Assembly (NCBI GenBank): GCA_013348725.1
Contig: CP054689.1
Span: forward strand, 1,104,501 to 1,168,500
Reading direction: 5' to 3'
Length of the DNA stretch: 64,000 nt
Origin: Ectothiorhodospiraceae bacterium 2226
GTDB taxonomy: Bacteria > Pseudomonadota > Gammaproteobacteria > GCA-013348725
Shown: piece by piece, positions 1-64,000 of the stretch
Numbering within the stretch: the stretch's first letter is position 1
Layout of the letters: every line of letters starts with the position of its first letter
Position numbers and translations under genes: made by a program
The notes under the pieces: model-generated
The model's database searches: none
What the model was told of the DNA's origin: nothing
The model's input: only the letters and a program-made list of their open reading frames with translations

Positions 1-365
1 GCGTGGTGCAGAATGAGGTGCCAACCGGCGCCCGAGCGCCGGTAGACATTGGTCGCCAGCACCTGCGCCGCCGGCTGTGCCGGCACCTGCAGCGTTTCGG
101 TGAGCGTATGGAGCGCCACGGCGCCATCGACCACGATCTGGCGGTCAGCTAGCGTGAAGCGCGCGCCCCCGGCGGCCCCGAGGATGGCCTCCCAGCTGCG
201 GCGCACGGCCTCTTGCCCGCGCAGGCGCGGCCCGTGCGGGTGGATACACTCGATGGTCTCATCGGGCGCCCACACCGCCATCATCGCCTGCACGTCGCCG
301 CGCTCGAAGGCCGCGTAAAAGGCCCGTTCTGCCGCCTCGGAGCTCTCAAATGCCTGCTGCAGCAT
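1..365 (-). CDS. SnoaL/NTF2-like protein, 3' end cut by window edge
   Basis: The minus frame reads from an ATG at 365, preceded by a GGAGG ribosome site, to the window edge without a stop, giving at least 121 residues. The N-terminal part (AFYAAFERGDVQAMMAVWAP, then a segment with IHPHG and WEAIL) matches the cone-shaped SnoaL-like/DUF4440 fold of the NTF2 superfamily, which is usually about 125 to 140 residues. Such proteins are small cytoplasmic enzymes or binding proteins of very varied role, so no reaction is assigned. The gene diverges from the HU gene at 483. The family call is fairly secure and the function unknown. Confidence 0.75.
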   Translation of the reverse strand, partial: MLQQAFESSEAAERAFYAAFERGDVQAMMAVWAPDETIECIHPHGPRLRGQEAVRRSWEAILGAAGGARFTLADRQIVVDGAVALHTLTETLQVPAQPAAQVLATNVYRRSGAGWHLILHH

Positions 366-482
366 CGCTCGCCTCCTAAAAACCCGAGAAAAATCGCTTC
401 CGCAGCGCAAAAGCCTCTGGTGTTCGTGATGCGTTTTGATATTTTATAGCCACCCATACCACACCGAAGCAGGAGCAAGCGA

Positions 483-929
483 ATGGCCACCACCAAAAAG
501 AAAGCCGCGTCCAAGAACGCGCCCAAGAAAAAAACCGCTGCCCGCGCCAAGAAACCCGCTGCTGCCAAGGCGGTAGCTCCCAAGGCGGCAGCCCCCAAAG
601 CGGCGGCTCCGCTGAAAGCGGTGTCGGACCCGTTCACCAAGTCTGCTTTGTTCAACCACATCGCCGAGCGGACCGAGCTCAAGCGTAAAGACGTGGCCGC
701 CGTGTTCGACGAACTGGCCAACGTCATCAACGCACACGTCAAGAAGCGTGGCGCCGGTCAGTTCACCCTGCCGGGTCTGGCCAAGATCAAGGTCGTGCGC
801 AAGCCCGCCACGCGCGCGCGCAAGGGCGTCAACCCCTTCACCGGCGAGGAAACGGTGTTCAAGGCCAAGCCCGCGCGCAACGTCGTGAAACTGCAGCCCC
901 TCAAGGGCCTCAAGGACATGGTCAAGTAG
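483..929 (+). CDS. HU-family DNA-binding protein with Lys/Ala-rich N-terminal tail
   Basis: 148 residues in two parts. Residues 1-45 are almost only Lys, Ala and Pro, with short AAPK repeats like the tails of histone H1 or AlgP. Residues 48-148 form an HU/IHF-type domain (FTKSALFNHIAERTELKRKD, then GQFTLPGLAKIKV and an arm-like segment ending NPFTGEE). Such proteins bind and bend DNA and compact the nucleoid; the basic tail probably adds non-specific DNA contact. An AGGAG site lies 7 bases before the ATG. The region upstream (366-482) is AT-richer and shared with the divergent SnoaL-like gene. A terminator follows, so it is probably monocistronic. Confidence 0.87.
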   Translation: MATTKKKAASKNAPKKKTAARAKKPAAAKAVAPKAAAPKAAAPLKAVSDPFTKSALFNHIAERTELKRKDVAAVFDELANVINAHVKKRGAGQFTLPGLAKIKVVRKPATRARKGVNPFTGEETVFKAKPARNVVKLQPLKGLKDMVK

Positions 930-953
930 ACCTCGTCCTGCACGCGGTACCCG

Positions 954-983
954 ACGCCCCGTGGGAGTCCACGGGGCGTTTTT
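954..983 (+). terminator. Rho-independent terminator of HU gene
   Basis: An 11-base stem (ACGCCCCGTGG with CCACGGGGCGT) and a four-base loop are followed by a run of T, 25 bases after the HU stop. Confidence 0.88.
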
Positions 984-1076
984 CGTTATGGGGTCAGCGA
1001 CCCCGTTTATTTGCAAACGCGTCCCCCATGGGGTATCAAGAAATCACGGCCCTCCCAAACGACGAAGGAGGTACAC

Positions 1077-1676
1077 ATGACCGCGTTTGCTCCACTGCCG
1101 TACACCACGCTGCCGGATGGCATGTCATTCCGCCGCCCGCCGCAGCGCCTGCCCGACGAGGTGCAGCCTGACGATCCTGCGGTCAGCGTCATGACCGACC
1201 TCGACAAGGTCGCGGCGGTCACCATCGGCCGGCGCGCCACCATCGAACAGGCGAACCAGAAGATGATCGCCAGCGGCGTCCGTCTGCTGCTGGTCACCGA
1301 TGAACACAACGATGTCCAAGGACTGATTACCTCGCGCGACATCCTCGGCGAGAAACCGATGCTCTACATGCAGCGCATGGGGGGGACGCGCGACGAGATC
1401 CTGGTCGAGCACATCATGACCCCCCGTGACGAATTGGAGGTGCTGCACTGGGTGGACGTGCTGCGTGCGCGCGTCGGCGATGTGGTGGCGACCCTCAAGC
1501 ACATGGGGCGTCAGCACGCGCTGGTGGTGGACGTGGACGAATACACCCGCCGGCCCGCGGTGCGCGGCATCTTCTCGGCGACGCAGATCGGCAAGCAGCT
1601 TGGCGTGCAGGTCGAGCCGGCGGAGATCGCCAAGACCTTCGCGGAGTTGGAGTCGGCCATCGCCGCACCGGCCTGA
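1077..1676 (+). CDS. Tandem CBS-domain protein
   Basis: 199 residues. Two CBS motifs can be followed: residues about 37-97 (VSVMTDLDKVAAVTIGRRAT, ending GLITSRDILG) and about 113-182 (IMTPRDELEVLHW, ending GIFSATQIGKQLG). Paired CBS domains form a Bateman module that binds adenosyl ligands such as AMP or ATP. No catalytic or membrane domain is attached, so it is probably a free regulatory module with an unknown partner. The ATG at 1077 was chosen over an earlier in-frame ATG at 1011 because AAGGAGGT sits just before it. It has its own terminator and no obvious operon partner. Confidence 0.85.
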   Translation: MTAFAPLPYTTLPDGMSFRRPPQRLPDEVQPDDPAVSVMTDLDKVAAVTIGRRATIEQANQKMIASGVRLLLVTDEHNDVQGLITSRDILGEKPMLYMQRMGGTRDEILVEHIMTPRDELEVLHWVDVLRARVGDVVATLKHMGRQHALVVDVDEYTRRPAVRGIFSATQIGKQLGVQVEPAEIAKTFAELESAIAAPA

Positions 1677-1693
1677 GTTCGCGACGCCCCACG

Positions 1694-1727
1694 AAAAAGA
1701 CGCCGGCGCAAGGCCGGCGTCTTTTTT
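1694..1727 (+). terminator. Rho-independent terminator of CBS gene
   Basis: The arms AAAAAGACGCCGGC and GCCGGCGTCTTTTTT form a long stem around a five-base loop, 17 bases past the CBS stop. The A-run and T-run on the two sides mean it could work in both directions, also ending the convergent YfaZ-like gene. Confidence 0.88.
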
Positions 1728-1765
1728 GCTACAACGACCGTCCGGGCATCGGCCCGGCGCCGTCG

Positions 1766-2335
1766 TCAGAACAATAGTTTGAAGCCGAGGTGCGCACCGC
1801 GGTCAACGCGCTCGGTACCGTTCGACAGTTTCATGCGGATGTCGCGGTGTCCTACATAGATGAAGGCATGTGGAATGAGCTGGTAGTCCAGCCGCACCCC
1901 GACTTCCTGCACGCGGTCGGCATCCAGAAACGAGACGATACGCGGGGCGTAGTAGAGGTGTCCGCCGAGACCCACGCCGCCGAGTTCGGGCGGCGCCCAG
2001 CGTCCCTGTCCACCGAGCGCCAGCGCCAGGCCGTCCGCGTCGTCGGTTTGAATGCCATAGATGCGCCCGCCGAGGCCGAGATAGTTCGGCCCGGCCAGCC
2101 CGTGATTGAAGATGTGCAGCCCCGCCGTCACCGCCGCGTTGCTGTCCTCGTTGTACATGAAGCCGAACTCGACGTCACTGTGACCGTATTCGCCGGTTGC
2201 CATACGCGTGGAGTACAACACGCGCGCGCTCTCATCGCTCAGGTTGACATCCAGGGACCGCGCCATGGCACCCGGCGCCGCCAGCACGCTTGCGCCCGCC
2301 AGGGCCCCGGCCATCGCCACTACTCGCCACGTCAT
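1766..2335 (-). CDS. YfaZ-like outer membrane protein
   Basis: 189 residues with a Sec signal peptide (hydrophobic 5-20, cleavage likely after AMA near 25). The mature part has alternating beta segments, many Gly and aromatic residues, and a terminal Phe (LGFKLLF), as expected for a small outer membrane barrel. The pattern from DVNLSDESARV through a GHSDVEFGFMY segment resembles the YfaZ family, whose role is unknown. The gene converges with the CBS gene and diverges from the cytochrome at 2542. The barrel call is firm; the family name is recalled from the motif pattern. Confidence 0.78.
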   Translation of the reverse strand: MTWRVVAMAGALAGASVLAAPGAMARSLDVNLSDESARVLYSTRMATGEYGHSDVEFGFMYNEDSNAAVTAGLHIFNHGLAGPNYLGLGGRIYGIQTDDADGLALALGGQGRWAPPELGGVGLGGHLYYAPRIVSFLDADRVQEVGVRLDYQLIPHAFIYVGHRDIRMKLSNGTERVDRGAHLGFKLLF

Positions 2336-2541
2336 CGTGTGCTCCTTCTCGTTGGTTTCTTCCCTTGCGGGTCGCGGCGTATTCTAGCAGCTTGCCACCC
2401 GCAGGCTGCGTCGTTCCGTTAACAGGATGCTGAAAACGGGCTGTGCTGCGCGTTTCAACGCGCGCGGCGCCGGCGGCTAAACTGGCCGGTCGATACGCGG
2501 CTGCTAACCTGAGATTGACGACGAAGGGGAGGAAATTGGAC

Positions 2542-3105
2542 ATGAACAAGCTCCTGGGAGTGCTGGTCGGTCTGGCGGTAGCCGGTGGCGCGATCGCCGA
2601 CGAGCAGCAACAGCGGATCGAAGAGAGCCGCGCGGCGGTGCAGGCCTTCGGCAAGGAACTACAGGGCGAGCTGCGGGCGGCCATGCAGGAAGGCGGTCCG
2701 GTGCAGGCCATCGAGGTCTGTCACCGTGTGGCACCGCGCATTGCCGCCGATCTGAGCGAAGAACACGGCTGGATCGTGGGCCGCACCACGACCAAGCTGC
2801 GCAACCCCGATAACGCCCCCGACGCCTGGGAGCGCGCCGTTCTCGAGGACTTCGAACGCCGCGCGGCGGCCGGCGAGGCGCCCGGCGAACTCGAGCACGC
2901 CGAGGTTGCGGAGTACGAGGGGCAGGAGGCCTTTCGCTATATGCGCGGTATCGGCGTCGGCGAGGTCTGCCTGAGCTGCCACGGCGCCAATCTCGACGAA
3001 TCGGTGGCGGGCACCCTCAAGCGCCTCTATCCGCAGGACGAGGCGCGCGGCTACGGCCCGGGCGAACTGCGCGGGGCGTTTACCATCGTGCAGCCGCTCG
3101 ACTAG
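2542..3105 (+). CDS. Tll0287-like monohaem c-type cytochrome (DUF3365)
   Basis: 187 residues with a cleaved signal (MNKLLGVLVGLAVAGGAIA), so periplasmic. One haem c motif, CLSCH, lies near residue 148. Upstream runs the DUF3365/Tll0287 pattern: an AIEVCHRVAP segment, then WIVGRTTTKLRNPDNAPDAW. Members of this family bind one haem and act as redox or gas sensors or small electron carriers; some are fused to kinases, but this one stands alone. The ATG at 2542 follows GGGGAGG by about 9 bases and begins the signal peptide; an earlier in-frame codon at 2443 would spoil it. The electron partner is unknown. Confidence 0.85.
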   Translation: MNKLLGVLVGLAVAGGAIADEQQQRIEESRAAVQAFGKELQGELRAAMQEGGPVQAIEVCHRVAPRIAADLSEEHGWIVGRTTTKLRNPDNAPDAWERAVLEDFERRAAAGEAPGELEHAEVAEYEGQEAFRYMRGIGVGEVCLSCHGANLDESVAGTLKRLYPQDEARGYGPGELRGAFTIVQPLD

Positions 3106-3168
3106 GAGAACCGGCGGCGATACTCGCGGCGGCGGCGCTGCCGCCCCGCTCTGCGACTCAGTCGCGAC

Positions 3169-3480
3169 TCAGCGCTTACCGCCGCCCAGGCAAGGCGGCG
3201 AGGTGGGCGCACCGCCCCGCGCGGCCCATTCCTCCGGCGTCAGGGTATGCAACGCGAGGGCATGAACGTCCTCACGCAACTCCTGCGCGAGCACGGCATT
3301 GATCTGGCGATGACGGGCGACCAGCGGTTTGCCCGCGAAGGCCTCGGACACCACCACCAGTTTGAAATGCGACTCCGAGCCAGGTGGCACGTTGTGGTTG
3401 TCGCTCTCGTTGATCACTTCCAGGTGCTGCGGGTGCAGCGCCTCGCGGACCTTGCGCTCGATGGCGGACTGGACGCGCAT
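3169..3480 (-). CDS. BolA-family protein
   Basis: 103 residues of the BolA/IbaG fold: RVQSAIERKVREALHPQHLE, then a SHFKLVVVSEAF strand and the conserved RH pair (LVARHRQINAVLAQEL), ending VHALALHTLTPEEW. BolA proteins bind monothiol glutaredoxins and share Fe-S clusters, and some act in stress and envelope control. An earlier in-frame GTG overlaps the ribosome site (GAGGAGG), so the ATG five bases after it was taken. The next gene upstream on the strand is a ferredoxin ending 10 bases away, consistent with an Fe-S handling unit. BolA itself or the paralogue IbaG cannot be separated with certainty. Confidence 0.87.
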   Translation of the reverse strand: MRVQSAIERKVREALHPQHLEVINESDNHNVPPGSESHFKLVVVSEAFAGKPLVARHRQINAVLAQELREDVHALALHTLTPEEWAARGGAPTSPPCLGGGKR

Positions 3481-3490
3481 GCTCACCTCC

Positions 3491-3796
<306 letters not shown>

Positions 3797-3842
3797 TTAG
3801 CGCATTCTGTTGCGCCTGACCGCCAGGCGTCGGCGCGGTCCC

Positions 3843-4943
<1,101 letters not shown>

Positions 4944-4954
<11 letters not shown>

Positions 4955-6287
4955 CGGCCGCCGTATCGGCGGCGCCGCCGCCGACCAGGACCACGGTCAG
5001 CGCCTCGGGCAGCACCCGCCGACGGAAGGCGTCGCGCACGTCCTCCAGAGTCACCGCCTCCACCCGCTCGTTGTAACGTGCCAGCCAGTCGAGCGGCATG
5101 TCGTAGAACCCGATCGCCGCCAGCTGCTCGACGATCTTGCTGTTACTGTCCAGGCGCAGCGGAAAGCCCCCCGTGATGCTGAGCTTGGCGGCGCGCAGCT
5201 CCTGCGCCGTGGGGCCCTGCTCCACGAACTTCTCGAGCGTGGCGCGCAATACGCCGAGCGCCTGGTCGGCCTCGCGGTTGCGGGTCTGCAGACCCATCAC
5301 GAACGGGCCGGCCACGCGCATGGAGCGAAACCCGCTGTAGGCGCTGTAGGCGAGGCCGCGCTCCTCGCGGATCTCGCGCACCACGCGGGATCCAAAGCCG
5401 CTGCCGCCCAGAATGTGGTTACCGACCATCAGCGGAAAGAAGTCGGGGTCGCCCCGCTCGATCGCGGTGTGGCCGACCAGGATATGGGTCTGGCTGGACG
5501 GGAAGTTCACGCGCCGTTCCTGGCCGTCGCTCGCGCGCGGCGGCGCCGGCAAAGCCGGGGCAGGCTCGCCGCTCGGCAATCCTCCTACCACGTGCTCGGC
5601 GACCGCCTCGGCCTCGGCGCGGTCGAGCGCGCCCACAATGGCCACCGTGGCGTTGCGGCCGACGTAGTATCGGGCATGAAACGCCTGCAGGACCTCGCGC
5701 GTGAGCTGCTGCACGCTGGCGGGCGTCCCCAGCGATTGATGGCCATAGGGATGGCTGCCGTACAGCGCCTCGTAGAAGTTGCGCTGCGCGATCGGCCCCG
5801 GGTCCTGTTCGCGCGCACGCAGGGCGGTCACGGTGCGGCTGCGCTCGCGCTCGAGCGCCGGCTCCGGAAAGGTCGGCTCCCGCAGCACGGCCGCAAAGGT
5901 CTCCAGCGCCGGTGCAAGCAGCGCGGGCTCGGTGAGACTGCGCAGGCTGGCGACCGCCATGTCGCGCAGCGCGCTGGTGCCGACTTGGGCGCCCACGCTC
6001 TCGAAGCGGTTGCCGATCTCGTCCACGTCCCACTCGCCCGCGCCTTCACGCAGCATGGCGTTGGTCATCAGCGCCAAGCCCGGACGATCGCCGTCGCGCG
6101 CACTCCCCGCATCGAACACTACGCGCACATCCACCATGGGCAACTCGGGCGCGGCCACGAACAGTACCCGCGCGCCGTTCTCGGTCTCCCAGTGCTCGAT
6201 GGCGGGCCCCTGTGCCATGGCGGCGCCGCCCGTCACAGTCAGCACCGCCGCAAGCCACGCCCGGCCCCACGTCTTCCAGCTTTGCAT
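4944..6287 (-). CDS. M16-family peptidase-like protein, non-catalytic partner
   Basis: 447 residues with a signal peptide (MQSWKTWGRAWLAAVLTVTG, ending AMAQ), so periplasmic. It has both halves of the M16 fold but no HxxEH zinc motif; the expected place reads ALMTNAMLREG. The second half keeps the substrate-side motif GSRVVREIREERGLAYS. This matches the inactive subunit of a two-chain M16 peptidase like the mitochondrial processing peptidase. The zinc-bearing partner is the next gene upstream, 14 bases away. A first ATG at 6293 is only one base after GGAGG; the second at 6287 has normal spacing and was taken. Confidence 0.88.
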
Positions 6288-6301
6288 AGTCATTCCTCCG
6301 C

Positions 6302-7708
6302 TCAGTGCGTCAGCTCGAGGGCGTCGGGCGTCTCTGCGGACGGGGCGACCGCCCGTTCGCCCGGCGCCAGGGGCAAGGGATCCAGGTTCGTGACGGTGCG
6401 GCTGTTCTCCACCAAGTATTTGCGCGCCACCGCCATGATCTGTTCGGGGGTGACGGCCTGGATTCGCTCGACGAACTCCTCGGCCAACTGCCACGGATGG
6501 CCGACGGTCTCCAGGGCGCCGATGCGCATCGCCTGCGCGAACACCGAATCGTTCTGATACACCTCGGAGGCGACCACCTGCGCCTTGATGCGCTCGAGTT
6601 CCTGGGGATCGACCGGCTCGCGTTGCAGGCGCTCGATCTGGGCGAGCAGCGCCTCCTCGAGCTCCTGCACCTCGCGTCCCTCCGCCGGTGTCCCGCTCAG
6701 CACGAACAGGTCGGACAGGCGCGCATAGAGGTTGTAGCCTGCACTGGCGCCGGCGGCGACGCGCGCCTCGCGCACCAGTTCGCGGTTGAGGCGCGCCGTG
6801 GTGCTGCCCGACAGCACCCCCGCCAGGACCTGCAGCGCGTAAGGCTCCCAGTCGTCCTCGGCGGTCATCAGGGTTGGCACGTGATAGCCGATCAGCACGT
6901 AGGGCAGTTCGGCCGGCGCCCGCACCACGCTGCGGCGCGGGCCGCGCGGCGGCGCCTCGGTGCGCGGCTTGATCTCAGGCAGGTCGCCGCGCGCATGGCG
7001 GCCGAAGTGCAGCTCGGCGAGGTTGAATACCGCCTGCGGGTCCACATCGCCCGCCACCACCAGGATGGCATTGTTGGGGACGTAGAAGCGGCGGTACCAG
7101 GTATGCAGGTCGGCCACCGTCATGTTATCCAGGTCGTCCATCCAGCCGATCACCGGCTGGCGATAGGGGCTGCTGGTGAACGCCGTGGCGCGGAAGTGCT
7201 CGAAGGTCAGCGCGCGCGCATTGTCCTCGGTGCGCAGCCGGCGCTCCTCTTTCACCACCTCGATCTCCTTCTCGAACTCGTCCTCGGGCAGCGTCAGGTT
7301 ACGCATGCGATCGGCCTCCAGCTCGATCGCCAGCGGCAGGCGCGAGCGCTCGAGCTGCTGGTGATAGGCCGTGTAATCGCGCGAGGTGAAGGCGTTGTCG
7401 CGCCCGCCCGCCTTCTGGATGAGGCGCGAGAACTCACCCGCCGGATAGCGCGGCGTGCCCTTGAACATCATGTGCTCGAGCACGTGCGAGATGCCCGTCA
7501 CGCCACCGAACTCGTGGCTGGAGCCGACCCGATACCAGACCTGCGAGACCACCACCGGCGCACGCCGGTCCACCCGCACCAGCACCTTGAGCCCGTTGTC
7601 CAGGGTGTACTCGTGCACCTTAAGGTCCACTTCCATCTTGGGCGCGGCCTGCGCGGCCGACCAAGCACCGGCGACCAGCAGCGCCACCAGGGCGATGCGT
7701 ATGAACAT
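6302..7708 (-). CDS. M16-family zinc metallopeptidase, catalytic subunit
   Basis: 468 residues with a signal peptide (FIRIALVALLVAGAWSAAQA). The inverted zinc motif HVLEH is at residues 75-79 and the distal Glu at about 155 (EIEVVKEERR), as in pitrilysin-family peptidases. A second M16 domain fills the C-terminal half. Together with the following inactive partner it should form a clamshell protease acting on peptides in the periplasm; the natural substrate is not evident. The ATG at 7708 was preferred over an earlier in-frame start at 7741 because it begins the signal peptide. First gene of the minus unit running to coaD. Confidence 0.92.
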   Translation of the reverse strand: MFIRIALVALLVAGAWSAAQAAPKMEVDLKVHEYTLDNGLKVLVRVDRRAPVVVSQVWYRVGSSHEFGGVTGISHVLEHMMFKGTPRYPAGEFSRLIQKAGGRDNAFTSRDYTAYHQQLERSRLPLAIELEADRMRNLTLPEDEFEKEIEVVKEERRLRTEDNARALTFEHFRATAFTSSPYRQPVIGWMDDLDNMTVADLHTWYRRFYVPNNAILVVAGDVDPQAVFNLAELHFGRHARGDLPEIKPRTEAPPRGPRRSVVRAPAELPYVLIGYHVPTLMTAEDDWEPYALQVLAGVLSGSTTARLNRELVREARVAAGASAGYNLYARLSDLFVLSGTPAEGREVQELEEALLAQIERLQREPVDPQELERIKAQVVASEVYQNDSVFAQAMRIGALETVGHPWQLAEEFVERIQAVTPEQIMAVARKYLVENSRTVTNLDPLPLAPGERAVAPSAETPDALELTH

Positions 7709-7941
7709 CCTCGCTCCCTCGCTGTCCGAACAGGGCGCCACGGCGCCCTTCTAGTAAAGTAAGGCCTGGATAATGCCAGCCTGGATTCTCAACCACGAAA
7801 CGCGGTTGTCGTTTTGCTTCGCGATCACGTGGCACATCCGTATGCCGCGGGAAGCTCTGGATTAATCAGCGCTTCCTGGACGTGACATCGCACCGCCATG
7901 CCGTCGCGTGGCGGCCGGCCTCGGCAGGCCGCGCGCCATTG

Positions 7942-7947
7942 TATAAA
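7942..7947 (+). promoter_or_regulatory. Possible -10 element for ftsY
   Basis: TATAAA lies 64 bases before the ftsY ATG, in a gap of about 300 bases (7709-8011) between two diverging genes. No convincing -35 was found at 16-18 bases, so this is tentative. The rest of the gap shows no gene. Confidence 0.35.
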
Positions 7948-8011
7948 CTCGGGCTCTTGGCTGCGCGCGCGCGCCTTGTACCGTCGAGTCACTGCTAGGA
8001 CACATGCCACC

Positions 8012-9046
8012 ATGTTTGGTTTCTGGAAGAACCCCAAGGACGTCCCAACCCCGCCCGAAGAGCAGGCGCCCAAAGAACCGGCCGCCGAGCCCGCGAAGAA
8101 GCCCGCCTTCTTCCAGCGCCTGAAGGAGCGCCTGTCGCGCACCCGCAACGAGCTGACCGAAGGCCTGGCCACCCTGATGCTGGGCAAGAAGGAGATCGAC
8201 CAGGAGATCCTGGACGAGATCGAGACGCGCCTGCTGATGGCCGATGTCGGCATCGAGGCTACTCAGACTATCATCGACGACCTCACCGCGCGCGTCTCGC
8301 GCAAGCAACTGGGGGACGTTGCCGCCTTGCGCGATGCCCTGCGCGAGGACATGCTGGCGCTACTGGCGCCCAGCAACCACCCGCTGACGATTCCAGCCGG
8401 GCCCCGTCCATATGTGATCCTGATGGTCGGCATCAACGGGGCGGGCAAGACCACGACCATCGGCAAACTGGCCAAGCGCTTCCAAGCCGACGGCCACAAC
8501 GTCATGCTGGCGGCGGGCGACACCTTTCGCGCCGCGGCGGTCGAGCAGATCAAGGTCTGGGGGGAGCGCAACAACATCCCGGTGATCGCGCAGGAGCGCA
8601 GCTCCGACGCCGCCTCGGTCATCTACGACGGCATGCAGGCCGCCAAGGCGCGTGGCGCCGATATCCTCATCGCGGACACCGCCGGGCGCCTGCACACCCA
8701 GGCCAACCTCATGGAGGAGCTCAAGAAGGTTCGCCGCGTCATGGGCAAGCTGGATCCGGATGCGCCGCACGAGGTGATGCTGGTGCTGGACGCCACCACC
8801 GGGCAAAATGCCCTCAACCAGGCGATGCAGTTCCAGCAGGCGGTGGGCGTCACGGGCGTCACCCTCACCAAACTGGACGGCACGGCCAAGGGCGGCATCC
8901 TGTTCGCCATCGCCCGGCGCACCGCGCTGCCCATCCGTTTCATCGGCGTGGGCGAAGGCATCGACGACCTGCGCCCCTTCGACGCCGAGGAGTTCGTGGA
9001 CGCGCTAATGCCGCCCGAGAACGGCGCTCAACAGGGCGCGAACTGA
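8012..9046 (+). CDS. ftsY: Signal recognition particle receptor FtsY
   Basis: 344 residues. FtsY is the membrane-associated GTPase that receives ribosome-SRP complexes for co-translational insertion of membrane proteins. A short charged N-terminal region (residues 1-40, Pro/Glu/Lys-rich) replaces the long acidic domain of the E. coli protein. The NG domain carries GINGAGKTTTIGKLAKR (P-loop), DTAGRLHTQ and TKLDGTAKGG. The ATG at 8012 opens the usual MFGFWK start; an upstream frame extension to 7898 is not expected. It is followed by ftsE after 52 bases, the classic ftsYEX-rpoH order. Confidence 0.95.
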   Translation: MFGFWKNPKDVPTPPEEQAPKEPAAEPAKKPAFFQRLKERLSRTRNELTEGLATLMLGKKEIDQEILDEIETRLLMADVGIEATQTIIDDLTARVSRKQLGDVAALRDALREDMLALLAPSNHPLTIPAGPRPYVILMVGINGAGKTTTIGKLAKRFQADGHNVMLAAGDTFRAAAVEQIKVWGERNNIPVIAQERSSDAASVIYDGMQAAKARGADILIADTAGRLHTQANLMEELKKVRRVMGKLDPDAPHEVMLVLDATTGQNALNQAMQFQQAVGVTGVTLTKLDGTAKGGILFAIARRTALPIRFIGVGEGIDDLRPFDAEEFVDALMPPENGAQQGAN

Positions 9047-9098
9047 CGCCGGGCCGCCACGTCGAAGCGTGCGCGGCTGAGGGGGGGACGGCAGCGGC

Positions 9099-9770
9099 AT
9101 GATCCGGTTCACGCACGTCAGCAAGCGCTATCCCGAGGCCGGGGAGGCGCTCAGCGATCTCAGTTTCCACATCGATCCGGGCGAGATCGTGTTCCTCACC
9201 GGCCACTCGGGGGCGGGCAAGAGCACCCTGCTCAAGCTCGTCGCTCTGCTCGAGCGCAGCACGCGCGGCCAAGTGGTGGTGGCCGGCCAGAACCTGGCCA
9301 AGCTCTCGCGCCGGCGCATTCCCTATTTCCGACGCAATATCGGCATCATCTTTCAGAATCACCGCATGCTTCACGACCGCACGGTGTTCGACAACGTGGC
9401 GCTGCCCCTGGTGATCGCCGGGCACAGCCCGCAGGAGATCGGGCGCCGGGTGCGCGCGGCACTGGACAAGGTCGGCCTGCTCGGCAAGGAGCGCCAATAC
9501 CCCATCACCCTCTCGGGCGGCGAGCAGCAACGCGTGGGCATCGCGCGGGCGGTGGTCAACCGCCCCGCCGTGCTGTTGGCCGACGAACCGACCGGCAATC
9601 TGGACCCGGAGCTCTCACGCGAGATCATGGGCCTTTTCCAGCAGTTCAATCAGGTGGGCGTGACGGTACTGATCGCCACGCATGATCTGGCCCTCATCCA
9701 GGGGTTGCAACACCGGATTCTGACCCTGCGGCACGGACGGCTCGCGCACGACACCGGCCTTGCGGCATGA
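9099..9770 (+). CDS. ftsE: Cell division ATP-binding protein FtsE
   Basis: 223 residues, an ABC ATPase: Walker [10 protein letters not shown], signature [14 protein letters not shown], Walker [13 protein letters not shown] and the switch His (IATHD). With FtsX it forms the divisome complex that activates septal peptidoglycan hydrolases through periplasmic partners. The stop overlaps the ftsX start by four bases (ATGA), so the two products are made together. A GGGGGGG-rich stretch about 10 bases before the ATG may serve as ribosome site. Confidence 0.96.
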
Positions 9771-10711
9771 GGCGCGGGCGCACGACCCGTCTGCCGATCG
9801 CGGGCTGGGCCGCCCACCACGGCCGCGCCGCCGTCGGTACGCTCGGCCGGCTGGCGCGCGCGCCGCTCGCCTCGCTGCTGACGGCGGCGGTAGTGGCCAT
9901 CGCGCTCGCGCTGCCGGCGGGCCTCTACCTCGTCACTCAGAACGTGCAGCAGCTCAGCGGCAGTTGGGACAGCGGGGCCCAGATATCGCTGTTCCTGCGC
10001 GACGAGGTCGACGACGCCCAGGGCGCGCGCTTTGCCGAGGCGCTGCGTACCCGCGACGGTGTCGCCCGCGTCGAGTTCCTCTCCCGCAGCGGGGCCCTGG
10101 CGGAGTTCGAGCGCCTGTCCGGCTTCGCCGACGCCGTCGGCACACTGGACGCCAACCCGCTGCCCGCGCTGGTGGTGGTGCAGCCTGCGGACGCCCACGG
10201 CGCGCCGGAGCGCGCCTCCGCGCTGGCCGCCCAGCTCCAAACCTTACCCGAGGTCGACTCGGCACAACTGGACCTGGAGTGGGTGCAGCGCCTGCACCTG
10301 GTGATGGAGATCGCCCGACGCGCGGTGCTGGTGCTCGGCACGCTGCTCGGTCTTGCGGTCCTGCTGGTGGTGGGTAACACCATTCGCCTGGCGATCGAAA
10401 ACCGGCGCGAAGAGATCGAGATCACCAAGCTGATCGGCGGCACGGACGTCTTCATTCGGCGTCCTTTCCTGTACACGGGCCTGTGGTATGGTGCTGCTGG
10501 GGGTCTGCTGGCCTGGCTGGCTCTGGAACTTGCGCTCGCCGCGCTGCGCGGGCCGGTTGGACAACTGGCGGGCCTGTATCAAAGCGCCTTTACCCTCAGC
10601 GGCTTAGGTCTCACCCAGGGGCTTGGGTTGGCGGCGGTCGGCGCCGGACTCGGTCTGCTCGGTTCGTGGCTGGCCGTGGGGCGTCACTTGCGCGCGATCG
10701 AGCCCGACTAG
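9767..10711 (+). CDS. ftsX: Cell division protein FtsX
   Basis: 314 residues of the MacB/FtsX permease type. A first membrane helix (residues about 33-55) is followed by the periplasmic loop that touches hydrolase activators. Three further helices follow at about 185-205, 240-260 and 285-305. The conserved NRREEIEITKLIGGTD loop, a coupling contact with FtsE, is present near 210. Transcribed with ftsE by an ATGA overlap. A long imperfect hairpin follows in the 129-base gap before the next gene. Confidence 0.94.
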   Translation: MRRGRTTRLPIAGWAAHHGRAAVGTLGRLARAPLASLLTAAVVAIALALPAGLYLVTQNVQQLSGSWDSGAQISLFLRDEVDDAQGARFAEALRTRDGVARVEFLSRSGALAEFERLSGFADAVGTLDANPLPALVVVQPADAHGAPERASALAAQLQTLPEVDSAQLDLEWVQRLHLVMEIARRAVLVLGTLLGLAVLLVVGNTIRLAIENRREEIEITKLIGGTDVFIRRPFLYTGLWYGAAGGLLAWLALELALAALRGPVGQLAGLYQSAFTLSGLGLTQGLGLAAVGAGLGLLGSWLAVGRHLRAIEPD

Positions 10712-10730
10712 GCTCGGTCATCCCCGAGTT

Positions 10731-10773
10731 CTCAGACCGCGGCGACACATCCCTGTGCCGCGGGGGCTCTGAG
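10731..10773 (+). repeat. Long imperfect hairpin after ftsX
   Basis: The arms CTCAGA..CCGCGGC and GCCGCGG..TCTGAG pair around a 13-base loop with one 4-base bulge. No T-run follows, so it may slow or partly stop reading from ftsX, or protect the message end, rather than be a simple terminator. Confidence 0.45.
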
Positions 10774-10840
10774 CTGATCAGGGATTCTTCGGGAAGGCGG
10801 CGAATTGACGCCGTGACGGGCCGGGCGACAGGAGACGTGT

Positions 10841-12226
10841 ATGGATTCGCATCGCGTTGTGCCACCTCGCTCGCGCATCGTGCTGGTCGACGGCTCCTCG
10901 GCGTCGCGGCGGCTACTGATCGGCGTGCTCCGCGAACAACTGGAGGACGTCGAGGTGCTGGATTGCGGCACCGGCGCGGAGGCGCTCGCCGCGCTCGCCC
11001 AGGGCCATGTCGACCTGGTCAGCACCTCGCTCATGCTCCCCGATATGGACGGCCTGGACTTTGCGGCGCAAGTACGGCGCCTGCAGGGGCGCCGTTACAC
11101 GCCGCTGGTGCTCGTCTCCAGCCAGGACGATCCTGACCTGCTGCGCAAGGGACTCAAGGCCGGCGTCACCGACTATTTCGACAAGTCCCGCGGCTATAAG
11201 GCGTTCGGTGAATTCGTCCGGATTTTCATCCGCCGCCACGCACGCCTGGAAGGGCGACTGCTCTACGTCGAAGACAGCCGCACCACCGCCGCCGTCATCC
11301 GCCCGCTGCTCGAGCAGCAGGGACTGGAGGTGGAACACACCGCCAGCGGCGAGGAGGCGCTCGCGCGCCTCACGGAAACGGCCGGCAAGCTACACGAGGG
11401 ACCCGGGTTCGACCTGGTCGTGACCGACCTCACGCTCAAGGGCCGGCTCAGCGGCGAGGAACTATTGCACGCACTGCGCGCCCGCCACCACTACTCGCAG
11501 CAGGAATTGCCCGTGCTGGTGCTGACCGGTCACGAGGACCTGCGCAAGCAGGTCGAACTGTTTCATCTGGGCGCCAACGACTTCGTGAACAAACCCATCG
11601 TCGAGGCGATCCTGCTGGCGCGCGTGCGCTCGCTGCTGTTGGTCAAACACCAGTACGACATGCTCAAGCGCCAAGCCGAGGCGATGCACCTGCTGGCGAC
11701 CACCGACAGCCTGACGCGGACCTATAACAAGTGTTACCTGCTCGATCACGGCGAGGACTTCCTACGCGCCGCGCGGCCAGGGTCAGCCTGGGTGCTGCTG
11801 ATCGACATCGACCACTTCAAGCGCGTGAACGATGAGCATGGACACCTGGTCGGGGACCGGGTGCTGGCGGCGGTCGGCCAGACCCTGACGCACGCGCTGG
11901 CGCGCGGCCTTGTCGCGCGCTTCGGCGGGGAGGAGTTCTGCGCCTTGCTGCGCGACGCGGACCGGCATCAGGCGCTCGCCGCTGCCGAGGCCTTACGCTC
12001 GGCAGCACACGGTGTGTCGGTGGACGCGGTACGCATTACCGTCAGCGTGGGGCTGGCGGGGACGCTGGACCATCCTGACGGGAGTTTCGGCGAGCTCCTC
12101 GCGCTCGCCGATAAGGCCTTGTATCACGCCAAGGCGCAGGGGCGCGATCGGGTAAGCCTGTATGACGTCGACGGGCCACAGGGCACCGCCGCCGACGGCG
12201 GCGCCTCAGCTTCTAGCACTCCCTGA
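10841..12226 (+). CDS. REC-REC-GGDEF response regulator / diguanylate cyclase
   Basis: 461 residues, cytoplasmic. The first receiver (13-130) looks dead: the phosphoacceptor position has Ser63 and the N-terminal acidic pair is reduced to one Asp. The second receiver (138-265) has Asp196 and Lys251 and should be phosphorylated. The GGDEF domain (about 290-445) has an intact GGEEF at 362-366 and metal-site [11 protein letters not shown], so it should make cyclic di-GMP. No RxxD inhibitory site is seen before GGEEF. AGGAG lies 6 bases before the ATG. It sits between ftsX and rpoH, an unusual place, and its stop codon lies inside the CIRCE element for rpoH. No cognate kinase is nearby. Confidence 0.92.
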
Positions 12227-12239
12227 ACCAGAGTGCTAA
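12213..12239 (+). promoter_or_regulatory. CIRCE element (HrcA operator) upstream of rpoH
   Basis: CTAGCACTC, a nine-base spacer and GAGTGCTAA: this differs from the classic TTAGCACTC-N9-GAGTGCTAA only in the first base. CIRCE is the DNA site of the heat-shock repressor HrcA. It begins inside the cyclase gene (stop at 12224-12226 falls in the spacer) and ends 40 bases before the rpoH ATG. An extended -10-like TGC-TAAACT (12234-12242) overlaps the right arm, so bound HrcA could block it. No -35 of quality was found. hrcA is not in this window. Confidence 0.85.
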
Positions 12240-12279
12240 ACTGGGGTCTAAGTTGCTACTGCAACAGGAGATTCCCAGC

Positions 12280-13140
12280 ATGAGCACAGCCCTAGAACTG
12301 CGCACCAATCTACCGGTCGGGAGTCCGATCGGCAGCCTGGAGTCGTATGTCCAGGCGGTCAACCGGATCCCCATGCTCAGCGCCGACGAGGAGCGTGAAC
12401 TGGCCGAGCGCTGGCAGCGCGAGCGCGACATCCATGCCGCGCGTAAGCTGGTGTTGGCGCACCTGCGCTTCGTGGTACGGGTCGCGCGCGGTTACGCGGG
12501 CTACGGCCTGCCGCAGGCCGACCTCATCCAGGAGGGGAACATCGGCCTGATGAAGGCCGTGAAGCGGTTCGATCCCTCGCTCAACGTCCGGCTGGTATCT
12601 TTCGCGGTGCATTGGATACGCGCCGAGATTCACGAGTTTGTGATACGCAACTGGCGCATCGTGAAGGTTGCGACCACCAAGGCCCAGCGCAAGCTGTTCT
12701 TCAACCTGCGCTCGTCCAAGAAGCGCCTGGCGTGGTTCAATCGCGAGGAAGTCGAGTCGGTCGCGCGGGAGCTGGGCGTGGCGCCCGAGGCGGTGCTCGA
12801 GATGGAGCAGCGTCTGGCCGGGCAGGACCTGGCCTTCGATGCGCCCACGGAGGACGAGCACGACGCGCCCCCGGCGCCGGCGGCATATCTCGAGGATCGC
12901 CGCGCCGACCCGGCTCTGCAGCTCGAGGAGGCCGACTGGGAGGCCGACAGCCACGAGCGCCTCGCTGCGGCCTTGCAGCGGCTTGACGCGCGCAGCCGCG
13001 ACATCATGCGCCGCCGCTGGCTGAGTGACGGCAAGGCGACGCTGCAAGAACTGGCCGACACCTACGGTGTCTCGGCCGAACGCATCCGCCAGCTGGAGCA
13101 GAGCGCGCTCAAGCAACTCAAGGCCCACCTGGCCGCCTGA
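12280..13140 (+). CDS. rpoH: RNA polymerase heat-shock sigma factor (sigma-32)
   Basis: 286 residues, the family length. RpoH directs polymerase to heat-shock promoters. Seen: region 2 ([20 protein letters not shown], then [20 protein letters not shown] and [14 protein letters not shown]), the RpoH box QRKLFFNLR that marks this group and mediates chaperone-dependent control, and the region 4 helix-turn-helix ([20 protein letters not shown]). The ATG at 12280 follows AGGAG. A CIRCE element lies just upstream and a strong terminator just downstream, so this gene can be its own unit even though it follows ftsYEX. Confidence 0.96.
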
Positions 13141-13145
13141 ACAGT

Positions 13146-13177
13146 GCCGGGCCACGCCGGCCCGGCGCGATTTTTTT
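13146..13177 (+). terminator. Rho-independent terminator of rpoH
   Basis: The arms GCCGGGCC and GGCCCGGC with a five-base loop are followed after CGCGA-type bases by seven T, just past the rpoH stop. Confidence 0.88.
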
Positions 13178-13293
13178 GTCACATTCCCCGCAAAAAGCGG
13201 TAGCCATCCCGTCCTTCCTGTGGTAAATGTCAAACCAAAAGGGGGGCTGGCCACGTTCCGCACCACAACCAATAACAAGACCAGGGGGGCGAT

Positions 13294-13650
13294 GTGAGCA
13301 TCCTCGGCACACTTAACTCCCGTCCTGGTGTGTTCGCCGCCGGCGAGTACAGCTGGCGCGGGGACCGCTTTTCCTACGAAGGCCGCCTGGACCGCGAACA
13401 GGCACGCATGGCCTCCATCATGTGCCGGGCCACCACGCTCGGCGTCCACATGCAGACCGATATCCTGTCCGATCTATGCGACCGCTGCGGGGCCGTGCCC
13501 GCGCGCGGGTGGATCGTGCGCGGTCCCCGCTTCAGCGTATGCGTGGTCGCAAACGTGTTCTGCTTCGTCGACAACGACACCGCAGACATCAACGACATCG
13601 TTGCCTATATGCGTCGCGTCCTGGCCGACGTCCCGCTCGACATGGTGTAG
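13294..13650 (+). CDS. DUF2173-like protein, first of three
   Basis: 118 residues, cytoplasmic, no signal or membrane segment. The pattern PGVFAAGEYS..., YEGRLDREQARMASIMCRAT, then ARGWIVRGPRFSVCVVANVF and FVDN fits my memory of DUF2173, a small roadblock-like alpha/beta family often met in sulfur-oxidising bacteria and of unknown function. The start is a GTG after a run of six G; no ATG is available. Several Cys (CRATT, CDRCG, VCVV) could be structural or redox-active. Two further paralogues follow at once on the same strand, and the cbb3 assembly genes come from the other side. Confidence 0.65.
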   Translation: MSILGTLNSRPGVFAAGEYSWRGDRFSYEGRLDREQARMASIMCRATTLGVHMQTDILSDLCDRCGAVPARGWIVRGPRFSVCVVANVFCFVDNDTADINDIVAYMRRVLADVPLDMV

Positions 13651-13695
13651 CGGAGACGAGGATGGGGGGCGGCAACGCGCTGTGAAGGAGGAAGC

Positions 13696-14052
13696 ATGGC
13701 GGAGCTGGACCAACTCATGAAGCTGCCGGGGGCGCTGGCCGCCTTTACCTTCTCGGATCTCGGGGAATTGCAGGAGCACCGTGTCGCGGACGGCGCGACA
13801 CTCACCCCGTCGGTACTTGATCTCCTGTGCCACGTCTGCGTCGCCAATACGGCCATCGCAACGATGCAGGCCCGCGGCTGGCAAACCCTGACCGGCAGCG
13901 AAGGGTTCTACCCCATCCACGGCTTCACCCTCATCGGCTTCGACTGGTCGGCCATAACCTGCGGCCACACCGGACTCGTGATGGATAACGAGCGCGCCGA
14001 CTATCAAGCCGCCTACACCCTACTCGGCGAGGCCGAGGGCCACCCGTGCTGA
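13696..14052 (+). CDS. DUF2173-like protein, second of three
   Basis: 118 residues with the same layout as its neighbours: LMKLPGALAAFTFSDLGELQ, a central helix with LLCHVCVANTAIATMQARGW, then a strand-rich end with GFDWSAITCGHTGLVMDNERADY. It has drifted from the first copy (identity is low by eye outside the PG, MQ and DN positions), so the three are ancient duplicates rather than a recent tandem. AAGGAGGAAGC precedes the ATG. It overlaps the third gene by seven bases. Function unknown. Confidence 0.62.
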   Translation: MAELDQLMKLPGALAAFTFSDLGELQEHRVADGATLTPSVLDLLCHVCVANTAIATMQARGWQTLTGSEGFYPIHGFTLIGFDWSAITCGHTGLVMDNERADYQAAYTLLGEAEGHPC

Positions 14053-14378
14053 AGCGCCTGTTGCTGCTCGACGGGGTCGACGCGGTGTGTCACTTCCGCG
14101 ATGACGGGACCCTCGACGAAGGGTATGGATTGCTCGACGACGACGCGATGGTGCGACTCGCGCGTTTCGCGCTGGAATACAAGCGCCTAGTCCAGGCCAA
14201 TGCCGATCAGCTGTCGATGTTCACGCAGCTACGCGGCTGGACCCCGCCCCGGGGCTGGATCGTGCGCGGCGAAACCGCCACCGTATGCAGCGTCGGCAAC
14301 CTGGTGTGCCTGATGGACAACGCGGAGGGGCAGCTCACCGACGTGATGCGGGAACTGGAGGAGTTCAGTCATTGGTAG
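14046..14378 (+). CDS. DUF2173-like protein, third of three
   Basis: 110 residues, GTG start inside the end of the second gene, so translation is probably coupled. The motifs LLLLDGVDAVCHFRDDG, LARFALEYKRLVQANADQL and PPRGWIVRGETATVCSVGNL with LMDNAEG align with the other two copies, and the PRGWIVRG segment is close to that of the first (ARGWIVRG). The three genes form one short plus-strand unit facing the minus-strand cbb3 genes. Roles proposed for roadblock-like folds include regulation of small GTPases, but nothing here shows a partner. Confidence 0.62.
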   Translation: MLKRLLLLDGVDAVCHFRDDGTLDEGYGLLDDDAMVRLARFALEYKRLVQANADQLSMFTQLRGWTPPRGWIVRGETATVCSVGNLVCLMDNAEGQLTDVMRELEEFSHW

Positions 14379-14417
14379 GCCCGCCCCCGGCAGCGCCGGA
14401 GACGGGGCCCGGTCCCA

Positions 14418-14519
14418 TCAGCCGAACAGAATCACCGAGAAGAAACTCAGCCACGATACGGCGACCAGCGCCACGATAAACACCATCGGCAGATTTTCGA
14501 AGGTGAACATGTCTTTCAT
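14418..14519 (-). CDS. 33-residue single-helix membrane peptide
   Basis: A short frame with ATG at 14519 and a plausible AGAGG-type site about 8 bases before it. The product has a charged start (MKDMFTFENLP) and one membrane helix (MVFIVALVAVSWLSFFSVILFG) reaching the C terminus, so it is probably an inner membrane peptide with its N terminus in the cytoplasm. It is the last gene of the minus cco run, 75 bases after ccoS with a hairpin between. Small single-helix subunits occur in cbb3 oxidases (CcoM in Pseudomonas), but this sequence does not match what I recall of CcoM. Real expression is not proven. Confidence 0.5.
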   Translation of the reverse strand: MKDMFTFENLPMVFIVALVAVSWLSFFSVILFG

Positions 14520-14550
14520 GCTTCTAGCCTCTTGAGTTTAAGAACAGCTT

Positions 14551-14574
14551 GGCGCCGCCCCGCCGGGCGGCGCC
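14551..14574 (-). repeat. GC-rich hairpin after ccoS
   Basis: The arms GGCGCCGCC and GGCGGCGCC pair perfectly around six bases. No T-run follows on the minus strand, so it may stabilise the ccoS message end or partly separate the 33-residue gene. Confidence 0.5.
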
Positions 14575-14594
14575 ATACAAAGCTCATCCCCCGC

Positions 14595-14792
14595 CTAATC
14601 GGCGTCGGAATCGTCCCTCTCCCGCTCGCGGCGCCGCCGCGGGATCCGCGGATCATCGTCGTCCATGAGGATGCGATGCGCAGGACCTTCCATGTCATCG
14701 AACTGGCCGCTGCGCACGGCCCACATGAATCCCCAGACGGCCAGCGCCATCAGCACCACCCCGAGTGGAATCAGTACGTACAGGATGTTGAT
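14595..14792 (-). CDS. ccoS: cbb3 oxidase maturation protein CcoS, ATC start
   Basis: 65 residues: membrane helix ILYVLIPLGVVLMALAVWGF, then the family motif WAVRSGQFDDMEGPAHRILM and an acidic/basic tail. CcoS is a small inner membrane protein needed to place cofactors in cbb3 oxidase. The usual N terminus is MNILY; here the codon before Asn is ATC. Between an in-frame TGA (the ccoI stop) and this point there is no ATG, GTG or TTG. GGGAGG lies eight bases before the ATC, an ideal spacing. The choice is therefore an ATC start, unless the base call is wrong. It follows ccoI by 36 bases. Confidence 0.85.
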   Translation of the reverse strand: MNILYVLIPLGVVLMALAVWGFMWAVRSGQFDDMEGPAHRILMDDDDPRIPRRRRERERDDSDAD

Positions 14793-14828
14793 GGCCCGAT
14801 CCTCCCTTACCTTGCCCGCGCGCGGCGC

Positions 14829-17342
14829 TCACACGTCGCCCGCGCGCACGGCAGCTCCGGCGGCGGAGGCGCCGGGGCGTGGCCGGGGCCCGCGGCGGTC
14901 CAGCAGCCGCAGTGCATTCAGGACGACCAGCAACGAGCTGGCCGACATGCCCAGCGCCGCCAGCCACGGCGTCAACACGCCCGCCGCGGCGACCGGCAGG
15001 GCGACCACATTATATCCAATCGCCCAGTAGATGTTCTGGCGGATGATGCGCACCGCCTCGCGTGCCTTGTTGCGCGCCTCCAACAGATGCGGCAGGTGCT
15101 CGGAGAACAGGATCATATCCGCGCTGGCCTGTGCGATGCGCGTGCCGCCCGCCATGGCGAGCGAGACGTGTGCGTGGGCCAGCACCGGCGCGTCGTTGAC
15201 GCCGTCGCCCACCATGGCGACCACGCGGCCCTGCGCCTGCAGATCGCGTAGATACTCGAGTTTGCCCGTGGGGCTTAGCCCCCCGCGCGCTTGCGCAATG
15301 CCGAGACGGTCGGCGAGCCATGCCACCGTCGCGGGGCGGTCGCCACTCAGCACATGCACCTGCAGCCCGTCGGCGAGCAGCCCCGCCACCGCCTCCATCG
15401 CCCCGGCGCGCAGCGTGTCGGCGAGCACAAAGGCGGCCAGTGGCCGGTGTCGTTCGCCCAATAACACCACACTCGCATCGGGGCGCTCGTCCAGGAGCGT
15501 CGCTAGACGCGGCGGCAGCGCCTGCTCGCCGAGCACGAACGCCGGGCTGCCGATGCGCAGTGTGCGGTCATCGACCCGTCCCTCGACGCCCTCGCCGGCG
15601 AAGGCCTCCACGGTGTGAGCAGCGGCGCCGCGCAAACCGCGCTCATCGGCCGCGGCGCGCAGGGCCAGGGCGAGCGGGTGTTCCGAGGCCGCCTCCAGAC
15701 GCGCCGCCAGCGCCAATGCCTGTTCGGGGTCTACCTCGAGGCTTAGCGGCTGGATGTCCTGCAGCCGCAGGCGACCCTCGGTCAGCGTCCCGGTCTTGTC
15801 GAGCACCACGTCGCTCACATCGGCCAGGGTTTCCAGCGCGTGGCCGCGGGTGGTCAGCACGCCGCGGCGCGTCAGGGCGCCCGTGGCCGCCGTCACCGCT
15901 ACCGGGGTCGCCAGCGCCAGCGCGCAGGGACAACTGACCACCAGCATCGCCACCATCACCCAGAAGGCGTGCTCGGGTTGGTGATAGGTCCAAGCCAGCC
16001 CCACCAGGGCGGTCAACACCAAGACCGCAACCACGAAGCGACCGGTGCCCCGCTCGGCCAAGCGGCCCAGGCGCGGCTTCTCGGTCTGGGCGCGGTCGAG
16101 CAGGCGTTGGATGGCCGAGAGGGTGGTGTCCTGGCCGACCTTCTCCACTTCCAGGATCAACGGGCTGGTGGTATTGATGCTGCCCCCGACCACGGCGTCG
16201 CCGACCCCGCGCGTACGCGGCAGGCTCTCACCGCTCAACAGCGACTCGTCGAGGGCGCTGCGGCCCTCCACCACCCGCGCGTCGGCCGGGACGGTATCGC
16301 CCGGCAGCACCTGCACGCGATCGCCGACCTGGAGCTGCGCGGGCGCGACGATCTCGAGCTCGCCGTCCGGCAGCAGACGCGTCGCTGTGACCGGTAACAG
16401 CCCGCCCAAGTGCTCGGCGGACTGGCCCGCCCGGTGCCGGGCGTTCATCTCCAGGAAGCGGCCCATCAACAGGAAGAACACGAACATGGTGGCGGACTCG
16501 AAATAGATCTCGCCGCCGCCGCTATAAGTGGCCCACGCGCTGGCCACATAGGTGCTCCCGACGGCCAGCGCCACGGGGACGTCCATACCGGCGCGCCGTC
16601 GGCGCACGTCGCGCCAGGCGTTCTGGAAGAATGGCAGCCCGGCGTAGAACACCACCGGGGTGGCGATGAGCAGGCTCATCCAACGCAGGAAGGCCTCCAT
16701 GGAGGCATCCATCCCCTGCGCCGGCCCGGCGTAAAGGGCCACCGCCAGCATCATCACCTGCATCATGCCGACACCGGCCACGGCGAGGCGACGCAGCGCC
16801 AGACGACGCTCGCGCTGATGCACGGAGGCCTGACGTTGCGGATCGTAGGGGTGGGCGACATAGCCGATGGCGGCGATGGCGCGCAGAACATCGCTGAGCC
16901 GTACCTGGCGCTCGTCCCAGCGCAGGTGCGCACGGTGGGTGGTGTAGTTGACCCGGAACTCCAGCACCCCCGGGATCTGGCTGACGTGACGCTCGTTGAG
17001 CCACACGCACGCCGCACAGGTGATGCCTTCCAGGATCAGGTCGGCCTCCCGCGCGTACTCACCGGCCTCGCGCACGAAGCTGGCCTGCACGGCCGGCTGG
17101 TCGTAAAGCTGCACCCGGCGCAGCGCCTCGGGCACCCGTTCGCGGGCACCGGGCGCGGCGCCGCTGCGGTGACGGTAGAAGTCGTCGAGCCCGGCCTCGA
17201 CGATGGCCTCGGCCACCGCTTGGCAGCCCGCACAACACATGGCGCGCGGCTCCCCGTCGATCTGCGCCCGGAAGTCGCTACCAGGCGGCACCGGCAGCCC
17301 GCAGTGAAAACACGACGCGTCCGCCGCCGGCGCGCCGCTCAC
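14829..17342 (-). CDS. ccoI: cbb3-associated P1B copper ATPase CcoI (FixI)
   Basis: 837 residues. CcoI moves copper across the inner membrane for the CuB site of cbb3 oxidase. Domains in order: an N-terminal Cys cluster (CFHC at 11-14, CCAGC at 36-40), a heavy-metal domain with GITCAAC (CAAC at 109-112), paired membrane helices, the transport motif CPC in SCPCALALATP, the phosphorylation site DKTGTLTEG, and GDGVNDAPVLAHA. The start lies two bases from the ccoH stop. The length and the N-terminal Cys cluster fit FixI/CcoI rather than general CopA. Confidence 0.94.
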   Translation of the reverse strand: MSGAPAADASCFHCGLPVPPGSDFRAQIDGEPRAMCCAGCQAVAEAIVEAGLDDFYRHRSGAAPGARERVPEALRRVQLYDQPAVQASFVREAGEYAREADLILEGITCAACVWLNERHVSQIPGVLEFRVNYTTHRAHLRWDERQVRLSDVLRAIAAIGYVAHPYDPQRQASVHQRERRLALRRLAVAGVGMMQVMMLAVALYAGPAQGMDASMEAFLRWMSLLIATPVVFYAGLPFFQNAWRDVRRRRAGMDVPVALAVGSTYVASAWATYSGGGEIYFESATMFVFFLLMGRFLEMNARHRAGQSAEHLGGLLPVTATRLLPDGELEIVAPAQLQVGDRVQVLPGDTVPADARVVEGRSALDESLLSGESLPRTRGVGDAVVGGSINTTSPLILEVEKVGQDTTLSAIQRLLDRAQTEKPRLGRLAERGTGRFVVAVLVLTALVGLAWTYHQPEHAFWVMVAMLVVSCPCALALATPVAVTAATGALTRRGVLTTRGHALETLADVSDVVLDKTGTLTEGRLRLQDIQPLSLEVDPEQALALAARLEAASEHPLALALRAAADERGLRGAAAHTVEAFAGEGVEGRVDDRTLRIGSPAFVLGEQALPPRLATLLDERPDASVVLLGERHRPLAAFVLADTLRAGAMEAVAGLLADGLQVHVLSGDRPATVAWLADRLGIAQARGGLSPTGKLEYLRDLQAQGRVVAMVGDGVNDAPVLAHAHVSLAMAGGTRIAQASADMILFSEHLPHLLEARNKAREAVRIIRQNIYWAIGYNVVALPVAAAGVLTPWLAALGMSASSLLVVLNALRLLDRRGPRPRPGASAAGAAVRAGDV

Positions 17343-17344
17343 GC

Positions 17345-18202
17345 TTAGCGTCCTCCGGACAACGCCGCGCGCTTCGCAGCCAGGGTGGTGGCAGCCTGGA
17401 TCTCGTGCAAGTCCTCGCCGCGGCGGATCTCGATCAGCACGTGCCAGGCGCCCGCCTCCGGCAGCGTGACGGCGACGCGGTACAGGCCGCGATCCACTTC
17501 CTCCAGGACGACGTGCTTGTCGCGCTGAAAGTCGGCCGGCCGCATGAAGTGGCCGAGCACATCGGCACCGGATACGGGGTGCCCGTCACGGTCGCGCACG
17601 CGCAACTGGAACACCGCTTCCTCGCCGGCCATCGGATGGCTCGGTTCGACCCAACCGTAGCTGACCTGCCAACCGCGCGCCCGCTGGCGCTCGACCTGCT
17701 CGAGGTAACGGTTGTAGAGCTCTTCCTTCTTGTGAAAATCGCGCGCCACGGTGCCCGGGAACATGGACTGGATTTGGCTGCCGCCGGTCGGTTCCGGCAA
17801 AACGCGCGCGGCCAACTCGGGACTGAGACCGTTCTGCGCGATCATCACGAGCCCGGCGAGGATGGTCCACAGCACGACGAAGAATCCCATGATGACGGCC
17901 GGGCCCCAGTGGAAGCGAAAGCGCTTGACGTGCAACTCACCGTCCGCCCCCATTTCCGTCTGTTCGTCAGCGATCACGTGCAGGATATAGGCCGCGATGC
18001 CGAACACGGCGAGGTGGATCGCCAACACGTCCGCACCCGGCCAGTACACCAGGGCGACCGGAATGTAGACGCCGAGCACAATGACGCCGGAGAGCACTGC
18101 CGCCCGGTCGCCATCCTGGCGCAGCAGGCGCGTGAGCACCATGAACAACACCACCAGCGCGGCGATTCCGCCCAGCAGACTCAATGCAACGTTAGTGAAC
18201 AA
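17345..18202 (-). CDS. ccoH: FixH/CcoH-family protein with extended membrane domain, TTG start
   Basis: 285 residues. The C-terminal half (about 115-285) is the FixH pattern: one helix (WGPAVIMGFFVVLWTILAGL), then a periplasmic domain with YNRYLEQVERQRARGWQVSY and a beta-sandwich end. The N-terminal 110 residues add about three extra membrane helices that ordinary FixH (about 150-170 residues) lacks. CcoH helps assemble cbb3 oxidase. No ATG fits: a longer frame open to 18283 lies inside ccoG. A TTG at 18202 follows GGAGG by six bases and starts with MFTNVALSLLGG, so it was taken; it overlaps ccoG by 11 bases. Confidence 0.85.
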   Translation of the reverse strand: MFTNVALSLLGGIAALVVLFMVLTRLLRQDGDRAAVLSGVIVLGVYIPVALVYWPGADVLAIHLAVFGIAAYILHVIADEQTEMGADGELHVKRFRFHWGPAVIMGFFVVLWTILAGLVMIAQNGLSPELAARVLPEPTGGSQIQSMFPGTVARDFHKKEELYNRYLEQVERQRARGWQVSYGWVEPSHPMAGEEAVFQLRVRDRDGHPVSGADVLGHFMRPADFQRDKHVVLEEVDRGLYRVAVTLPEAGAWHVLIEIRRGEDLHEIQAATTLAAKRAALSGGR

Positions 18203-19646
18203 GGCTGACCTCCGCGCGTTCCAGGCTCGGTATGTAGAAGACCGAACGCCAGGTTCTGGGTTCCCCGCGACCGTCACCGCCATCCACCGGCTCGACCACG
18301 AATTTGAAGTCCTGCTGTGCCTGACGCGCCTCGTCGGGATCGACGCGCACGTGCGCCACCAGCGTCACGCTGCGGCCCGGCTCCAGGCTGACCGTCTCGA
18401 AACGACCGATCTCGAGCTCCGCCCCCTGTAGCCCCGTGATGCCGATCGCGTACCGGGCCGTTTCATTGGTCTTGTTCGTGAGTTTGAGCTCGTAGTTGTT
18501 CTGCACACGTCCATCGCTCAGGGTTACCGCGAGCGGCTGGCGGATCTGCGTGACGGACAACTCGAACGGCTCGCGCGCCGCGACGCTCCAGGTCAGTGCA
18601 CCCACCGCGACCAACAGCGCCAACCCATAACCGTAAGTCTTGGGCTTGAGCACACGGACCGGCGCCCCGCTCTGCTCTTTCTCGGAGGTGTAGCCGATCA
18701 GCCCGCGCGGGAAGCCGGCGTGGTCCATGATGTTGTTGCACGCATCGATGCACAGCGCGCAGGAGATGCACTCGATCTGGAGGCCGTTGCGGATGTCGAT
18801 ACCGGTCGGGCAAACCTGCACGCAGTAACCACAGTCCACGCAGTCACCGACGCCCTTCGCGTGCCGTTCCTCGCGCGTCTTGAGCCCCGGCGCGAGCTTG
18901 GCACGGCCGGCCTTCCCTTCACCACGGCCGGTATCGTAGCCGACGATGCGCGTGTCGCTGTCGAACATCACGCTCTGGAAGCGGGCGTAGGGGCACATAT
19001 AGGTGCATACCTGCTCGCGCGCCCAACCGGCCATCACATAGGTCGTGGCGGTCAGGAAGAAGACCGTTACATAGGCGGCGGACGGGGCTTCCCCCGTCAC
19101 CATCGCTACCAGCAGGCTGGGAGCATCGCCCCAATAGAGGACGAAGGTGGCCGCGGTCGCCATGGCGATCAGCAGCCATAACAAGTGGGTGAGGCTGAGC
19201 TTGGCGGCCTTGCCGACCGACCACGGGGCCTTGGCGAGGCGGATGCGCGCCGGCCGTTCGCCCTGCACGAAGCGCTCGACGAACAAGAAAACGTCGGTCC
19301 ACAGGGTCTGGAAGCAGAAGTAGCCACAGAACACGCGGCCGAGGATGCCGGTGACGAAGAACAGCAGCAGCGCCGCGATGATCAGCAGGCCCGCCAGCCA
19401 GAAGATGTCCTGCGCGTAAACGACCAGATCGAACAGGTAAAAGCGCCGCCCCGGAATATCGAACAGCACCGCTTGCGAGGGTCCTTGCCCCCGGTCCCAG
19501 CGCAGCCAGGGCAGCAGGAAGTAGACGCCGTAGGCGAGGCCGAGAATACCCCACTTCAGGTTACGGAAACGACCCTTGACCGAGCGCGGATAGATTGCAA
19601 CGCGTGCAACCGTACTTCCCGTCATTGCACTCCCGGATTGGGGCAT
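18192..19646 (-). CDS. ccoG: cbb3 assembly ferredoxin-like protein CcoG (FixG/RdxA)
   Basis: 484 residues. CcoG is an inner membrane Fe-S protein thought to reduce copper for cbb3 assembly. Seen: membrane helices in the N-terminal half, an early CGYFCFQTLW motif, a CTYMCPYARFQ motif, then two 4Fe-4S motifs (CVDCGYCVQVCP and CISCALCIDACN), and a C-terminal Ig-like periplasmic domain. The ATG at 19646 lies five bases after GAGG; an in-frame GTG two codons earlier overlaps that site. It follows ccoP after 184 bases with a hairpin between. Confidence 0.94.
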   Translation of the reverse strand: MPQSGSAMTGSTVARVAIYPRSVKGRFRNLKWGILGLAYGVYFLLPWLRWDRGQGPSQAVLFDIPGRRFYLFDLVVYAQDIFWLAGLLIIAALLLFFVTGILGRVFCGYFCFQTLWTDVFLFVERFVQGERPARIRLAKAPWSVGKAAKLSLTHLLWLLIAMATAATFVLYWGDAPSLLVAMVTGEAPSAAYVTVFFLTATTYVMAGWAREQVCTYMCPYARFQSVMFDSDTRIVGYDTGRGEGKAGRAKLAPGLKTREERHAKGVGDCVDCGYCVQVCPTGIDIRNGLQIECISCALCIDACNNIMDHAGFPRGLIGYTSEKEQSGAPVRVLKPKTYGYGLALLVAVGALTWSVAAREPFELSVTQIRQPLAVTLSDGRVQNNYELKLTNKTNETARYAIGITGLQGAELEIGRFETVSLEPGRSVTLVAHVRVDPDEARQAQQDFKFVVEPVDGGDGRGEPRTWRSVFYIPSLERAEVSLVH

Positions 19647-19771
19647 CGTCACCTCACGAAGTGGTCGTCACCGCCCGGTCGCATCCATGCGGGCCGGGAG
19701 CTACACCTAAGACAATCTGCTGCCCGAATGATTCGCGAGGCCGCTGCACCGCGGGCGCGGGGCAACGGGAT

Positions 19772-19799
19772 CCGCGCCGCCCGAGAACGAGCGGCGCGG
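19772..19799 (-). repeat. Hairpin between ccoP and ccoG
   Basis: The arms CCGCGCCGC and GCGGCGCGG pair perfectly around ten bases in the 184-base gap. No T-run follows, so it may set a difference in message level between the structural ccoNOQP and assembly ccoGHIS genes rather than end transcription. Confidence 0.5.
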
Positions 19800-19830
19800 C
19801 GGTTCAGTCGCCGGAGGGGCTAGCGGCGGC

Positions 19831-20766
19831 CTACTGGCCGCCACCCAGCGAGTGCACGTACACCGCGAGGGCGCGAATCTCGGCATCAGACAGACGATCT
19901 TGGAAGGTGGGCATATGGCGCTGCGCCCCTTCGCTCACCACCCGCTTGACCAATGCCTTCTTCCCCTCCAGGGTGGGGGCGCTGGGCACGTCGACGATCT
20001 GCCAGAGGCCGTTGGTCAGGTTGGGCGCGCCCTGCGCCGGACCGCCCGTGCCACCTTCGCCATGGCAATACATGCAGCCGCCGGTCGGACCATTGAAGAT
20101 GTCGTCTCCGCGCGCCGCCGCATCGGCGTCTACGCTGTGGCCCGAGAGACTCAGTACGTAACTCGCCAGATCATCGAGCTGACGGGCGTTGAACTGCGGG
20201 AAGGCCGGCATGAAACCGCGACGGCCCTCGCGAATGGTCTCCTCGATGCGTTCGAACGTCCCGCCCCACAGCCAGTCGTCGTCCGCCAGATTCGGGTACA
20301 CGCCGGGCACGCCGCCGCCCCCGACCTGGTGACAGGCCGCGCAATTGTCCGCGAACAGGCCACGCGCCACCGAACGGCTGAAGGCCATCATGTCGGGATC
20401 GTCAGCGATCTCGTTGTAGGACATCGCCGCGACCCGCTCGAGGTACTCACGCTGACGCACGGCGTGGGTGCCCTCCTGCATGTCGCGCATCAGCAGCGCG
20501 CGGGTGTTCCAGTGCGTGGTCCGCTCCTCGCCACCGGGCCCGGTGTAGGTAATGGTGTTCATCACGCCCTTGGTGTAGGTCCCGCCCACCGGCCAAGCCG
20601 GGTACAGGAACCAGTACACCACCGCGAACACGACGGTGGCATAGAACGCCCACAGCCACCAACGCGGAATCGGGTTGTTGTACTCCTGGAGGTCGCCGTC
20701 CCAGGAGTGACCGGTGGTCTGCACGGCGCGCTTGCCATGCTCGTTGCGCTTATTCGTTTCGCTCAT
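19831..20766 (-). CDS. ccoP: cbb3 oxidase dihaem subunit CcoP
   Basis: 311 residues. CcoP passes electrons from cytochrome c or bc1 to CcoO. One membrane helix (WWLWAFYATVVFAVVYWFLYP) follows a cytoplasmic start; then two class I cytochrome c domains with CAACH and CMYCH. The ATG at 20766 (MSETNKRNEHGK) lies 17 bases inside ccoQ; a longer frame to 20817 is not supported. The usual DGI/LQEYNNPIPRWW motif of CcoP is present. Confidence 0.95.
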   Translation of the reverse strand: MSETNKRNEHGKRAVQTTGHSWDGDLQEYNNPIPRWWLWAFYATVVFAVVYWFLYPAWPVGGTYTKGVMNTITYTGPGGEERTTHWNTRALLMRDMQEGTHAVRQREYLERVAAMSYNEIADDPDMMAFSRSVARGLFADNCAACHQVGGGGVPGVYPNLADDDWLWGGTFERIEETIREGRRGFMPAFPQFNARQLDDLASYVLSLSGHSVDADAAARGDDIFNGPTGGCMYCHGEGGTGGPAQGAPNLTNGLWQIVDVPSAPTLEGKKALVKRVVSEGAQRHMPTFQDRLSDAEIRALAVYVHSLGGGQ

Positions 20767-20974
20767 GCTTCGGACCCTTGTGATGACGACCGGGCACCCG
20801 GTCCTCGTCATCCTCAAACGGAATGTACTTGTACGATTCGAGCCGCTGACCGCGTTTCTTACCGGAGAACACGTACAGCAGGATAACCACGAAGGTGACG
20901 AAGAACAGCACCAACGCGAACATCTTGCTGTTATCCAGTCGCGTAAACCACATCAGCCAATCGAACATGGCCAT
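20750..20974 (-). CDS. ccoQ: cbb3 oxidase small subunit CcoQ
   Basis: 74 residues: one membrane helix (MFALVLFFVTFVVILLYVFS) then a charged cytoplasmic tail (GKKRGQRLESYKYIPFEDDE). CcoQ stabilises the cbb3 complex. AAGGAGG stands before two close ATG codons (20974 and 20968); the first was kept. The gene ends inside ccoP (17-base overlap). Confidence 0.88.
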   Translation of the reverse strand: MAMFDWLMWFTRLDNSKMFALVLFFVTFVVILLYVFSGKKRGQRLESYKYIPFEDDEDRVPGRHHKGPKHERNE

Positions 20975-20994
20975 GCTCCTCCTTGCGCTGGAGC

Positions 20995-21050
20995 GGACCG
21001 CCGCTGGAGCGGTCCGTCCGAGTCTTGCGCTGCGCGCGATCCGTGCGCGC
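20995..21050 (-). repeat. Two hairpins between ccoO and ccoQ
   Basis: GGACCGC pairs with GCGGTCC (20995-21015) and GCGCGC with GCGCGC (21032-21050). They fill the 90-base gap between ccoO and ccoQ and could adjust message stability. No T-run. Confidence 0.4.
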
Positions 21051-21064
21051 TCTGTACAACCCGG

Positions 21065-21799
<735 letters not shown>

Positions 21800-21822
21800 G
21801 GATCAGTACTCTCTCCGCTGGA

Positions 21823-23283
21823 TCAGGCGCGCGCCATCTTGGTCGCGAGCTTGGCCTCCAGGGCCGCCTGCTCGCGCTTGGCGTTGCGGATGGTCATGTA
21901 GGCGTTGAACACCATCAGCAGCATGCCCGCCAGGAAGAAGGCACCGCCGATGAAGCGCGCCACATAGGGCTTGTGCAGGAACACGACCGTCTCGATGAAG
22001 CTGTACGCGAGGTTGCCGTACTCATCGAAGGCACGCAGCATCAGGCCCTGACCGATACCCGCCACCCACATCGCGCTGATGTAGAGCAGGATGCCGATGG
22101 TGGCCAGGAAGAAGTGCACGTACACCAGGCGCAGGCTGTAGATCTTGGTGTCGTACAGACGCGGGATCAGGTGATAGAGCGACCCGAAGGTGATCATCGC
22201 CACCCAGCCGAGCGCACCCGAGTGCACGTGGCCCACCGTCCAGTCGGTGTAGTGCGACAGCGCGTTCACGCTCTTCAGCGACATGAGCGGACCCTCGAAG
22301 GTCGACATGCCGTAGAACGACAGCGCCGTGATCAGGAACAGCATGACGGGATCGGTGCGCAGCTTATGCCAGGCGCCCGACAGGGTCATGATGCCGTTGA
22401 TCATGCCGCCCCAGGAGGGCAACAGCAGCAGGATGGAGAAGGTCGCCGCCAGGGTCGAGGTCCAGTCCGGCAGCGCGGTCCAGTGCAGGTGGTGGGCGCC
22501 CACCCACATGTACAGGAACACCAGCGCCCAGAAGTGGATGATGGACAGCCGGTAGGAGTAGATCGGGCGGCCGGCCTGCTTGGGCACGAAGTAGTACATC
22601 ATGCCGAGGAAGGCCGCGGTCAGGAAGAAGCCCACCGCGTTATGACCGTACCACCACTGCGTCATGGCGTCCTGCACGCCGGAGTGCAGGCTGTAGGACT
22701 GCAGGCTGAACACGCTGACCGGCACCGCCATGTTGTTGAAGATATGGAGGATACCGGTGGCGAGAATGAACGCCATGTAGAACCAGTTGGCCACGTAGAT
22801 GTGCGGCTGGGAGCGGCGCAGCAGGGTCTGCAGGTAGACCCAGAAGTAGGCCACCCACACCACGGCGATCAGGATGGCGATCGGCCACACCTGCTCGGCG
22901 TACTCGCGACCCATGGTGTAGCCATTCACGTAGGTGATGACCGACAGCACCATCGCCGCCTGCCAGCCCCAGAAGGTGAAGTTGGCGAGCGAGTCGCTGT
23001 ACAGGCGAGTCTGGCAGGTGCGCTGCACGACGTAGTAGGAGGTCGCGAACAAGGCGCTACCGCCGAACCCGAAGATCACCAGCGTGGTGTGCACGGGACG
23101 AACCCGGCCGAAGGTGAGCTCGGGGATGCCGAAGTTGAGCGCCGGCCAAGCGAGCTGGGCGGCGATGAACACCCCGGTGAGCATGCCGAGGGCACCCCAC
23201 ACGAGGGTCATGATGGTGAACTTCCGGACAATATCGTAGTTGTATTGCGCCGGCGCGGCAGTTGCGGTGGTGGTTGTAGCCAT
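21823..23283 (-). CDS. ccoN: cbb3 oxidase catalytic subunit CcoN
   Basis: 486 residues, twelve membrane helices. CcoN holds haem b and the haem b3-CuB centre where oxygen is reduced; cbb3 enzymes have very high oxygen affinity. Seen: the haem-copper His pattern in [39 protein letters not shown] and [20 protein letters not shown]. The ATG at 23283 ([15 protein letters not shown]) follows GAGGA; a longer frame to 23331 looks spurious. First gene of the ccoNOQPGHIS run, with a 293-base upstream region carrying an FNR-like box. Confidence 0.96.
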
Positions 23284-23452
23284 TTTGGTCCTCAGCCCAG
23301 GCAGCCCTACGCAGCCAAAGAAGGTCGCCACTGGATCGAACGTCCGCAGGACGGGAGCTCGAGGCGGCTAGGCGACATTAAAATATGCTGATATTCCAGG
23401 GCGGCAATTGTTCCGTAACTTGCAGTAGAAGGCAAGCCTTGACGCGGGCATC

Positions 23453-23494
23453 AGACTAACCTGGGCGGGGGTGCGCAGGCTTGACGTGGGTCAA
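23453..23494 (-). promoter_or_regulatory. FNR/ANR-type box and -10 for ccoN
   Basis: TTGAC-GTGG-GTCAA (23481-23494) is a perfect palindrome differing by one base per half from the FNR consensus TTGAT-N4-ATCAA. On the minus strand TAGTCT (23453-23458) lies so that the box centre would be at -41.5, the normal class II activator position, with a start near 23446. That -10 is weak (T, A and last T match). cbb3 operons are commonly controlled by FNR/ANR proteins. The remaining 23284-23452 is AT-rich in part and shows no gene. Confidence 0.6.
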
Positions 23495-23576
23495 GAACGA
23501 AGGGAGTTGGAGGCGCGCCGCCGGGCGTCGACCGGCCCTTTCTGACCTAACGAGCTGAATCAGCTGACCCAGCCGT

Positions 23577-24491
23577 TCACCAGAGCAGGGCGCGCAGGGT
23601 GGGGATGTGGTGGTCGATGAGGAGGAAGGCGAATAGCCACATCAGGTAGAAGATCGAGTAGCCGAAGGTGCGGATGGCGATCTGCGGGTCCTCGGTACGC
23701 TTCAGACGCCAGGCGTAGTAGAGGAAGCCGGCACCCAGGGCCAGCGCTCCGCCCAGATAGAACAGCCCACTCATGCCGATCGCAAACGGCAGCAAGCTGA
23801 CCGCCACCAGCAGCACCGTATAGAGCAACACCTGCAGGGCGGTGAAAGAGACCCCGTGGGTGACCGGCAGCATCGGGATATCGGCCCGGGCATATTCGTG
23901 GCGGCGGTGGATCGCCAGCGCCCAGAAGTGCGGCGGCGTCCAGGTGAAAATCAGCAGAAACAGCGCGAACGCGGGCGGGTCGAGCTGCCCGGTCACCGCG
24001 ACCCAGCCGAGCACGGGCGGCGCCGCACCGGCGGCCCCGCCGATCACGATATTCTGCGGTGTGGCGCGCTTCAGGAACACCGTATAGATCACCGCGTAAC
24101 CGATCAGGGACAAAAAGGTCAGTGCCGCGGTCAGGGGATTGACCAGGTAGATGAGCACCACCATGGAGGCGCCGGCCAGCACCAGCGAGAACGCCATCGC
24201 CTGCCCTGCCGTCAGCAGCCCCGTCGGGAGCGGCCGATTCCGGGTGCGCGCCATCAGGGCGTCGGCCCGCCGATCGACGATGTGGTTGATGGCGGCCGCC
24301 GCGGCGGCCGCCATACCGATCCCGAGGGTCCCGAACACCAACACGTCCCACGGCACCATCCCGGGGGTAGCGAGGAACATCCCCACCACCGCCGTGAACA
24401 CAATCAAGCTAACCACCTTGAGCTTGCACAAGGCGAGATAGTCGCGGCACCACTGCAGCGACTGGCGATCGAGCAGGATGGGCTGGCTCAT
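23577..24491 (-). CDS. ctaB: Protohaem IX farnesyltransferase (haem O synthase)
   Basis: 304 residues, UbiA-type prenyltransferase with about nine membrane helices. It adds a farnesyl group to haem b to give haem O. The prenyl-PP binding motif is NHIVDRRAD, followed by [11 protein letters not shown]. The ATG at 24491 overlaps the ctaA stop by one base (TGATG); a TTG one codon earlier is a less likely start. With ctaA it supplies haem A for the caa3 oxidase. Confidence 0.94.
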
Positions 24492-25483
24492 CAAGCGGGT
24501 CTCCGTCGCATGAGGAAATTAAGGGTTACCAGCGACAATAGCAGCAAGGCGGCCACGCCGTTATGGGCGACCGCGATACTCAATGGGAGGGACAGCAGCA
24601 CGTTGGCGAGCCCCAGGCTGACCTGGAGGGCCAACAGTCCCAACATCGCCCAGCCGGCCACGCGCAGCGCGCGGCTGTCCGCGCGCAGCACGAGGAAGGC
24701 GAGCAGAGCCAACACGAAGGTAGTGAGCAAGGCGCCGAGTCGGTGCGTCATATGGATGGCGACGCGGGCGTCGTTCTCCAGGATACCGCCCTCATAATCC
24801 ACGCCGATGCCGCGCCAGGGGACGAATGCCTCCCGAAAGTCCATCTCGGGCCACCACTCGGTCTGGCAGGTGGGGAAATCCGGGCAGGCCAAGGCGGCAT
24901 AATTGGCGCTGGTCCAGCCGCCGAGGGCGATCTGGCCCACCAGCACCAGCAACGCCCCGGCCGCCATGGCGCGCAGGGCACCCGCGACCGGCACCGCCGG
25001 CAGGCGCCATTGGGTAAGCACCAGCAGCCACAGCAACGCGAGGGTGGCGAAGCCCCCCAACAGGTGGAGCATCACGATGGCGGGCTTGAGCAGCAACGTG
25101 ACCGTCCACATGCCCAGCAGGGCTTGAAACACGATCAGGCCGACCAGGAACAAGGGCAGGCCCAGCGGTTGGCCGGGATCACGCCGGCGACGCCACGCCA
25201 GCCAGGCCATGGTCGCCACGGTCAAACCGAGCAGACCGGCCGCGTAGCGGTGCACCATCTCCTTCCAGGCCTTGTCGGCCTCGAGCGGTCGCTCGGGAAA
25301 GGCCTCGGTGGCGACGGGTTCGTTAGCGATGGCCTGGGTGACCATCATGTAGCCATAGCAACCGGGCCAGTCGGGACAGCCCAGGCCGGCGTCGGAGAGA
25401 CGCACATACGCCCCAAGCACCACCACGATCAGCGTGAGCACTACCGCGAACTGGGCCAGGCGTAAGAAGGTTGGGTTCTGCAT
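24491..25483 (-). CDS. ctaA: Haem A synthase (COX15/CtaA)
   Basis: 330 residues, eight membrane helices in two repeats. It oxidises haem O to haem A. Seen: [22 protein letters not shown] with its Cys pair in the first outer loop, HRYAAGLLG, and a second Cys pair ([14 protein letters not shown]). Typical of proteobacterial COX15. It starts three bases after the SCO-like gene stop and overlaps ctaB by one base. Confidence 0.94.
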
Positions 25484-25486
25484 GCC

Positions 25487-26074
25487 TTATCCGATGCGGG
25501 ACACTCTTAGTAGGTGTTTTAGATCGTCCAGGATGTCGCGTGGATCAGCATCTGAGGGATACATTAGCACCACGTTTCCGCGCGGGTCCACGAGAAAGAT
25601 ATGCCCGTCCGCCGCAGGCAACTGGCGCCGGAAGGCCGCCACGCCCTCGCCCGGCGCCCGGGCGACCAGCAGTCCGGGATGCTCGCGCAGAAGATCCTGC
25701 AGGCGCGCGTCGCTCTCCCCTTGAGTGAGCACGAACAGACGCTGCACCCGATTCATGTCCTTGCCTTGCGCAAGGCGCACCTGACGCATCTTGTAGAGGT
25801 TGTGCTCGCAGGCGGCGTCGCAGGCGGCATGGTCCAGGTACAGGAAGGTCCATCGACCCTCCAGCACGTCGGCGGTGACGGCATCTCCGTCCAGCGCCTG
25901 CAGTGGCGGCATCTGCAAACTCACCTGCGGCTCGAGCAGATAGCCGTGGTTGGTGCGCCCCTCGGGCACCCACGAGGGGTTGAGATAAAGCACCGTCGCC
26001 AGCAGTAACGGTCCGACGAACAACAAGAACAGCCCCCCCAGGGTTAGCACTTTTACCCGCCGCTCACGAATCAT
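25487..26074 (-). CDS. SCO1-like thioredoxin-fold oxidase assembly protein
   Basis: 195 residues: N-terminal membrane anchor (VLTLGGLFLLFVGPLLLATVLYL), then a periplasmic thioredoxin fold with WTFLYLDHAACDAACEHNL. The CDAAC is CxxxC as in SCO proteins, and a later His (DGHIFLVDPRGNV) sits where SCO1 has its copper-binding His. Likely role: copper delivery or thiol reduction for CuA assembly. It lies between SURF1 and ctaA, all close-packed, which supports that. Confidence 0.87.
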   Translation of the reverse strand: MIRERRVKVLTLGGLFLLFVGPLLLATVLYLNPSWVPEGRTNHGYLLEPQVSLQMPPLQALDGDAVTADVLEGRWTFLYLDHAACDAACEHNLYKMRQVRLAQGKDMNRVQRLFVLTQGESDARLQDLLREHPGLLVARAPGEGVAAFRRQLPAADGHIFLVDPRGNVVLMYPSDADPRDILDDLKHLLRVSRIG

Positions 26075-26077
26075 TCG

Positions 26078-26827
26078 CTACCCCCCTTTGCGTTCGGCTC
26101 GCGCACAGCGGCGCGTGTTGACCGCGATATAGATCACCAGTAATGCCAACGTCAGCCCGAACCACTGCAGCGCGTAGCCGTAATGGCGTTCGGGACCGAA
26201 ATGAAACAGTGTCCAGTTCGGCGTCAGCGCGCCGGGCTGCCCTTCCTCGAGGCGCAGGACGTAGGGACGCAGCTCGCGATGCAGCGCCCCTTCCAGGTGT
26301 GCCTGCTCCATATACTGCACCACGCGTGGCCAGCCCGCATGGCCGTCGTCCGCCGGACCGAGGCGCAGGCCCACCGCCGGATATCGATCGAGCATGCCGC
26401 GCACCGCCACTTCCGTATCGGGCACCGGGAGCGGTGGCACGTCGAGCCGCTCCGGGCCATGCGGCACCCATCCGCGATGCACCAGCACGGTGTGCGGCGG
26501 CCCGCCGGCGCTCAACTCCAGAGGGGTGTAGACGTTGAAACCAAGTCGGCCGGCGTTTGGTTGATAGGCGTGCACGATCTGCTGTTCGCCGTCGTAGCGG
26601 CCGCGCGCCATAACCGAGCGGTAACGCACGGCCTCCACATCCAGCGGCAGCGCGGTCAAGGGGACGGGCGGAGCGGCGGCACGGGCGGCGTGGGCATCGG
26701 CCTGGGCGCTCTTCTGCGCGCCCCGGTCGAGTTGCCAGAATCCGAGGCCCGCCAGAATCGGCAACAAAACCAGGGTCACCAGGGTTGGGAACCAGCTCGG
26801 CGTGAAGCACCAGGAGCCTAGCCGCAT
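26078..26827 (-). CDS. SURF1-family oxidase assembly protein
   Basis: 249 residues with membrane helices at both ends (WFPTLVTLVLLPILAGLGFWQLDRG near the start; YALQWFGLTLALLVIYIAVN near the end) and a periplasmic middle with VHRGWVPHG, the family mark. SURF1 helps insert haem A into subunit I. An ATG at 26827 was used rather than a TTG two codons before. It starts the minus unit SURF1-SCO-ctaA-ctaB and diverges from the DUF2909 gene. Confidence 0.92.
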   Translation of the reverse strand: MRLGSWCFTPSWFPTLVTLVLLPILAGLGFWQLDRGAQKSAQADAHAARAAAPPVPLTALPLDVEAVRYRSVMARGRYDGEQQIVHAYQPNAGRLGFNVYTPLELSAGGPPHTVLVHRGWVPHGPERLDVPPLPVPDTEVAVRGMLDRYPAVGLRLGPADDGHAGWPRVVQYMEQAHLEGALHRELRPYVLRLEEGQPGALTPNWTLFHFGPERHYGYALQWFGLTLALLVIYIAVNTRRCARAERKGG

Positions 26828-26855
26828 CGGCAAATCATTCGCGGGCGCACTGGGT

Positions 26856-26861
26856 TATACT
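26856..26861 (+). promoter_or_regulatory. Possible -10 for DUF2909 gene
   Basis: TATACT lies 30 bases before the ATG at 26891 in the short gap between diverging genes. A matching -35 was not found. Confidence 0.4.
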
Positions 26862-26890
26862 CAACTATCCCTGTGACTCGGTAACCGGCC

Positions 26891-27100
26891 ATGTTCGTCA
26901 AAGCCATCATCATCGTCCTGCTACTCGGGATTTTCGCCAGCCTGGCTTCAGGGCTGTTCTACGTTGTCCGTGATCAGGGTAACTCCACCCGCGCGGTGCG
27001 CGCGCTGACGGTTCGCGTCGCGCTGTCCGTCGCCCTATTTGCGCTGCTGATGCTCGCTTTCGCGACCGGCCTGATCAGCGGCAACACCCCGATGGTCTAG
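26891..27100 (+). CDS. Twin-transmembrane protein, DUF2909-like
   Basis: 69 residues with two membrane helices (VKAIIIVLLLGIFASLASGLF and LSVALFALLMLAFATGLI) joined by YVVRDQGNSTRAVRALTVRV. This is the DUF2909 pattern, a small inner membrane protein repeatedly found beside caa3/aa3 oxidase genes. It is the only plus-strand gene within the oxidase locus. Exact role unknown; an assembly or stability factor is the obvious guess. Confidence 0.83.
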   Translation: MFVKAIIIVLLLGIFASLASGLFYVVRDQGNSTRAVRALTVRVALSVALFALLMLAFATGLISGNTPMV

Positions 27101-27141
27101 CCCCTACCCAGGGGCGCTGGCATGGCAGCGCTTGCTGCATG

Positions 27142-27182
27142 GAAAACGAGGGGCGCTGCCCGACGCGCAGGCAGCGCCCCTC
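27142..27182 (-). terminator. Terminator between ctaE and DUF2909 gene
   Basis: A 13-base perfect stem (GAGGGGCGCTGCC with GGCAGCGCCCCTC) around nine bases. On the minus strand it is followed by GTTTTCC, ending the ctaC-ctaE unit; it may also stop the convergent DUF2909 message. Confidence 0.8.
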
Positions 27183-27193
27183 GCCTGTCGACT

Positions 27194-28060
27194 TTACAGC
27201 CAGTACACGAAAATAAACAGGAACAGCCAGACCACGTCCACGAAGTGCCAGTACCATGCCACCGCCTCGAACCCGAAGTGGTTTTTGGGGGTAAAGTGGC
27301 CCTTAATGCTGCGCGCCAGGATCACGATCAGCATGATCGCCCCAAGCGTGACGTGTAGCCCGTGGAAGCCGGTCAACATAAAGAAGGTTGAACCGTAGAT
27401 GCCGCTCTGCAGGGTCAGGTTCAGGTCCTGATAGGCGTGCGCATACTCGTAAGCCTGGAAGCCCAGGAACACCAGACCCAGGGCGATGGTGGCGGCCAGC
27501 CAGGTGATCAGCTTGCGGCGGTTGTTCTCTTTCAGGCCCCAGTGGGCGATGGTGATGGTCACGCCGCTGGTCAACAGGATTAGCGTGTTCAGTGCGGGAA
27601 TGCCCCAAGCACCGATGATCTCGAAGTCCTGCGCCAGACCCGGGCCAGCCGTCGGCCAGGCAGCCTCGAACTGCGGCCACAACAACAGATGCGTCATCTC
27701 GTTATTGGGCTCGCCCCCCAGCCACGGCAGCACCCACATACGCACGTAGAACAGCGCCCCGAAGAACGCCGCAAAGAACATCACCTCCGAGAAGATGAAC
27801 CAGCTCATTCCCCAACGGAACGAGCGGTCGACCTGATCGTTGTAAAACCCACTCAGGCTCTCGCGGATTACCGTGCCAAACCAGCCGAACAGCATGTAGA
27901 TCAGGATCGCGGCGCCGATCAGCATCAGCCAAGGACCGGCCGTGGCGTCGTGCAGGGTATTCACCAGGCCCAGGGCCAGGAAGAACAGCGCAATCGACCC
28001 TACCAACGGCCAATGGCTTGGCTGCGGCACGTAATAGCCTCCACCATGCGCGTGTGCCAT
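27194..28060 (-). CDS. ctaE: Cytochrome c oxidase subunit III
   Basis: 288 residues, seven membrane helices. Subunit III stabilises the oxidase core and guides protons to subunit I. Seen: WFGTVIRESLSGFYNDQVDR, WFIFSEVMFFAAFFGALFYVR with its conserved Glu, and GLHVTLGAIMLI plus WYWHFVDVVWLFLFIFVYWL at the end. Last gene of the caa3 structural unit. Confidence 0.95.
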   Translation of the reverse strand: MAHAHGGGYYVPQPSHWPLVGSIALFFLALGLVNTLHDATAGPWLMLIGAAILIYMLFGWFGTVIRESLSGFYNDQVDRSFRWGMSWFIFSEVMFFAAFFGALFYVRMWVLPWLGGEPNNEMTHLLLWPQFEAAWPTAGPGLAQDFEIIGAWGIPALNTLILLTSGVTITIAHWGLKENNRRKLITWLAATIALGLVFLGFQAYEYAHAYQDLNLTLQSGIYGSTFFMLTGFHGLHVTLGAIMLIVILARSIKGHFTPKNHFGFEAVAWYWHFVDVVWLFLFIFVYWL

Positions 28061-28109
28061 CAGTAACTCCTTATGTTGTGGTTGTTGGTGTCGAGGAGCC
28101 GCCGGCGCC

Positions 28110-28712
28110 TCAGTTCAATACCTCGGTCGATGCCTGTCGGCGCCCCTTCGCCATCCGATCCTCGTCCCGTTGACGCGGCTTTGCCCCGGCCTCGAAGAAG
28201 GTATACGAGAGCGTGAGCTGCACCGCGTCCTGCGGCAGGCGGGGATCGACCACGAAACGCACCGGCATGGTGCGCTGCTCCCCCGCCTCCAGGGTCTGCT
28301 GCGTGAAGCAGAAACATTCCGTCTTGTTGAAGAAACGCGACCATACGTTGGGGGCGACGTTGGGAACCGCTTGGCCGACCGTCGGCTCGGGCGCCCGGTT
28401 GGTCACGACGTAATTGGTGCTGATCAGTTCCCCCGGCCGCACCTGCATGCGCGTCACTTCCGGCCGCAGATCCCAGGGCAGCTCGCCGTTGACCAGCCCG
28501 ACGAACTCCACCGTGACCCAGCGATCGGTATCCACCGCGGTGTACTCCGCATCGGCCGCGATGCGTCCGGTACGGCCGTCGAAGCCGGTGATATCGCAAA
28601 AGACCTGATAAAGCGGGACCAGCGCAAAGCCAAACCCGAACATGCCGAGCACCACCAACACCAGCGGACCCAACATGCGCCGATTTGCCTTCTGCACCTC
28701 GCTTTTCATCAT
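28110..28712 (-). CDS. ctaG: Cytochrome c oxidase assembly protein CtaG (COX11)
   Basis: 200 residues: one membrane helix (MLGPLVLVVLGMFGFGFALVPLY) then the family start QVFCDITGFDGRTG and the copper-binding CFCFTQQTLEAGE (CxC). COX11 delivers copper to the CuB site in subunit I. The ATG at 28712 overlaps the stop of the 36-residue gene (ATGA). Two ATGs stand in tandem; either could serve. Confidence 0.95.
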   Translation of the reverse strand: MMKSEVQKANRRMLGPLVLVVLGMFGFGFALVPLYQVFCDITGFDGRTGRIAADAEYTAVDTDRWVTVEFVGLVNGELPWDLRPEVTRMQVRPGELISTNYVVTNRAPEPTVGQAVPNVAPNVWSRFFNKTECFCFTQQTLEAGEQRTMPVRFVVDPRLPQDAVQLTLSYTFFEAGAKPRQRDEDRMAKGRRQASTEVLN

Positions 28713-28819
28713 GTCCCTCGCAACACCATCAGCAGATAGAGACTCGCCACCACCGCGACGAGGATGATCAACACCCGCCAGTTCGCGCGGCGGCGCCGCT
28801 GCTCGTCTTCTTCGGTCAT
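28709..28819 (-). CDS. 36-residue oxidase small assembly protein
   Basis: A short frame with AGGAG before an ATG at 28819: charged start MTEEDEQRRRRANWR, then one membrane helix (VLIILVAVVASLYLLMVLRG). It lies between ctaD and ctaG and overlaps ctaG by three bases, the exact place where many proteobacteria have a small cytochrome oxidase assembly peptide of this shape. Function there is not well known. It is too short for usual ORF calling. Confidence 0.72.
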   Translation of the reverse strand: MTEEDEQRRRRANWRVLIILVAVVASLYLLMVLRGT

Positions 28820-28865
28820 CGACACTCCTGAAGGGGGCGGCCTCGAGAGGCCGCCCGAGTTATGA

Positions 28866-30443
28866 CTACTTGACCTGCGGCGCCTCGGTGAAGCTGTGGT
28901 AAGGCGGCGGCGAGGTCAGCGTCCACTCCAGCCCATGCGCACCTTCCCAGACGCGATCGGTAGCGGGTGCGCCGCTGCGGATGGTCTTGATGACGATGTA
29001 GGCGAACAGCAGCTGAGAGAACCCGAAGATAAAGGCGCCCACCGACGAGATCATGTTCCAGTCGGCGAACATCAGCGGGTAATCGGCGTAGCGGCGCGGC
29101 ATACCCGCCAGCCCGACGAAGTGCATCGGGAAGAAGGTGATGTTCACCGAGATCGCCGACAGCCAGAAGTGCCACTTGCCGAGGGTCTCGTTGTACATGT
29201 GGCCGGTCCATTTCGGCAGCCAGTAGTACACCGCGCCCATGATGGCGAACAGCGCGCCCGGCACCAGCACGTAGTGGAAGTGGGCCACCACGAAGTAGGT
29301 GTCGTGGTACTGGATGTCGGCCGGCACGATGGCGAGCATCAGGCCGGACAGACCGCCGATGGTGAACAGGAACACGAACGCGATGGCGAACAGCATCGGC
29401 GTCTCGAAGGTGAGCGAGCCGCGGTACATGGTCGTCACCCAGTTGAACACCTTCACGCCGGTCGGCACCGCGATCAGCATGGTGGTGTACATGAAGAACA
29501 GCAACGCCCCGAGCGGCATGCCCACCGTGAACATGTGGTGCGCCCACACGATGAACGACAGCGCCGCGATGCTCACCACGGCGTACACCATCGAGCTATA
29601 GCCGAACAGCGGCTTGCGCGAGAAGGTGGGGATAATGTGCGAGACGATGCCGAACGCCGGCAGAATCAGGATGTACACCTCCGGGTGTCCGAAGAACCAG
29701 AAGATGTGCTGATAGAGCACCGGGTCGCCACCGCCCGCGGCGTCAAAGAAACTGGTGCCGAAGTGACGGTCGGTGAGCAGCATGGTCACCGCGCCCGCCA
29801 GCACCGGCATGGCGGCGATCAGCAGGAACGCCGTGATCAGCCACGTCCACACGAACAGGGGCATCTTCATCAACGTCATGCCCGGCGCGCGCATATTGAG
29901 GATGGTGGCGATGATGTTGATCGCGCCCATGATCGACGAGATACCCATCATGTGCACGGACAGGATAAAGAAGTCGGTGCTCTGCGGCGCCACCGCCGAC
30001 AACGGCGGGTAGGCCGTCCAACCGAACGCCGGCGCACCGCCCTGCATGAACAGCGTACCGAGGAGCAGCGCGGAGGCGAACGGCAGGATCCAGAAGCTCC
30101 AGTTGTTCATGCGCGGGAAGGCCATGTCCGGCGCCCCCACCATCATGGGTACCAGCCAGTTCGCCAAGCCCACGAAGGCCGGCATGATGACCAGGAAGAT
30201 CATCACCAGGCCGTGCATGGTGGTCATCTGGTTGAAGAAGTGCGGGTCGACGATGCTGAGGCCGGGCTGGAACAGCTCGGCACGGATCACCAGCGCCATG
30301 GCGCCGCCCACGAACAACATGATGAGCGCGAAGAACAGGTACAGGGTACCGATGTCCTTGTGGTTGGTACTGAACAGCCAGCGGGTCAGCCCGCGCGGCG
30401 GCTCGTCGTGATGGGACTCGTGTGCAACCGTAGCGTTGCTCAT
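28866..30443 (-). CDS. ctaD: Cytochrome c oxidase subunit I (aa3 type)
   Basis: 525 residues, twelve membrane helices. It holds haem a and the haem a3-CuB site. Seen: the low-spin haem His ([11 protein letters not shown]), the CuB/His-Tyr motif ([17 protein letters not shown], the cross-linked His-Glu-Val-Tyr segment of A-type oxidases), [10 protein letters not shown] and the haem a3/a His pair in [12 protein letters not shown]. The K- and D-channel signs make this an A1-type oxidase. Ends 47 bases before the 36-residue gene. Confidence 0.96.
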
Positions 30444-30466
30444 TGCTCTTCTCCTCCCGTCCGGCG

Positions 30467-31606
30467 CTAGCGCGCGGCCTGAATGTCGGCCGGCTGCACA
30501 GCGTCACCGGCGTTGTTATCCCAAGCGTTGCGGATGTAGGTGACGACGGCGGCCAGGTCCACGTCGTTCAGCTGCGGACCGAAGGCGGGCATCGCCGTTC
30601 CCGGCACGCCGTTCATGACGATGTCGACCGCCTGCTCGACGTCGCCCGTCACCTTGTCACTCCCTGCCAGCGCCGGGAATACGCCCGGCACGCCCTGTCC
30701 ATTCGCTTGGTGGCACATCGCGCAGTTGGTGTTGTACACCTGCTGCCCGCGGGTCATGAGGTCTTCCTGGCTCCATTCCTGCTCCGCCGCTTCGGCCTCC
30801 GCGGCGGCCAGCTGGCGCTGCTCGTCCAGCCAGGCGACGTACTCTTCCTGCGGCACGACGTGCACCTCGATCGGCATGAACGCATGGCCGCGCCCGCACA
30901 GCTCGGCACACAGGCCGCGGTACACGCCTGGTTCGCTCACATCGGCCCAGACTTCGTTGACGAAGCCCGGGATGGCGTCTTTCTTCACGCCGAACCGCGG
31001 CACCCACCAGGCGTGAATCACGTCGTTGGAGGTGAGCAGGAAGCGGACCTTGGTGTTGGTGGGAATAACCACCGGGTTATCCACTTCCAAGAGGTAGTTT
31101 GGGCTCCTCTCGACCTGTCCGAGCCGTTCCTCCTCGGAGGTGGTCAATCGGCTGAAGAAACTGACGTCCTCCCCGAGATAGTCGTACTTCCAGTACCACT
31201 GGTAGCCGGTGACCACCACCGACAGTTCCGAGCCGCTGGTGTCCTCCATCGCGATAAGGGTGCGCGTGGCGGGCACCGCCATGCCGACCAAGATGAGGAA
31301 GGGGACGATGGTCCAGGCGATCTCCACCGTGGTGCTTTCGTGGAACTGGGCCGCCACTGCCCCCTTGGACTTGCGATAGCGAAAGATGGAGAAAAACATG
31401 AAGCCGAAGACCAGCACCGCGATGGCCACGCAGATCCAGTAGATCAGCATGTGCAGCGCGAAGATCTCCTCGGCCATGGGACTGGCGGCCGCTTGCATGT
31501 TGAAGGCCCAAGCCGGCAGGTCCTCGTAGGCCGACGCCGCGCCGGGCAGCAGTAGCAGCAGCAACAGCAGGCCCGACCATGGCTTGTTATAAGTGCTTGC
31601 GGTCAT
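30467..31606 (-). CDS. ctaC: Cytochrome c oxidase subunit II with C-terminal haem c (caa3)
   Basis: 379 residues. Signal peptide, two membrane helices, then the CuA domain: the key motif is [12 protein letters not shown] (two Cys, His, Met) with an earlier conserved aromatic stretch [14 protein letters not shown] cytochrome c domain follows with CAMCH and the Met loop. This fusion defines caa3 oxidase, where the attached haem takes electrons directly. Starts 48 bases after the DUF2244 gene. Confidence 0.96.
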
Positions 31607-31654
31607 GCCAATGGCTCCTTCTCGATTTGTCGTTCTTGGTTGTTACGCGTGGCG

Positions 31655-32170
31655 TCACGCCGGGGGCCTCACTGCCGCTGCGCTGCGTCCCAGCGGAACC
31701 CCTATCGCGCGTGCCAACGCCTGTGCCAACTTTTCCCGTTCGTCGTCGCGCAAGAAGGCGCCCAACTCGACCTCGCGCCCATGCGAGCGGATGGCGAGCC
31801 GAAGCGGATGGATGCGCGCGGACGGATGTTTGAGGATGACCTGCGCCCAACGGCGCGGGAAGGAATAGGATTCGGTAGGGCGGGCGCGGCCTTTTTGCAC
31901 CGCGACCGTCTCCTCGGCGACGGAAACAATCTCGCAGTCACGCCCGCGCAGGGCGGACAGGTAGAAGGCGGCGCCGAGGGCCAGCACTTCGATCCCCGCG
32001 AACGGCAGCACCAGCCACGCCCCCTGCAAGGCCCAGAACACACCGACGCCGAGGCAAACGGTAGCGATGCCGGCGTACACGAGCATCAGCGTGCGCCAGG
32101 GCAACGAACGATCGGGCCGCAGCACGAAGCGGCAGTCGTCATGGTCCGCATCACAATAGGCATCGACCAT
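31655..32170 (-). CDS. DUF2244 membrane protein of the oxidase operon
   Basis: 171 residues with two membrane helices (LMLVYAGIATVCLGVGVFWAL and LVLPFAGIEVLALGAAFYLS), a short Cys-bearing N terminus, and a cytoplasmic C-terminal domain (WAQVILKHPS..., LAIRSHGREVELG, FLRDDEREKLAQALARA). This is the DUF2244 pattern, commonly the neighbour of caa3/aa3 genes. No activity known. It is the first gene of the minus caa3 run; the AT-rich gap upstream probably holds the promoter. Confidence 0.86.
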   Translation of the reverse strand: MVDAYCDADHDDCRFVLRPDRSLPWRTLMLVYAGIATVCLGVGVFWALQGAWLVLPFAGIEVLALGAAFYLSALRGRDCEIVSVAEETVAVQKGRARPTESYSFPRRWAQVILKHPSARIHPLRLAIRSHGREVELGAFLRDDEREKLAQALARAIGVPLGRSAAAVRPPA

Positions 32171-32490
32171 GACTCGTTCCCCGTAGCGGGAGAGATGGCT
32201 TACCGCATGGCCTGCTGATCCGTGCCGCCATTCCCGACCTCCATCGCAGAATCAGTTTATTCTAATTTGCTGCGATTAAGTGGCTTTATATCAAAGCGTT
32301 GCAATGCAATAGGTATCACTTTTGGCACTGAGGGCTACTTTACGCCTTTGGTGCAGCAAAATGTCAATAGGTATCCCATCAAAAAAACATGGGGCTCCCG
32401 CACATTCGGCTTATGAAGCAGCATTACGCGCCTGCGTACGCCCTTTGCTGATAAAAGTAGCTTGGGGTCCAGGCGTCGTCTAACGGCCGT
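32171..32490. other. AT-rich gap between oxidase and biotin genes
   Basis: 320 bases without a supported gene and clearly richer in A and T (mainly 32240-32400) than its neighbours. It has an 11-base direct repeat CAATAGGTATC at 32307-32317 and 32365-32375, and an inverted pair GCTTT/AAAGC at 32283-32297. A GTG-started frame of 64 codons (32222-32416, plus) crosses it but resembles no family I know. It may hold the promoter for DUF2244-ctaCDGE, a small foreign insertion, or both. Confidence 0.55.
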
Positions 32491-33162
32491 TCAATCGGGG
32501 AGGCGAAGCCTCGCGGCGGATGCCGCAAGCGCGGCGGGGGCGGGTTCGAAGGGAAGCGTGCCGAGCAGCGGCGCCGGCAGGCGCTCACACAGCGTGGCGA
32601 TGTTCTCGTGCAACCGTGGCATGGCGGGCTCGATACAGTTGGCGACCCAGCCGGCCAGGCGACAGCCACCGCTTGCGATGGCCGAGGCGGTAAGGAGCGC
32701 ATGGTTGAGGCAACCGAGGCGCATGCCCACCACCAGCACCACCGGCAGACCGAACGCGGCCGCGAGATCGCCCGCTTCCAGTTCAGGCGCCAGGGGCACG
32801 CGCCACCCGCCCAATCCTTCCACCACCACGGCGTCGGCGTCGCGCGTGAGCCGCGAGTACGCCGCCCGCACCACCTCGAGCTCGACGGTCACGTGCGCCT
32901 CGGCGGCGGCGATGTGCGGGGCAATGGCGGGCTCGAAGGCATAGGGGTTGACGTCGCCGTAGGGCGCCGCGGTCGCGCTCGCCTCGATCAAAGCGAGGGC
33001 GTCCTCGTTGCGCAAGCCGTGCGCGCTACGCAGGCACCCGCTGGCCACGGGCTTCATCGCCACGGTGCGGTACCCCTGCGCGCGCAGCCGATGCACCAGG
33101 GCGCAAGCCACCCGCGTCTTGCCGATGCCGGTGTCGGTACCGGCCACGAACCAGCCTTTCAT
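32491..33162 (-). CDS. bioD: Dethiobiotin synthetase
   Basis: 223 residues. BioD closes the ureido ring of dethiobiotin from diaminopelargonate, CO2 and ATP. P-loop GTDTGIGKT at residues 8-16, then TVAMKPVASGC and the substrate strand VVVEGLGGWRVPL. Last gene of the biotin run; overlaps bioC by four bases (ATGA). Confidence 0.95.
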   Translation of the reverse strand: MKGWFVAGTDTGIGKTRVACALVHRLRAQGYRTVAMKPVASGCLRSAHGLRNEDALALIEASATAAPYGDVNPYAFEPAIAPHIAAAEAHVTVELEVVRAAYSRLTRDADAVVVEGLGGWRVPLAPELEAGDLAAAFGLPVVLVVGMRLGCLNHALLTASAIASGGCRLAGWVANCIEPAMPRLHENIATLCERLPAPLLGTLPFEPAPAALAASAARLRLPD

Positions 33163-34049
33163 CGGCGGCGCGGGCGCAGGTCATCGAGCGACACACGCGC
33201 CACACCGGCCGCGTCGGCTGGCGCGGCACGGGGCACCCAGGCGTGGCCGTACACGACCTCGTAGGTGGCAGGCAGGCGCCCGGCGCTGCGGTGCGGCTCG
33301 TAGGCCTCGACCACGCGGCGCAGGTGCCCGCGGCCGGTCAGCCCGTGCGGCCGCCCCAGGGTGGCGTTGCGTCCCCCAAGGGTCTTGAGGTCGCGCATCA
33401 GGTCGAGCGCCTCGGGATAGGTGACGCACAGGGACTCCATGTCCATCACCGGATCCGCGAAACCGGCGCGCAACAGCGCGTCCCCGATGTCGTGCATGTC
33501 GATGAAGGCGTTCACGTGCGTGTGCGCGTCGGCCGCGCGCCACGCCTCGCGCAGCTCCTTGAGGGTATCCGGCCCGAAGGTGCTGAACAGCAGCAGGCCG
33601 TCGGGGCGCAGCACGCGGCGGATTTCGGCGAACGTGCGGTCGAGGTCGTTGCACCATTGCAGCGCCAGGTTGGAGAACACCAGATCCACACTCCCCGCGG
33701 CGAGCGGCAGCGCCTCGGCATCGCCACATACGAAATGCTGGCGGCCGAACCAGCGTTGCCAGAGCGGACGCGCGCCGCGCGCCTCGCGCAGCATCCCGGG
33801 TGCGAGGTCGAGCGCGTACACGTGGGCGTCGCCGTAGCGACCGGCCAGGGCGCGGGCCGCCGGCCCCGTGCCCGCCCCCAGGTCCAGCACGGCCGCCGGC
33901 CGCAGACGCACGAGGTCGAGGCGTTCCAGCAGCCGGCCACGCACCTCACGTTGCAACACGGCAACCCCCTCGTAGGCCGGCGCCGCCCGGTCGAAGGACC
34001 GACGCACGCGCGCCTTGTCCACCCGGTATACGTCGTCGCGCTCACTCAT
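33159..34049 (-). CDS. bioC: Malonyl-ACP O-methyltransferase
   Basis: 296 residues, somewhat longer than E. coli BioC (about 250). BioC methylates malonyl-ACP so that the fatty acid system can build the pimeloyl chain. SAM motif [17 protein letters not shown], acidic DLAPGML, and the later FSNLALQWCNDL stretch, all typical of BioC. Its ATG lies in the bioH stop region (eight-base overlap), and its stop overlaps bioD. Confidence 0.92.
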   Translation of the reverse strand: MSERDDVYRVDKARVRRSFDRAAPAYEGVAVLQREVRGRLLERLDLVRLRPAAVLDLGAGTGPAARALAGRYGDAHVYALDLAPGMLREARGARPLWQRWFGRQHFVCGDAEALPLAAGSVDLVFSNLALQWCNDLDRTFAEIRRVLRPDGLLLFSTFGPDTLKELREAWRAADAHTHVNAFIDMHDIGDALLRAGFADPVMDMESLCVTYPEALDLMRDLKTLGGRNATLGRPHGLTGRGHLRRVVEAYEPHRSAGRLPATYEVVYGHAWVPRAAPADAAGVARVSLDDLRPRRR

Positions 34050-34791
34050 CGAGAAACTCCCGTATCCACGCGCTCACCTGTTCAGGATTGCTCACAAAGG
34101 GGGCGTGGCCCGCGCCGCGCAGGAGCCGCAGCCGCGCATCGGGGAGCGCCGCGGCGACGGCCTCCAGCGCGGCGGGCGGCGCCAGCGTGTCGCGTTCGCC
34201 GCCGATCAACAGCACCGGCTGGCGCACGCGGGGGAGCAGCCCGCGCAGATCGGCCCCGCGCAAAATCGACAGGCCCGCGCGCAAGGCGCCCGGCGCCGGT
34301 GTGGGCGCCGCATCCAGGGCCACCCGCAGGTCGCGCACGTCGGCGCGCGCACCGCGCGCCTGCAGCGCCAGGAAGCGCAGCAACGTGGCGCGATGGTCCT
34401 GCGCCAGCTCGGCCGCAAAGGCCTCTAGGACCGCCGGCGCCACCGCGTGCGGCCAATCGTCGGCGCTCACAAAGCGGGGATTGGAGGCCACCAGCACCAA
34501 GCGGCGCACGGCATCCGGCGCGGCTGCCGCGACCGCGAGCGCCACCATCCCGCCCAGCGACCAGCCCAACCAATCGGCCCCGCGCGGCGCTTGTGCCGCG
34601 GCATCCTGTGCCCAGTTGGAGAGTAGCGCCGCGCCCGCCCCGTCTTGGACCGGCTCGGCAGCGCGCGGACCATGCCCCGGCAGCGCGAGCGCGGCCACCG
34701 CGCGCTCGGGCAGCGTCGCGCCGAGCGGCGCGAGAAAGCCCGGGTGCATGCCCCAGCCATGCAGCAGCACCAGGGGCTCAGGACGGGGCAC
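34042..34791 (-). CDS. bioH: Pimeloyl-ACP methyl ester esterase
   Basis: 249 residues, alpha/beta hydrolase. BioH removes the methyl group from pimeloyl-ACP methyl ester and ends the BioC-started chain. HGWGMHPG oxyanion region near the start, nucleophile motif GWSLGG, Asp in GGERDTLAPP and His in GAGHAPF. No ATG is available: of two close GTG codons, the second (34791) has six bases after AGGAGG and was taken. The start lies 14 bases inside the bioF end. Confidence 0.92.
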   Translation of the reverse strand: MPRPEPLVLLHGWGMHPGFLAPLGATLPERAVAALALPGHGPRAAEPVQDGAGAALLSNWAQDAAAQAPRGADWLGWSLGGMVALAVAAAAPDAVRRLVLVASNPRFVSADDWPHAVAPAVLEAFAAELAQDHRATLLRFLALQARGARADVRDLRVALDAAPTPAPGALRAGLSILRGADLRGLLPRVRQPVLLIGGERDTLAPPAALEAVAAALPDARLRLLRGAGHAPFVSNPEQVSAWIREFLDE

Positions 34792-35962
34792 GACCACCCT
34801 CCTGCGCCCAGGCGTCGGCCAGCGCGCGCACCAGGCGCGAGACCTGCTCCGGTTCGTGCGCGGCGCTCAGGCTCACGCGTAGGCGTGCCCCGCCCGGCGG
34901 TACCGTGGGCGGGCGGATCACTCCGACCAAGACGCCCCGGGCGCGCAAACGCTCGCCAAGGGCGAGCGCACGCGTCACGTCGCCGACCGGTACGGGTTGA
35001 ATAGCGGTGTCGGAGGCGAGCAGCGGCAGCGTGTGCGCGGCGGCCTCGGTGCGAAACTGGGCGACGCGCTCGGCGAGGCGGCGGCGGCGCCAGGGCTCTT
35101 CGCGCACCAGCGTAACCGCGGCCAGGGCGGCGGCTGCGATCGCGGGGGGCAGTGCGGTGGTGTACACATACGGGCGCGCCTGCTGAATCAGGGTCTCGAT
35201 CAGCACCTCGTCGGCGGCGACGAACGCGCCGAAGGTCCCGAGCGCCTTGCCGAGCGTGCCCATCAGCAGCGGCACGGCCTCGCCGGTCAAACCGTGCTGC
35301 GCCACGCTGCCCTCCCCGCCCGAACCGCACACCCCCAAGCCGTGAGCGTCGTCCACCATGAACCACGCCCCCGCGGCCTGCGCCGCTTGCGCCAGGGCCG
35401 GCAGCGGCGCGATGTCGCCGTCCATGCTGAATACCCCGTCGGTGACCACCAAGGCGGGGCGCTCGGCGCGGGCGATGGCGTCCCCGAGTGCCGCGGCATC
35501 GGCATGGCGGTAGCGCACCAGGCGGGCGCGTGCCAGCACCGCGGCATCCAGCAGGGAGGCATGATTGAGCCGGTCCTGCAGTACCGTCTCGCCGCGGCCC
35601 ACCAGCGCCGTGACGGTGCCCAGGTTGGCCATGTAGCCGGTGGAGAACAGCAGCGCACGCGGGCGGCCCACGAAGGCCGCCAAGGCCGTTTCCAGTTCCT
35701 CGTGGACGGCGCTGTGACCGCCCAGGAGGTGCGAGGCACCGGCGCCCGTCCCGTAGCGCTCGGCAGCCTCCGCCAGCGCCTGGCGCAGCGCGGGGTGCGC
35801 CGCTAGGCCGAGATAGTCGTTGCTGCGGAAATTGAGGTAGCGCCGGCCGCCGATCACCACCTCGGGTCCCTGCGCACCGCTCAATACCTCACGACGCCGG
35901 TACAGGCCCTGCTGCGCGCGCTCGGTCAACGCGCGCGCCAAGGCGGCGTGGCGCGCGTTCAC
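34778..35962 (-). CDS. bioF: 8-amino-7-oxononanoate synthase
   Basis: 394 residues, PLP-dependent alpha-oxoamine synthase. It joins pimeloyl-ACP and alanine. Seen: N-terminal [17 protein letters not shown], cofactor site [10 protein letters not shown], and the PLP lysine in [13 protein letters not shown]. Starts with GTG, overlapping the bioB stop by four bases (GTGA). Confidence 0.95.
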
Positions 35963-36939
35963 GCCTCAGCGCTGAGGGGCGCCTCGGAGCGCGGCGCCTC
36001 GGGCTCGATACCCAGGCGCGCAAACAGGGCGCGGTCGGCGGCGGCCGCCGGATTGTCGGTGGTCAGCAGCTTCTCGCCGTAGAAGATCGAGTTGGCGCCC
36101 GCCAAGTAACACAGCGCCTGCAGTTCGTCGCTCATCGCCTCGCGGCCGGCGGACAGGCGCACGTGCGAGCCCGGCATCAGCACACGGGCCACGGCCACGG
36201 TGCGCACGAATTCCAGGCCGTCCAGCGCGGCCTGGTCGGCCAGCGGCGTGCCCTCCACCCGCACCAGCATATTGATCGGCACGCTCTCGGGATGCGGGTC
36301 CAGGGTCGCCAGTTGCACCAGCAGCCCCGCCCGGTCTGCACGCGCCTCACCCATACCGACGATGCCGCCGCAACAGACTTTCAGGCCCGCGCCGCGCACG
36401 TGCTCCAGCGTCTCCAGCCGGTCCTGATAGGTGCGGGTGCTGATGATGCTGCCGTAGAACTCGGGCGAGGTGTCGAGGTTGTGGTTGTAGTAGTCGAGCC
36501 CCGCGTCGGCCAACTCCTCGGCCTGCCCGGCGTCGAGCATGCCCAGGGTGGCGCAGGTCTCCAAGCCCAACGCCTTGACGCCGCGCACCATCTCCGCCAC
36601 CCGTTCGAGATCCCGTCCCTTCGGCCGCCGCCAAGCGGCCCCCATGCAGAAACGGGTCGCGCCCTGCGCCTTGGCCGCGCGTGCCTGCGCCAGCACCGCC
36701 TCGGCGTCCATCAGGGCCTCGGGCTCCACCGGCGTGTCGAAGCGCACGCTCTGCGGACAGTAGGCGCAGTCCTCCGGGCATTTTCCGGTCTTGATGCTCA
36801 GCAGCGTGCTGATCTGGACGCGGTTGGGGTCGAAGTGGGCGCGATGCGCCTGCTGCGCGCGGTACATCAAGTCCGCGAACGGGAGCTCGAACAGGGCGAG
36901 CACCTCATCGCGTGTCCAATCGTTGCGCACAGCGCTCAT
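35959..36939 (-). CDS. bioB: Biotin synthase
   Basis: 326 residues, radical SAM enzyme that inserts sulfur into dethiobiotin. Cluster motif CPEDCAYC in [14 protein letters not shown], then the conserved [13 protein letters not shown]. The ATG at 36939 overlaps the stop of the upstream membrane protein gene (ATGA), so bioB depends on translation from it. No bioA is in the window; it must lie elsewhere if the route is complete. Confidence 0.96.
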
Positions 36940-37325
36940 TGTTCGTCTCCATCCAGGTGCATCGCGACGTCGGTCCAGTGGTCCTGCCGAATGCGGTAAA
37001 GGTCGTAGACCGACCAGGGTATGAGTATGGCGGCGGCCACCGCCCAGGTGATCAACCAATAGGTCGGGTCGGTGCCGAAGAAGGCCGCGACCACCACGAT
37101 GAACCCCGCCACCCCGTACAGCCGATAGGCAGCGATCTGGGTGTAGTATCCGACCTTGGGGTTGGGGTTGTGGCGATTCATGGCGTACACCAGCATGGAG
37201 CCGCCCAACCAGAAGATGCCCAGCGGGAAGGGCACCAGCGCCGCCACGATGTTCCCATAGTTGAACAGCGCGGCCGCACTGCGCGCGCTGCGCGCCGTTA
37301 CCACATGCGAAGAAGAATCGGTCAT
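36936..37325 (-). CDS. Membrane protein of unknown function, first gene of bio operon
   Basis: 129 residues with about four membrane helices: [21 protein letters not shown], then [19 protein letters not shown], and [39 protein letters not shown] loop joins the first two. The C-terminal tail is charged. No family recognised. It is coupled to bioB by an ATGA overlap and lies directly after the bio promoter and operator, so it is made with the biotin enzymes. Possible roles are transport or simple chance co-transcription; it does not look like the biotin transporter BioY. Confidence 0.75.
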
Positions 37326-37385
37326 GCTCGTCTCCCCTTTGGGGGTGGTGAGCCCGACCGCGAGCCGGGCGCTCAGAGGTGGACG

Positions 37386-37413
37386 ATGATACGGCGCGCG
37401 GATCGGCTGTCAA
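37386..37413 (-). promoter_or_regulatory. Sigma70-type promoter of the bio operon
   Basis: On the minus strand a consensus -35 TTGACA (37408-37413), a 16-base spacer, and -10 TATCAT (37386-37391, five of six matching). A start near 37379 leaves about 54 bases before the membrane protein ATG at 37325. The -35 lies in the left arm of the BirA-type operator. Confidence 0.8.
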
Positions 37414-37439
37414 CCGAGCGACGAGGGAGGGGTTTACAT
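37407..37439. promoter_or_regulatory. BirA-type biotin operator
   Basis: CTGTCAACC, 15 bases, GGTTTACAT. The known BirA operator is TTGTAAACC-N14/16-GGTTTACAA; the arms match at seven and eight of nine positions. It covers the bio promoter -35 on the minus strand and the ribosome site plus ATG of comF on the plus strand. The biotin-bound repressor BirA would shut off the bio operon here. birA is not in this window. Confidence 0.8.
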
Positions 37440-38118
37440 GTGGTCATCGATCGGCCACTGGCTGCTGGCGGGCCGCTGCGCCCTGTGTCTCGCGCCCGCC
37501 CGCGCGGGCCTTTGCCCCGGCTGTCTCGGCGACCTGCCCCGCCTCGGTCCGGCCTGCGCCCGCTGCGCGCGGCCGCTGGCCAACCCTACGAGCCTGTGCG
37601 GCGCCTGCCAGCGCCGCGCGCCGCTGGTCAGCGCCGTGCACGCCCCGTTCCGCTACGCAGCGCCGTTGGACCACCTGATCCAAGGACTCAAGTTTCGCGC
37701 GCAGATTCAGCATGCGCGCGGTCTCGGGCGGCTGTTGGCCGAGCACCTCGACACCCGCCGCAGCGAGCCCTGGCCGGAGCTGATTGTTCCCGTGCCGCTG
37801 CATCCCGCCCGCCTGCGCGGCCGCGGTTACAACCAGGCCTTGGAATTGGCCCGGCCGGCCGCGCGACATCTCGCACTGCCGCTGGTGGCCGACGCGTGCC
37901 GACGCATCCGCCCCACCGCGCAACAGACCGGGCTGTCGGCCAAGGCGCGCCGCGCCAACGTGCGCGGCGCATTCGAGCTCGCGCGCCCGCTGCCCGCCAG
38001 GCATGTGGCGGTGGTGGACGACGTCATGACCACCGGCCACACCTTGGAGGCGATGGCCGAGGCCCTGCTCCGCGCGGGCGTAGAGCGCGTCGAGGCATGG
38101 GTGCTGGCGCGCGCCTAA
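37438..38118 (+). CDS. comF: ComF-family phosphoribosyltransferase-like protein
   Basis: 226 residues: a Cys-rich N terminus ([26 protein letters not shown]) that probably binds zinc, and a phosphoribosyltransferase fold with the PRPP motif [13 protein letters not shown]. ComF/GntX proteins assist uptake of single-stranded DNA in competent bacteria. GAGGGAGG lies before the ATG, all inside the biotin operator, so repressor binding could also affect comF. Divergent from the bio operon, a common placing in gammaproteobacteria. Confidence 0.9.
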
Positions 38119-38133
38119 CCGACCGCCCGCGCC

Positions 38134-38718
38134 TCACTGCGCGTGCGGTACGCCCACCTCGCGCAAGCGTTCGACGTGACTGACCACCGCGGCACCGCGC
38201 AGACTCCCTACCCGCTCGAAGAGCAGGGCCTGATCGCGCGCCCACTCGTCGTTGACCTCGAAGCGATAACGACTGCAGTCGGGGCGGGTGACATAGAACT
38301 CGCCGAGATAGTGCACCGCGCCGGGCGCGAGCGTGAAATGGCGATCCAGTTGCGCCGTACCGCCCCCTCTGGAACTGTAGACCTCCAATTGGCTCACCCT
38401 GTAGTCGCCCGCCGCCAGCTCCTGGACGAAGAAATAGCCCGGCGGGTCCTCGAAATCACGTTTGATGAAGGCGTTCGACACGATGAACTGATCCCGCACC
38501 CTGCGCTGCGCGGCTATCCCCTCGACGCTGAGCATGGTCGTGGTGATGCCGGCGCCGCAGTGATCTTCTAGGCGCGTCGAGTACACCGCCAGGCCCTTCG
38601 TGCCCCCCGCCTGAAAGCGATAGTCGGCGCTCACGCTGTGCGCCGTCGTGCTACAACCGGTGACCAACCCCGTGGCGCACAGGAGCAAGCCGGCCGCCGC
38701 CACTGCGCGTCTCGACAT
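38134..38718 (-). CDS. Lipoprotein of unknown function
   Basis: 194 residues. A lipoprotein signal with lipobox VTGCS (Cys22) anchors it to a membrane. The rest is beta-rich (KGLAVYSTRLEDHCGAG, YFFVQELAAGDYRVSQLEVYS, GAVHYLGEFYVTRPDCSRYRFEV) and may be Ig- or carboxypeptidase-like-fold. Two Cys may form a disulfide. It is downstream of the larger lipoprotein gene, nine bases apart, so the two are one unit. No family recognised. Confidence 0.75.
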   Translation of the reverse strand: MSRRAVAAAGLLLCATGLVTGCSTTAHSVSADYRFQAGGTKGLAVYSTRLEDHCGAGITTTMLSVEGIAAQRRVRDQFIVSNAFIKRDFEDPPGYFFVQELAAGDYRVSQLEVYSSRGGGTAQLDRHFTLAPGAVHYLGEFYVTRPDCSRYRFEVNDEWARDQALLFERVGSLRGAAVVSHVERLREVGVPHAQ

Positions 38719-38727
38719 GTGCGCCTC

Positions 38728-40140
38728 CTAGCGAAACAGCGACTGGGCCTGGAACAGCGGCGCCCAATGGCGGCCGCCGTCCTCGGAACGGTAGTACCCG
38801 CTCCGGCAGGACACGTCCATGATGCGCGGTGCAGCGGCGGCGACGCGCATATCGCGACAGCCGGCCACAGGCAAGTCGTAGACCTGCCACTCGGCATCCT
38901 CGCGCGGCAGGAAGTGCACCTTGCCTTTTGCCATCTCGGTGTAGGCCGGGGTGAGATAGACCCCGCTCGGCGTTTCCACGAGGTTTCGGAGCCGCGACAG
39001 CGAGCGCGGCAGGGGAATCGACTTCGGTGTGCCGCCATCGAAGCTCACGTGGACCAGGCCGGTGTTGGACCCGCCCCCACTCTCGAACGCGTAAAAGCCA
39101 CGACTGCCGTTGGTAAACACCACATGGTTCAAGGCGATGCCACGATAGCGGCTGCGGTCGAACGGCTTCGCGCGGACCGCTTCTTCGACCACGCTCCACG
39201 AACGGCCACCGTCGCGGGAGAGGTGCAGGCGCATGTTGTCATCGGCGAGTACAACGCCGCGCTCGCCGAAGGCGTGTGCGCTGTTGATGACGACGCCCGC
39301 CGGTGCGTTACGTTCCTGCGCGCGGTCCCCTTCCACCAGAAGGTAGTGATGCGGTCCGGAGACACACGCGAGCCGCCGCGCGGTGCCGCTACAGCCGGAA
39401 AGATCCGTTACCGTGGGCGCTTCCACGAGCTGTTCGACCGACACGCCGTCTGCACCACGGCGTACGTGCGCCAAGGTACCCGCCGGTCCGGCGATGAGGC
39501 GCGTCGCCCCCTCCTCGAGGTCCCATGCCGCGTCGCGGGCGCGCTGGTCCGCGATGTGACGCCGCAGTGCCGCGAGTTCGGGTTGGTCTAGACGCTGCCC
39601 CGGCGCGTCCACGATGCGCGGCTCGGCGCGCAAGGACGCGTAGGTGGCGGGATAGCGGTCCTGCAGGAACCGCTCGATCTCGTTTTGGTTGTTCGCCTGC
39701 CGCACGAGCACGCGGCGGAAACCAGCGTCCTCGATGATCAGCATGCCGAGGTTGGTGGCCCGCCCGCTCTCGATGGTGAAGCGGCGATGCACGGGATAGT
39801 TGCGGTAGCTCGTCTGGTGCATGGTGCCCACGGCGGTGGGGATGGAAGAGCTACCCGTCATCTGCTGCAGGTACGAGAGCTCGTACTCGCCCGGATGCAG
39901 CGGAACGATGAGGGTGTCGCCGCGAATCCCGCCGATGTGCGTGCGATGCTCGCCATCGGGGTGCTTGATGACGGGATCGCCGCGCAGCACCTCGGGCATG
40001 CTTTGCGAGGCGACCTGGGCCACCAGCAGGCCGCGCTCACCCACATTGTCGGGCACGATGACGAGCGGCTTGGCACAACCGATCAGGAGCAGGAGGGACA
40101 GTAGCGGCAGGAGACGTACAAGCGGGGTAAGAGTAGCCAT
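38728..40140 (-). CDS. Large lipoprotein with sialidase-type repeats
   Basis: 470 residues. Lipobox LLLIGCAK near residue 22, then an N-terminal region with the same VxLHPGEYELSYL style as its smaller neighbour, and a C-terminal half with Asp-box (BNR) signs: LSRDGGRSWSVVEE and YRSEDGGRHWAPLF. Asp boxes mark beta-propellers of the sialidase type. The ATG at 40140 has GAGG seven bases upstream; a GTG two codons before was rejected. With the next gene it makes a two-lipoprotein unit. Function unknown; surface sensing or binding is a guess. Confidence 0.75.
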   Translation of the reverse strand: MATLTPLVRLLPLLSLLLLIGCAKPLVIVPDNVGERGLLVAQVASQSMPEVLRGDPVIKHPDGEHRTHIGGIRGDTLIVPLHPGEYELSYLQQMTGSSSIPTAVGTMHQTSYRNYPVHRRFTIESGRATNLGMLIIEDAGFRRVLVRQANNQNEIERFLQDRYPATYASLRAEPRIVDAPGQRLDQPELAALRRHIADQRARDAAWDLEEGATRLIAGPAGTLAHVRRGADGVSVEQLVEAPTVTDLSGCSGTARRLACVSGPHHYLLVEGDRAQERNAPAGVVINSAHAFGERGVVLADDNMRLHLSRDGGRSWSVVEEAVRAKPFDRSRYRGIALNHVVFTNGSRGFYAFESGGGSNTGLVHVSFDGGTPKSIPLPRSLSRLRNLVETPSGVYLTPAYTEMAKGKVHFLPREDAEWQVYDLPVAGCRDMRVAAAAPRIMDVSCRSGYYRSEDGGRHWAPLFQAQSLFR

Positions 40141-40339
40141 GTTCACTCCTCATTATCGTTGTTATTGGCTGATGTAATTCCCCAAGAATCCGGATGTTAA
40201 CAGCGGATTCCGGGCTTGCAAAGCGCGCGGGCGCGGGGTCGTCTAGCGTGGGGTCGGCCACGGCGGGCGAGGCGAGAAGAAGAGCGGGAGGCGGCGGCGA
40301 GTTTCTGCAGCCGCAAGCGGCCGGTACAGCGTGCCGGCG

Positions 40340-40375
40340 ATAGAAAGCGCGGCCGGCGCGGAGCGCCGGCCGCGC
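40340..40375 (-). terminator. Terminator after TIGR04219 gene
   Basis: A 13-base perfect stem (GCGCGGCCGGCGC with GCGCCGGCCGCGC) around three bases, followed on the minus strand by TTTCTA, seven bases after the barrel gene stop. Confidence 0.7.
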
Positions 40376-40381
40376 GGGCAC

Positions 40382-41128
40382 TCAGAAGCGGTAGAACAGG
40401 CCCGCGTAGGGGCCGTCGATGGTCACATCGGCGGTGACGTCGTCGAGGTCGTCGAGCTTCAGGCGCTGCTCGCGCCAGCCCGCGACGACGCCCAGGCCGA
40501 ACGAGGAGCGGTAGCTGACCTGCGCCATCAGGTCCGTGAGTCGATGGCCATCGTAGCTGATCCCGGCCCCGGCCAGTTCCACCGCGAACCCGCTCAGCGG
40601 CAGATGGAAGGCCGCGCGCGCGTAACCCATCGGCAGCACGCCGCTGAACTCGGCGCGTTCCTGTCGGCCGCTGGTACGGCCGCGCACCTCGATCTCGCCG
40701 TCCAGGGCCTTCACCTGCAGGCCGAGGTCCAGTTCCACCCAGTTGTCCAGCAGCTCCCAATACAGCACCGCGTCGAGCTGGCGCAGGTCCATGCTGGAGT
40801 CCACGGCTTCGCTGAAATTAAAGGAGCCAAAACTGTGGTTCAGCGTACCGCTCCCGGCGTTGCTGACGCTGGTGTGCATCAGCCGCACGTTGGGCAGCAG
40901 CGGTACCGGGTGCTCGAGGTGCGCCCAGATCATGGCATCGCGGTCGCGATCGAGGCCGAGCCCGTTGCCGCTATCGCGCATGTCGATTTCATCGCCGCGG
41001 TACTGCACGCTACCGCTCGGGGTGTGCTGCCACAGGGCGGCGCCGGCTCCGAAGCCGAGAAAGTCGGCGTGAGCGGCGGGGGTCATCAACAGGCCGGCGG
41101 CGGCGTAGGCAATTGTTCTTGGCTTCAA
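40382..41128 (-). CDS. Outer membrane beta-barrel protein, TIGR04219 type
   Basis: 248 residues. Signal peptide (RTIAYAAAGLLMTPAAHA), then FLGFGAGAALWQHTPSGSVQYRG and a series of amphipathic strands ending in LFYRF, as expected for an outer membrane barrel. The start and layout match my memory of TIGR04219, a barrel family of unknown role that often lies near pilus or exported-protein genes. Its gene is 64 bases after mshN on the same strand. Confidence 0.8.
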   Translation of the reverse strand: MKPRTIAYAAAGLLMTPAAHADFLGFGAGAALWQHTPSGSVQYRGDEIDMRDSGNGLGLDRDRDAMIWAHLEHPVPLLPNVRLMHTSVSNAGSGTLNHSFGSFNFSEAVDSSMDLRQLDAVLYWELLDNWVELDLGLQVKALDGEIEVRGRTSGRQERAEFSGVLPMGYARAAFHLPLSGFAVELAGAGISYDGHRLTDLMAQVSYRSSFGLGVVAGWREQRLKLDDLDDVTADVTIDGPYAGLFYRF

Positions 41129-41192
41129 AAGACGTACTCCTTATAGGTTTGGTTATTGATTGTTGGGACGGGAGGCGGCCCATAAGTGAACG

Positions 41193-42344
41193 CTAACGGC
41201 GAGCACGTTCGAGTACTGTGACGCGGTTCTCAGCGTAACGGGCCAAATCGGCGGCGAGCGTACCCAGCTCCAGCGCGCGGCGGTAGGCACCCAGCGCTTC
41301 GCTCCAATGCCCCCGCCCCTCCAAAGAAATGGCCAGCCCCACCCACCAGGGCGCGTGCTCGGGATCGACCTGCAGCAACGCCCGATACCCCTGCGCGGCC
41401 GCGCCATGGCGGCCCAGCTGCTGGTACAGCGCGGCGAGCAAGGCGTGGTACTCCGGCTGGGCCGCCAACGGCGGCGGCTGTCGTTCCAGGACGGCTACGG
41501 CCGCCTCGACGCTGCCCGCGTGCACATGGGCATGCGCCAACAGCTGCGTGAGGCCCGGGTCGCCGGGGCGATGGCGCAGCGCCGCCTCCAGGACCCGTTG
41601 CGCCTCCTCGTGGTAGGCGGCGCGCACCAGCAGGGCCGCGAGCAATTCGGCCGCGTAGCGATGCGCGGGCGCCAACACCAACGCCTCACGCAGCGCCGCT
41701 CGGGCCGGCTGTTCTTCCCCTGCATCGAGTTCGGCCAAGGCGCGCCGGTAGGCAAGCTCCCCGCGCTCGACGTCGCTCAAGGGCCGCGCCCGCCGCTGCA
41801 TCGTCGACGCGGTCGAGGGCGGCGTTCCCGCCGCAACAGCGCGAGCTTCATCCGCCGGACCGGCTTCCGGCGCAACCACCGCCTCCATGCGCGGTGCCGC
41901 CTCGGCCTCATGCCTCGAGGGGGTAGACGCCGAAGCAAGCGGCGTCGTGGTATGCGCCGCCGCAATGCCGGAGTCGGGCTCGGGCAGGGTCGAGACCACC
42001 CGCGCTACCGGTTCCGCGTTCGGTGCAGGGGCGCGCTCATCCCCAGGCGATTCCGTCCTGGCGGGGAGCTCGGCCGCCGCGACCACCGCGGGCACGGTGG
42101 CTACGGTCGGCGCATCGTGTGGCGCGGGGGCCGGCGGGGCAAGCGCCGCCGTGGGCGGCGGGGCGGAGCCTGCCCCCCAGCTCACGTAGACCAGCGCAGC
42201 CGCCAGGGCGGCGGCCGCCGCCCAGCCCCACCACCCCGCCGCTGCCCGCGCCGCGACGGGTCGCGCCGGCGGCAAGGCACCGGCGACACCGGCCGGCCCC
42301 TGGCGCCGCTGCAGGTCTTGGAGCATCTGGTTGATGACGCTCAT
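41193..42344 (-). CDS. mshN: MSHA biogenesis protein MshN (TPR protein)
   Basis: 383 residues. The typical MshN start (MSVINQMLQDLQRRQ) is followed by one membrane helix (GWWGWAAAAALAAALVYVSWG), a long Ala/Pro-rich periplasmic linker (about 60-190) and TPR helices (about 205-380: ERGELAYRRALAELDAGE, ALREALVLAPAHRYAAELLA, YRALLQVDPEHAPWWVGLA). MshN is a pilus assembly factor of MSHA-type type IV pili. An upstream in-frame extension to 42455 is not supported. Seven bases separate it from mshM. Confidence 0.88.
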   Translation of the reverse strand: MSVINQMLQDLQRRQGPAGVAGALPPARPVAARAAAGWWGWAAAAALAAALVYVSWGAGSAPPPTAALAPPAPAPHDAPTVATVPAVVAAAELPARTESPGDERAPAPNAEPVARVVSTLPEPDSGIAAAHTTTPLASASTPSRHEAEAAPRMEAVVAPEAGPADEARAVAAGTPPSTASTMQRRARPLSDVERGELAYRRALAELDAGEEQPARAALREALVLAPAHRYAAELLAALLVRAAYHEEAQRVLEAALRHRPGDPGLTQLLAHAHVHAGSVEAAVAVLERQPPPLAAQPEYHALLAALYQQLGRHGAAAQGYRALLQVDPEHAPWWVGLAISLEGRGHWSEALGAYRRALELGTLAADLARYAENRVTVLERARR

Positions 42345-42351
42345 CGCATCC

Positions 42352-43248
42352 TCATGACAGGTAAACCGCCGTGGCGGTGGCCGCGGCGGCGCAGCCGGCG
42401 AGCAGCACGGTCCACGCCAACATCGGCCGGGGCTGACGCGCGGACTCGGTGTCACGTACCGCCAGCAGGACGTCGGTACGCCGCACCGCCTGCTCGCCGC
42501 GCCCGTAGGCGACCATCAAGGCCTTGTGTGCCAACACGTTCACCAGACGCGGCAGGCCGCGACTCGCCCGATGCAGCTCACGCAGCGCCGCCGGGCGAAA
42601 TTGCACCTGGCCATGCGAGCCGGCCACCAGCAGGCGATGGGCGACGTAGCTGCCGACCGCCGCGCGGTCCAGCGGTCGCAGGGCGTACGAAAAGGTGATG
42701 CGCTGACGGATCTGGCGCACGCTGCGCGCGGCGAGACGCTCGTCCAGTTCCGGCTGGCCGAACAACACGACCTGCATCAGCTTGGCCTTCTCCGTCTCCA
42801 GGTTGGTCATCAGACGCAGGGCCTCCAAGGTCTCGAGCGGCATGCACTGCGCCTCGTCCAGCACCACCACCACGCGCCGCCCCGCCTGGCAGAGCGCCAG
42901 CAGGCGCTCGGTGAGTCGCTGCACCAGGCGGTGCTGGCTCTGCGCCTTGTCCACGGCCAGGCCGAGCTCTTGCGCCACCGACAGATGCAACCCCTTGGGG
43001 GTCAACTGCGGGTTGGGCACGTAGCAGGTAACGAATCCGTCGCCCAAGGCATCGAGCAGCTTGCGGCACAGCAGCGTCTTACCCGTGCCCACCTCGCCGG
43101 TAACCTTCACGAAACCCTCGCCCGACTGCACCGCGACCAGCAGGGTATTGAAGGCCTCCTGATGCGGACCGGAGGCGAAGAAGAACGCGGTGTCCGGGGT
43201 GAGGCGGAAGGGCTGCTCACGCAGCCCGAAGTGCTCAAGGTACATCAT
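42352..43248 (-). CDS. mshM: MSHA biogenesis ATPase MshM (ExeA-like)
   Basis: 298 residues, AAA ATPase: start YLEHFGLREQPFRLTPD, Walker A GEVGTGKT, Walker B VVVVLDEAQCM, and a C-terminal membrane helix (LAWTVLLAGCAAAATATAVYL). The ExeA/MshM group helps place secretins and peptidoglycan contacts for type II secretion or pili. Two adjoining ATG codons; either works. Confidence 0.92.
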   Translation of the reverse strand: MMYLEHFGLREQPFRLTPDTAFFFASGPHQEAFNTLLVAVQSGEGFVKVTGEVGTGKTLLCRKLLDALGDGFVTCYVPNPQLTPKGLHLSVAQELGLAVDKAQSQHRLVQRLTERLLALCQAGRRVVVVLDEAQCMPLETLEALRLMTNLETEKAKLMQVVLFGQPELDERLAARSVRQIRQRITFSYALRPLDRAAVGSYVAHRLLVAGSHGQVQFRPAALRELHRASRGLPRLVNVLAHKALMVAYGRGEQAVRRTDVLLAVRDTESARQPRPMLAWTVLLAGCAAAATATAVYLS

Positions 43249-43296
43249 GCCAATCCTGCCGGGGATGCGCCGCGCGCCGGCGCACGGCGGCTTCGC

Positions 43297-45081
43297 CTAG
43301 CGCCGATGCAGGCCGCGGATGGTGTCCGAGGAGCGCTGCAGTTCCTGCGCCCACTGTGCATCGCCCTCCACCACGGTCGGCTGCAGAAGAATCACCAACT
43401 CGCTCTTGCGGGCGACTTGGCGCGTGTGCCGGAACAGCCCGCCCACCACCGGCAGGCGACTGAGGCCTGGCACGCCGGCCACTTCGTTGCGCGTGCTGGT
43501 CTGCATGAGGCCGCCGATCACAATCACCTGACCGTTGCGCGCCCGCACCACGGTGTCCGATTCCCGGATGCTGCTGATCGCGAGCGGCACGCTCAAGGTG
43601 GTGTCGGTCGCAATGCCGATATCCTTGATCTGTTCGCTCACTTCGCTGACCGTGGGGTGGATGTGCAGGATGATGTCCCCGTCGGCGCTGATCTGTGGAA
43701 TCACGTCCAACGCGACGCCCGAGAAGAACGGCGTGAGCTCCACGTTCGCGTTCTGGCTGGTGGCCGTGGTGGTGCCGAGGAAGGTATTGGTCTGCACGTC
43801 GGTGACGAAGAAGGCGTCGGAGCCGACCTTGATCACCGCCTTCTGGTTGTTCACGGTGGAGACGCGCGGGCTGGAGAGCACGTGCACCTGCCCCTGCGTC
43901 TCCAGCATCTCCAGGAAGGCGGTGAAGCTGTTGGTGTTCAGCCCCAGCGCGAACACGCCGCCGAAGGCGCTGGCCACCAAGTCACGCGGGAGCGTCGGGT
44001 CGTTGGGATTGAACACGCCGCTCTGACCGGCGGTGTTGCTCTCGCCCAGATTGAAGATGGTGCTGCCGCCGGTCTGCCCGCCGACCGCGGTGCGGCCGCG
44101 GCTGGTGCCGATGGCGGCCCAGTTGATGCCGGTCTGGAAGCCCTCCGAGAGCTCCACCTCGATGATCTTGGCCTCCAGGATCACCTGGCGCTGCACGGTC
44201 GCCTGGGTGGCCTGCAGGAACTCCTCCACCGCCCGCAAGTCCTCCGGCAGCGCGCGTACCACCACCACCCCGGACTTGCGGTTCACCACCACGTTGCGGC
44301 CGTCGCCGTTACCCACCAGCGCCGCCAGCGCCCGCTCGAGCTCCAGCCAAAAATTGGACTCGCTCTGAGTGTCGATGCGGCTGCCGGACAGCGTGCCGCG
44401 ATCATCGTCCAGGTCGTCGGCGGTCAGTGCGCCGAAGGGACGCCCCCGCCCGCGGCTGCGCCGCGTATCGGACACCTGCCCGGAGCTGACGCGGGTCTGC
44501 GAACTGCCCGCACGCGTGATGTCGAGGTAATTGACCTGGAACACGCGCGAGCGCAAGCCTGCCGGCAGCACCTGGTAGTGGTTCGCCGTGCGCTGGAACT
44601 CGTAACCGTACACGCTGCGCACCAGCTCCATCACCTCGGGGACGGTAACGTCCTTCAGGTCGATGGTGATCTCCCCGGCGACCTGCGGATGGACCACCAT
44701 GTTGTAGCGCGTGCCCTCCACCAGCCCCATGAAGAACTCCGCCGCCGGGGCCCGGCTGACTTTGATGTCGAAGCGACTCTCGACCTCCTCGCTGCGCGCG
44801 CCGGGGGTGGCGAGTTGCAGCGGCGGCAACAGCGCCTGGCTCACCTCCGGCGGCGGCTCGGTGCCGCCTTCCGGCGCCGGCGGGCGCTCGAGGGCTTGGT
44901 CGATCTCCGCCAGCACAGCCTGCGCGCCGCGCGGGGCCTCCCGCTCGGGAACGGTCTGGCAGCCGGCGAGCAGCAGCCCGCCGAGCGCCAACGCCATGCC
45001 GACGCGGTGCGGTTGGTATGACGTCGACGCTGGCGCGGGGGCCGGCACGGACGGCAGCTCCTTGGGGTTGGGCAGGGTCAT
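43297..45081 (-). CDS. mshL: Pilus outer membrane secretin MshL
   Basis: 594 residues. Lipobox LLLAGC at about residues 36-41, N-terminal secretin domains (FDIKVSRAPAAEFFMGLVEG, then ITIDLKDVTVPEVMELV), and the conserved secretin C-terminal part (VHVLSSPRVSTVNNQKAVIKVG, then GGLMQTSTRNEVAGVPGLSR and LVILLQPTVVEG). It forms the ring through which the pilus passes. The lipobox is far from the ATG at 45081; an internal ATG at 44997 would give a shorter signal with little charge, so the longer start was kept. Confidence 0.93.
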   Translation of the reverse strand: MTLPNPKELPSVPAPAPASTSYQPHRVGMALALGGLLLAGCQTVPEREAPRGAQAVLAEIDQALERPPAPEGGTEPPPEVSQALLPPLQLATPGARSEEVESRFDIKVSRAPAAEFFMGLVEGTRYNMVVHPQVAGEITIDLKDVTVPEVMELVRSVYGYEFQRTANHYQVLPAGLRSRVFQVNYLDITRAGSSQTRVSSGQVSDTRRSRGRGRPFGALTADDLDDDRGTLSGSRIDTQSESNFWLELERALAALVGNGDGRNVVVNRKSGVVVVRALPEDLRAVEEFLQATQATVQRQVILEAKIIEVELSEGFQTGINWAAIGTSRGRTAVGGQTGGSTIFNLGESNTAGQSGVFNPNDPTLPRDLVASAFGGVFALGLNTNSFTAFLEMLETQGQVHVLSSPRVSTVNNQKAVIKVGSDAFFVTDVQTNTFLGTTTATSQNANVELTPFFSGVALDVIPQISADGDIILHIHPTVSEVSEQIKDIGIATDTTLSVPLAISSIRESDTVVRARNGQVIVIGGLMQTSTRNEVAGVPGLSRLPVVGGLFRHTRQVARKSELVILLQPTVVEGDAQWAQELQRSSDTIRGLHRR

Positions 45082-45093
45082 GAGTCTCTGTTC

Positions 45094-45441
45094 CTACTTG
45101 TTGTTCGGCGACGTCTTGACCGAAGGGGTGAGCCGCAACGTGATCAGGCGGCCGTCGTGTCGCAGCTGTACTTCGCCCGGCAGGATGCGCTCGACACGCG
45201 CCCCCGCCACGCGGTGGCCCGGGCGCACCCGCTCGCCATTGATGATGGCGACCGCGCGCTCCCCGCTGACCAGGGTGTAACTGAGTACCCAATCGCCGGC
45301 CGGTGCCGGCACCGCGGCCGGCGCCCCACCGGCGCGCTCGCCCGCCGGCGGGCGGGTCGGATCCTGCAGGCTCTGGGCACCGACGCTTCCCGGGGCGCCG
45401 AGCAGCAGGGCGACCATGAGGCAGACCCGCACGCTAAACAC
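45094..45441 (-). CDS. mshK: MSHA biogenesis protein MshK
   Basis: 115 residues: signal peptide (VCLMVALLLGAPGSVGAQS), the DPTRPP motif, then a short beta domain (SYTLVSGERAVAIINGERVRPGHRVAGARVERILP) as in GspC/PilP-type linkers. MshK is thought to connect the inner platform with the secretin. A GTG at 45441 was chosen as start; it lies inside the mshJ end (eight-base overlap). A frame open far upstream belongs to mshJ in another phase. Confidence 0.82.
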   Translation of the reverse strand: MFSVRVCLMVALLLGAPGSVGAQSLQDPTRPPAGERAGGAPAAVPAPAGDWVLSYTLVSGERAVAIINGERVRPGHRVAGARVERILPGEVQLRHDGRLITLRLTPSVKTSPNNK

Positions 45442-46069
45442 CGATCCACCCTTCGCGCAGACTGAGCGTGTGCAGGGTGATGCGCATGCGCCCGCGCGGA
45501 TGCTCCAACACCTCGAATTCGACCGCTTCCCAATGGAAGCCCCAAGGCAGCCCCTCCAAGGCGCGCAGGTAGCGCAGCGCCCCGAGGTAGGAGCCTTCAA
45601 ACTCCACCACGAGACCGTGGCGGTACACGTGGGCCCCGTCCGCCTCGCCCCGCCCCAGGGCGCGCACCGGCAGGCTCTGAAGACCGAGCAACGTGAGGTC
45701 GCTCTGGCGGGCCAACACCTCCTCCACCAGGCGCGCCATCTGCACCGGATCGACCATATGCGCAAAGCGCGCCTCCAGGCGGGCCTCGAGCTGTGCCTGC
45801 ACGGCCTGCTCGCGCGCCAGGCGCTCGCGCATGGCCTCACGCGTGCCGTTGTCGCCGCGCGCCAAGCGCGCGATTTCCGCGTCGGTTGCCGCGATGGAGC
45901 CCTGCAAGCGCTTGAGTTCCGTGCTGAGGGTGGCCTGATGGGCGTTCAGCGGCGCCATCAGCCAGCCATGCCACGCGACATAGAGCAGCACCAGAACCGT
46001 GAGCGCGATCAAGGCGCGCTCGCGTAGGGTGCAGGCCTCGAAACGCTGTAAGAGATGGCTCGGCTTCAT
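45434..46069 (-). CDS. mshJ: MSHA biogenesis protein MshJ (GspM-like)
   Basis: 211 residues: cytoplasmic start MKPSHLLQRFEACTLRERA, one membrane helix (LIALTVLVLLYVAWHGWLMA), a coiled-coil region (about 40-100) and a ferredoxin-like end (HGLVVEFEGSYLGALRYLRALEGLPWGF). It matches the PilO/GspM class of inner platform proteins. Overlaps mshI2 by four bases (ATGA). Confidence 0.87.
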   Translation of the reverse strand: MKPSHLLQRFEACTLRERALIALTVLVLLYVAWHGWLMAPLNAHQATLSTELKRLQGSIAATDAEIARLARGDNGTREAMRERLAREQAVQAQLEARLEARFAHMVDPVQMARLVEEVLARQSDLTLLGLQSLPVRALGRGEADGAHVYRHGLVVEFEGSYLGALRYLRALEGLPWGFHWEAVEFEVLEHPRGRMRITLHTLSLREGWIGV

Positions 46070-46665
46070 CCTGCCTCTCCTGCATGGGTGCGCAGCACGA
46101 AATCGACATGCCCCCCGTCGGGGGCGCGCTGCAGGCTGAACACCTCGAACTCCATGCCACGGAAGGCCGCTTCGCGACCGAGGCGCTGCACCAGGCGCGG
46201 CACCAGTTCAGGGCGCACCGCGCTGCCGCGCACCTCCAGCGCCGCGCCCCCCTGGCGCACCCGCACGGCTGTAATCCACAGGCCGTCCACCCGCTGACGG
46301 GCCAAGCCCTCGAGGTGATCGCCGAAGCCGCGCCCCTCGCGCGTCGTGCCGCTCAACACCTCGAGCAGGCGCCGCATGCCGGCGGTATCCGCTTGAGCGG
46401 CCTCCACAGAGCGCGCCAGGGTGTCTTCGCCGCGCGCCGGGGCCAGGGCCGCCAGGGCCTGGAGCTGGCGCGCGCGCTCGCCCTGCTGCTGCGCCGCGTG
46501 CGCGACCTGCTGCTCGAGAGCCCGCACCTGCCATAGCCCGTAGCCATAAATCGCGAGCAGGCCGACCAGTACCAATGCGGTGCCCTGCACCAGCGTCGCC
46601 GCGGACAGCAGCTTGCGCTGCTTGCGCAACACCGGCTGGTAGAGGTTGATCTGTTGGGTAGTCAC
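46066..46665 (-). CDS. mshI2: MSHA biogenesis PilN-like protein (MshI2)
   Basis: 199 residues. Typical PilN start (QQINLYQPVLRKQRKLLSA) that binds PilM, one membrane helix (LVQGTALVLVGLLAIYGYGL), a coiled coil (about 50-95), then a ferredoxin-like domain (VDGLWITAVRVRQGGAALEV). It is the inner membrane anchor between the cytoplasmic MshI and the periplasmic MshJ. Overlaps mshI and mshJ by four bases each. Confidence 0.88.
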   Translation of the reverse strand: MTTQQINLYQPVLRKQRKLLSAATLVQGTALVLVGLLAIYGYGLWQVRALEQQVAHAAQQQGERARQLQALAALAPARGEDTLARSVEAAQADTAGMRRLLEVLSGTTREGRGFGDHLEGLARQRVDGLWITAVRVRQGGAALEVRGSAVRPELVPRLVQRLGREAAFRGMEFEVFSLQRAPDGGHVDFVLRTHAGEAG

Positions 46666-47594
46666 AGCACGCGCGCCTCGCTGCGCAAAGCGCCGCCGAG
46701 CGCCGCCAGGCAGCGCGCCTGATCACGCGCCGGGGGCGCCTGGTCGGCGGCGACCAACTCATCCAGCGCCAAGCCGCGCACCGGCACCGCGAGCCCATCC
46801 CCCATGGCCTCGGCCAGCCCATCCACGGCCTCCTCGGTGGGCGCAAGCACTGAGCTGCCGATCGGCGGCTGGCTGAAGTGGCTTTCGTAGTAGTCCAGGG
46901 AACGCTGCACCTCGAGGACCAGTTGCTCCCGAGCCGCCGTACCGCGCTCGGCGGCGTTCAGGTCCGCATAGCCGAACTCGAGGCTGCGGGCGAGGTACAG
47001 CGTTCCGCCCTGGGTCAGGGTGATCAGTCCCGCGCGCGCACCGAGCGACAGCATCGCCACGCCGCCCGCGTCGTCGGGCAAGGCCGCCGCGACGTTACGC
47101 TGCGCCATCTCGGGAATGTCGATGGCGGTGAGCTGCAGTCCCGCCCCATGCACGGCCTCGATCTGCGCCTCGACGAGCGCGCGGCGCGCGGCCACCACAT
47201 ACATGACGCGCCCGGGGCCGCGCACCTTCTGGCCCGGTACGTCGAACACATCGAGCACCGCGTCGTCGACGTGGAACTCGAGCATGTCCTTCACCCGCCA
47301 ACGCACCGCCGCCCTGATCTCATCGGGCGGCACGTCGGGGGCCTCCACCCGCAGCACGCCGGCCATTCCCGGCGCGAGCACGCAGACGCACGGCGCCCCA
47401 TTCAGATGCAAGGCACGCACCGTCTGCCGCAGGACCGCCGGACGATCTTGCGGCGCGCAGCTCTCGAAATGGGTGTTCAGCAGACGCGGCGGGTGTTGGC
47501 GGGCCCCCAACTGGACCAGGGCCACCCCGTCGGGGTGCAAGGCGACGCCGACCTGGGTGTGACGGTGCCGCTTGGATTGGGAAAAGACGGACAG
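46662..47594 (-). CDS. mshI: MSHA biogenesis PilM-like protein MshI, CTG start
   Basis: 310 residues, cytoplasmic actin-like fold: VGVALHPDGVALVQLGARQ near the start, AVRWRVKDMLEFHVDDAVLDVF in the middle and LVLEVQRSLDYYESHFSQPP later. It should dock on PilN/MshI2. No ATG, GTG or TTG lies upstream of a TTG at 47540, which would cut the first strand. A CTG at 47594 follows GGAGG by five bases and gives the expected N terminus (MSVFSQSKRHRHTQVGVALH), so it was taken. An in-frame TAA lies 48 bases before it. Confidence 0.85.
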   Translation of the reverse strand: MSVFSQSKRHRHTQVGVALHPDGVALVQLGARQHPPRLLNTHFESCAPQDRPAVLRQTVRALHLNGAPCVCVLAPGMAGVLRVEAPDVPPDEIRAAVRWRVKDMLEFHVDDAVLDVFDVPGQKVRGPGRVMYVVAARRALVEAQIEAVHGAGLQLTAIDIPEMAQRNVAAALPDDAGGVAMLSLGARAGLITLTQGGTLYLARSLEFGYADLNAAERGTAAREQLVLEVQRSLDYYESHFSQPPIGSSVLAPTEEAVDGLAEAMGDGLAVPVRGLALDELVAADQAPPARDQARCLAALGGALRSEARVL

Positions 47595-47700
47595 ACGCGC
47601 CTCCGAATGAGAGTCAATGCCTTGCGCGTCCCAGCGAAAGAAAACTTACTCCGTCCGATGCGGCGTAGGTTTCCATAGCGGCCGCGGCCTGTCAATTACA

Positions 47701-47719
47701 GGAACTGGTTCACAGTTCC
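47701..47719 (-). repeat. Hairpin just after ubiA stop
   Basis: GGAACTG and CAGTTCC pair around five bases, two bases beyond the ubiA stop. A T-run is lacking, so it may be a weak terminator or message end. Confidence 0.4.
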
Positions 47720-47721
47720 GG

Positions 47722-48672
47722 TCAGCCGCGCAGATAATCCAGCACCAAGCCCGCAAACACCGCCAGCCCCAACCAGTGGTTGTTGAGAAAAGCGGCGAAA
47801 CAACCCTTAGGCTGCCGCTGGTGGATCAAAAACTGCTGATACACGGCGAGCGCGCCGGCCACGGCGAGCCCCGCGTAGTAGTACCCCCCGAGTTCGACAC
47901 GCAGCCCGACAACCGCCAGCGTGAGCAACGCGAAGGCGTGCAGCACGCCGATCGCGACCCGATCCATGTCGCCGAACAGCAGGGCCGTGGACTTCACCCC
48001 GATCCGTGCATCGTCGGCCCGATCCACCATCGCGTAGGCGGTGTCGTAGGCCACGGTCCACGCCACCGTGGCCAAGTACAGCAACCACGCCTCCTGCGCG
48101 ACGGCGCCGGTCTGGGCCGCGTAGGCCATCGGCACCGCCCAGGCGAAGGCCATGCCCAGCACCACCTGCGGCAAATGCGTGTAGCGCTTCATGAAGGGGT
48201 ACACCGCGGCCAGCACGAGGCCGCCGACGGACAGCAGAATGGTCAGGCGGTTGAGGGTCAGCACCAACGCGAACGCGGTGACGACGAGCACGATGAACAG
48301 GATCTGCGCCTCGCGCCCGTTCACCGCGCCGGTGGCGAGCGGGCGCTCGCGGGTGCGCGCCACGTGGGGGTCGATATTGCGGTCCGCGTAATCATTGATC
48401 ACGCAGCCGGCCGAGCGCATCAGCACCACGCCCGCCACGAACACCAGCAGCACCCAGGGGTCGGGCCGCCCCTCGCCGGCGATCCACAGCGCCCAGAGGG
48501 TGGGCCAAAGCAATAGGTAGATGCCGATCGGGCGGTCCAAACGCATCAGCCGCCCGTACTGGCCCAGCCGTTCGCGCGCCACCTCCCAGCGCGGTTGTCC
48601 GTGCGCCCGCCAAGTCAGCTTCGCGTTGCGCCGCCACTGCTTGCTCTTGGCGGCCCATACACTAGTTCTCAC
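47722..48672 (-). CDS. ubiA: 4-hydroxybenzoate octaprenyltransferase
   Basis: 316 residues, eight to nine membrane helices. UbiA adds the prenyl tail to 4-hydroxybenzoate in ubiquinone synthesis. Motifs [16 protein letters not shown] (first Asp-rich) and [20 protein letters not shown] (second). Start is GTG, after GGAGG and inside the ubiC end (11-base overlap). Its 25-residue basic N terminus may instead begin later at the Met before RLDRPIG, but the ribosome site supports 48672. Confidence 0.92.
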
Positions 48673-49219
48673 GCCTGCCCTCCCACACCACCGGCAAAAA
48701 GAATTCGCTCACCAACAACCGGCGTCCGCGCAGCACGAACACCGAGCGGCGGCCCCAAAGTGCGGCATCATGCCGGGCCCCCGCCGGCGCATCGGCGCCG
48801 GCCAGCGCGCCGTACTCCACCCGCTCGCGGCGCGTGGCCGGATCGGCGAACAGCACACTGCCGAGGGATCGCTCGCCCAAATGCGCGAGGCGGCGCAGGC
48901 CGCCGCGCAGACTGCGCAGCGGGATCACGGTGCGGGCGTACACCCACGGGGTCGAGCCGCACATCAGGAACACCTCGCGCAGCAAGGCCTGCTCGCCACG
49001 GCCCATGCCGAGCAGGCGCCGCTCGTCCTCGCGCGGGCGCACCCGTCGTTGGCCGAGCAGCGCGACCCGAAATCCCGCGCCGCCGCAGGCCTCCGCCACG
49101 CGGCGGGTGAGCGAGTCGGTACTGGTCAACCAGCCCTCGGCGCCGGCGGGCAGCCGCCGGCGCGGCAGCCGGGAGGGAGGAGACCAGCGGGCAGACCGCC
49201 CGTCGCGGAAGGTGCTCAT
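48662..49219 (-). CDS. ubiC: Chorismate--pyruvate lyase
   Basis: 185 residues. UbiC removes pyruvate from chorismate to give 4-hydroxybenzoate for UbiA. Seen: [18 protein letters not shown], then [20 protein letters not shown] and a late [20 protein letters not shown]. The catalytic Glu/Arg pattern of the family appears kept in REVFL and ART. Directly coupled with ubiA. Begins 50 bases below the recG stop. Confidence 0.9.
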
Positions 49220-49268
49220 GCGGTGTCAGGGAAACCGTGTCGTCGATGTCAGTATCGCGGATGCCGGC

Positions 49269-51362
49269 TTACACGCCGGCGTACACCGCGCCGGGCACCC
49301 AGCGCCGCACCAACGGCGGCACGTGCGCGGGATACTCGGTGCGCAGCCGTTCGGCGACCGCCGGCACCCGCTCGAGCAAGGCCTGGTCGCGCTCCAGGCG
49401 CGCGATGCGCAGTTGTAGCATCCCCGTCTGGCGGGTGCCGAGCACCTCGCCCGGCCCGCGCAGCTCCAGGTCGCGCTGGGCGATGGCAAACCCGTCATTG
49501 GTCTCGCGCAGGGTGCTGAGGCGCTCGCGCGCCAGCGCGGAAAGTGGGCCATGATACATCAGCACGCACGCGCTGGCCGCGGCGCCGCGTCCCACCCGCC
49601 CCCGCAACTGATGCAGCTGCGCCAGCCCCAGACGCTCGGCGTTCTCGATGATCATCAGGCTGGCATTGGGCACATCGACACCGACCTCGATCACGGTGGT
49701 GGCCACCAACAGATCCAGCGCGCCCTGCTTGAAGCGCGCCATCACCGCTTCCTTGTCGGCGCTCTTCAGCCGCCCGTGCACCAGCCCAACGCGCAGCTCC
49801 GGCAGGGCCTCGGTGAGCAGCGCGGCGGTCGCCTCGGCGGCCTGCGCCTGCAGGGCGTCGGATTCCTCGATGAGCGTGCACACCCAGTACGCCTGGCGCC
49901 CGGCCGCGCACGCCTCGCGCACGCGCGCCACCACGTCCTCGCGGCGAGCGTCCGGCACTACCACGGTCTCCACCGGCGTGCGTCCCGGCGGCAGCTCGTC
50001 GATCACGGAGACCTCCAGATCGGCATAGGCGGTCATGGCCAGGGTGCGTGGGATGGGGGTGGCGGTCATGATCAGCTGGTGTGGGTGCAGCCCCTCGCGC
50101 GCGCCCTTCTCGCGCAGCGCGAGGCGCTGATGCACGCCGAAGCGGTGCTGTTCGTCGATCACCACCAGGCCGAGGCGCGCAAAGGCGACCTCCTCCTGGA
50201 ACAGCGCGTGGGTGCCCACCGCGAGCGGCGCCGCGCCCTCGGCCAGCGCCGCCAGCGCGGCTTGGCGTTCACGCGCGCGGGCGCGACCCGCCAGCCACGC
50301 CACCGGCACCCCCAGCGGTTCGAACCAGGCGCGCAGGTTGCGCGCGTGCTGCTCGGCCAGCAGCTCGGTGGGGGCCATCAGCGCGCCCTGCCAGCCGGCA
50401 TCGACCGCGCGCGCCAGCGCCGCCGCCGCCACCACCGTCTTGCCGGAGCCGACGTCGCCCTGCACCAAGCGGTGCATGGGCACCGCGCGCGCGAGGTCGC
50501 GCGCGAGCTCGTCGATCACCCGCCGCTGGGCGCCGGTCAGCGCGAACGGCAGGCCCGCCAGGAAGGCCCGAGTGACCTCGCCGGGGGCCCCGAAAGCGGG
50601 CGCCGTCAGCCGCTCCACCCGATCGCGCAGCGCGCGCAACGACAAGTGCTGGGCGAGCAGCTCCTCGAAAGCCAAGCGCTGCTGGGCCGGATGGCGGCCC
50701 TCCTCCAGCGCCTGCACGCTCACGTCGGGCGGTGGGCCGTGCAGCAGCGCGACCGCCTCGGCCAACGAGGGCAGCGCGAGCTCGGCCCGCACCACGGGAG
50801 GCAGCCACTCGACCAGGCTGTGCGCCGGGCCGCCGCCAAAGCGCAGCGACTCCCCCGCCAAGGCGCGCAAGGCGGGCTGGCTGAGCCCCTCGGTGGCCGG
50901 GTAGATCGGGGTCAGCCGCTCTTCGACCGGCGCCTCCTGGTCGGGCGCCACGCGACGATACTCCGGGTGGATCATCTCCAGCCCCGCGACACCGGCGCGC
51001 ACCTCACCGTAGCAGCGCACCGTGACGCCGCGCGCGAGATTGGCCTGCTGGGCGGCGGAGAAGTGGAAAAAGCGCAGGGTAAGCAGCGCCGAGCCGTCCT
51101 GAATGCGCACCAGCAGCATGCGCCGACGCCCGAAGCGCACCTGCGCCGCGCGCACCTCGCCCTGCACCACGGCCTGATCGCCGGGCCGCAGGGTGGCGAT
51201 GGGGGCCACGCGGGTGCGGTCCTGGTAGCGCAGCGGCAGGTGGAACAGCACATCCTGCACGGTGTGCAGATCGAGCCGGGCGAGGCGCTCGGCCATGCGC
51301 GGGCCGACGCCCTTCAGCTGTGTGACGGGCGCCGCGGCCGCGTCCAGCGCCGCGGTGTGCAC
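49269..51362 (-). CDS. recG: ATP-dependent DNA helicase RecG
   Basis: 697 residues, family length. RecG reverses stalled forks and moves branched DNA. N-terminal wedge/OB domain (VTQLKGVGPRMAERLARL), Walker A GDVGSGKT, DEQH-type box in VVIDEQHRFGV, motif ITATPIPRT and the C-terminal QLRGRVGRG. An in-frame extension runs into ridA to 51542 but a GTG at 51362, four bases after the ridA stop and with GAGG before it, fits the normal start. Confidence 0.95.
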   Translation of the reverse strand: MHTAALDAAAAPVTQLKGVGPRMAERLARLDLHTVQDVLFHLPLRYQDRTRVAPIATLRPGDQAVVQGEVRAAQVRFGRRRMLLVRIQDGSALLTLRFFHFSAAQQANLARGVTVRCYGEVRAGVAGLEMIHPEYRRVAPDQEAPVEERLTPIYPATEGLSQPALRALAGESLRFGGGPAHSLVEWLPPVVRAELALPSLAEAVALLHGPPPDVSVQALEEGRHPAQQRLAFEELLAQHLSLRALRDRVERLTAPAFGAPGEVTRAFLAGLPFALTGAQRRVIDELARDLARAVPMHRLVQGDVGSGKTVVAAAALARAVDAGWQGALMAPTELLAEQHARNLRAWFEPLGVPVAWLAGRARARERQAALAALAEGAAPLAVGTHALFQEEVAFARLGLVVIDEQHRFGVHQRLALREKGAREGLHPHQLIMTATPIPRTLAMTAYADLEVSVIDELPPGRTPVETVVVPDARREDVVARVREACAAGRQAYWVCTLIEESDALQAQAAEATAALLTEALPELRVGLVHGRLKSADKEAVMARFKQGALDLLVATTVIEVGVDVPNASLMIIENAERLGLAQLHQLRGRVGRGAAASACVLMYHGPLSALARERLSTLRETNDGFAIAQRDLELRGPGEVLGTRQTGMLQLRIARLERDQALLERVPAVAERLRTEYPAHVPPLVRRWVPGAVYAGV

Positions 51363-51366
51363 GGCC

Positions 51367-51753
51367 TCAGCCGAGTTCGAGGATCCCGTCCATCTCCACC
51401 GCGGCGCCCTTGGGCAGGGCGGCGACGCCGATGGCCGCGCGCGCCGGATACGGCGCGCTGAAGTACTCGGCCATGACCTCGTTGACCACCGGGAAATGGG
51501 CCAGATCGGTGAGATAGACGTTGAGCTTGACCAGGTCGGCAAGGCTGCCGCCGGCGGCCTCGGCCACTGCGGCGAGGTTGTCGAACACGCGCCGGATCTG
51601 CGCGCCGATGTCGCCGCCCACCAGGTTCATGGTGGCAGGATCGAGCGGAATCTGACCGGACAAATAGACGGTGCTGCCGTGGCGCACGGCCTGCGAGTAG
51701 GTGCCGATGGCGCTCGGCGCGCGGTCGGTCTGGATGATCTGGCGCTGGGACAT
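51367..51753 (-). CDS. ridA: RidA-family enamine/imine deaminase
   Basis: 128 residues, cytoplasmic trimer. RidA removes reactive enamines made by PLP enzymes. Motifs [20 protein letters not shown] and the catalytic Arg region [18 protein letters not shown]. It lies between spoT and recG, as in many gammaproteobacteria; 39 bases after the spoT stop. Confidence 0.94.
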
Positions 51754-51792
51754 GGCTGAGGCCTCCGGCGTTCTGCTTATCGTGGTGCGTGG

Positions 51793-53928
51793 TTAGCCGC
51801 GCGCGCGCGTCAGGCGCACGACGTGCTCGATGTGACGAATCCGGCGCATGATACGCGCCAGGTGCGCACGGCCCTGCACCAGCACGGTGAAGGTGAGCGT
51901 GCTGTGGGTGCCGTCGCGCTCTTCGACGTTGACGGTGTCGATGTTGGCGTCCATGTCGGCGATGGCCGCGGCCACCGTGGCGAGCACACCGCGCTGGTTC
52001 ATCACCTCGACGCGCAGCTCCACCGGGTACTCGCCGGTCACCTGCGGCTCCCACTGCACGTCGATCCACTTCTCGGGCCGCTGCCGGAAGTCGGCGATGT
52101 TCTTGCAGTTCTGGGTGTGGATCACGATGCCGCGCCCGGCGCTCAGGAAACCGAGGATCGGGTCGCCGGGGATGGGCCGACAGCACTTGGCGTAAGTCAG
52201 CACCATGCCCTCGGTGCCCTTGATCGCGAGCGGCTCGCCCGAGGCCGGCGGCGCGACCGCCTCCTCCGGCTGGCCGGCGGCGATGGCGCGCGCCACCAGC
52301 ACCGGCATGCGGTTGCCGAGACCGATCTCCTCCAGCAGGTCGTCCAGTCCCTTGATCTGAAGCTCCTTCAGCACCGCGAACACGCGCGCCTCGGGCACGT
52401 CCTCCAGCGAGGTGGCGAACGCTGACAGGCTCTTGTCGAGCAGGCGCCGGCCCAGCATCACCGACTCATCGCGCTTCAGGTTCTTGAGGAAGCTGCGGAT
52501 GGTCGAACGCGCCTTGGCGGTGGTGACGAAATGCAGCCACGCCGGGTTGGGGCGCGCCCCCGTCGAGGTGATGATCTCCACCGTCTGGCCGTTGTGCAGT
52601 GCGGTGCGCAGCGGCATCAGGCGCCGGTCGATCTTGACCGCCACGCAGGCGTTGCCGACGTCGGTGTGCACCGCGTAGGCGAAGTCCACCGCGGTGGCAC
52701 CGCGCGGCAACTCCATGATCTCGCCCTTGGGCGTGAACACGTAGACCTCGTCGGGGAACAGATCGATCTTGACGTTTTCCAGGAACTCCAGCGAGTTGCC
52801 TGCGTTCTGCTGCATCTCCAGCAGGCCGCGCAGCCACTCGCGGGCGCGCGCATGGGCGGTGCTGGTACCGGCCTCGCGGCTCTTGTACAGCCAATGCGCC
52901 GCCACGCCCGCCTCGGCCACCTTGTCCATCTCGCGGGTGCGGATCTGCACCTCGATAGGCACGCCGAAGGGGCTGAACAGCGAGGTGTGCAGCGACTGGT
53001 AGCCGTTCGCCTTGGGGATGGCGATGTAGTCCTTGAAGCGGCCCGGCACCGGTTTATAAAGGTTGTGCACCACGCCGAGGATCCGGTAGCAGGCGTCCAC
53101 ACTGTCGGTGACGATGCGAAAGGCGTACACGTCGGTCACCTCCGCCAGCGACAGACGCTTCTTCACCATCTTCTGGTACAGGCTGTAGAGGTGCTTCTGG
53201 CGCCCGATCACCTGCCCTTCCACCGCCTCCTGGCGCAGGCGCTCCTTGATGGAGTCCTCGATGCGGGTGACGATCTCCTTGCGGTTGCCGCGCGCGCGAC
53301 GCAGGGAATCGGACAGGATGCGGTAGCGCAACGGATAGTGCGCGGCGAAGCCGAGCTCCTCGAGCTCCAGGCGCATGCGGTTCATGCCGAGGCGGTTGGC
53401 GATCGGCGCGTAGATCTCCAGCGTCTCGCGCGCGATACGGCGGCGCTTCTCCGGGCGCATCACGCCCAGGGTGCGCATGTTGTGCAGGCGGTCGGCCAGC
53501 TTGATCAGGATCACGCGGATGTCCTTGACCATCGCCAGCATCATCTTGCGGAAGTTCTCCGCCTGCGCCTCGGCCCGACTCTCGAAGCGAATGGTGGTGA
53601 GCTTACTGACCCCGTCGACGAGTTCCGCCACCTCCTCGCCGAACTCGTCCGCAAGGTGCTCCTTGGCGGTGGGGGTGTCTTCGATCACATCATGGAGGAT
53701 GGCCGCCATGATGCTCTGGTGGTCCATGCGCATCTCGGCGAGCGTGCGCGCGACCTCCAGCGGGTGGTAGATGTAGGGTTCGCCCGACATCCGGTGTTGG
53801 CCCTCGTGGGCCTCGGCGCCGAACAGGTACGCCCGGTATACATCCGCGACCTGCGCCGGCTCGAGATAGGTCTCGAGCATGGCGCATAAATCGCTGATAT
53901 AGAAGACGGGCGCCCGCGGGTGGTTCAT
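51793..53928 (-). CDS. spoT: Bifunctional (p)ppGpp synthase/hydrolase SpoT
   Basis: 711 residues. SpoT makes and breaks (p)ppGpp in response to carbon and lipid stress. Hydrolase HD motif (AAILHDVIEDT near residue 75), synthetase region with GYQSLHTSLF, TGS domain (VYVFTPKGEIMELPRGATAVDFAYAVH) and C-terminal zinc/ACT domains. The ATG at 53928 (MNHPRAPVFYIS) is next to rpoZ, 10 bases away; an extension to 54057 lies inside rpoZ and was rejected. Both enzyme motifs look intact. Confidence 0.95.
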   Translation of the reverse strand: MNHPRAPVFYISDLCAMLETYLEPAQVADVYRAYLFGAEAHEGQHRMSGEPYIYHPLEVARTLAEMRMDHQSIMAAILHDVIEDTPTAKEHLADEFGEEVAELVDGVSKLTTIRFESRAEAQAENFRKMMLAMVKDIRVILIKLADRLHNMRTLGVMRPEKRRRIARETLEIYAPIANRLGMNRMRLELEELGFAAHYPLRYRILSDSLRRARGNRKEIVTRIEDSIKERLRQEAVEGQVIGRQKHLYSLYQKMVKKRLSLAEVTDVYAFRIVTDSVDACYRILGVVHNLYKPVPGRFKDYIAIPKANGYQSLHTSLFSPFGVPIEVQIRTREMDKVAEAGVAAHWLYKSREAGTSTAHARAREWLRGLLEMQQNAGNSLEFLENVKIDLFPDEVYVFTPKGEIMELPRGATAVDFAYAVHTDVGNACVAVKIDRRLMPLRTALHNGQTVEIITSTGARPNPAWLHFVTTAKARSTIRSFLKNLKRDESVMLGRRLLDKSLSAFATSLEDVPEARVFAVLKELQIKGLDDLLEEIGLGNRMPVLVARAIAAGQPEEAVAPPASGEPLAIKGTEGMVLTYAKCCRPIPGDPILGFLSAGRGIVIHTQNCKNIADFRQRPEKWIDVQWEPQVTGEYPVELRVEVMNQRGVLATVAAAIADMDANIDTVNVEERDGTHSTLTFTVLVQGRAHLARIMRRIRHIEHVVRLTRARG

Positions 53929-53938
53929 GGCAGCCGCG

Positions 53939-54208
53939 TCAGGATTCCTGCGGCGGCTGGGGCAGCAGCTCCTCCGGCTCGCTCTCTTCCATCTCCACGA
54001 CCGGGGCGTCGTCCTCATCGAGGATCTTGGGACCGACGTAACCCTCGGCGATCTCACGCAGGGCCACCACGGTGGGCTTGTCGTTCTCCCAGTCGATGTG
54101 CGCGTCCTGTCCCATGGCGAGCTGACGGGCGCGCTTGGTGGCGACCAGGATCAGCTGGAAGCGGTTATCGACATTATCCAGACAGTCTTCGACGGTGATG
54201 CGGGCCAT
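53939..54208 (-). CDS. rpoZ: RNA polymerase omega subunit
   Basis: 89 residues. Omega helps fold and stabilise the beta' subunit. Start [20 protein letters not shown] and the core [14 protein letters not shown] are typical; an acidic tail follows. First gene of rpoZ-spoT-ridA-recG-ubiCA on the minus strand. ppGpp binds at the omega-beta' interface, so pairing with spoT is natural. Confidence 0.95.
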
Positions 54209-54358
54209 TGAACCTCCGGTGTTCGCGCGCCGCGGACGGGCACGGACTTAAAATGGCAGCAAAGTGTACTGAAAGCGCCGCCGCGCCGCCAGGGGGCACG
54301 CCGCGCCGTCCTGAACGCAGCAGACCGGAGCGCGCAGGCCGTGGATCACGAAGACGAT

Positions 54359-54377
54359 CGAAAACCACGCTTGTGGT
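54359..54377 (-). terminator. Possible terminator of gmk
   Basis: On the minus strand ACCAC and GTGGT pair around four bases and are followed by TTTT, 37 bases after the gmk stop. The stem is short, so this is tentative. The rest of the 205-base gap to rpoZ shows no gene. Confidence 0.45.
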
Positions 54378-54413
54378 CTGGGCAATCCCCGACGGATTGA
54401 TTCAGACCTTCAA

Positions 54414-55938
<1,525 letters not shown>

Positions 55939-56027
55939 CCGAGCTCCTCGATCGAGATCCGGGTGCCGGCCCCGCCCGCGGCCCCCGCGCTGTGGTACTC
56001 TCCGCGAAAATAGCCGCACGCGCAAAC

Positions 56028-56960
56028 ATGAACAATCTCAGCCTCCCCGCAGGAACCCAAGTCGATCAATACACGGTGCAACGCACGCTGGGCGGCGGGG
56101 GTTTCAGCGTCGTCTATCTGGCCTTGGACGCGCAGGGCACCGAGGTGGTGCTGAAGGAATACCTGCCGAGCAAGCTCGCCACGCGCGCCCCGGACCTCTC
56201 GGTGGCACCGATCGACGACGCCACCGCCGAGCGCCTCGCGCACGGGCGCCGCCTGTTCTTCCAGGAAGCCAGCACGCTGGCCCAGCTCAAGCACCCCAAC
56301 ATCGTAGACGTGACCAGCTGCTTCCGCGCCAACGGCACGGTGTATATGGTCATGACCTACATGCCGGGCCACAATCTGCAGCACTATATCAAGCGCCGCA
56401 AGGGCCTTAGCGAGACCTTTCTGCGCACGGTGTTCCCGCCGCTGCTGGAAGGGTTGAAGGTGATCCACTCGCGCGGCTTGCTGCACCTGGACATCAAGCC
56501 CGGCAACATCCACCTGCGCCAGGGGGGCAGCCCCTTGCTGCTCGACTTCGGCGCGGTGCACGAGATGATGCACAGCCGCCGCCATCAGGCCTCCCAGGTA
56601 CTCACCCCGGGCTTTGCCCCCATCGAGCAGCTCGACCCGAGCGGCTATCTCGGGCCCTGGTCAGACATCTACGCCATTGGGGCCACCCTGCGCACCTGCA
56701 TGGCGGGACAAACGCCGCCCTCGTCCAAGGAGCGCTTCGAACACGACACCATGCGTCCCGCCGCCGAGCTGTACCGCCGCCGCTACAGCGGTGATCTGCT
56801 GCGCGCGGTGGACTGGGCGATGGAGGTCGACCCCATGCTGCGCCCGCAGAACGTCGACGAACTGCTGGAGGTACTCCCGGTCGATACGCTACCGCAGACC
56901 GAGGAGCCGGACACTATGCTCGGGCGCCTGGCCGGCAGCTTCTCCTGGATCAAGGGCTGA
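56028..56960 (+). CDS. Hanks-type Ser/Thr protein kinase
   Basis: 310 residues, soluble. Gly loop LGGGGFSVVYLA, ATP lysine K43 (VVLKEY), catalytic HLDIKPGNIHL (Asp155), DFG at 173-175 and a TPGFAPIEQ segment in place of APE. All key residues are present, so it should be active. Arg before the catalytic Asp is replaced by Leu (HLD, not HRD), as in several bacterial kinases. No sensor or membrane domain. A PP2C phosphatase gene follows after five bases. Target unknown. Confidence 0.93.
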   Translation: MNNLSLPAGTQVDQYTVQRTLGGGGFSVVYLALDAQGTEVVLKEYLPSKLATRAPDLSVAPIDDATAERLAHGRRLFFQEASTLAQLKHPNIVDVTSCFRANGTVYMVMTYMPGHNLQHYIKRRKGLSETFLRTVFPPLLEGLKVIHSRGLLHLDIKPGNIHLRQGGSPLLLDFGAVHEMMHSRRHQASQVLTPGFAPIEQLDPSGYLGPWSDIYAIGATLRTCMAGQTPPSSKERFEHDTMRPAAELYRRRYSGDLLRAVDWAMEVDPMLRPQNVDELLEVLPVDTLPQTEEPDTMLGRLAGSFSWIKG

Positions 56961-56965
56961 GCCGC

Positions 56966-57823
56966 ATGCGCTACGAACTCGGCCAAGCGAGCCGCCTGGG
57001 CAACCGCGCCGCCAACCAGGACCGCTTCGCTTACATCGAACGCGATGACGGGGTGCTATTGGTACTCGCCGACGGCATGGGCGGTCAGGTAGGCGGCGAA
57101 CTGGCGGCGCAACTGCTGGTGGATGTGGCGCGGCGGGACTTCCTCACCGGCCAGGATCTGCTGCAGGCCCCGGAGGATTTTCTCACCGGCATCATCGAGG
57201 ACGCCCACCGGCGCATCGTGGCCTGGGGCGAGAGTCAGCAGCCGCCGGTGCGCCCGGGCAGCACCGCCGTGCTGTGCCTATTGCGCGAAGGCCACGCCTG
57301 CTGGGCGCATGCGGGCGACAGTCGGCTGTACCTGTTCCGCAAGGGCCTGCCGCTGTACCGCACCGATGACCATTCCTACGTCGAGAAGCTCTACCGCGAC
57401 GGGCTCATCTCGCGCGAGCGCCGTCACAGCCATCCGATGCGCAACTACGTGACGCAGTGCATCGGATGCGCCGAGCAGCCCGTGATCGAGTTCCACGCGC
57501 CGGTACGCGTGGAACCGGGGGACGTGCTGCTGCTGTGCTCGGACGGGCTGTGGGGCGGCGTGGACGACGCGCGGATGGGCGCCATGCTCGCCGAAGGCCC
57601 GTTGGAGCTTGCCCTGGACCGCATGGCCGAGCAGGCCGAGCAGCACGCCTACCCGCGCTGCGACAACATCAGCGCGCTGGCGCTGCGCTGGCAGGGCGCC
57701 GCCCCATCGCGCCGCACCGATCGGCATGGCAAGCCCACCCCCGACCCACGCGAGCTCGACGGCGCGATCGAGGAGATCGAGAACGCCATCCGACGCTATG
57801 CGCGCGAGATGAAGAAGGACTGA
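56966..57823 (+). CDS. PP2C-family Ser/Thr phosphatase
   Basis: 285 residues. Metal-binding Asp motifs [15 protein letters not shown] (36-40), [11 protein letters not shown] and [11 protein letters not shown] mark an active PP2C. A C-terminal charged helix ([20 protein letters not shown]) may bind the kinase. It follows the kinase by five bases, a common kinase/phosphatase pair that switches proteins by reversible phosphorylation. It lies between yicC and rph, with no type VI secretion genes near, so a secretion link is not supported here. Confidence 0.93.
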
Positions 57824-57878
57824 AGGGAAGGCCTGCGTCACGCCACCCCGACCTGACCGCGACATCGCCCGCTGTCGC

Positions 57879-57908
57879 CGGACATCCGTCGGCGCGGGTG
57901 CGTATAAT
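57879..57908 (+). promoter_or_regulatory. Promoter of rph
   Basis: A perfect -10 TATAAT (57903-57908) and a -35-like CGGACA (57879-57884, four of six) 18 bases away. A start near 57915 leaves about 28 bases before the rph ATG. Confidence 0.65.
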
Positions 57909-57942
57909 GGCCGGTTTCCCGCGAAATCCCAGTGAGGAGCTT

Positions 57943-58662
<720 letters not shown>

Positions 58663-58673
58663 CGGCTGGCTGG

Positions 58674-59279
58674 ATGCGCGTCGTCCTCGCCAGCGGCAAT
58701 CGCCACAAGGTGCAGGAGCTCACCGCCCTGCTGACACCGCTCGGCCTCGACATCGTCCCGCAGACCGAGCTCGCGGTGCCGGAGGCCGAGGAGACCGGCC
58801 TGACCTTCGTCGAGAACGCCATCTTGAAGGCGCGCCAAGCCGCCGCACACACGGGGCTGCCCGCCCTCGCGGACGACTCCGGCATCGAGGTCGACGCCCT
58901 TAAGGGGGCGCCCGGCATCTATTCGGCGCGCTACGCCGGCCCCGGCGCCGGCGACGCGGACAACCTCGCCAAGCTGCTCGCCGACCTGGAGGGGGTACCG
59001 CCGGAGCGGCGCGGCGCGCGCTTTCAGTGCCTGGTGGTATACCTGCGCCATGCCGAGGACCCGACGCCCGTCATCTGCCAAGGCACCTGGGAGGGGCGCA
59101 TCCTGCCGGCCCCGCGCGGCGCGGCCGGGTTCGGCTACGACCCGGTGTTCGAGGTGCTGGGGCGGGGTATCTCGGCCGCCGAACTGACGCCCGAGGAGAA
59201 GAACGCCCTCAGCCATCGGGGGCAGGCCTTGCGTAAGCTCGCCGCCGCGCTCGGCGCTGCCCCGCCCCCCGCCGCATAG
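58674..59279 (+). CDS. rdgB: XTP/dITP diphosphatase (RdgB/HAM1)
   Basis: 201 residues. Removes non-canonical purine triphosphates. Motifs [39 protein letters not shown], then [10 protein letters not shown] and LSHRGQAL. Follows rph as in many gammaproteobacteria. Confidence 0.95.
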
Positions 59280-59287
59280 CGAGCCGC

Positions 59288-59941
59288 TCAGGCGGCCAAC
59301 ATGCGCCGCGCCATAAAGTCGCCGACGGCCTCGCCGATGCCGTTGATCAGGAACTGCACCGCGATCACCGCCAGGATCAGGCCGAACACCTTGGTCATAA
59401 TATCCATGCCGGTATCCCCCAGGCGCTGCACGATGTAGCGCGAGTGCACCATGGTCAGGTAACAGGTCGCCGTGGTGATCACCACGGCCAGGTAGACCAA
59501 CGCCAAGTGGTAAACGTCGGGCGCCTCGCTTGTGAGGATCATCACCGTCGCGATGGACCCCGGGCCGCTGATGAAGGGAATCGCCAGCGGCACCACCGAG
59601 ACGTCGTCCACCAGATCGCCCTTCTTCTCGCGCGCCTCCTCCTCGGCCGAATGATTCCGCGTGCGGATCATGTTCATCGCGATCCCGAACAGGATCACCC
59701 CGCCCGCGATCCGAAACGCGGCGAGGGTGATACCGAACAGCTGGAAGATCACGCCGCCGAGGGTGGCGAACACGAAGAAGATGACCGTAGCGACGATGGT
59801 GGCGCGTTTGGCCACTAGGCGGCGACGCGGCTCGGCGGCCCGTGGCAGCAAGGCGGCGAACACGAACGCGGTGGTCAGCGGATTGACGATCACGAAGACC
59901 GCCATGATCGTGATGATCAGATACTCGAACAACGCCCCCAC
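59288..59941 (-). CDS. MarC-family integral membrane protein
   Basis: 217 residues with six membrane helices (YLIITIMAVFVIVNPLTTAFVF, TIVATVIFFVFATLGGVIFQ, FRIAGGVILFGIAMN, then ALVYLAVVITTATCYLTM and KVFGLILAVIAVQFLINGI). MarC members are inner membrane proteins of unclear transport function. No ATG: a GTG at 59941 follows AAGGAGG by five bases and was used; the longer frame to 60088 is not supported. It converges with rdgB. Confidence 0.88.
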   Translation of the reverse strand: MGALFEYLIITIMAVFVIVNPLTTAFVFAALLPRAAEPRRRLVAKRATIVATVIFFVFATLGGVIFQLFGITLAAFRIAGGVILFGIAMNMIRTRNHSAEEEAREKKGDLVDDVSVVPLAIPFISGPGSIATVMILTSEAPDVYHLALVYLAVVITTATCYLTMVHSRYIVQRLGDTGMDIMTKVFGLILAVIAVQFLINGIGEAVGDFMARRMLAA

Positions 59942-60089
59942 CCCGCCCTCCTTCGTCCAGTGCCTGGCGCAAGACCTTAACAAACCCCCGCCGGGCGGGA
60001 CACCGCCCGGCCCGGCCGCCCACCAGAGACTAAACTTCTCTGGCGGGCCCCCTGCCCGCCGATGATTTATACGCGCCAAGGAGGGCACT

Positions 60090-60386
60090 ATGAAGATCAG
60101 CGTCGAGATGCCCGCGGTCGAAACCTGTTCGGTAAACGACTGCGCCTACAACGTCGATACCCATTGCCATGCCCGCGCCATCACGGTCGGCGACGGCATC
60201 CACCCCGGTTGCGACACCTTCCTGCAGAGCAGCCGCCACACCCGCAGCGGTCCCTCGGCGGCGGGCGTGGGTGCCTGCAAGGTGGAGGCCTGCCGCTACA
60301 ACGACGATTACGAGTGCGGCGCCGACGCCATCCAGGTCGGCCACCGCGACGCCTCCATCAACTGCCTGACCTTCGAGGCGCGCTGA
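60090..60386 (+). CDS. Double DUF1540 Cys-rich protein
   Basis: 98 residues made of two repeats: CSVNDCAYNVDTHCHARAIT ending CDTF, and CKVEACRYNDDYECGADAIQ ending CLTF. This matches my memory of DUF1540, a small four-Cys motif that probably binds a metal such as zinc. AAGGAGG lies seven bases before the ATG. Divergent from marC; no operon partner. Function unknown. Confidence 0.8.
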   Translation: MKISVEMPAVETCSVNDCAYNVDTHCHARAITVGDGIHPGCDTFLQSSRHTRSGPSAAGVGACKVEACRYNDDYECGADAIQVGHRDASINCLTFEAR

Positions 60387-60437
60387 CGCAGCCTCAACGG
60401 CGGCCGGCGCCGGCGAGCGCTGGTGCCGCGCCCGCCT

Positions 60438-60629
60438 TCAGTCGGTGATCAAGCCGTGGTCGAGCACGTAGCGGATCAGTTCGGCATTGCTGTTTACCCC
60501 GAGCTTGCGCATCACCCGCGCCTTGTACGAACTGATGGTCTTGGCACTCAGGGACATGCGGTCGGCGATGGTGCTCAGATTGGCGCCCGCGGCGATCATC
60601 CAGTGGTGCTGATCCACCTCATGACCCAC
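60438..60629 (-). pseudogene. LuxR/NarL-type HTH fragment, 5' part missing
   Basis: 63 residues from a GTG at 60629. The last 50 are a clear LuxR/GerE helix-turn-helix (ANLSTIADRMSLSAKTISSY, then KARVMRKLGVNSNAELIRY), very like the C-terminal end of GacA/UvrY-type response regulators. The first HTH helix is broken (EVDQHHWMIAAG where ExEVLxxIAAG is expected), and no receiver domain is found upstream. Most likely a remnant of a deleted regulator; it could also be a small free HTH protein. Nothing shows expression. Confidence 0.72.
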
Positions 60630-60731
60630 ACAACAAATCCCGGAGGCGCATCGGGTGCGTCTGCTCCGCCCGTGGCCAGCCCTACGGCCAATCGCGAGAT
60701 GCAGTCGCTAGCAGTGGAATCCAGACCACAC

Positions 60732-60779
60732 ATTGACCGTCGGGCGCCGGCGGCAGATGTTCTGCCGCCGGCCGTCAAT
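60732..60779. repeat. Long inverted repeat upstream of tsdB
   Basis: A perfect 11-base stem (GCCGGCGGCAG with CTGCCGCCGGC, 60746-60772) around ATGTT, with ATTGAC and GTCAAT flanking further out. It sits in the 291-base gap between the HTH remnant and tsdB. No T-run, so it may be an operator, a deletion scar or a message structure. The gap also has an AT-rich patch (TATCATAAT, TAATATT near 60817-60837) that may hold the tsdB promoter. Confidence 0.5.
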
Positions 60780-60920
60780 TCGCCCGTCGTTTTCCCGGCT
60801 GCGGCCACGCGAGCAGTATCATAATTTGCTAATATTCGGCAGCCCTTGTACGGGTGCTTCTCTCCCGCGCCCTCGTCGACCGCGCGCCGGCGGGGCAAGA
60901 AACCGAAGAGGTTCCTCTCT

Positions 60921-61562
60921 ATGTTCAAGTACTGGCTGACAGCGGCGGGCGCGAGCCTTCTGCTGGCAGGGCCGGCGGTGGGCGCAGATGTGGCCGCCGG
61001 CGAGCAGATCGTGATGCAGGGTAACGGCAAGGGCGCACTCGCGTGCGTAAGCTGCCACGGCGCGCAGGGGGCCGGCAACGCCGCGGCGGGCTTTCCGCGA
61101 CTGGCGGGCCTCGATGCAGAGCACATGGTAAAGCAGCTGCAGGACTACAAGGCGGGCACGCGCAAGAACCCGGTGATGGCGCCGTTCGCCGCGGCGCTCA
61201 CCGACGAGGAGATGGCCAACGTCTCGGCCTACTACGCCGCGCAGCAGGCGCCGGTGACCGCGGCCAAGCCCGAGGGCGAGGCGGCGGCACTCGGCGAGCG
61301 CCTGACGCTGATCGGCAACTGGGACAAAGACGTTCCCGCCTGCGTTGCCTGTCACGGCCCGGGGGCGCGTGGCGTCGGCAAGTCCTTCCCGGCGCTCGCC
61401 GGACAGCATGCGGCCTATATCAAGGCCCAGTTCCAGGCCTGGAAAAACGGACAGCGGACCAATGATCCGGATGAGCTGATGAAAGTGGTGGCCGAGCGGC
61501 TGTCGGACGAGGAGATCGAGGCGGTGGCCAACTACCTGGCCAGTCTCGAGGCACGGCGCTGA
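60921..61562 (+). CDS. tsdB: Dihaem cytochrome c4-like protein, probable TsdB
   Basis: 213 residues with a signal peptide (WLTAAGASLLLAGPAVGA), so periplasmic. Two cytochrome c domains: CVSCH at 42-46 and CVACH at 141-145, each with a following Met region, as in cytochrome c4. TsdB is the c4-type electron acceptor of thiosulfate dehydrogenase; the next gene looks like TsdA, which is the reason for the name. The ATG at 60921 starts the signal; an earlier one at 60846 does not. Its stop is 23 bases before tsdA. Confidence 0.83.
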   Translation: MFKYWLTAAGASLLLAGPAVGADVAAGEQIVMQGNGKGALACVSCHGAQGAGNAAAGFPRLAGLDAEHMVKQLQDYKAGTRKNPVMAPFAAALTDEEMANVSAYYAAQQAPVTAAKPEGEAAALGERLTLIGNWDKDVPACVACHGPGARGVGKSFPALAGQHAAYIKAQFQAWKNGQRTNDPDELMKVVAERLSDEEIEAVANYLASLEARR

Positions 61563-61585
61563 TGGTCACCGATTCGGGAGCAAGC

Positions 61586-62548
61586 ATGAAGAGCGTAAAC
61601 AACCTCACCTTTCGCGCCTTGGTCGTCGGCGTGCTCGGCCTGGCGCTGCAGGCGCCCCTGCACGCCGACGAGGAGCAGGTTCTCGACTACCAGGTGGAAC
61701 TGCCCGAGACGCCCGACGGGGCCGTCAAGTTCAAGCCCATCAGCGATGACAGAATCCCGGACGACGGATTCGGCGAGATGGTGCGTTACGGCGAGAGCCT
61801 GTTCGTGGACACGCAGCAGCTGCGCGGCAAGTACGTCGGCAACGACATGAACTGCGTCAACTGCCACCTGGACCGGGGCCGCAAGGCCGACTCCTCGCCG
61901 ATGTGGGCCGCCTACACGATGTATCCGGCCTACCGGCGCAAGAACGACAAGGTCAACACCAACGAAGAGCGTGTCGCGGGCTGCTTCGAGTTCAGCATGA
62001 ACGGCACACCGCCGCCGCCCTCGAGCAAGGAGATGACGGCGTTGATGACCTACATGTATTGGATGTCCACCGGCGCGCCGACCGGCATTCCGCTCGAGGG
62101 CCGCGGCTATCCGACGGTCGCCAAGCCCGCGCAGGAACCGGATATCCGGCGCGGCAAGGGCGTGTATGAAGCCAGTTGTGCGATCTGCCACGGGGCCGAC
62201 GGCGAGGGCCAGAAGGTCGAGGGCAAGGTGGTGTTCCCGCCGCTGTGGGGTGAGAACTCCTACAATTTCGGCGCCGGCATGCACCGCATCAACACCGCCG
62301 CGAGCTTCATCAAGCACAACATGCCGCTGGGCAAGCCGGGCACGCTGAGCGATCAGGAGGCCTGGGACGTGGCCGCCTACATCAACAGCCACGAGCGCCC
62401 GCAGGACCCACGCTTCGACAAGACCCTGGCGCACACGCACGACGTGTTCCATGCCGACGAGCAGTGCTACTACGGCAAGGAAATTGACGGCCACGTGCTG
62501 GGCACCAAGTCCTATCCCAACCCGCTGCGCGAGACCGCGGCGCGCTGA
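61586..62548 (+). CDS. tsdA: Thiosulfate dehydrogenase-like dihaem cytochrome TsdA
   Basis: 320 residues with a signal peptide (LTFRALVVGVLGLALQAPLHA). Haem motifs CVNCH (90-94) and CAICH (198-202). The segment from YGESLFVDTQQLRGKYVG to the first haem and the later ERVAGCFEFSMNGTPPP match TsdA. There Cys133 would be the unusual second haem ligand of the active site. Met246 (HNMPLG) is a candidate ligand of haem 2. TsdA joins two thiosulfates into tetrathionate. An ATG at 61562 overlaps tsdB; the one at 61586 has GGGAG and starts the signal. Confidence 0.85.
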   Translation: MKSVNNLTFRALVVGVLGLALQAPLHADEEQVLDYQVELPETPDGAVKFKPISDDRIPDDGFGEMVRYGESLFVDTQQLRGKYVGNDMNCVNCHLDRGRKADSSPMWAAYTMYPAYRRKNDKVNTNEERVAGCFEFSMNGTPPPPSSKEMTALMTYMYWMSTGAPTGIPLEGRGYPTVAKPAQEPDIRRGKGVYEASCAICHGADGEGQKVEGKVVFPPLWGENSYNFGAGMHRINTAASFIKHNMPLGKPGTLSDQEAWDVAAYINSHERPQDPRFDKTLAHTHDVFHADEQCYYGKEIDGHVLGTKSYPNPLRETAAR

Positions 62549-62645
62549 GGAACCTCCGTACGGCGGTTGGTGCGACACAGGGAGGTGTCGCCACGCCTTG
62601 CGTCGTGCGCAAGCGGAACCTGTCGACGTTCGGGATGGCCTTAAC

Positions 62646-63566
62646 TCAGGCCTCAACTCTCGCTGCGGATGACCACAACCATGCCGCGCCACGCACGCCG
62701 CTGCTGTCGCCATGCCGGGGTGGCACCAGGCGGCTGGCGACGCGGTCGCTGAATACCCACTGCCCCCACAGCGCGGGCACGCGGCTATACAAGCGCTCGA
62801 GTTGGGACAGCCCGCCCCCCAGCACGATGACTTCCGGATCGAAGACGTTGATGATGGCCGCCAGGCCGCGCGCGAGGCGCGACTCATAGCGTTCCAGGGC
62901 GGCCTCGGCCTGCGCATCGCCCTGCGCGGCGCGGCGCGCGACCTCGGCGCCGGTGCATTCGACCCCGCTGGCGGCCGCGTAGTCCCGCGCCAGCCCCGGC
63001 CCCGACAGATACGTCTCGATACAGCCGTATTGCCCGCACCAACAGGCAGGGCCCGGAAACTCCTCCGGGGTCATCCAGGGCAGCGGGTTGTGGCCCCATT
63101 CACCGGCGATGCCGCCCGCCCCCGGCACCAACTCTCCATTGACCACCAAGCCGCCGCCCGTGCCGGTGCCGATGATCACGCCGAAGACGCTGCGCGCGCC
63201 GGCCGCCGCGCCGTCCACGGCCTCGGAGAGGGCGAAGCAGTTGGCGTCGTTGGCGAGGCGCACCGGGCGGCCGAGGCGCGCCTCCAGATCGGCCTGCAGG
63301 GGGCGCCCGTTCAGGCACTGGGAGTTGGCGTTGCGAATCAGGCCGCTGGCGGGCGAAGGCGAGCCGGGGATCGCGACCCCGACGCTGGCGGCGCCGAAGC
63401 GCCCGGCCATCCGGCGCACGAGGGCGCAGATCGCGTCGAGCGTCGCGTCGTAGTCATTCGCGGGCGTGGGCACGCGCTCGCGCGCCAACATCCTGCCGCG
63501 CGCATCCAGCGTCGCCGCCTCGATCTTGGTCCCGCCGAGGTCGATGCCGATGCGCACGCCGCTCAT
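62646..63566 (-). CDS. ROK-family sugar kinase
   Basis: 306 residues. ATP motif IGIDLGGTKIE, then IGTGTGGGLVVNGELVPGAG, the ROK zinc motif GHNPLPW...CWCGQYGCIETYLSGP and the late VIVLGGGLS. The pattern fits fructokinase or N-acetylglucosamine kinase; which sugar is not clear. ATG at 63566 overlaps the cupin stop (ATGA). Converges with tsdA. Confidence 0.9.
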   Translation of the reverse strand: MSGVRIGIDLGGTKIEAATLDARGRMLARERVPTPANDYDATLDAICALVRRMAGRFGAASVGVAIPGSPSPASGLIRNANSQCLNGRPLQADLEARLGRPVRLANDANCFALSEAVDGAAAGARSVFGVIIGTGTGGGLVVNGELVPGAGGIAGEWGHNPLPWMTPEEFPGPACWCGQYGCIETYLSGPGLARDYAAASGVECTGAEVARRAAQGDAQAEAALERYESRLARGLAAIINVFDPEVIVLGGGLSQLERLYSRVPALWGQWVFSDRVASRLVPPRHGDSSGVRGAAWLWSSAARVEA

Positions 63567-63928
63567 GCGCTCTCCAGCAGTTCGGTGTCGCCGTGTGCGT
63601 AGGCCGGACTGCAGGCGCACAACACGCGCAGCGGCTCGCTGCCGGTATTGTGCAGCGCATGGGCGGTGCCGGGCGGGATGCAGACCGTGTCGCCGGCTTC
63701 GATGTCGAAGCGTTGGTCGCCGAGCGTCATACGCCCGCGGCCGGCCGCGACATGGTAGATCTCCTCGCTGAGATGATGGCGGTGCAGCAGGGTGCGTCCG
63801 CCCGGCGAGACGGTGGCTTCGGCCAGGCTCTGAGCGCGATTGCCGTGCTGGTCGGGGTGCATCAACTCGCGGATCTCGGAGCCGTCTTTGGTGCGGTAGG
63901 GAGGGATGTCGGTGTAGCGCGTCCTCAT
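63563..63928 (-). CDS. Single-domain cupin
   Basis: 121 residues. Cupin motif 1 (RTLLHRHHLSEEIYHVAAGRG) with HxH...E, and motif 2 (GDTVCIPPGTAHALHNTG) with the second His. A metal-binding beta-barrel, probably a sugar isomerase or sensor. Coupled at both ends by ATGA overlaps with the ROK kinase gene and the gene at the window edge, suggesting a carbohydrate unit. Confidence 0.88.
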   Translation of the reverse strand: MRTRYTDIPPYRTKDGSEIRELMHPDQHGNRAQSLAEATVSPGGRTLLHRHHLSEEIYHVAAGRGRMTLGDQRFDIEAGDTVCIPPGTAHALHNTGSEPLRVLCACSPAYAHGDTELLESA

Positions 63929-64000
63929 GGGTCGGAGGCTACGCGAAACGCCACCCGCGCGTCCACGCGCGGCACGCGCACGAAGTGGAAGGGCTGGGTA
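63925..64000 (-). CDS. C-terminal end of a gene cut by the window edge
   Basis: The frame enters from the window end and stops at 63925 inside the cupin ATG (ATGA). The last residues read QPFHFVRVPRVDARVAFRVA. Too little is present to name it; coupling with the cupin and ROK genes suggests a shared operon. Confidence 0.6.
   Translation of the reverse strand, partial: TQPFHFVRVPRVDARVAFRVASDP

Follow-up and report, generated by a model that had tools for sequence, protein, structure and literature searches.

A predicted HrcA operator with nested promoter elements before rpoH in Gammaproteobacteria

The rpoH locus and its CIRCE site

The window, by which we mean the whole 64-kb stretch of DNA that was analysed, carries on its forward strand an rpoH gene (12280 to 13140) encoding a sigma-32 of 286 residues. 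The protein matched TIGR02392 with 410.2 bits (cut-off 323.1), and a ribosome-binding site, AGGAG, can be read in the sequence at 12266 to 12270 of the same strand. The gene upstream, also on the forward strand (10841 to 12226), encodes a protein with two REC stretches and a GGDEF domain, and by these domain matches it is a probable diguanylate cyclase. It is PleD-like in its REC-REC-GGDEF domain order only, and its score with the PleD family NF007135 was 208 bits, below the cut-off of 474.

A CIRCE-type palindrome, the predicted operator of HrcA, lies at 12213 to 12239 of the forward strand, with its left arm at 12213-12221, its spacer at 12222-12230 and its right arm at 12231-12239. Its letters are CTAGCACTC-CCTGAACCA-GAGTGCTAA. 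The initial annotation had described a 27-base match to the HrcA operator in which the first arm base alone deviates, and this is what we found, as the consensus TTAGCACTC-N9-GAGTGCTAA is matched at 17 of the 18 arm bases and the sole mismatch is the first. The CIRCE is real: it is the only match with up to three mismatches in the window, where such matches arose by chance at a mean of 0.01 per window in 100 dinucleotide shuffles. Its distance to the rpoH ATG, 40 bases, and its overlap with an extended -10, TG-C-TAAACT (12234 to 12242, forward strand), had also been annotated and can be read directly in the sequence. The stop codon of the cyclase gene, TGA at 12224-12226, falls within the CIRCE spacer.

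The initial annotation tied the site to HrcA, and the genome (2.96 Mb, one contig) does encode this repressor: a single hrcA was found, above the cut-off of its family (TIGR00331, 330.2 bits against 197.2) and matched also by PF01628, and the open reading frame after it reads by eye as grpE. Genome-wide there are exactly three CIRCE sites with up to three mismatches, before groES, hrcA and rpoH, while a reversed control pattern had no match at this threshold in the whole 2.96 Mb. The groES gene was named by eye, and the same open reading frame used as a query finds groES-like frames in other genomes. On the far side of the CIRCE before hrcA (L003, 1501-1527) lies an NAD kinase gene in divergent orientation, which HrcA might therefore influence as well.

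CIRCE before rpoH across the class

Our class sample comprised 274 genomes, with rpoH detected in 247 (E ≤1e-70) and hrcA in 199, and the upstream DNA was analysed for the 150 most similar rpoH loci among those found (149 genomes). With up to three mismatches allowed, CIRCE preceded rpoH at 116 of the 123 loci from hrcA-positive genomes versus 9 of the 27 from genomes without detected hrcA (Fisher p 2e-11, uncorrected for kinship). Among 3000 shuffled upstream sequences there was one match at three mismatches, two at four and 38 at five, and none better. The site before rpoH is thus conserved in the class sample, as a genuine operator was expected to be in the initial annotation, although in the collection searched the window's genome is the sole member of its family and order and a lone branch of the class. 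That the predicted coupling of HrcA to sigma-32 is exceptional is not supported: among the examined genomes of the class that have hrcA it is usual (116 of 123 loci), and a 2004 study had already predicted it in Geobacter (PMC545781).

Five of the nine CIRCE-bearing loci without detected hrcA sit in genomes that are less than 90% complete, and hrcA may therefore be missing from their assemblies; in hrcA-lacking genomes of at least 90% completeness, CIRCE was present at 4 of 20 loci. Conversely, seven of the 123 listed loci from hrcA-positive genomes had no CIRCE with up to five mismatches. One belongs to a genome with a second rpoH copy; at another, L036, there seems to be a CIRCE whose spacer is 8 bases long, which is invisible to the scan. 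Seven loci (L029, L079, L093, L174, L192, L207 and L231) carry a variant palindrome with paired changes on both arms (mostly TTAGCAGTC-N9-GACTGCTAA, in one case with GATTGCTAA), which hints at a shifted HrcA specificity in some lineages, for example Stenotrophomonas and Pseudoxanthomonas. At L033 and L059 (genomes G074 and G202, of the same family) rpoH is preceded by a sigma-E-type box and by a palindrome of the form TGTGCACTC-N9-GAGTGTTAA, and no hrcA was detected in these nearly complete genomes. This palindrome may be a degraded site or one belonging to another regulator.

We also examined a set of named organisms, the best 80 of a larger number of named rpoH loci, which overlaps the class sample in part and is not an independent count; identical sites recur between the two (e.g., L162/L014 and L204/L060), and one of its loci, L219, has just 37 bases of upstream DNA. 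CIRCE was found at 27 of these best 80 loci, 22 of them also with the sigma-E-type box described below. The carriers include Dyella, Stenotrophomonas, Pseudoxanthomonas, Pseudoalteromonas and Thiohalobacter, and no CIRCE was found before rpoH at the loci of Pseudomonas, Halomonas, Marinobacter, Vibrio, Aeromonas and Haemophilus in this set. The extent of the putative regulon was surveyed in 15 hand-picked genomes, all with CIRCE at rpoH. With up to two mismatches, 13 of the 15 had exactly three sites, one had two and one had none, the rpoH site of the last having three mismatches. All 27 non-rpoH sites in these chosen genomes precede groES or hrcA.

An upstream gene could be identified at 91 of the 125 CIRCE-bearing rpoH loci (34 could not be assigned), with stop codons read in frame. 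It was ftsX at 59 loci and of the REC/GGDEF type, in some cases REC only, at 32, which indicates that cyclase or response-regulator neighbours of rpoH are not peculiar to this genome. Such a gene, REC-REC-GGDEF or a REC-only response regulator, stands directly before rpoH at 32 of the 125 loci and often occupies the place held elsewhere by ftsX. The initial annotation had called a stop codon inside the operator unusual, and rightly so: among the 91 listed loci only the window's upstream gene ends inside CIRCE, and the other identified genes stop 4 to 163 bases before it. A frame-blind reading of stop codons had suggested 45 upstream genes entering or crossing CIRCE, of which the frame-aware repeat left one. 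Lengthening of the cyclase frame by loss of a stop codon was rejected, as its 25-residue tail after the GRD motif resembles those of several relatives; this similarity fits a shrunken gap between gene and operator better than an extended frame.

Putative promoter elements nested in the operator

Alignment of the 125 listed rpoH sites showed that the arm letters are nearly fixed and that AAT is conserved directly 3′ of the right arm, giving the extended -10 TG-C-TAAAAT of a presumed sigma-70 promoter, which lies mostly within the right arm. Of the 125 sites, 116 have its final T, and the TAAACT form occurs in 18. At the other targets, counted with the window's genome included, the final T was found in one of 15 groES sites and five of 14 hrcA sites.

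A second element, which does not figure in the initial annotation, lies upstream. A GGAACTT-type box ending nine bases before CIRCE, matched in at least five of seven bases and within one base of this place, was present at 93 of the 125 loci, compared with 21 of 500 at control offsets, and at none of the 15 groES and one of the 14 hrcA sites (window's genome included). A sigma-E promoter has the form GGAACTT, 16 bases, TC..A. At the rpoH sites the corresponding -10 would combine the final two left-arm bases with the first three spacer bases, most often as TCTAA (33/125), TCTCA (21/125) or TCTTA (13/125). CIRCE position 12 is A in 86 of the 93 sites with the box versus 15 of the 32 without it (p 1.8e-7, uncorrected for kinship), and position 11 differs weakly between the two groups (p 0.01). 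A T at position 10, within the same proposed -10, is about as frequent with the box (65/93) as without it (20/32; p 0.51). Most of the relatives' rpoH genes are preceded by this putative sigma-E-type promoter, a GGAACTT-like -35 with a covarying -10, the covariation being seen at position 12 but not at position 10. The groES and hrcA sites of the same genomes consist of the same palindrome and presumably bind the same repressor, but at groES a TTGAC...TATTA-type promoter, as judged by eye, mostly lies just before CIRCE, and neither the AAT/-10 flank nor the sigma-E-type box is common at these two genes. The palindrome thus appears to supply promoter parts at rpoH, unlike at groES and hrcA, and we infer from the motifs which sigma factor would use which element.

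Scanning of 10650-12400 for sigma-70 promoters gave no consensus match, and the -35 candidate for the extended -10, TAGCAC at 17-base spacing, is poor by eye. Because a consensus promoter was not found, HrcA might bind mainly as a roadblock, with rpoH transcripts reading through from the ftsX/cyclase side and the elongating polymerase stopped at the cyclase 3′ end. The location of the genes on one strand, the cyclase stop codon inside the operator and the failure to find a terminator in 10650-12400 agree with such an action. However, a roadblock needs no extended -10, yet nearly all rpoH sites conserve one that is rare at groES and hrcA, and we consider this mode of action unlikely. Read-through could also make the palindrome act mainly in RNA, as a hairpin affecting stability, 3′ processing or rpoH translation. 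Indeed, 12200-12255 folds at -20.3 kcal/mol, which only three of 200 shuffles equalled (z -2.23). This is a highly improbable explanation nonetheless: the conservation of the arm letters goes beyond pairing alone and is as expected of a protein site, the site tracks the presence of hrcA, and the best-supported start, predicted near 12249, would exclude the hairpin from the rpoH transcript.

The window retains CIRCE and the TAAACT extended -10 without the sigma-E-type promoter. The place of the relatives' -35 (12197 to 12203, forward strand) reads GGCGGCG and that of the -10 (12220 to 12224, forward strand) reads TCCCT; within one base of the expected position the GGAACTT box is matched in two of seven bases at best. 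Cyclase coding sequence takes up the former place, there being no gap left between the gene and the operator. No substitute (-35 and TC..A separated by 15-17 bases) reached a score of 8 on the forward strand of 9701-12290. The genome encodes one rpoE, above its family cut-off, before which a sigma-E promoter of its own was matched only weakly (5/7), a score attained 31 times on the two strands of the window. The window is not alone in lacking the box, which is missing from 32 of the 125 listed sites. We infer that the sigma-E branch was lost in the lineage of the window rather than never present. A tree of 30 rpoH proteins was poorly resolved around the window's genome, and the CIRCE-only state required seven changes on it compared with a mean of 7.9 after shuffling (154 of 500 shuffles were as low), so that this state is not clearly clustered.

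The missing sigma-E-type part, together with the arm mismatch and the overlap with coding sequence, could mark a decayed CIRCE that is out of use. We give this hardly any credence, considering that hrcA is intact, that the extended -10 is retained, and that the genome's own CIRCE before hrcA equally has one mismatch, at an outermost arm base.

Proposed regulation, its evolution and known systems

It is very probable, judging from the sequence comparisons, that the palindrome is a working HrcA operator and that HrcA bound there represses rpoH by covering the extended -10 promoter. The co-occurrence of CIRCE with hrcA, the three-site regulon and the -10 overlap specific to rpoH all count for reading it as an operator of HrcA. 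At normal temperature HrcA on the palindrome would cover the presumed sigma-70 promoter, the -10 of which comes from the right arm, and RNA polymerase would be excluded from it. Heat occupies GroEL, and HrcA then loses its activity. Its inactivation would derepress groES, hrcA and rpoH together, and sigma-32 would in turn raise the heat-shock regulon at large. For most relatives, the operator would cover the sigma-E-type promoter as well, in which case HrcA would gate the envelope-stress input.

Clues to the history of this arrangement came from genomes without hrcA. Sigma-E-type matches with a score of at least 9 were found at 8 of 18 hrcA-negative loci lacking CIRCE versus 8 of 500 shuffles, and at two of these eight, L105 and L137, TTGGCACTC, a common form of the left arm, persists before the -10 although the right arm is disrupted or missing. 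These remnants, as well as the arrangement in E. coli K-12, would fit a history in which hrcA was lost first and the operator afterwards, while the sigma-E promoter stayed. We moderately favour a general scheme in which, in Gammaproteobacteria with HrcA, one 27-base palindrome would serve rpoH as HrcA operator, as sigma-E -10 (left arm and spacer) and as housekeeping extended -10 (right arm and AAT), bringing three stress regulators together within about 50 bases, with HrcA gating both promoters. The E. coli wiring, a sigma-E promoter and no HrcA, would then be a reduced descendant, and the lineage of the window would have lost its sigma-E input as the cyclase gene closed on the operator.

The teaching of the heat-shock response draws mostly on two models: in E. 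coli, sigma-32 acts in the absence of HrcA, and in Bacillus, HrcA acts in the absence of sigma-32. Should the scheme be true, the usual arrangement in the class would be hierarchical: HrcA would control the synthesis of sigma-32 at the DNA level, from a site inside the promoter that couples rpoH to envelope stress. It would also provide a testable account of the origin of the E. coli wiring, the window being a natural variant without the sigma-E branch.

A search of the open-access literature, outside which most subscription journals lie, found no paper on an element shared by sigma-E and HrcA; this is not proof of absence, and the nested promoter-operator architecture at rpoH seems to be new. 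The operator as such is not: in 2004 a CIRCE was predicted upstream of the Geobacter sulfurreducens rpoH, with exact arms, 51 bases before rpoH by the authors' count, and in the presence of hrcA (PMC545781). The three targets are the same, groESL, hrcA-grpE-dnaK-dnaJ and rpoH, but this organism is a delta-proteobacterium, and the passages of that paper dealing with the site mention neither a sigma-E element nor an overlap with coding sequence (PMC545781). A 2003 comparative study of beta, gamma and epsilon regulons, cited in that paper, may already list such sites.

E. coli K-12 carries TGAACTT-N16-TCTGA before rpoH, with the same sigma-E-type spacing as in the CIRCE-bearing relatives. This is its sigma-E promoter, P3. 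The rpoH upstream region of K-12 has no CIRCE (best match, eight mismatches), and E. coli is not among the seven control genomes with an hrcA match. The window, in contrast, has CIRCE and lacks the sigma-E-type element.

Follow-up and report, generated by a model that had tools for sequence, protein, structure and literature searches.

The window, by which we mean the whole 64,000-nucleotide stretch of DNA that was analysed, contains a biotin operon and a gene of the comF type that are transcribed away from each other across a compact gap (Table 1). The operon lies on the minus strand in the order orf129-bioB-bioF-bioH-bioC-bioD, and its promoter serves orf129 first and bioB next. The comF product matches PF18912 and PF00156 above cut-off and carries the phosphoribosyltransferase motif DDVxTTGxT in the form DDVMTTGHT; the TIGR00201 and GntX models also match it, both below their cut-offs.

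Table 1. Genes and predicted regulatory features of the bio-comF region, with positions counted in the window.
Feature	Position	Strand	Basis
bioD	32491..33162	-	AAA_26 domain; operon position
bioC	33159..34049	-	TIGR02072 above cut-off
bioH	34042..34797	-	TIGR01738 above cut-off
bioF	34778..35962	-	Aminotransferase I/II domain; operon position
bioB, biotin synthase	35959..36939	-	Domain search
orf129, membrane-type protein without family name, first gene of operon	36936..37325	-	Profile searches, structure model
bio operon -10, TATCAT	37386..37391	-	Spacing identical in 62/65 loci
bio operon -35, TTGACA, within left arm	37408..37413	-	Sigma70 scan; cross-locus spacing
Predicted BirA operator, left arm CTGTCAACC	37407..37415		Consensus and genome scan; almost invariant in 110 loci
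Predicted operator, spacer of 15 bases	37416..37430		15 is the commonest spacer length, 63/110 loci
Predicted BirA operator, right arm GGTTTACAT, overlapping comF start	37431..37439		Consensus, genome scan, class sample
comF Shine-Dalgarno run GAGGGAGGGG, largely in spacer	37423..37432	+	Sequence, by eye
comF (ComFC/GntX-type, double zinc ribbon and PRTase), ATG 37438-37440	37438..38118	+	Open reading frame and domain searches

Within the gap, a palindrome at 37407-37439, CTGTCAACC-GAGCGACGAGGGAGG-GGTTTACAT, consists of two 9-base arms separated by a 15-base spacer. Scored against the BirA consensus TTGTAAACC-N14/15-GGTTTACAA, as quoted in PMC545781, it is identical at 15 of 18 positions at spacer 15, which bears out the initial annotation of this DNA, where the arms had been likened to BirA sites at that same count. 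In a scan of the whole 2.96-Mb genome this was the sole place with at most three mismatches at spacer 15, and the operator pattern read backwards, scanned over the whole genome at the same mismatch limit and spacer, gave no match. The runner-up within the window, at 27840-27873 (14 of 18, spacer 16), is most likely a chance match.

The palindrome is closely fitted to both of the flanking genes. The only sigma70-like match in the 1.8 kb between 36600 and 38400, where 0.2 would be expected, is a minus-strand promoter scoring 11 of 12, with TTGACA at 37413-37408, a gap of 16 nt and TATCAT at 37391-37386; the earlier placement of the bio -35 within the left arm is therefore confirmed at 37413-37408. 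On the other side, comF has its first in-frame start codon, an ATG, at 37438, and the right arm ends on the first two bases of this codon. The initial annotation had assigned both the comF ribosome site and the ATG to this arm, and this holds only in part: the arm takes in the final two G of the Shine-Dalgarno run and the A and T of the ATG, but the run itself (GAGGGAGGGG, 37423-37432) lies mostly in the spacer.

BirA acts both as biotin ligase and as repressor (PMC5438404), and an HTH-less BirA had been put forward as grounds for abandoning the operator. This refutation fails, as the single BirA of the genome (contig 1, at about 2.0476 Mb) has an HTH_11 domain (PF08279, residues 7-55) in addition to the ligase and C-terminal domains. 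Among the 49 genomes behind the named loci, BirA was full-length including the HTH region in 32, HTH-less in 12 (a ligase match starting at model position 60-77) and unclassed in 5. Sites matching at 13 or more of 18 positions occurred in 22 of the 32 genomes with full BirA and in none of the 12 with HTH-less BirA (Fisher p 6e-5), and the association was also seen when the comparison was limited to loci with comF and bioB divergent (Fisher p 4e-4). At six loci of Accumulibacter/Propionivibrio type and Methylophaga (L082, L089, L092, L095, L098 and L059), BirA is HTH-less and the operator is absent, and the divergence of comF and bioB is kept. We infer that BirA-biotinyl-AMP would bind the palindrome and repress the bio operon in the source species because this is established BirA biology (PMC5438404), and BirA control of the operon is, as a prediction, well supported.

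The core pattern TGTAAACC-N14-16-GGTTKACA was found in 32 of the 369 class genomes scanned, whereas its reversed form, run as a control, occurred in 2. In most of the loci with the real pattern ComF begins exactly at the right arm with ATG-GTT-TAC-AA(C/G), encoding MVYN/KW. As these loci had been picked by their operator, comF was also sampled blind to it, in 80 named genomes and in 110 loci of the class. The first operator-blind set comprised 110 comF loci (the 80 named genomes and the first 30 of the class sample); bioB was divergent in 98 of them, and 48 of these 98 had a site matching at 14 or more of 18 positions, counts that are non-independent trials as the loci share descent. At the same threshold, permuted palindromes gave a mean of 0.3 and the bodies of comF genes gave 0. 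In the class sample, in which descent is likewise shared and which is tilted towards ComF near an alignment seeded from operator-bearing loci and whose fractions are as such not class-wide frequencies, comF was divergent from bioB in 91 of 110 loci, with a site of at least 14/18 in 41 of the 91. The right arm was read in one comF frame (x-GTT-TAC-AAx) in 40 of these 41 site-bearing loci, and in 31 of them the ATG abutted the arm, ending on its first G. A chance resemblance might be suspected from the presence of another 14/18 match in the window, at 27840, but the site studied here sits on the bio promoter, is unique in the genome and is conserved across loci. We rejected a chance match, the probability of which is negligible, on the grounds of genome uniqueness, the permuted-palindrome control and the reversed pattern. 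A full core match at L026 (in G100) lies at the start of a non-comF open frame (MVYSRLVRRL...) with no bio gene within about 3 kb, and the control count suggests that this one is a chance match.

Loci selected by their left arm permit the two arms to be considered separately. Across 110 such loci the left arm hardly varies, which is what a -35 would need, with the selection itself contributing, and the unselected right arm retains the repressor consensus. In another set of 75 loci chosen by the left arm, the right arm matched at 7 or more of 9 positions in 47, against 0.07% of in-frame control positions. The position of the start codon varies. The ATG most commonly abuts the right arm, and in the window it lies three codons later, inside the arm (GGG-GTT-TAC-ATG-TGG). 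In Pseudomonas loci L080, L084, L088, L097, L108 and L109 it lies at -29, and in several Luteimonas, Lysobacter and Xanthomonas loci at about -35, upstream of the left arm; in both groups comF encloses the entire operator. It is the operator that stays in place, with the comF start codon shifting around it. Genome G109 has a relocated comF: the bioB side (L016) retains the operator together with a 13-codon comF stub, MVYKWLFFVQVCP-stop, and the relocated gene (L162) retains ATGGTTTACAAG without the left arm. The predicted operator has thus outlived the comF gene at this bio locus. Five loci of Lysobacterales type (L040, L043, L048, L070 and L079, from Luteimonas, Lysobacter and Dokdonella) have a variant right arm, GGTTGACGG, which gives the comF strand a second TTGAC.

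Constraint on the first codons of comF extends beyond the residues that they encode. In left-arm-selected loci the Val codon was GTT in 51 of 59 cases, where 6.6 would be expected from the same genes, and among the site-bearing loci the Tyr codon was TAC in 38 of 38 cases, where 25 would be expected. The operator thus appears to fix the first codons, and with them the N-terminus, of comF. The converse explanation, that V-Y-N/K-W is retained for the sake of the protein and that the likeness to a BirA half-site is incidental, would account for the Trp codon that often follows the arm and is seemingly kept at the protein level, and for the MVYKW of the relocated L162. However, it would not account for this bias in synonymous codons, and most of ten inspected comF genes without an adjacent divergent bioB do not start MVY; we regard it as very unlikely.

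Being inverted repeats that at many loci flank the ribosome site and start of comF, the arms might instead fold into a hairpin in the comF leader RNA and hide the ribosome site, with the likeness to BirA sites secondary. However, the two bases of the central pair are complementary in just 21% of 110 loci, the left one being C throughout and the right one T in most, which is the BirA consensus base. Moreover, several Pseudomonas and Lysobacterales loci have both arms within coding sequence, the site tracks the HTH type of BirA, and in the predicted fold of the comF leader of the window the arms are not paired over their length. The state of the central pair, together with the predicted fold, led us to reject a hairpin, which we consider scarcely credible. 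We therefore return to the palindrome as the predicted BirA operator of the bio operon, with a conserved overlap with comF, and put the probability of this reading at roughly 85%.

When biotin is plentiful, a BirA-biotinyl-AMP dimer would occupy both arms, cover the -35 and switch off orf129-bioBFHCD. The right half-site falls on the beginning of comF, which is transcribed the other way, and the operator would set the first codons of this gene. Since the Shine-Dalgarno run is in the spacer and the ATG is at the right arm, a comF transcript with a leader can begin only within the operator or upstream of it, and one carrying its own Shine-Dalgarno run would start at or to the left of 37423. Bound BirA would be at or just downstream of this start and would be likely to hinder comF by promoter occlusion or as a roadblock, and when biotin is short BirA would leave and comF would be released. 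The effect on comF could even be of opposite sign if the two opposed promoters interfere with each other. Judged from this geometry, we would give an effect of biotin and BirA on comF expression an even chance, with its sign uncertain. A comF promoter was sought in the window and as a positional consensus across loci, and nothing convincing was seen in either; the best plus-strand candidates are weak and scattered, with 9% above a 5% null threshold, and loci with an abutting ATG show a weak excess of sigma70 positions at -50 to -41 from the left arm (4 against 1.2 expected).

These considerations bear on a more economical interpretation, in which the operator serves the bio operon alone, the comF start is near it simply through the compactness of the gap, and the N-terminal codons follow passively from the operator. 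The geometry of the -35 and left arm fully accounts for the site on the bio side, no conserved comF promoter was found, and where comF has been relocated the operator remains with bio (L016/L017). In contrast, the overlap has persisted in many lineages although comF could have drifted off, and a leadered comF transcript that must cross or start in the operator would be expected to be affected unless BirA is easily displaced. We give this interpretation, under which BirA binding would leave comF expression unaltered or trivially altered, slightly less than even odds. The alternative of joint control, in which BirA would control comF as well as bio through the half-site set into the first comF codons in many Gammaproteobacteria, biotin would tune a DNA-handling step that depends on ComF, and a transcription factor site would have kept N-terminal residues of the protein fixed for long spans of evolution, is a tentative proposal that we hold to be possible but somewhat against the odds.

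Parts of this arrangement are already known, namely the BirA site common to the divergent bioA and bioB of E. coli and the position of comF beside bioH. In E. coli, bioO is likewise a single BirA operator between divergent genes (bioA and bioBFCD), the transcription of which it represses (PMC5438404). There, however, both are biotin genes, whereas in the window the operator has comF as one of its neighbours, with a half-site at the comF start codon. The delta-proteobacterial BirA sites of PMC545781 (Table 1) share the consensus used here, as well as the TGTcAACC/GGTTgACA variants, and one Desulfovibrio vulgaris bioB site, listed at +6 from the start codon, is a precedent for coding overlap (PMC545781), although the overlap there is with a biotin gene and comF is not involved. 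The comFC-bioH neighbourhood of Serratia, and gntX-bioH in E. coli (PMC5438404), also place a comF-type gene divergent from a biotin gene, but the partner is a free-standing bioH, stated in E. coli to be outside BirA control (PMC5438404), and not a bio operon with an operator between. An operator inside comF and the resulting codon constraint are undescribed in the literature searched, with most subscription journals outside the search and priority as such uncertain. The accessible part of PMC9302846 has a neighbourhood-figure legend that names ComF and BirA-site dots, and this may be an earlier notice of the neighbouring site.

The analysis turns a guess from a single genome into a prediction for many species, that the binding site of a repressor also serves as the beginning of an unrelated protein. 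How far the choice of synonymous comF codons is constrained can be measured, and silent recoding can part operator from protein. Should comF respond, a protein required by transformable bacteria would turn out to have biotin limitation as a new input, and this would help to account for the neighbourhood of comF and biotin genes, which has been noted before without explanation. Helicobacter pylori ComFC is needed for natural transformation and has a four-Cys zinc finger and a phosphoribosyltransferase domain, the same domain types as comF of the window, according to the accessible part of PMC9005727, which mentions no link to biotin; the comF product of the window may have such a role in transformation. 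The genome also encodes homologues of ComEC and DprA, but an E. coli control matches for both, and these homologues therefore say little about competence here. A link between the biotin operator and DNA uptake is speculation.

The first gene of the operon, orf129, belongs to a family of about 130 residues that matched no Pfam or NCBIfam name. It has the motif NRHHPNxRVGHYTQQAAYRFYG and a confident predicted structure of four helices (pLDDT 92), for which a fold search against the PDB gave no solved relative. At L190 and L202, orf129 is divergent from comF, and bioB is absent from the approximately 1 kb of sequence beyond it. The gene is present in 16 of 114 class genomes and adjoins bioB in 15 of these 16, and orf129 is as such a candidate for a new biotin-linked protein.
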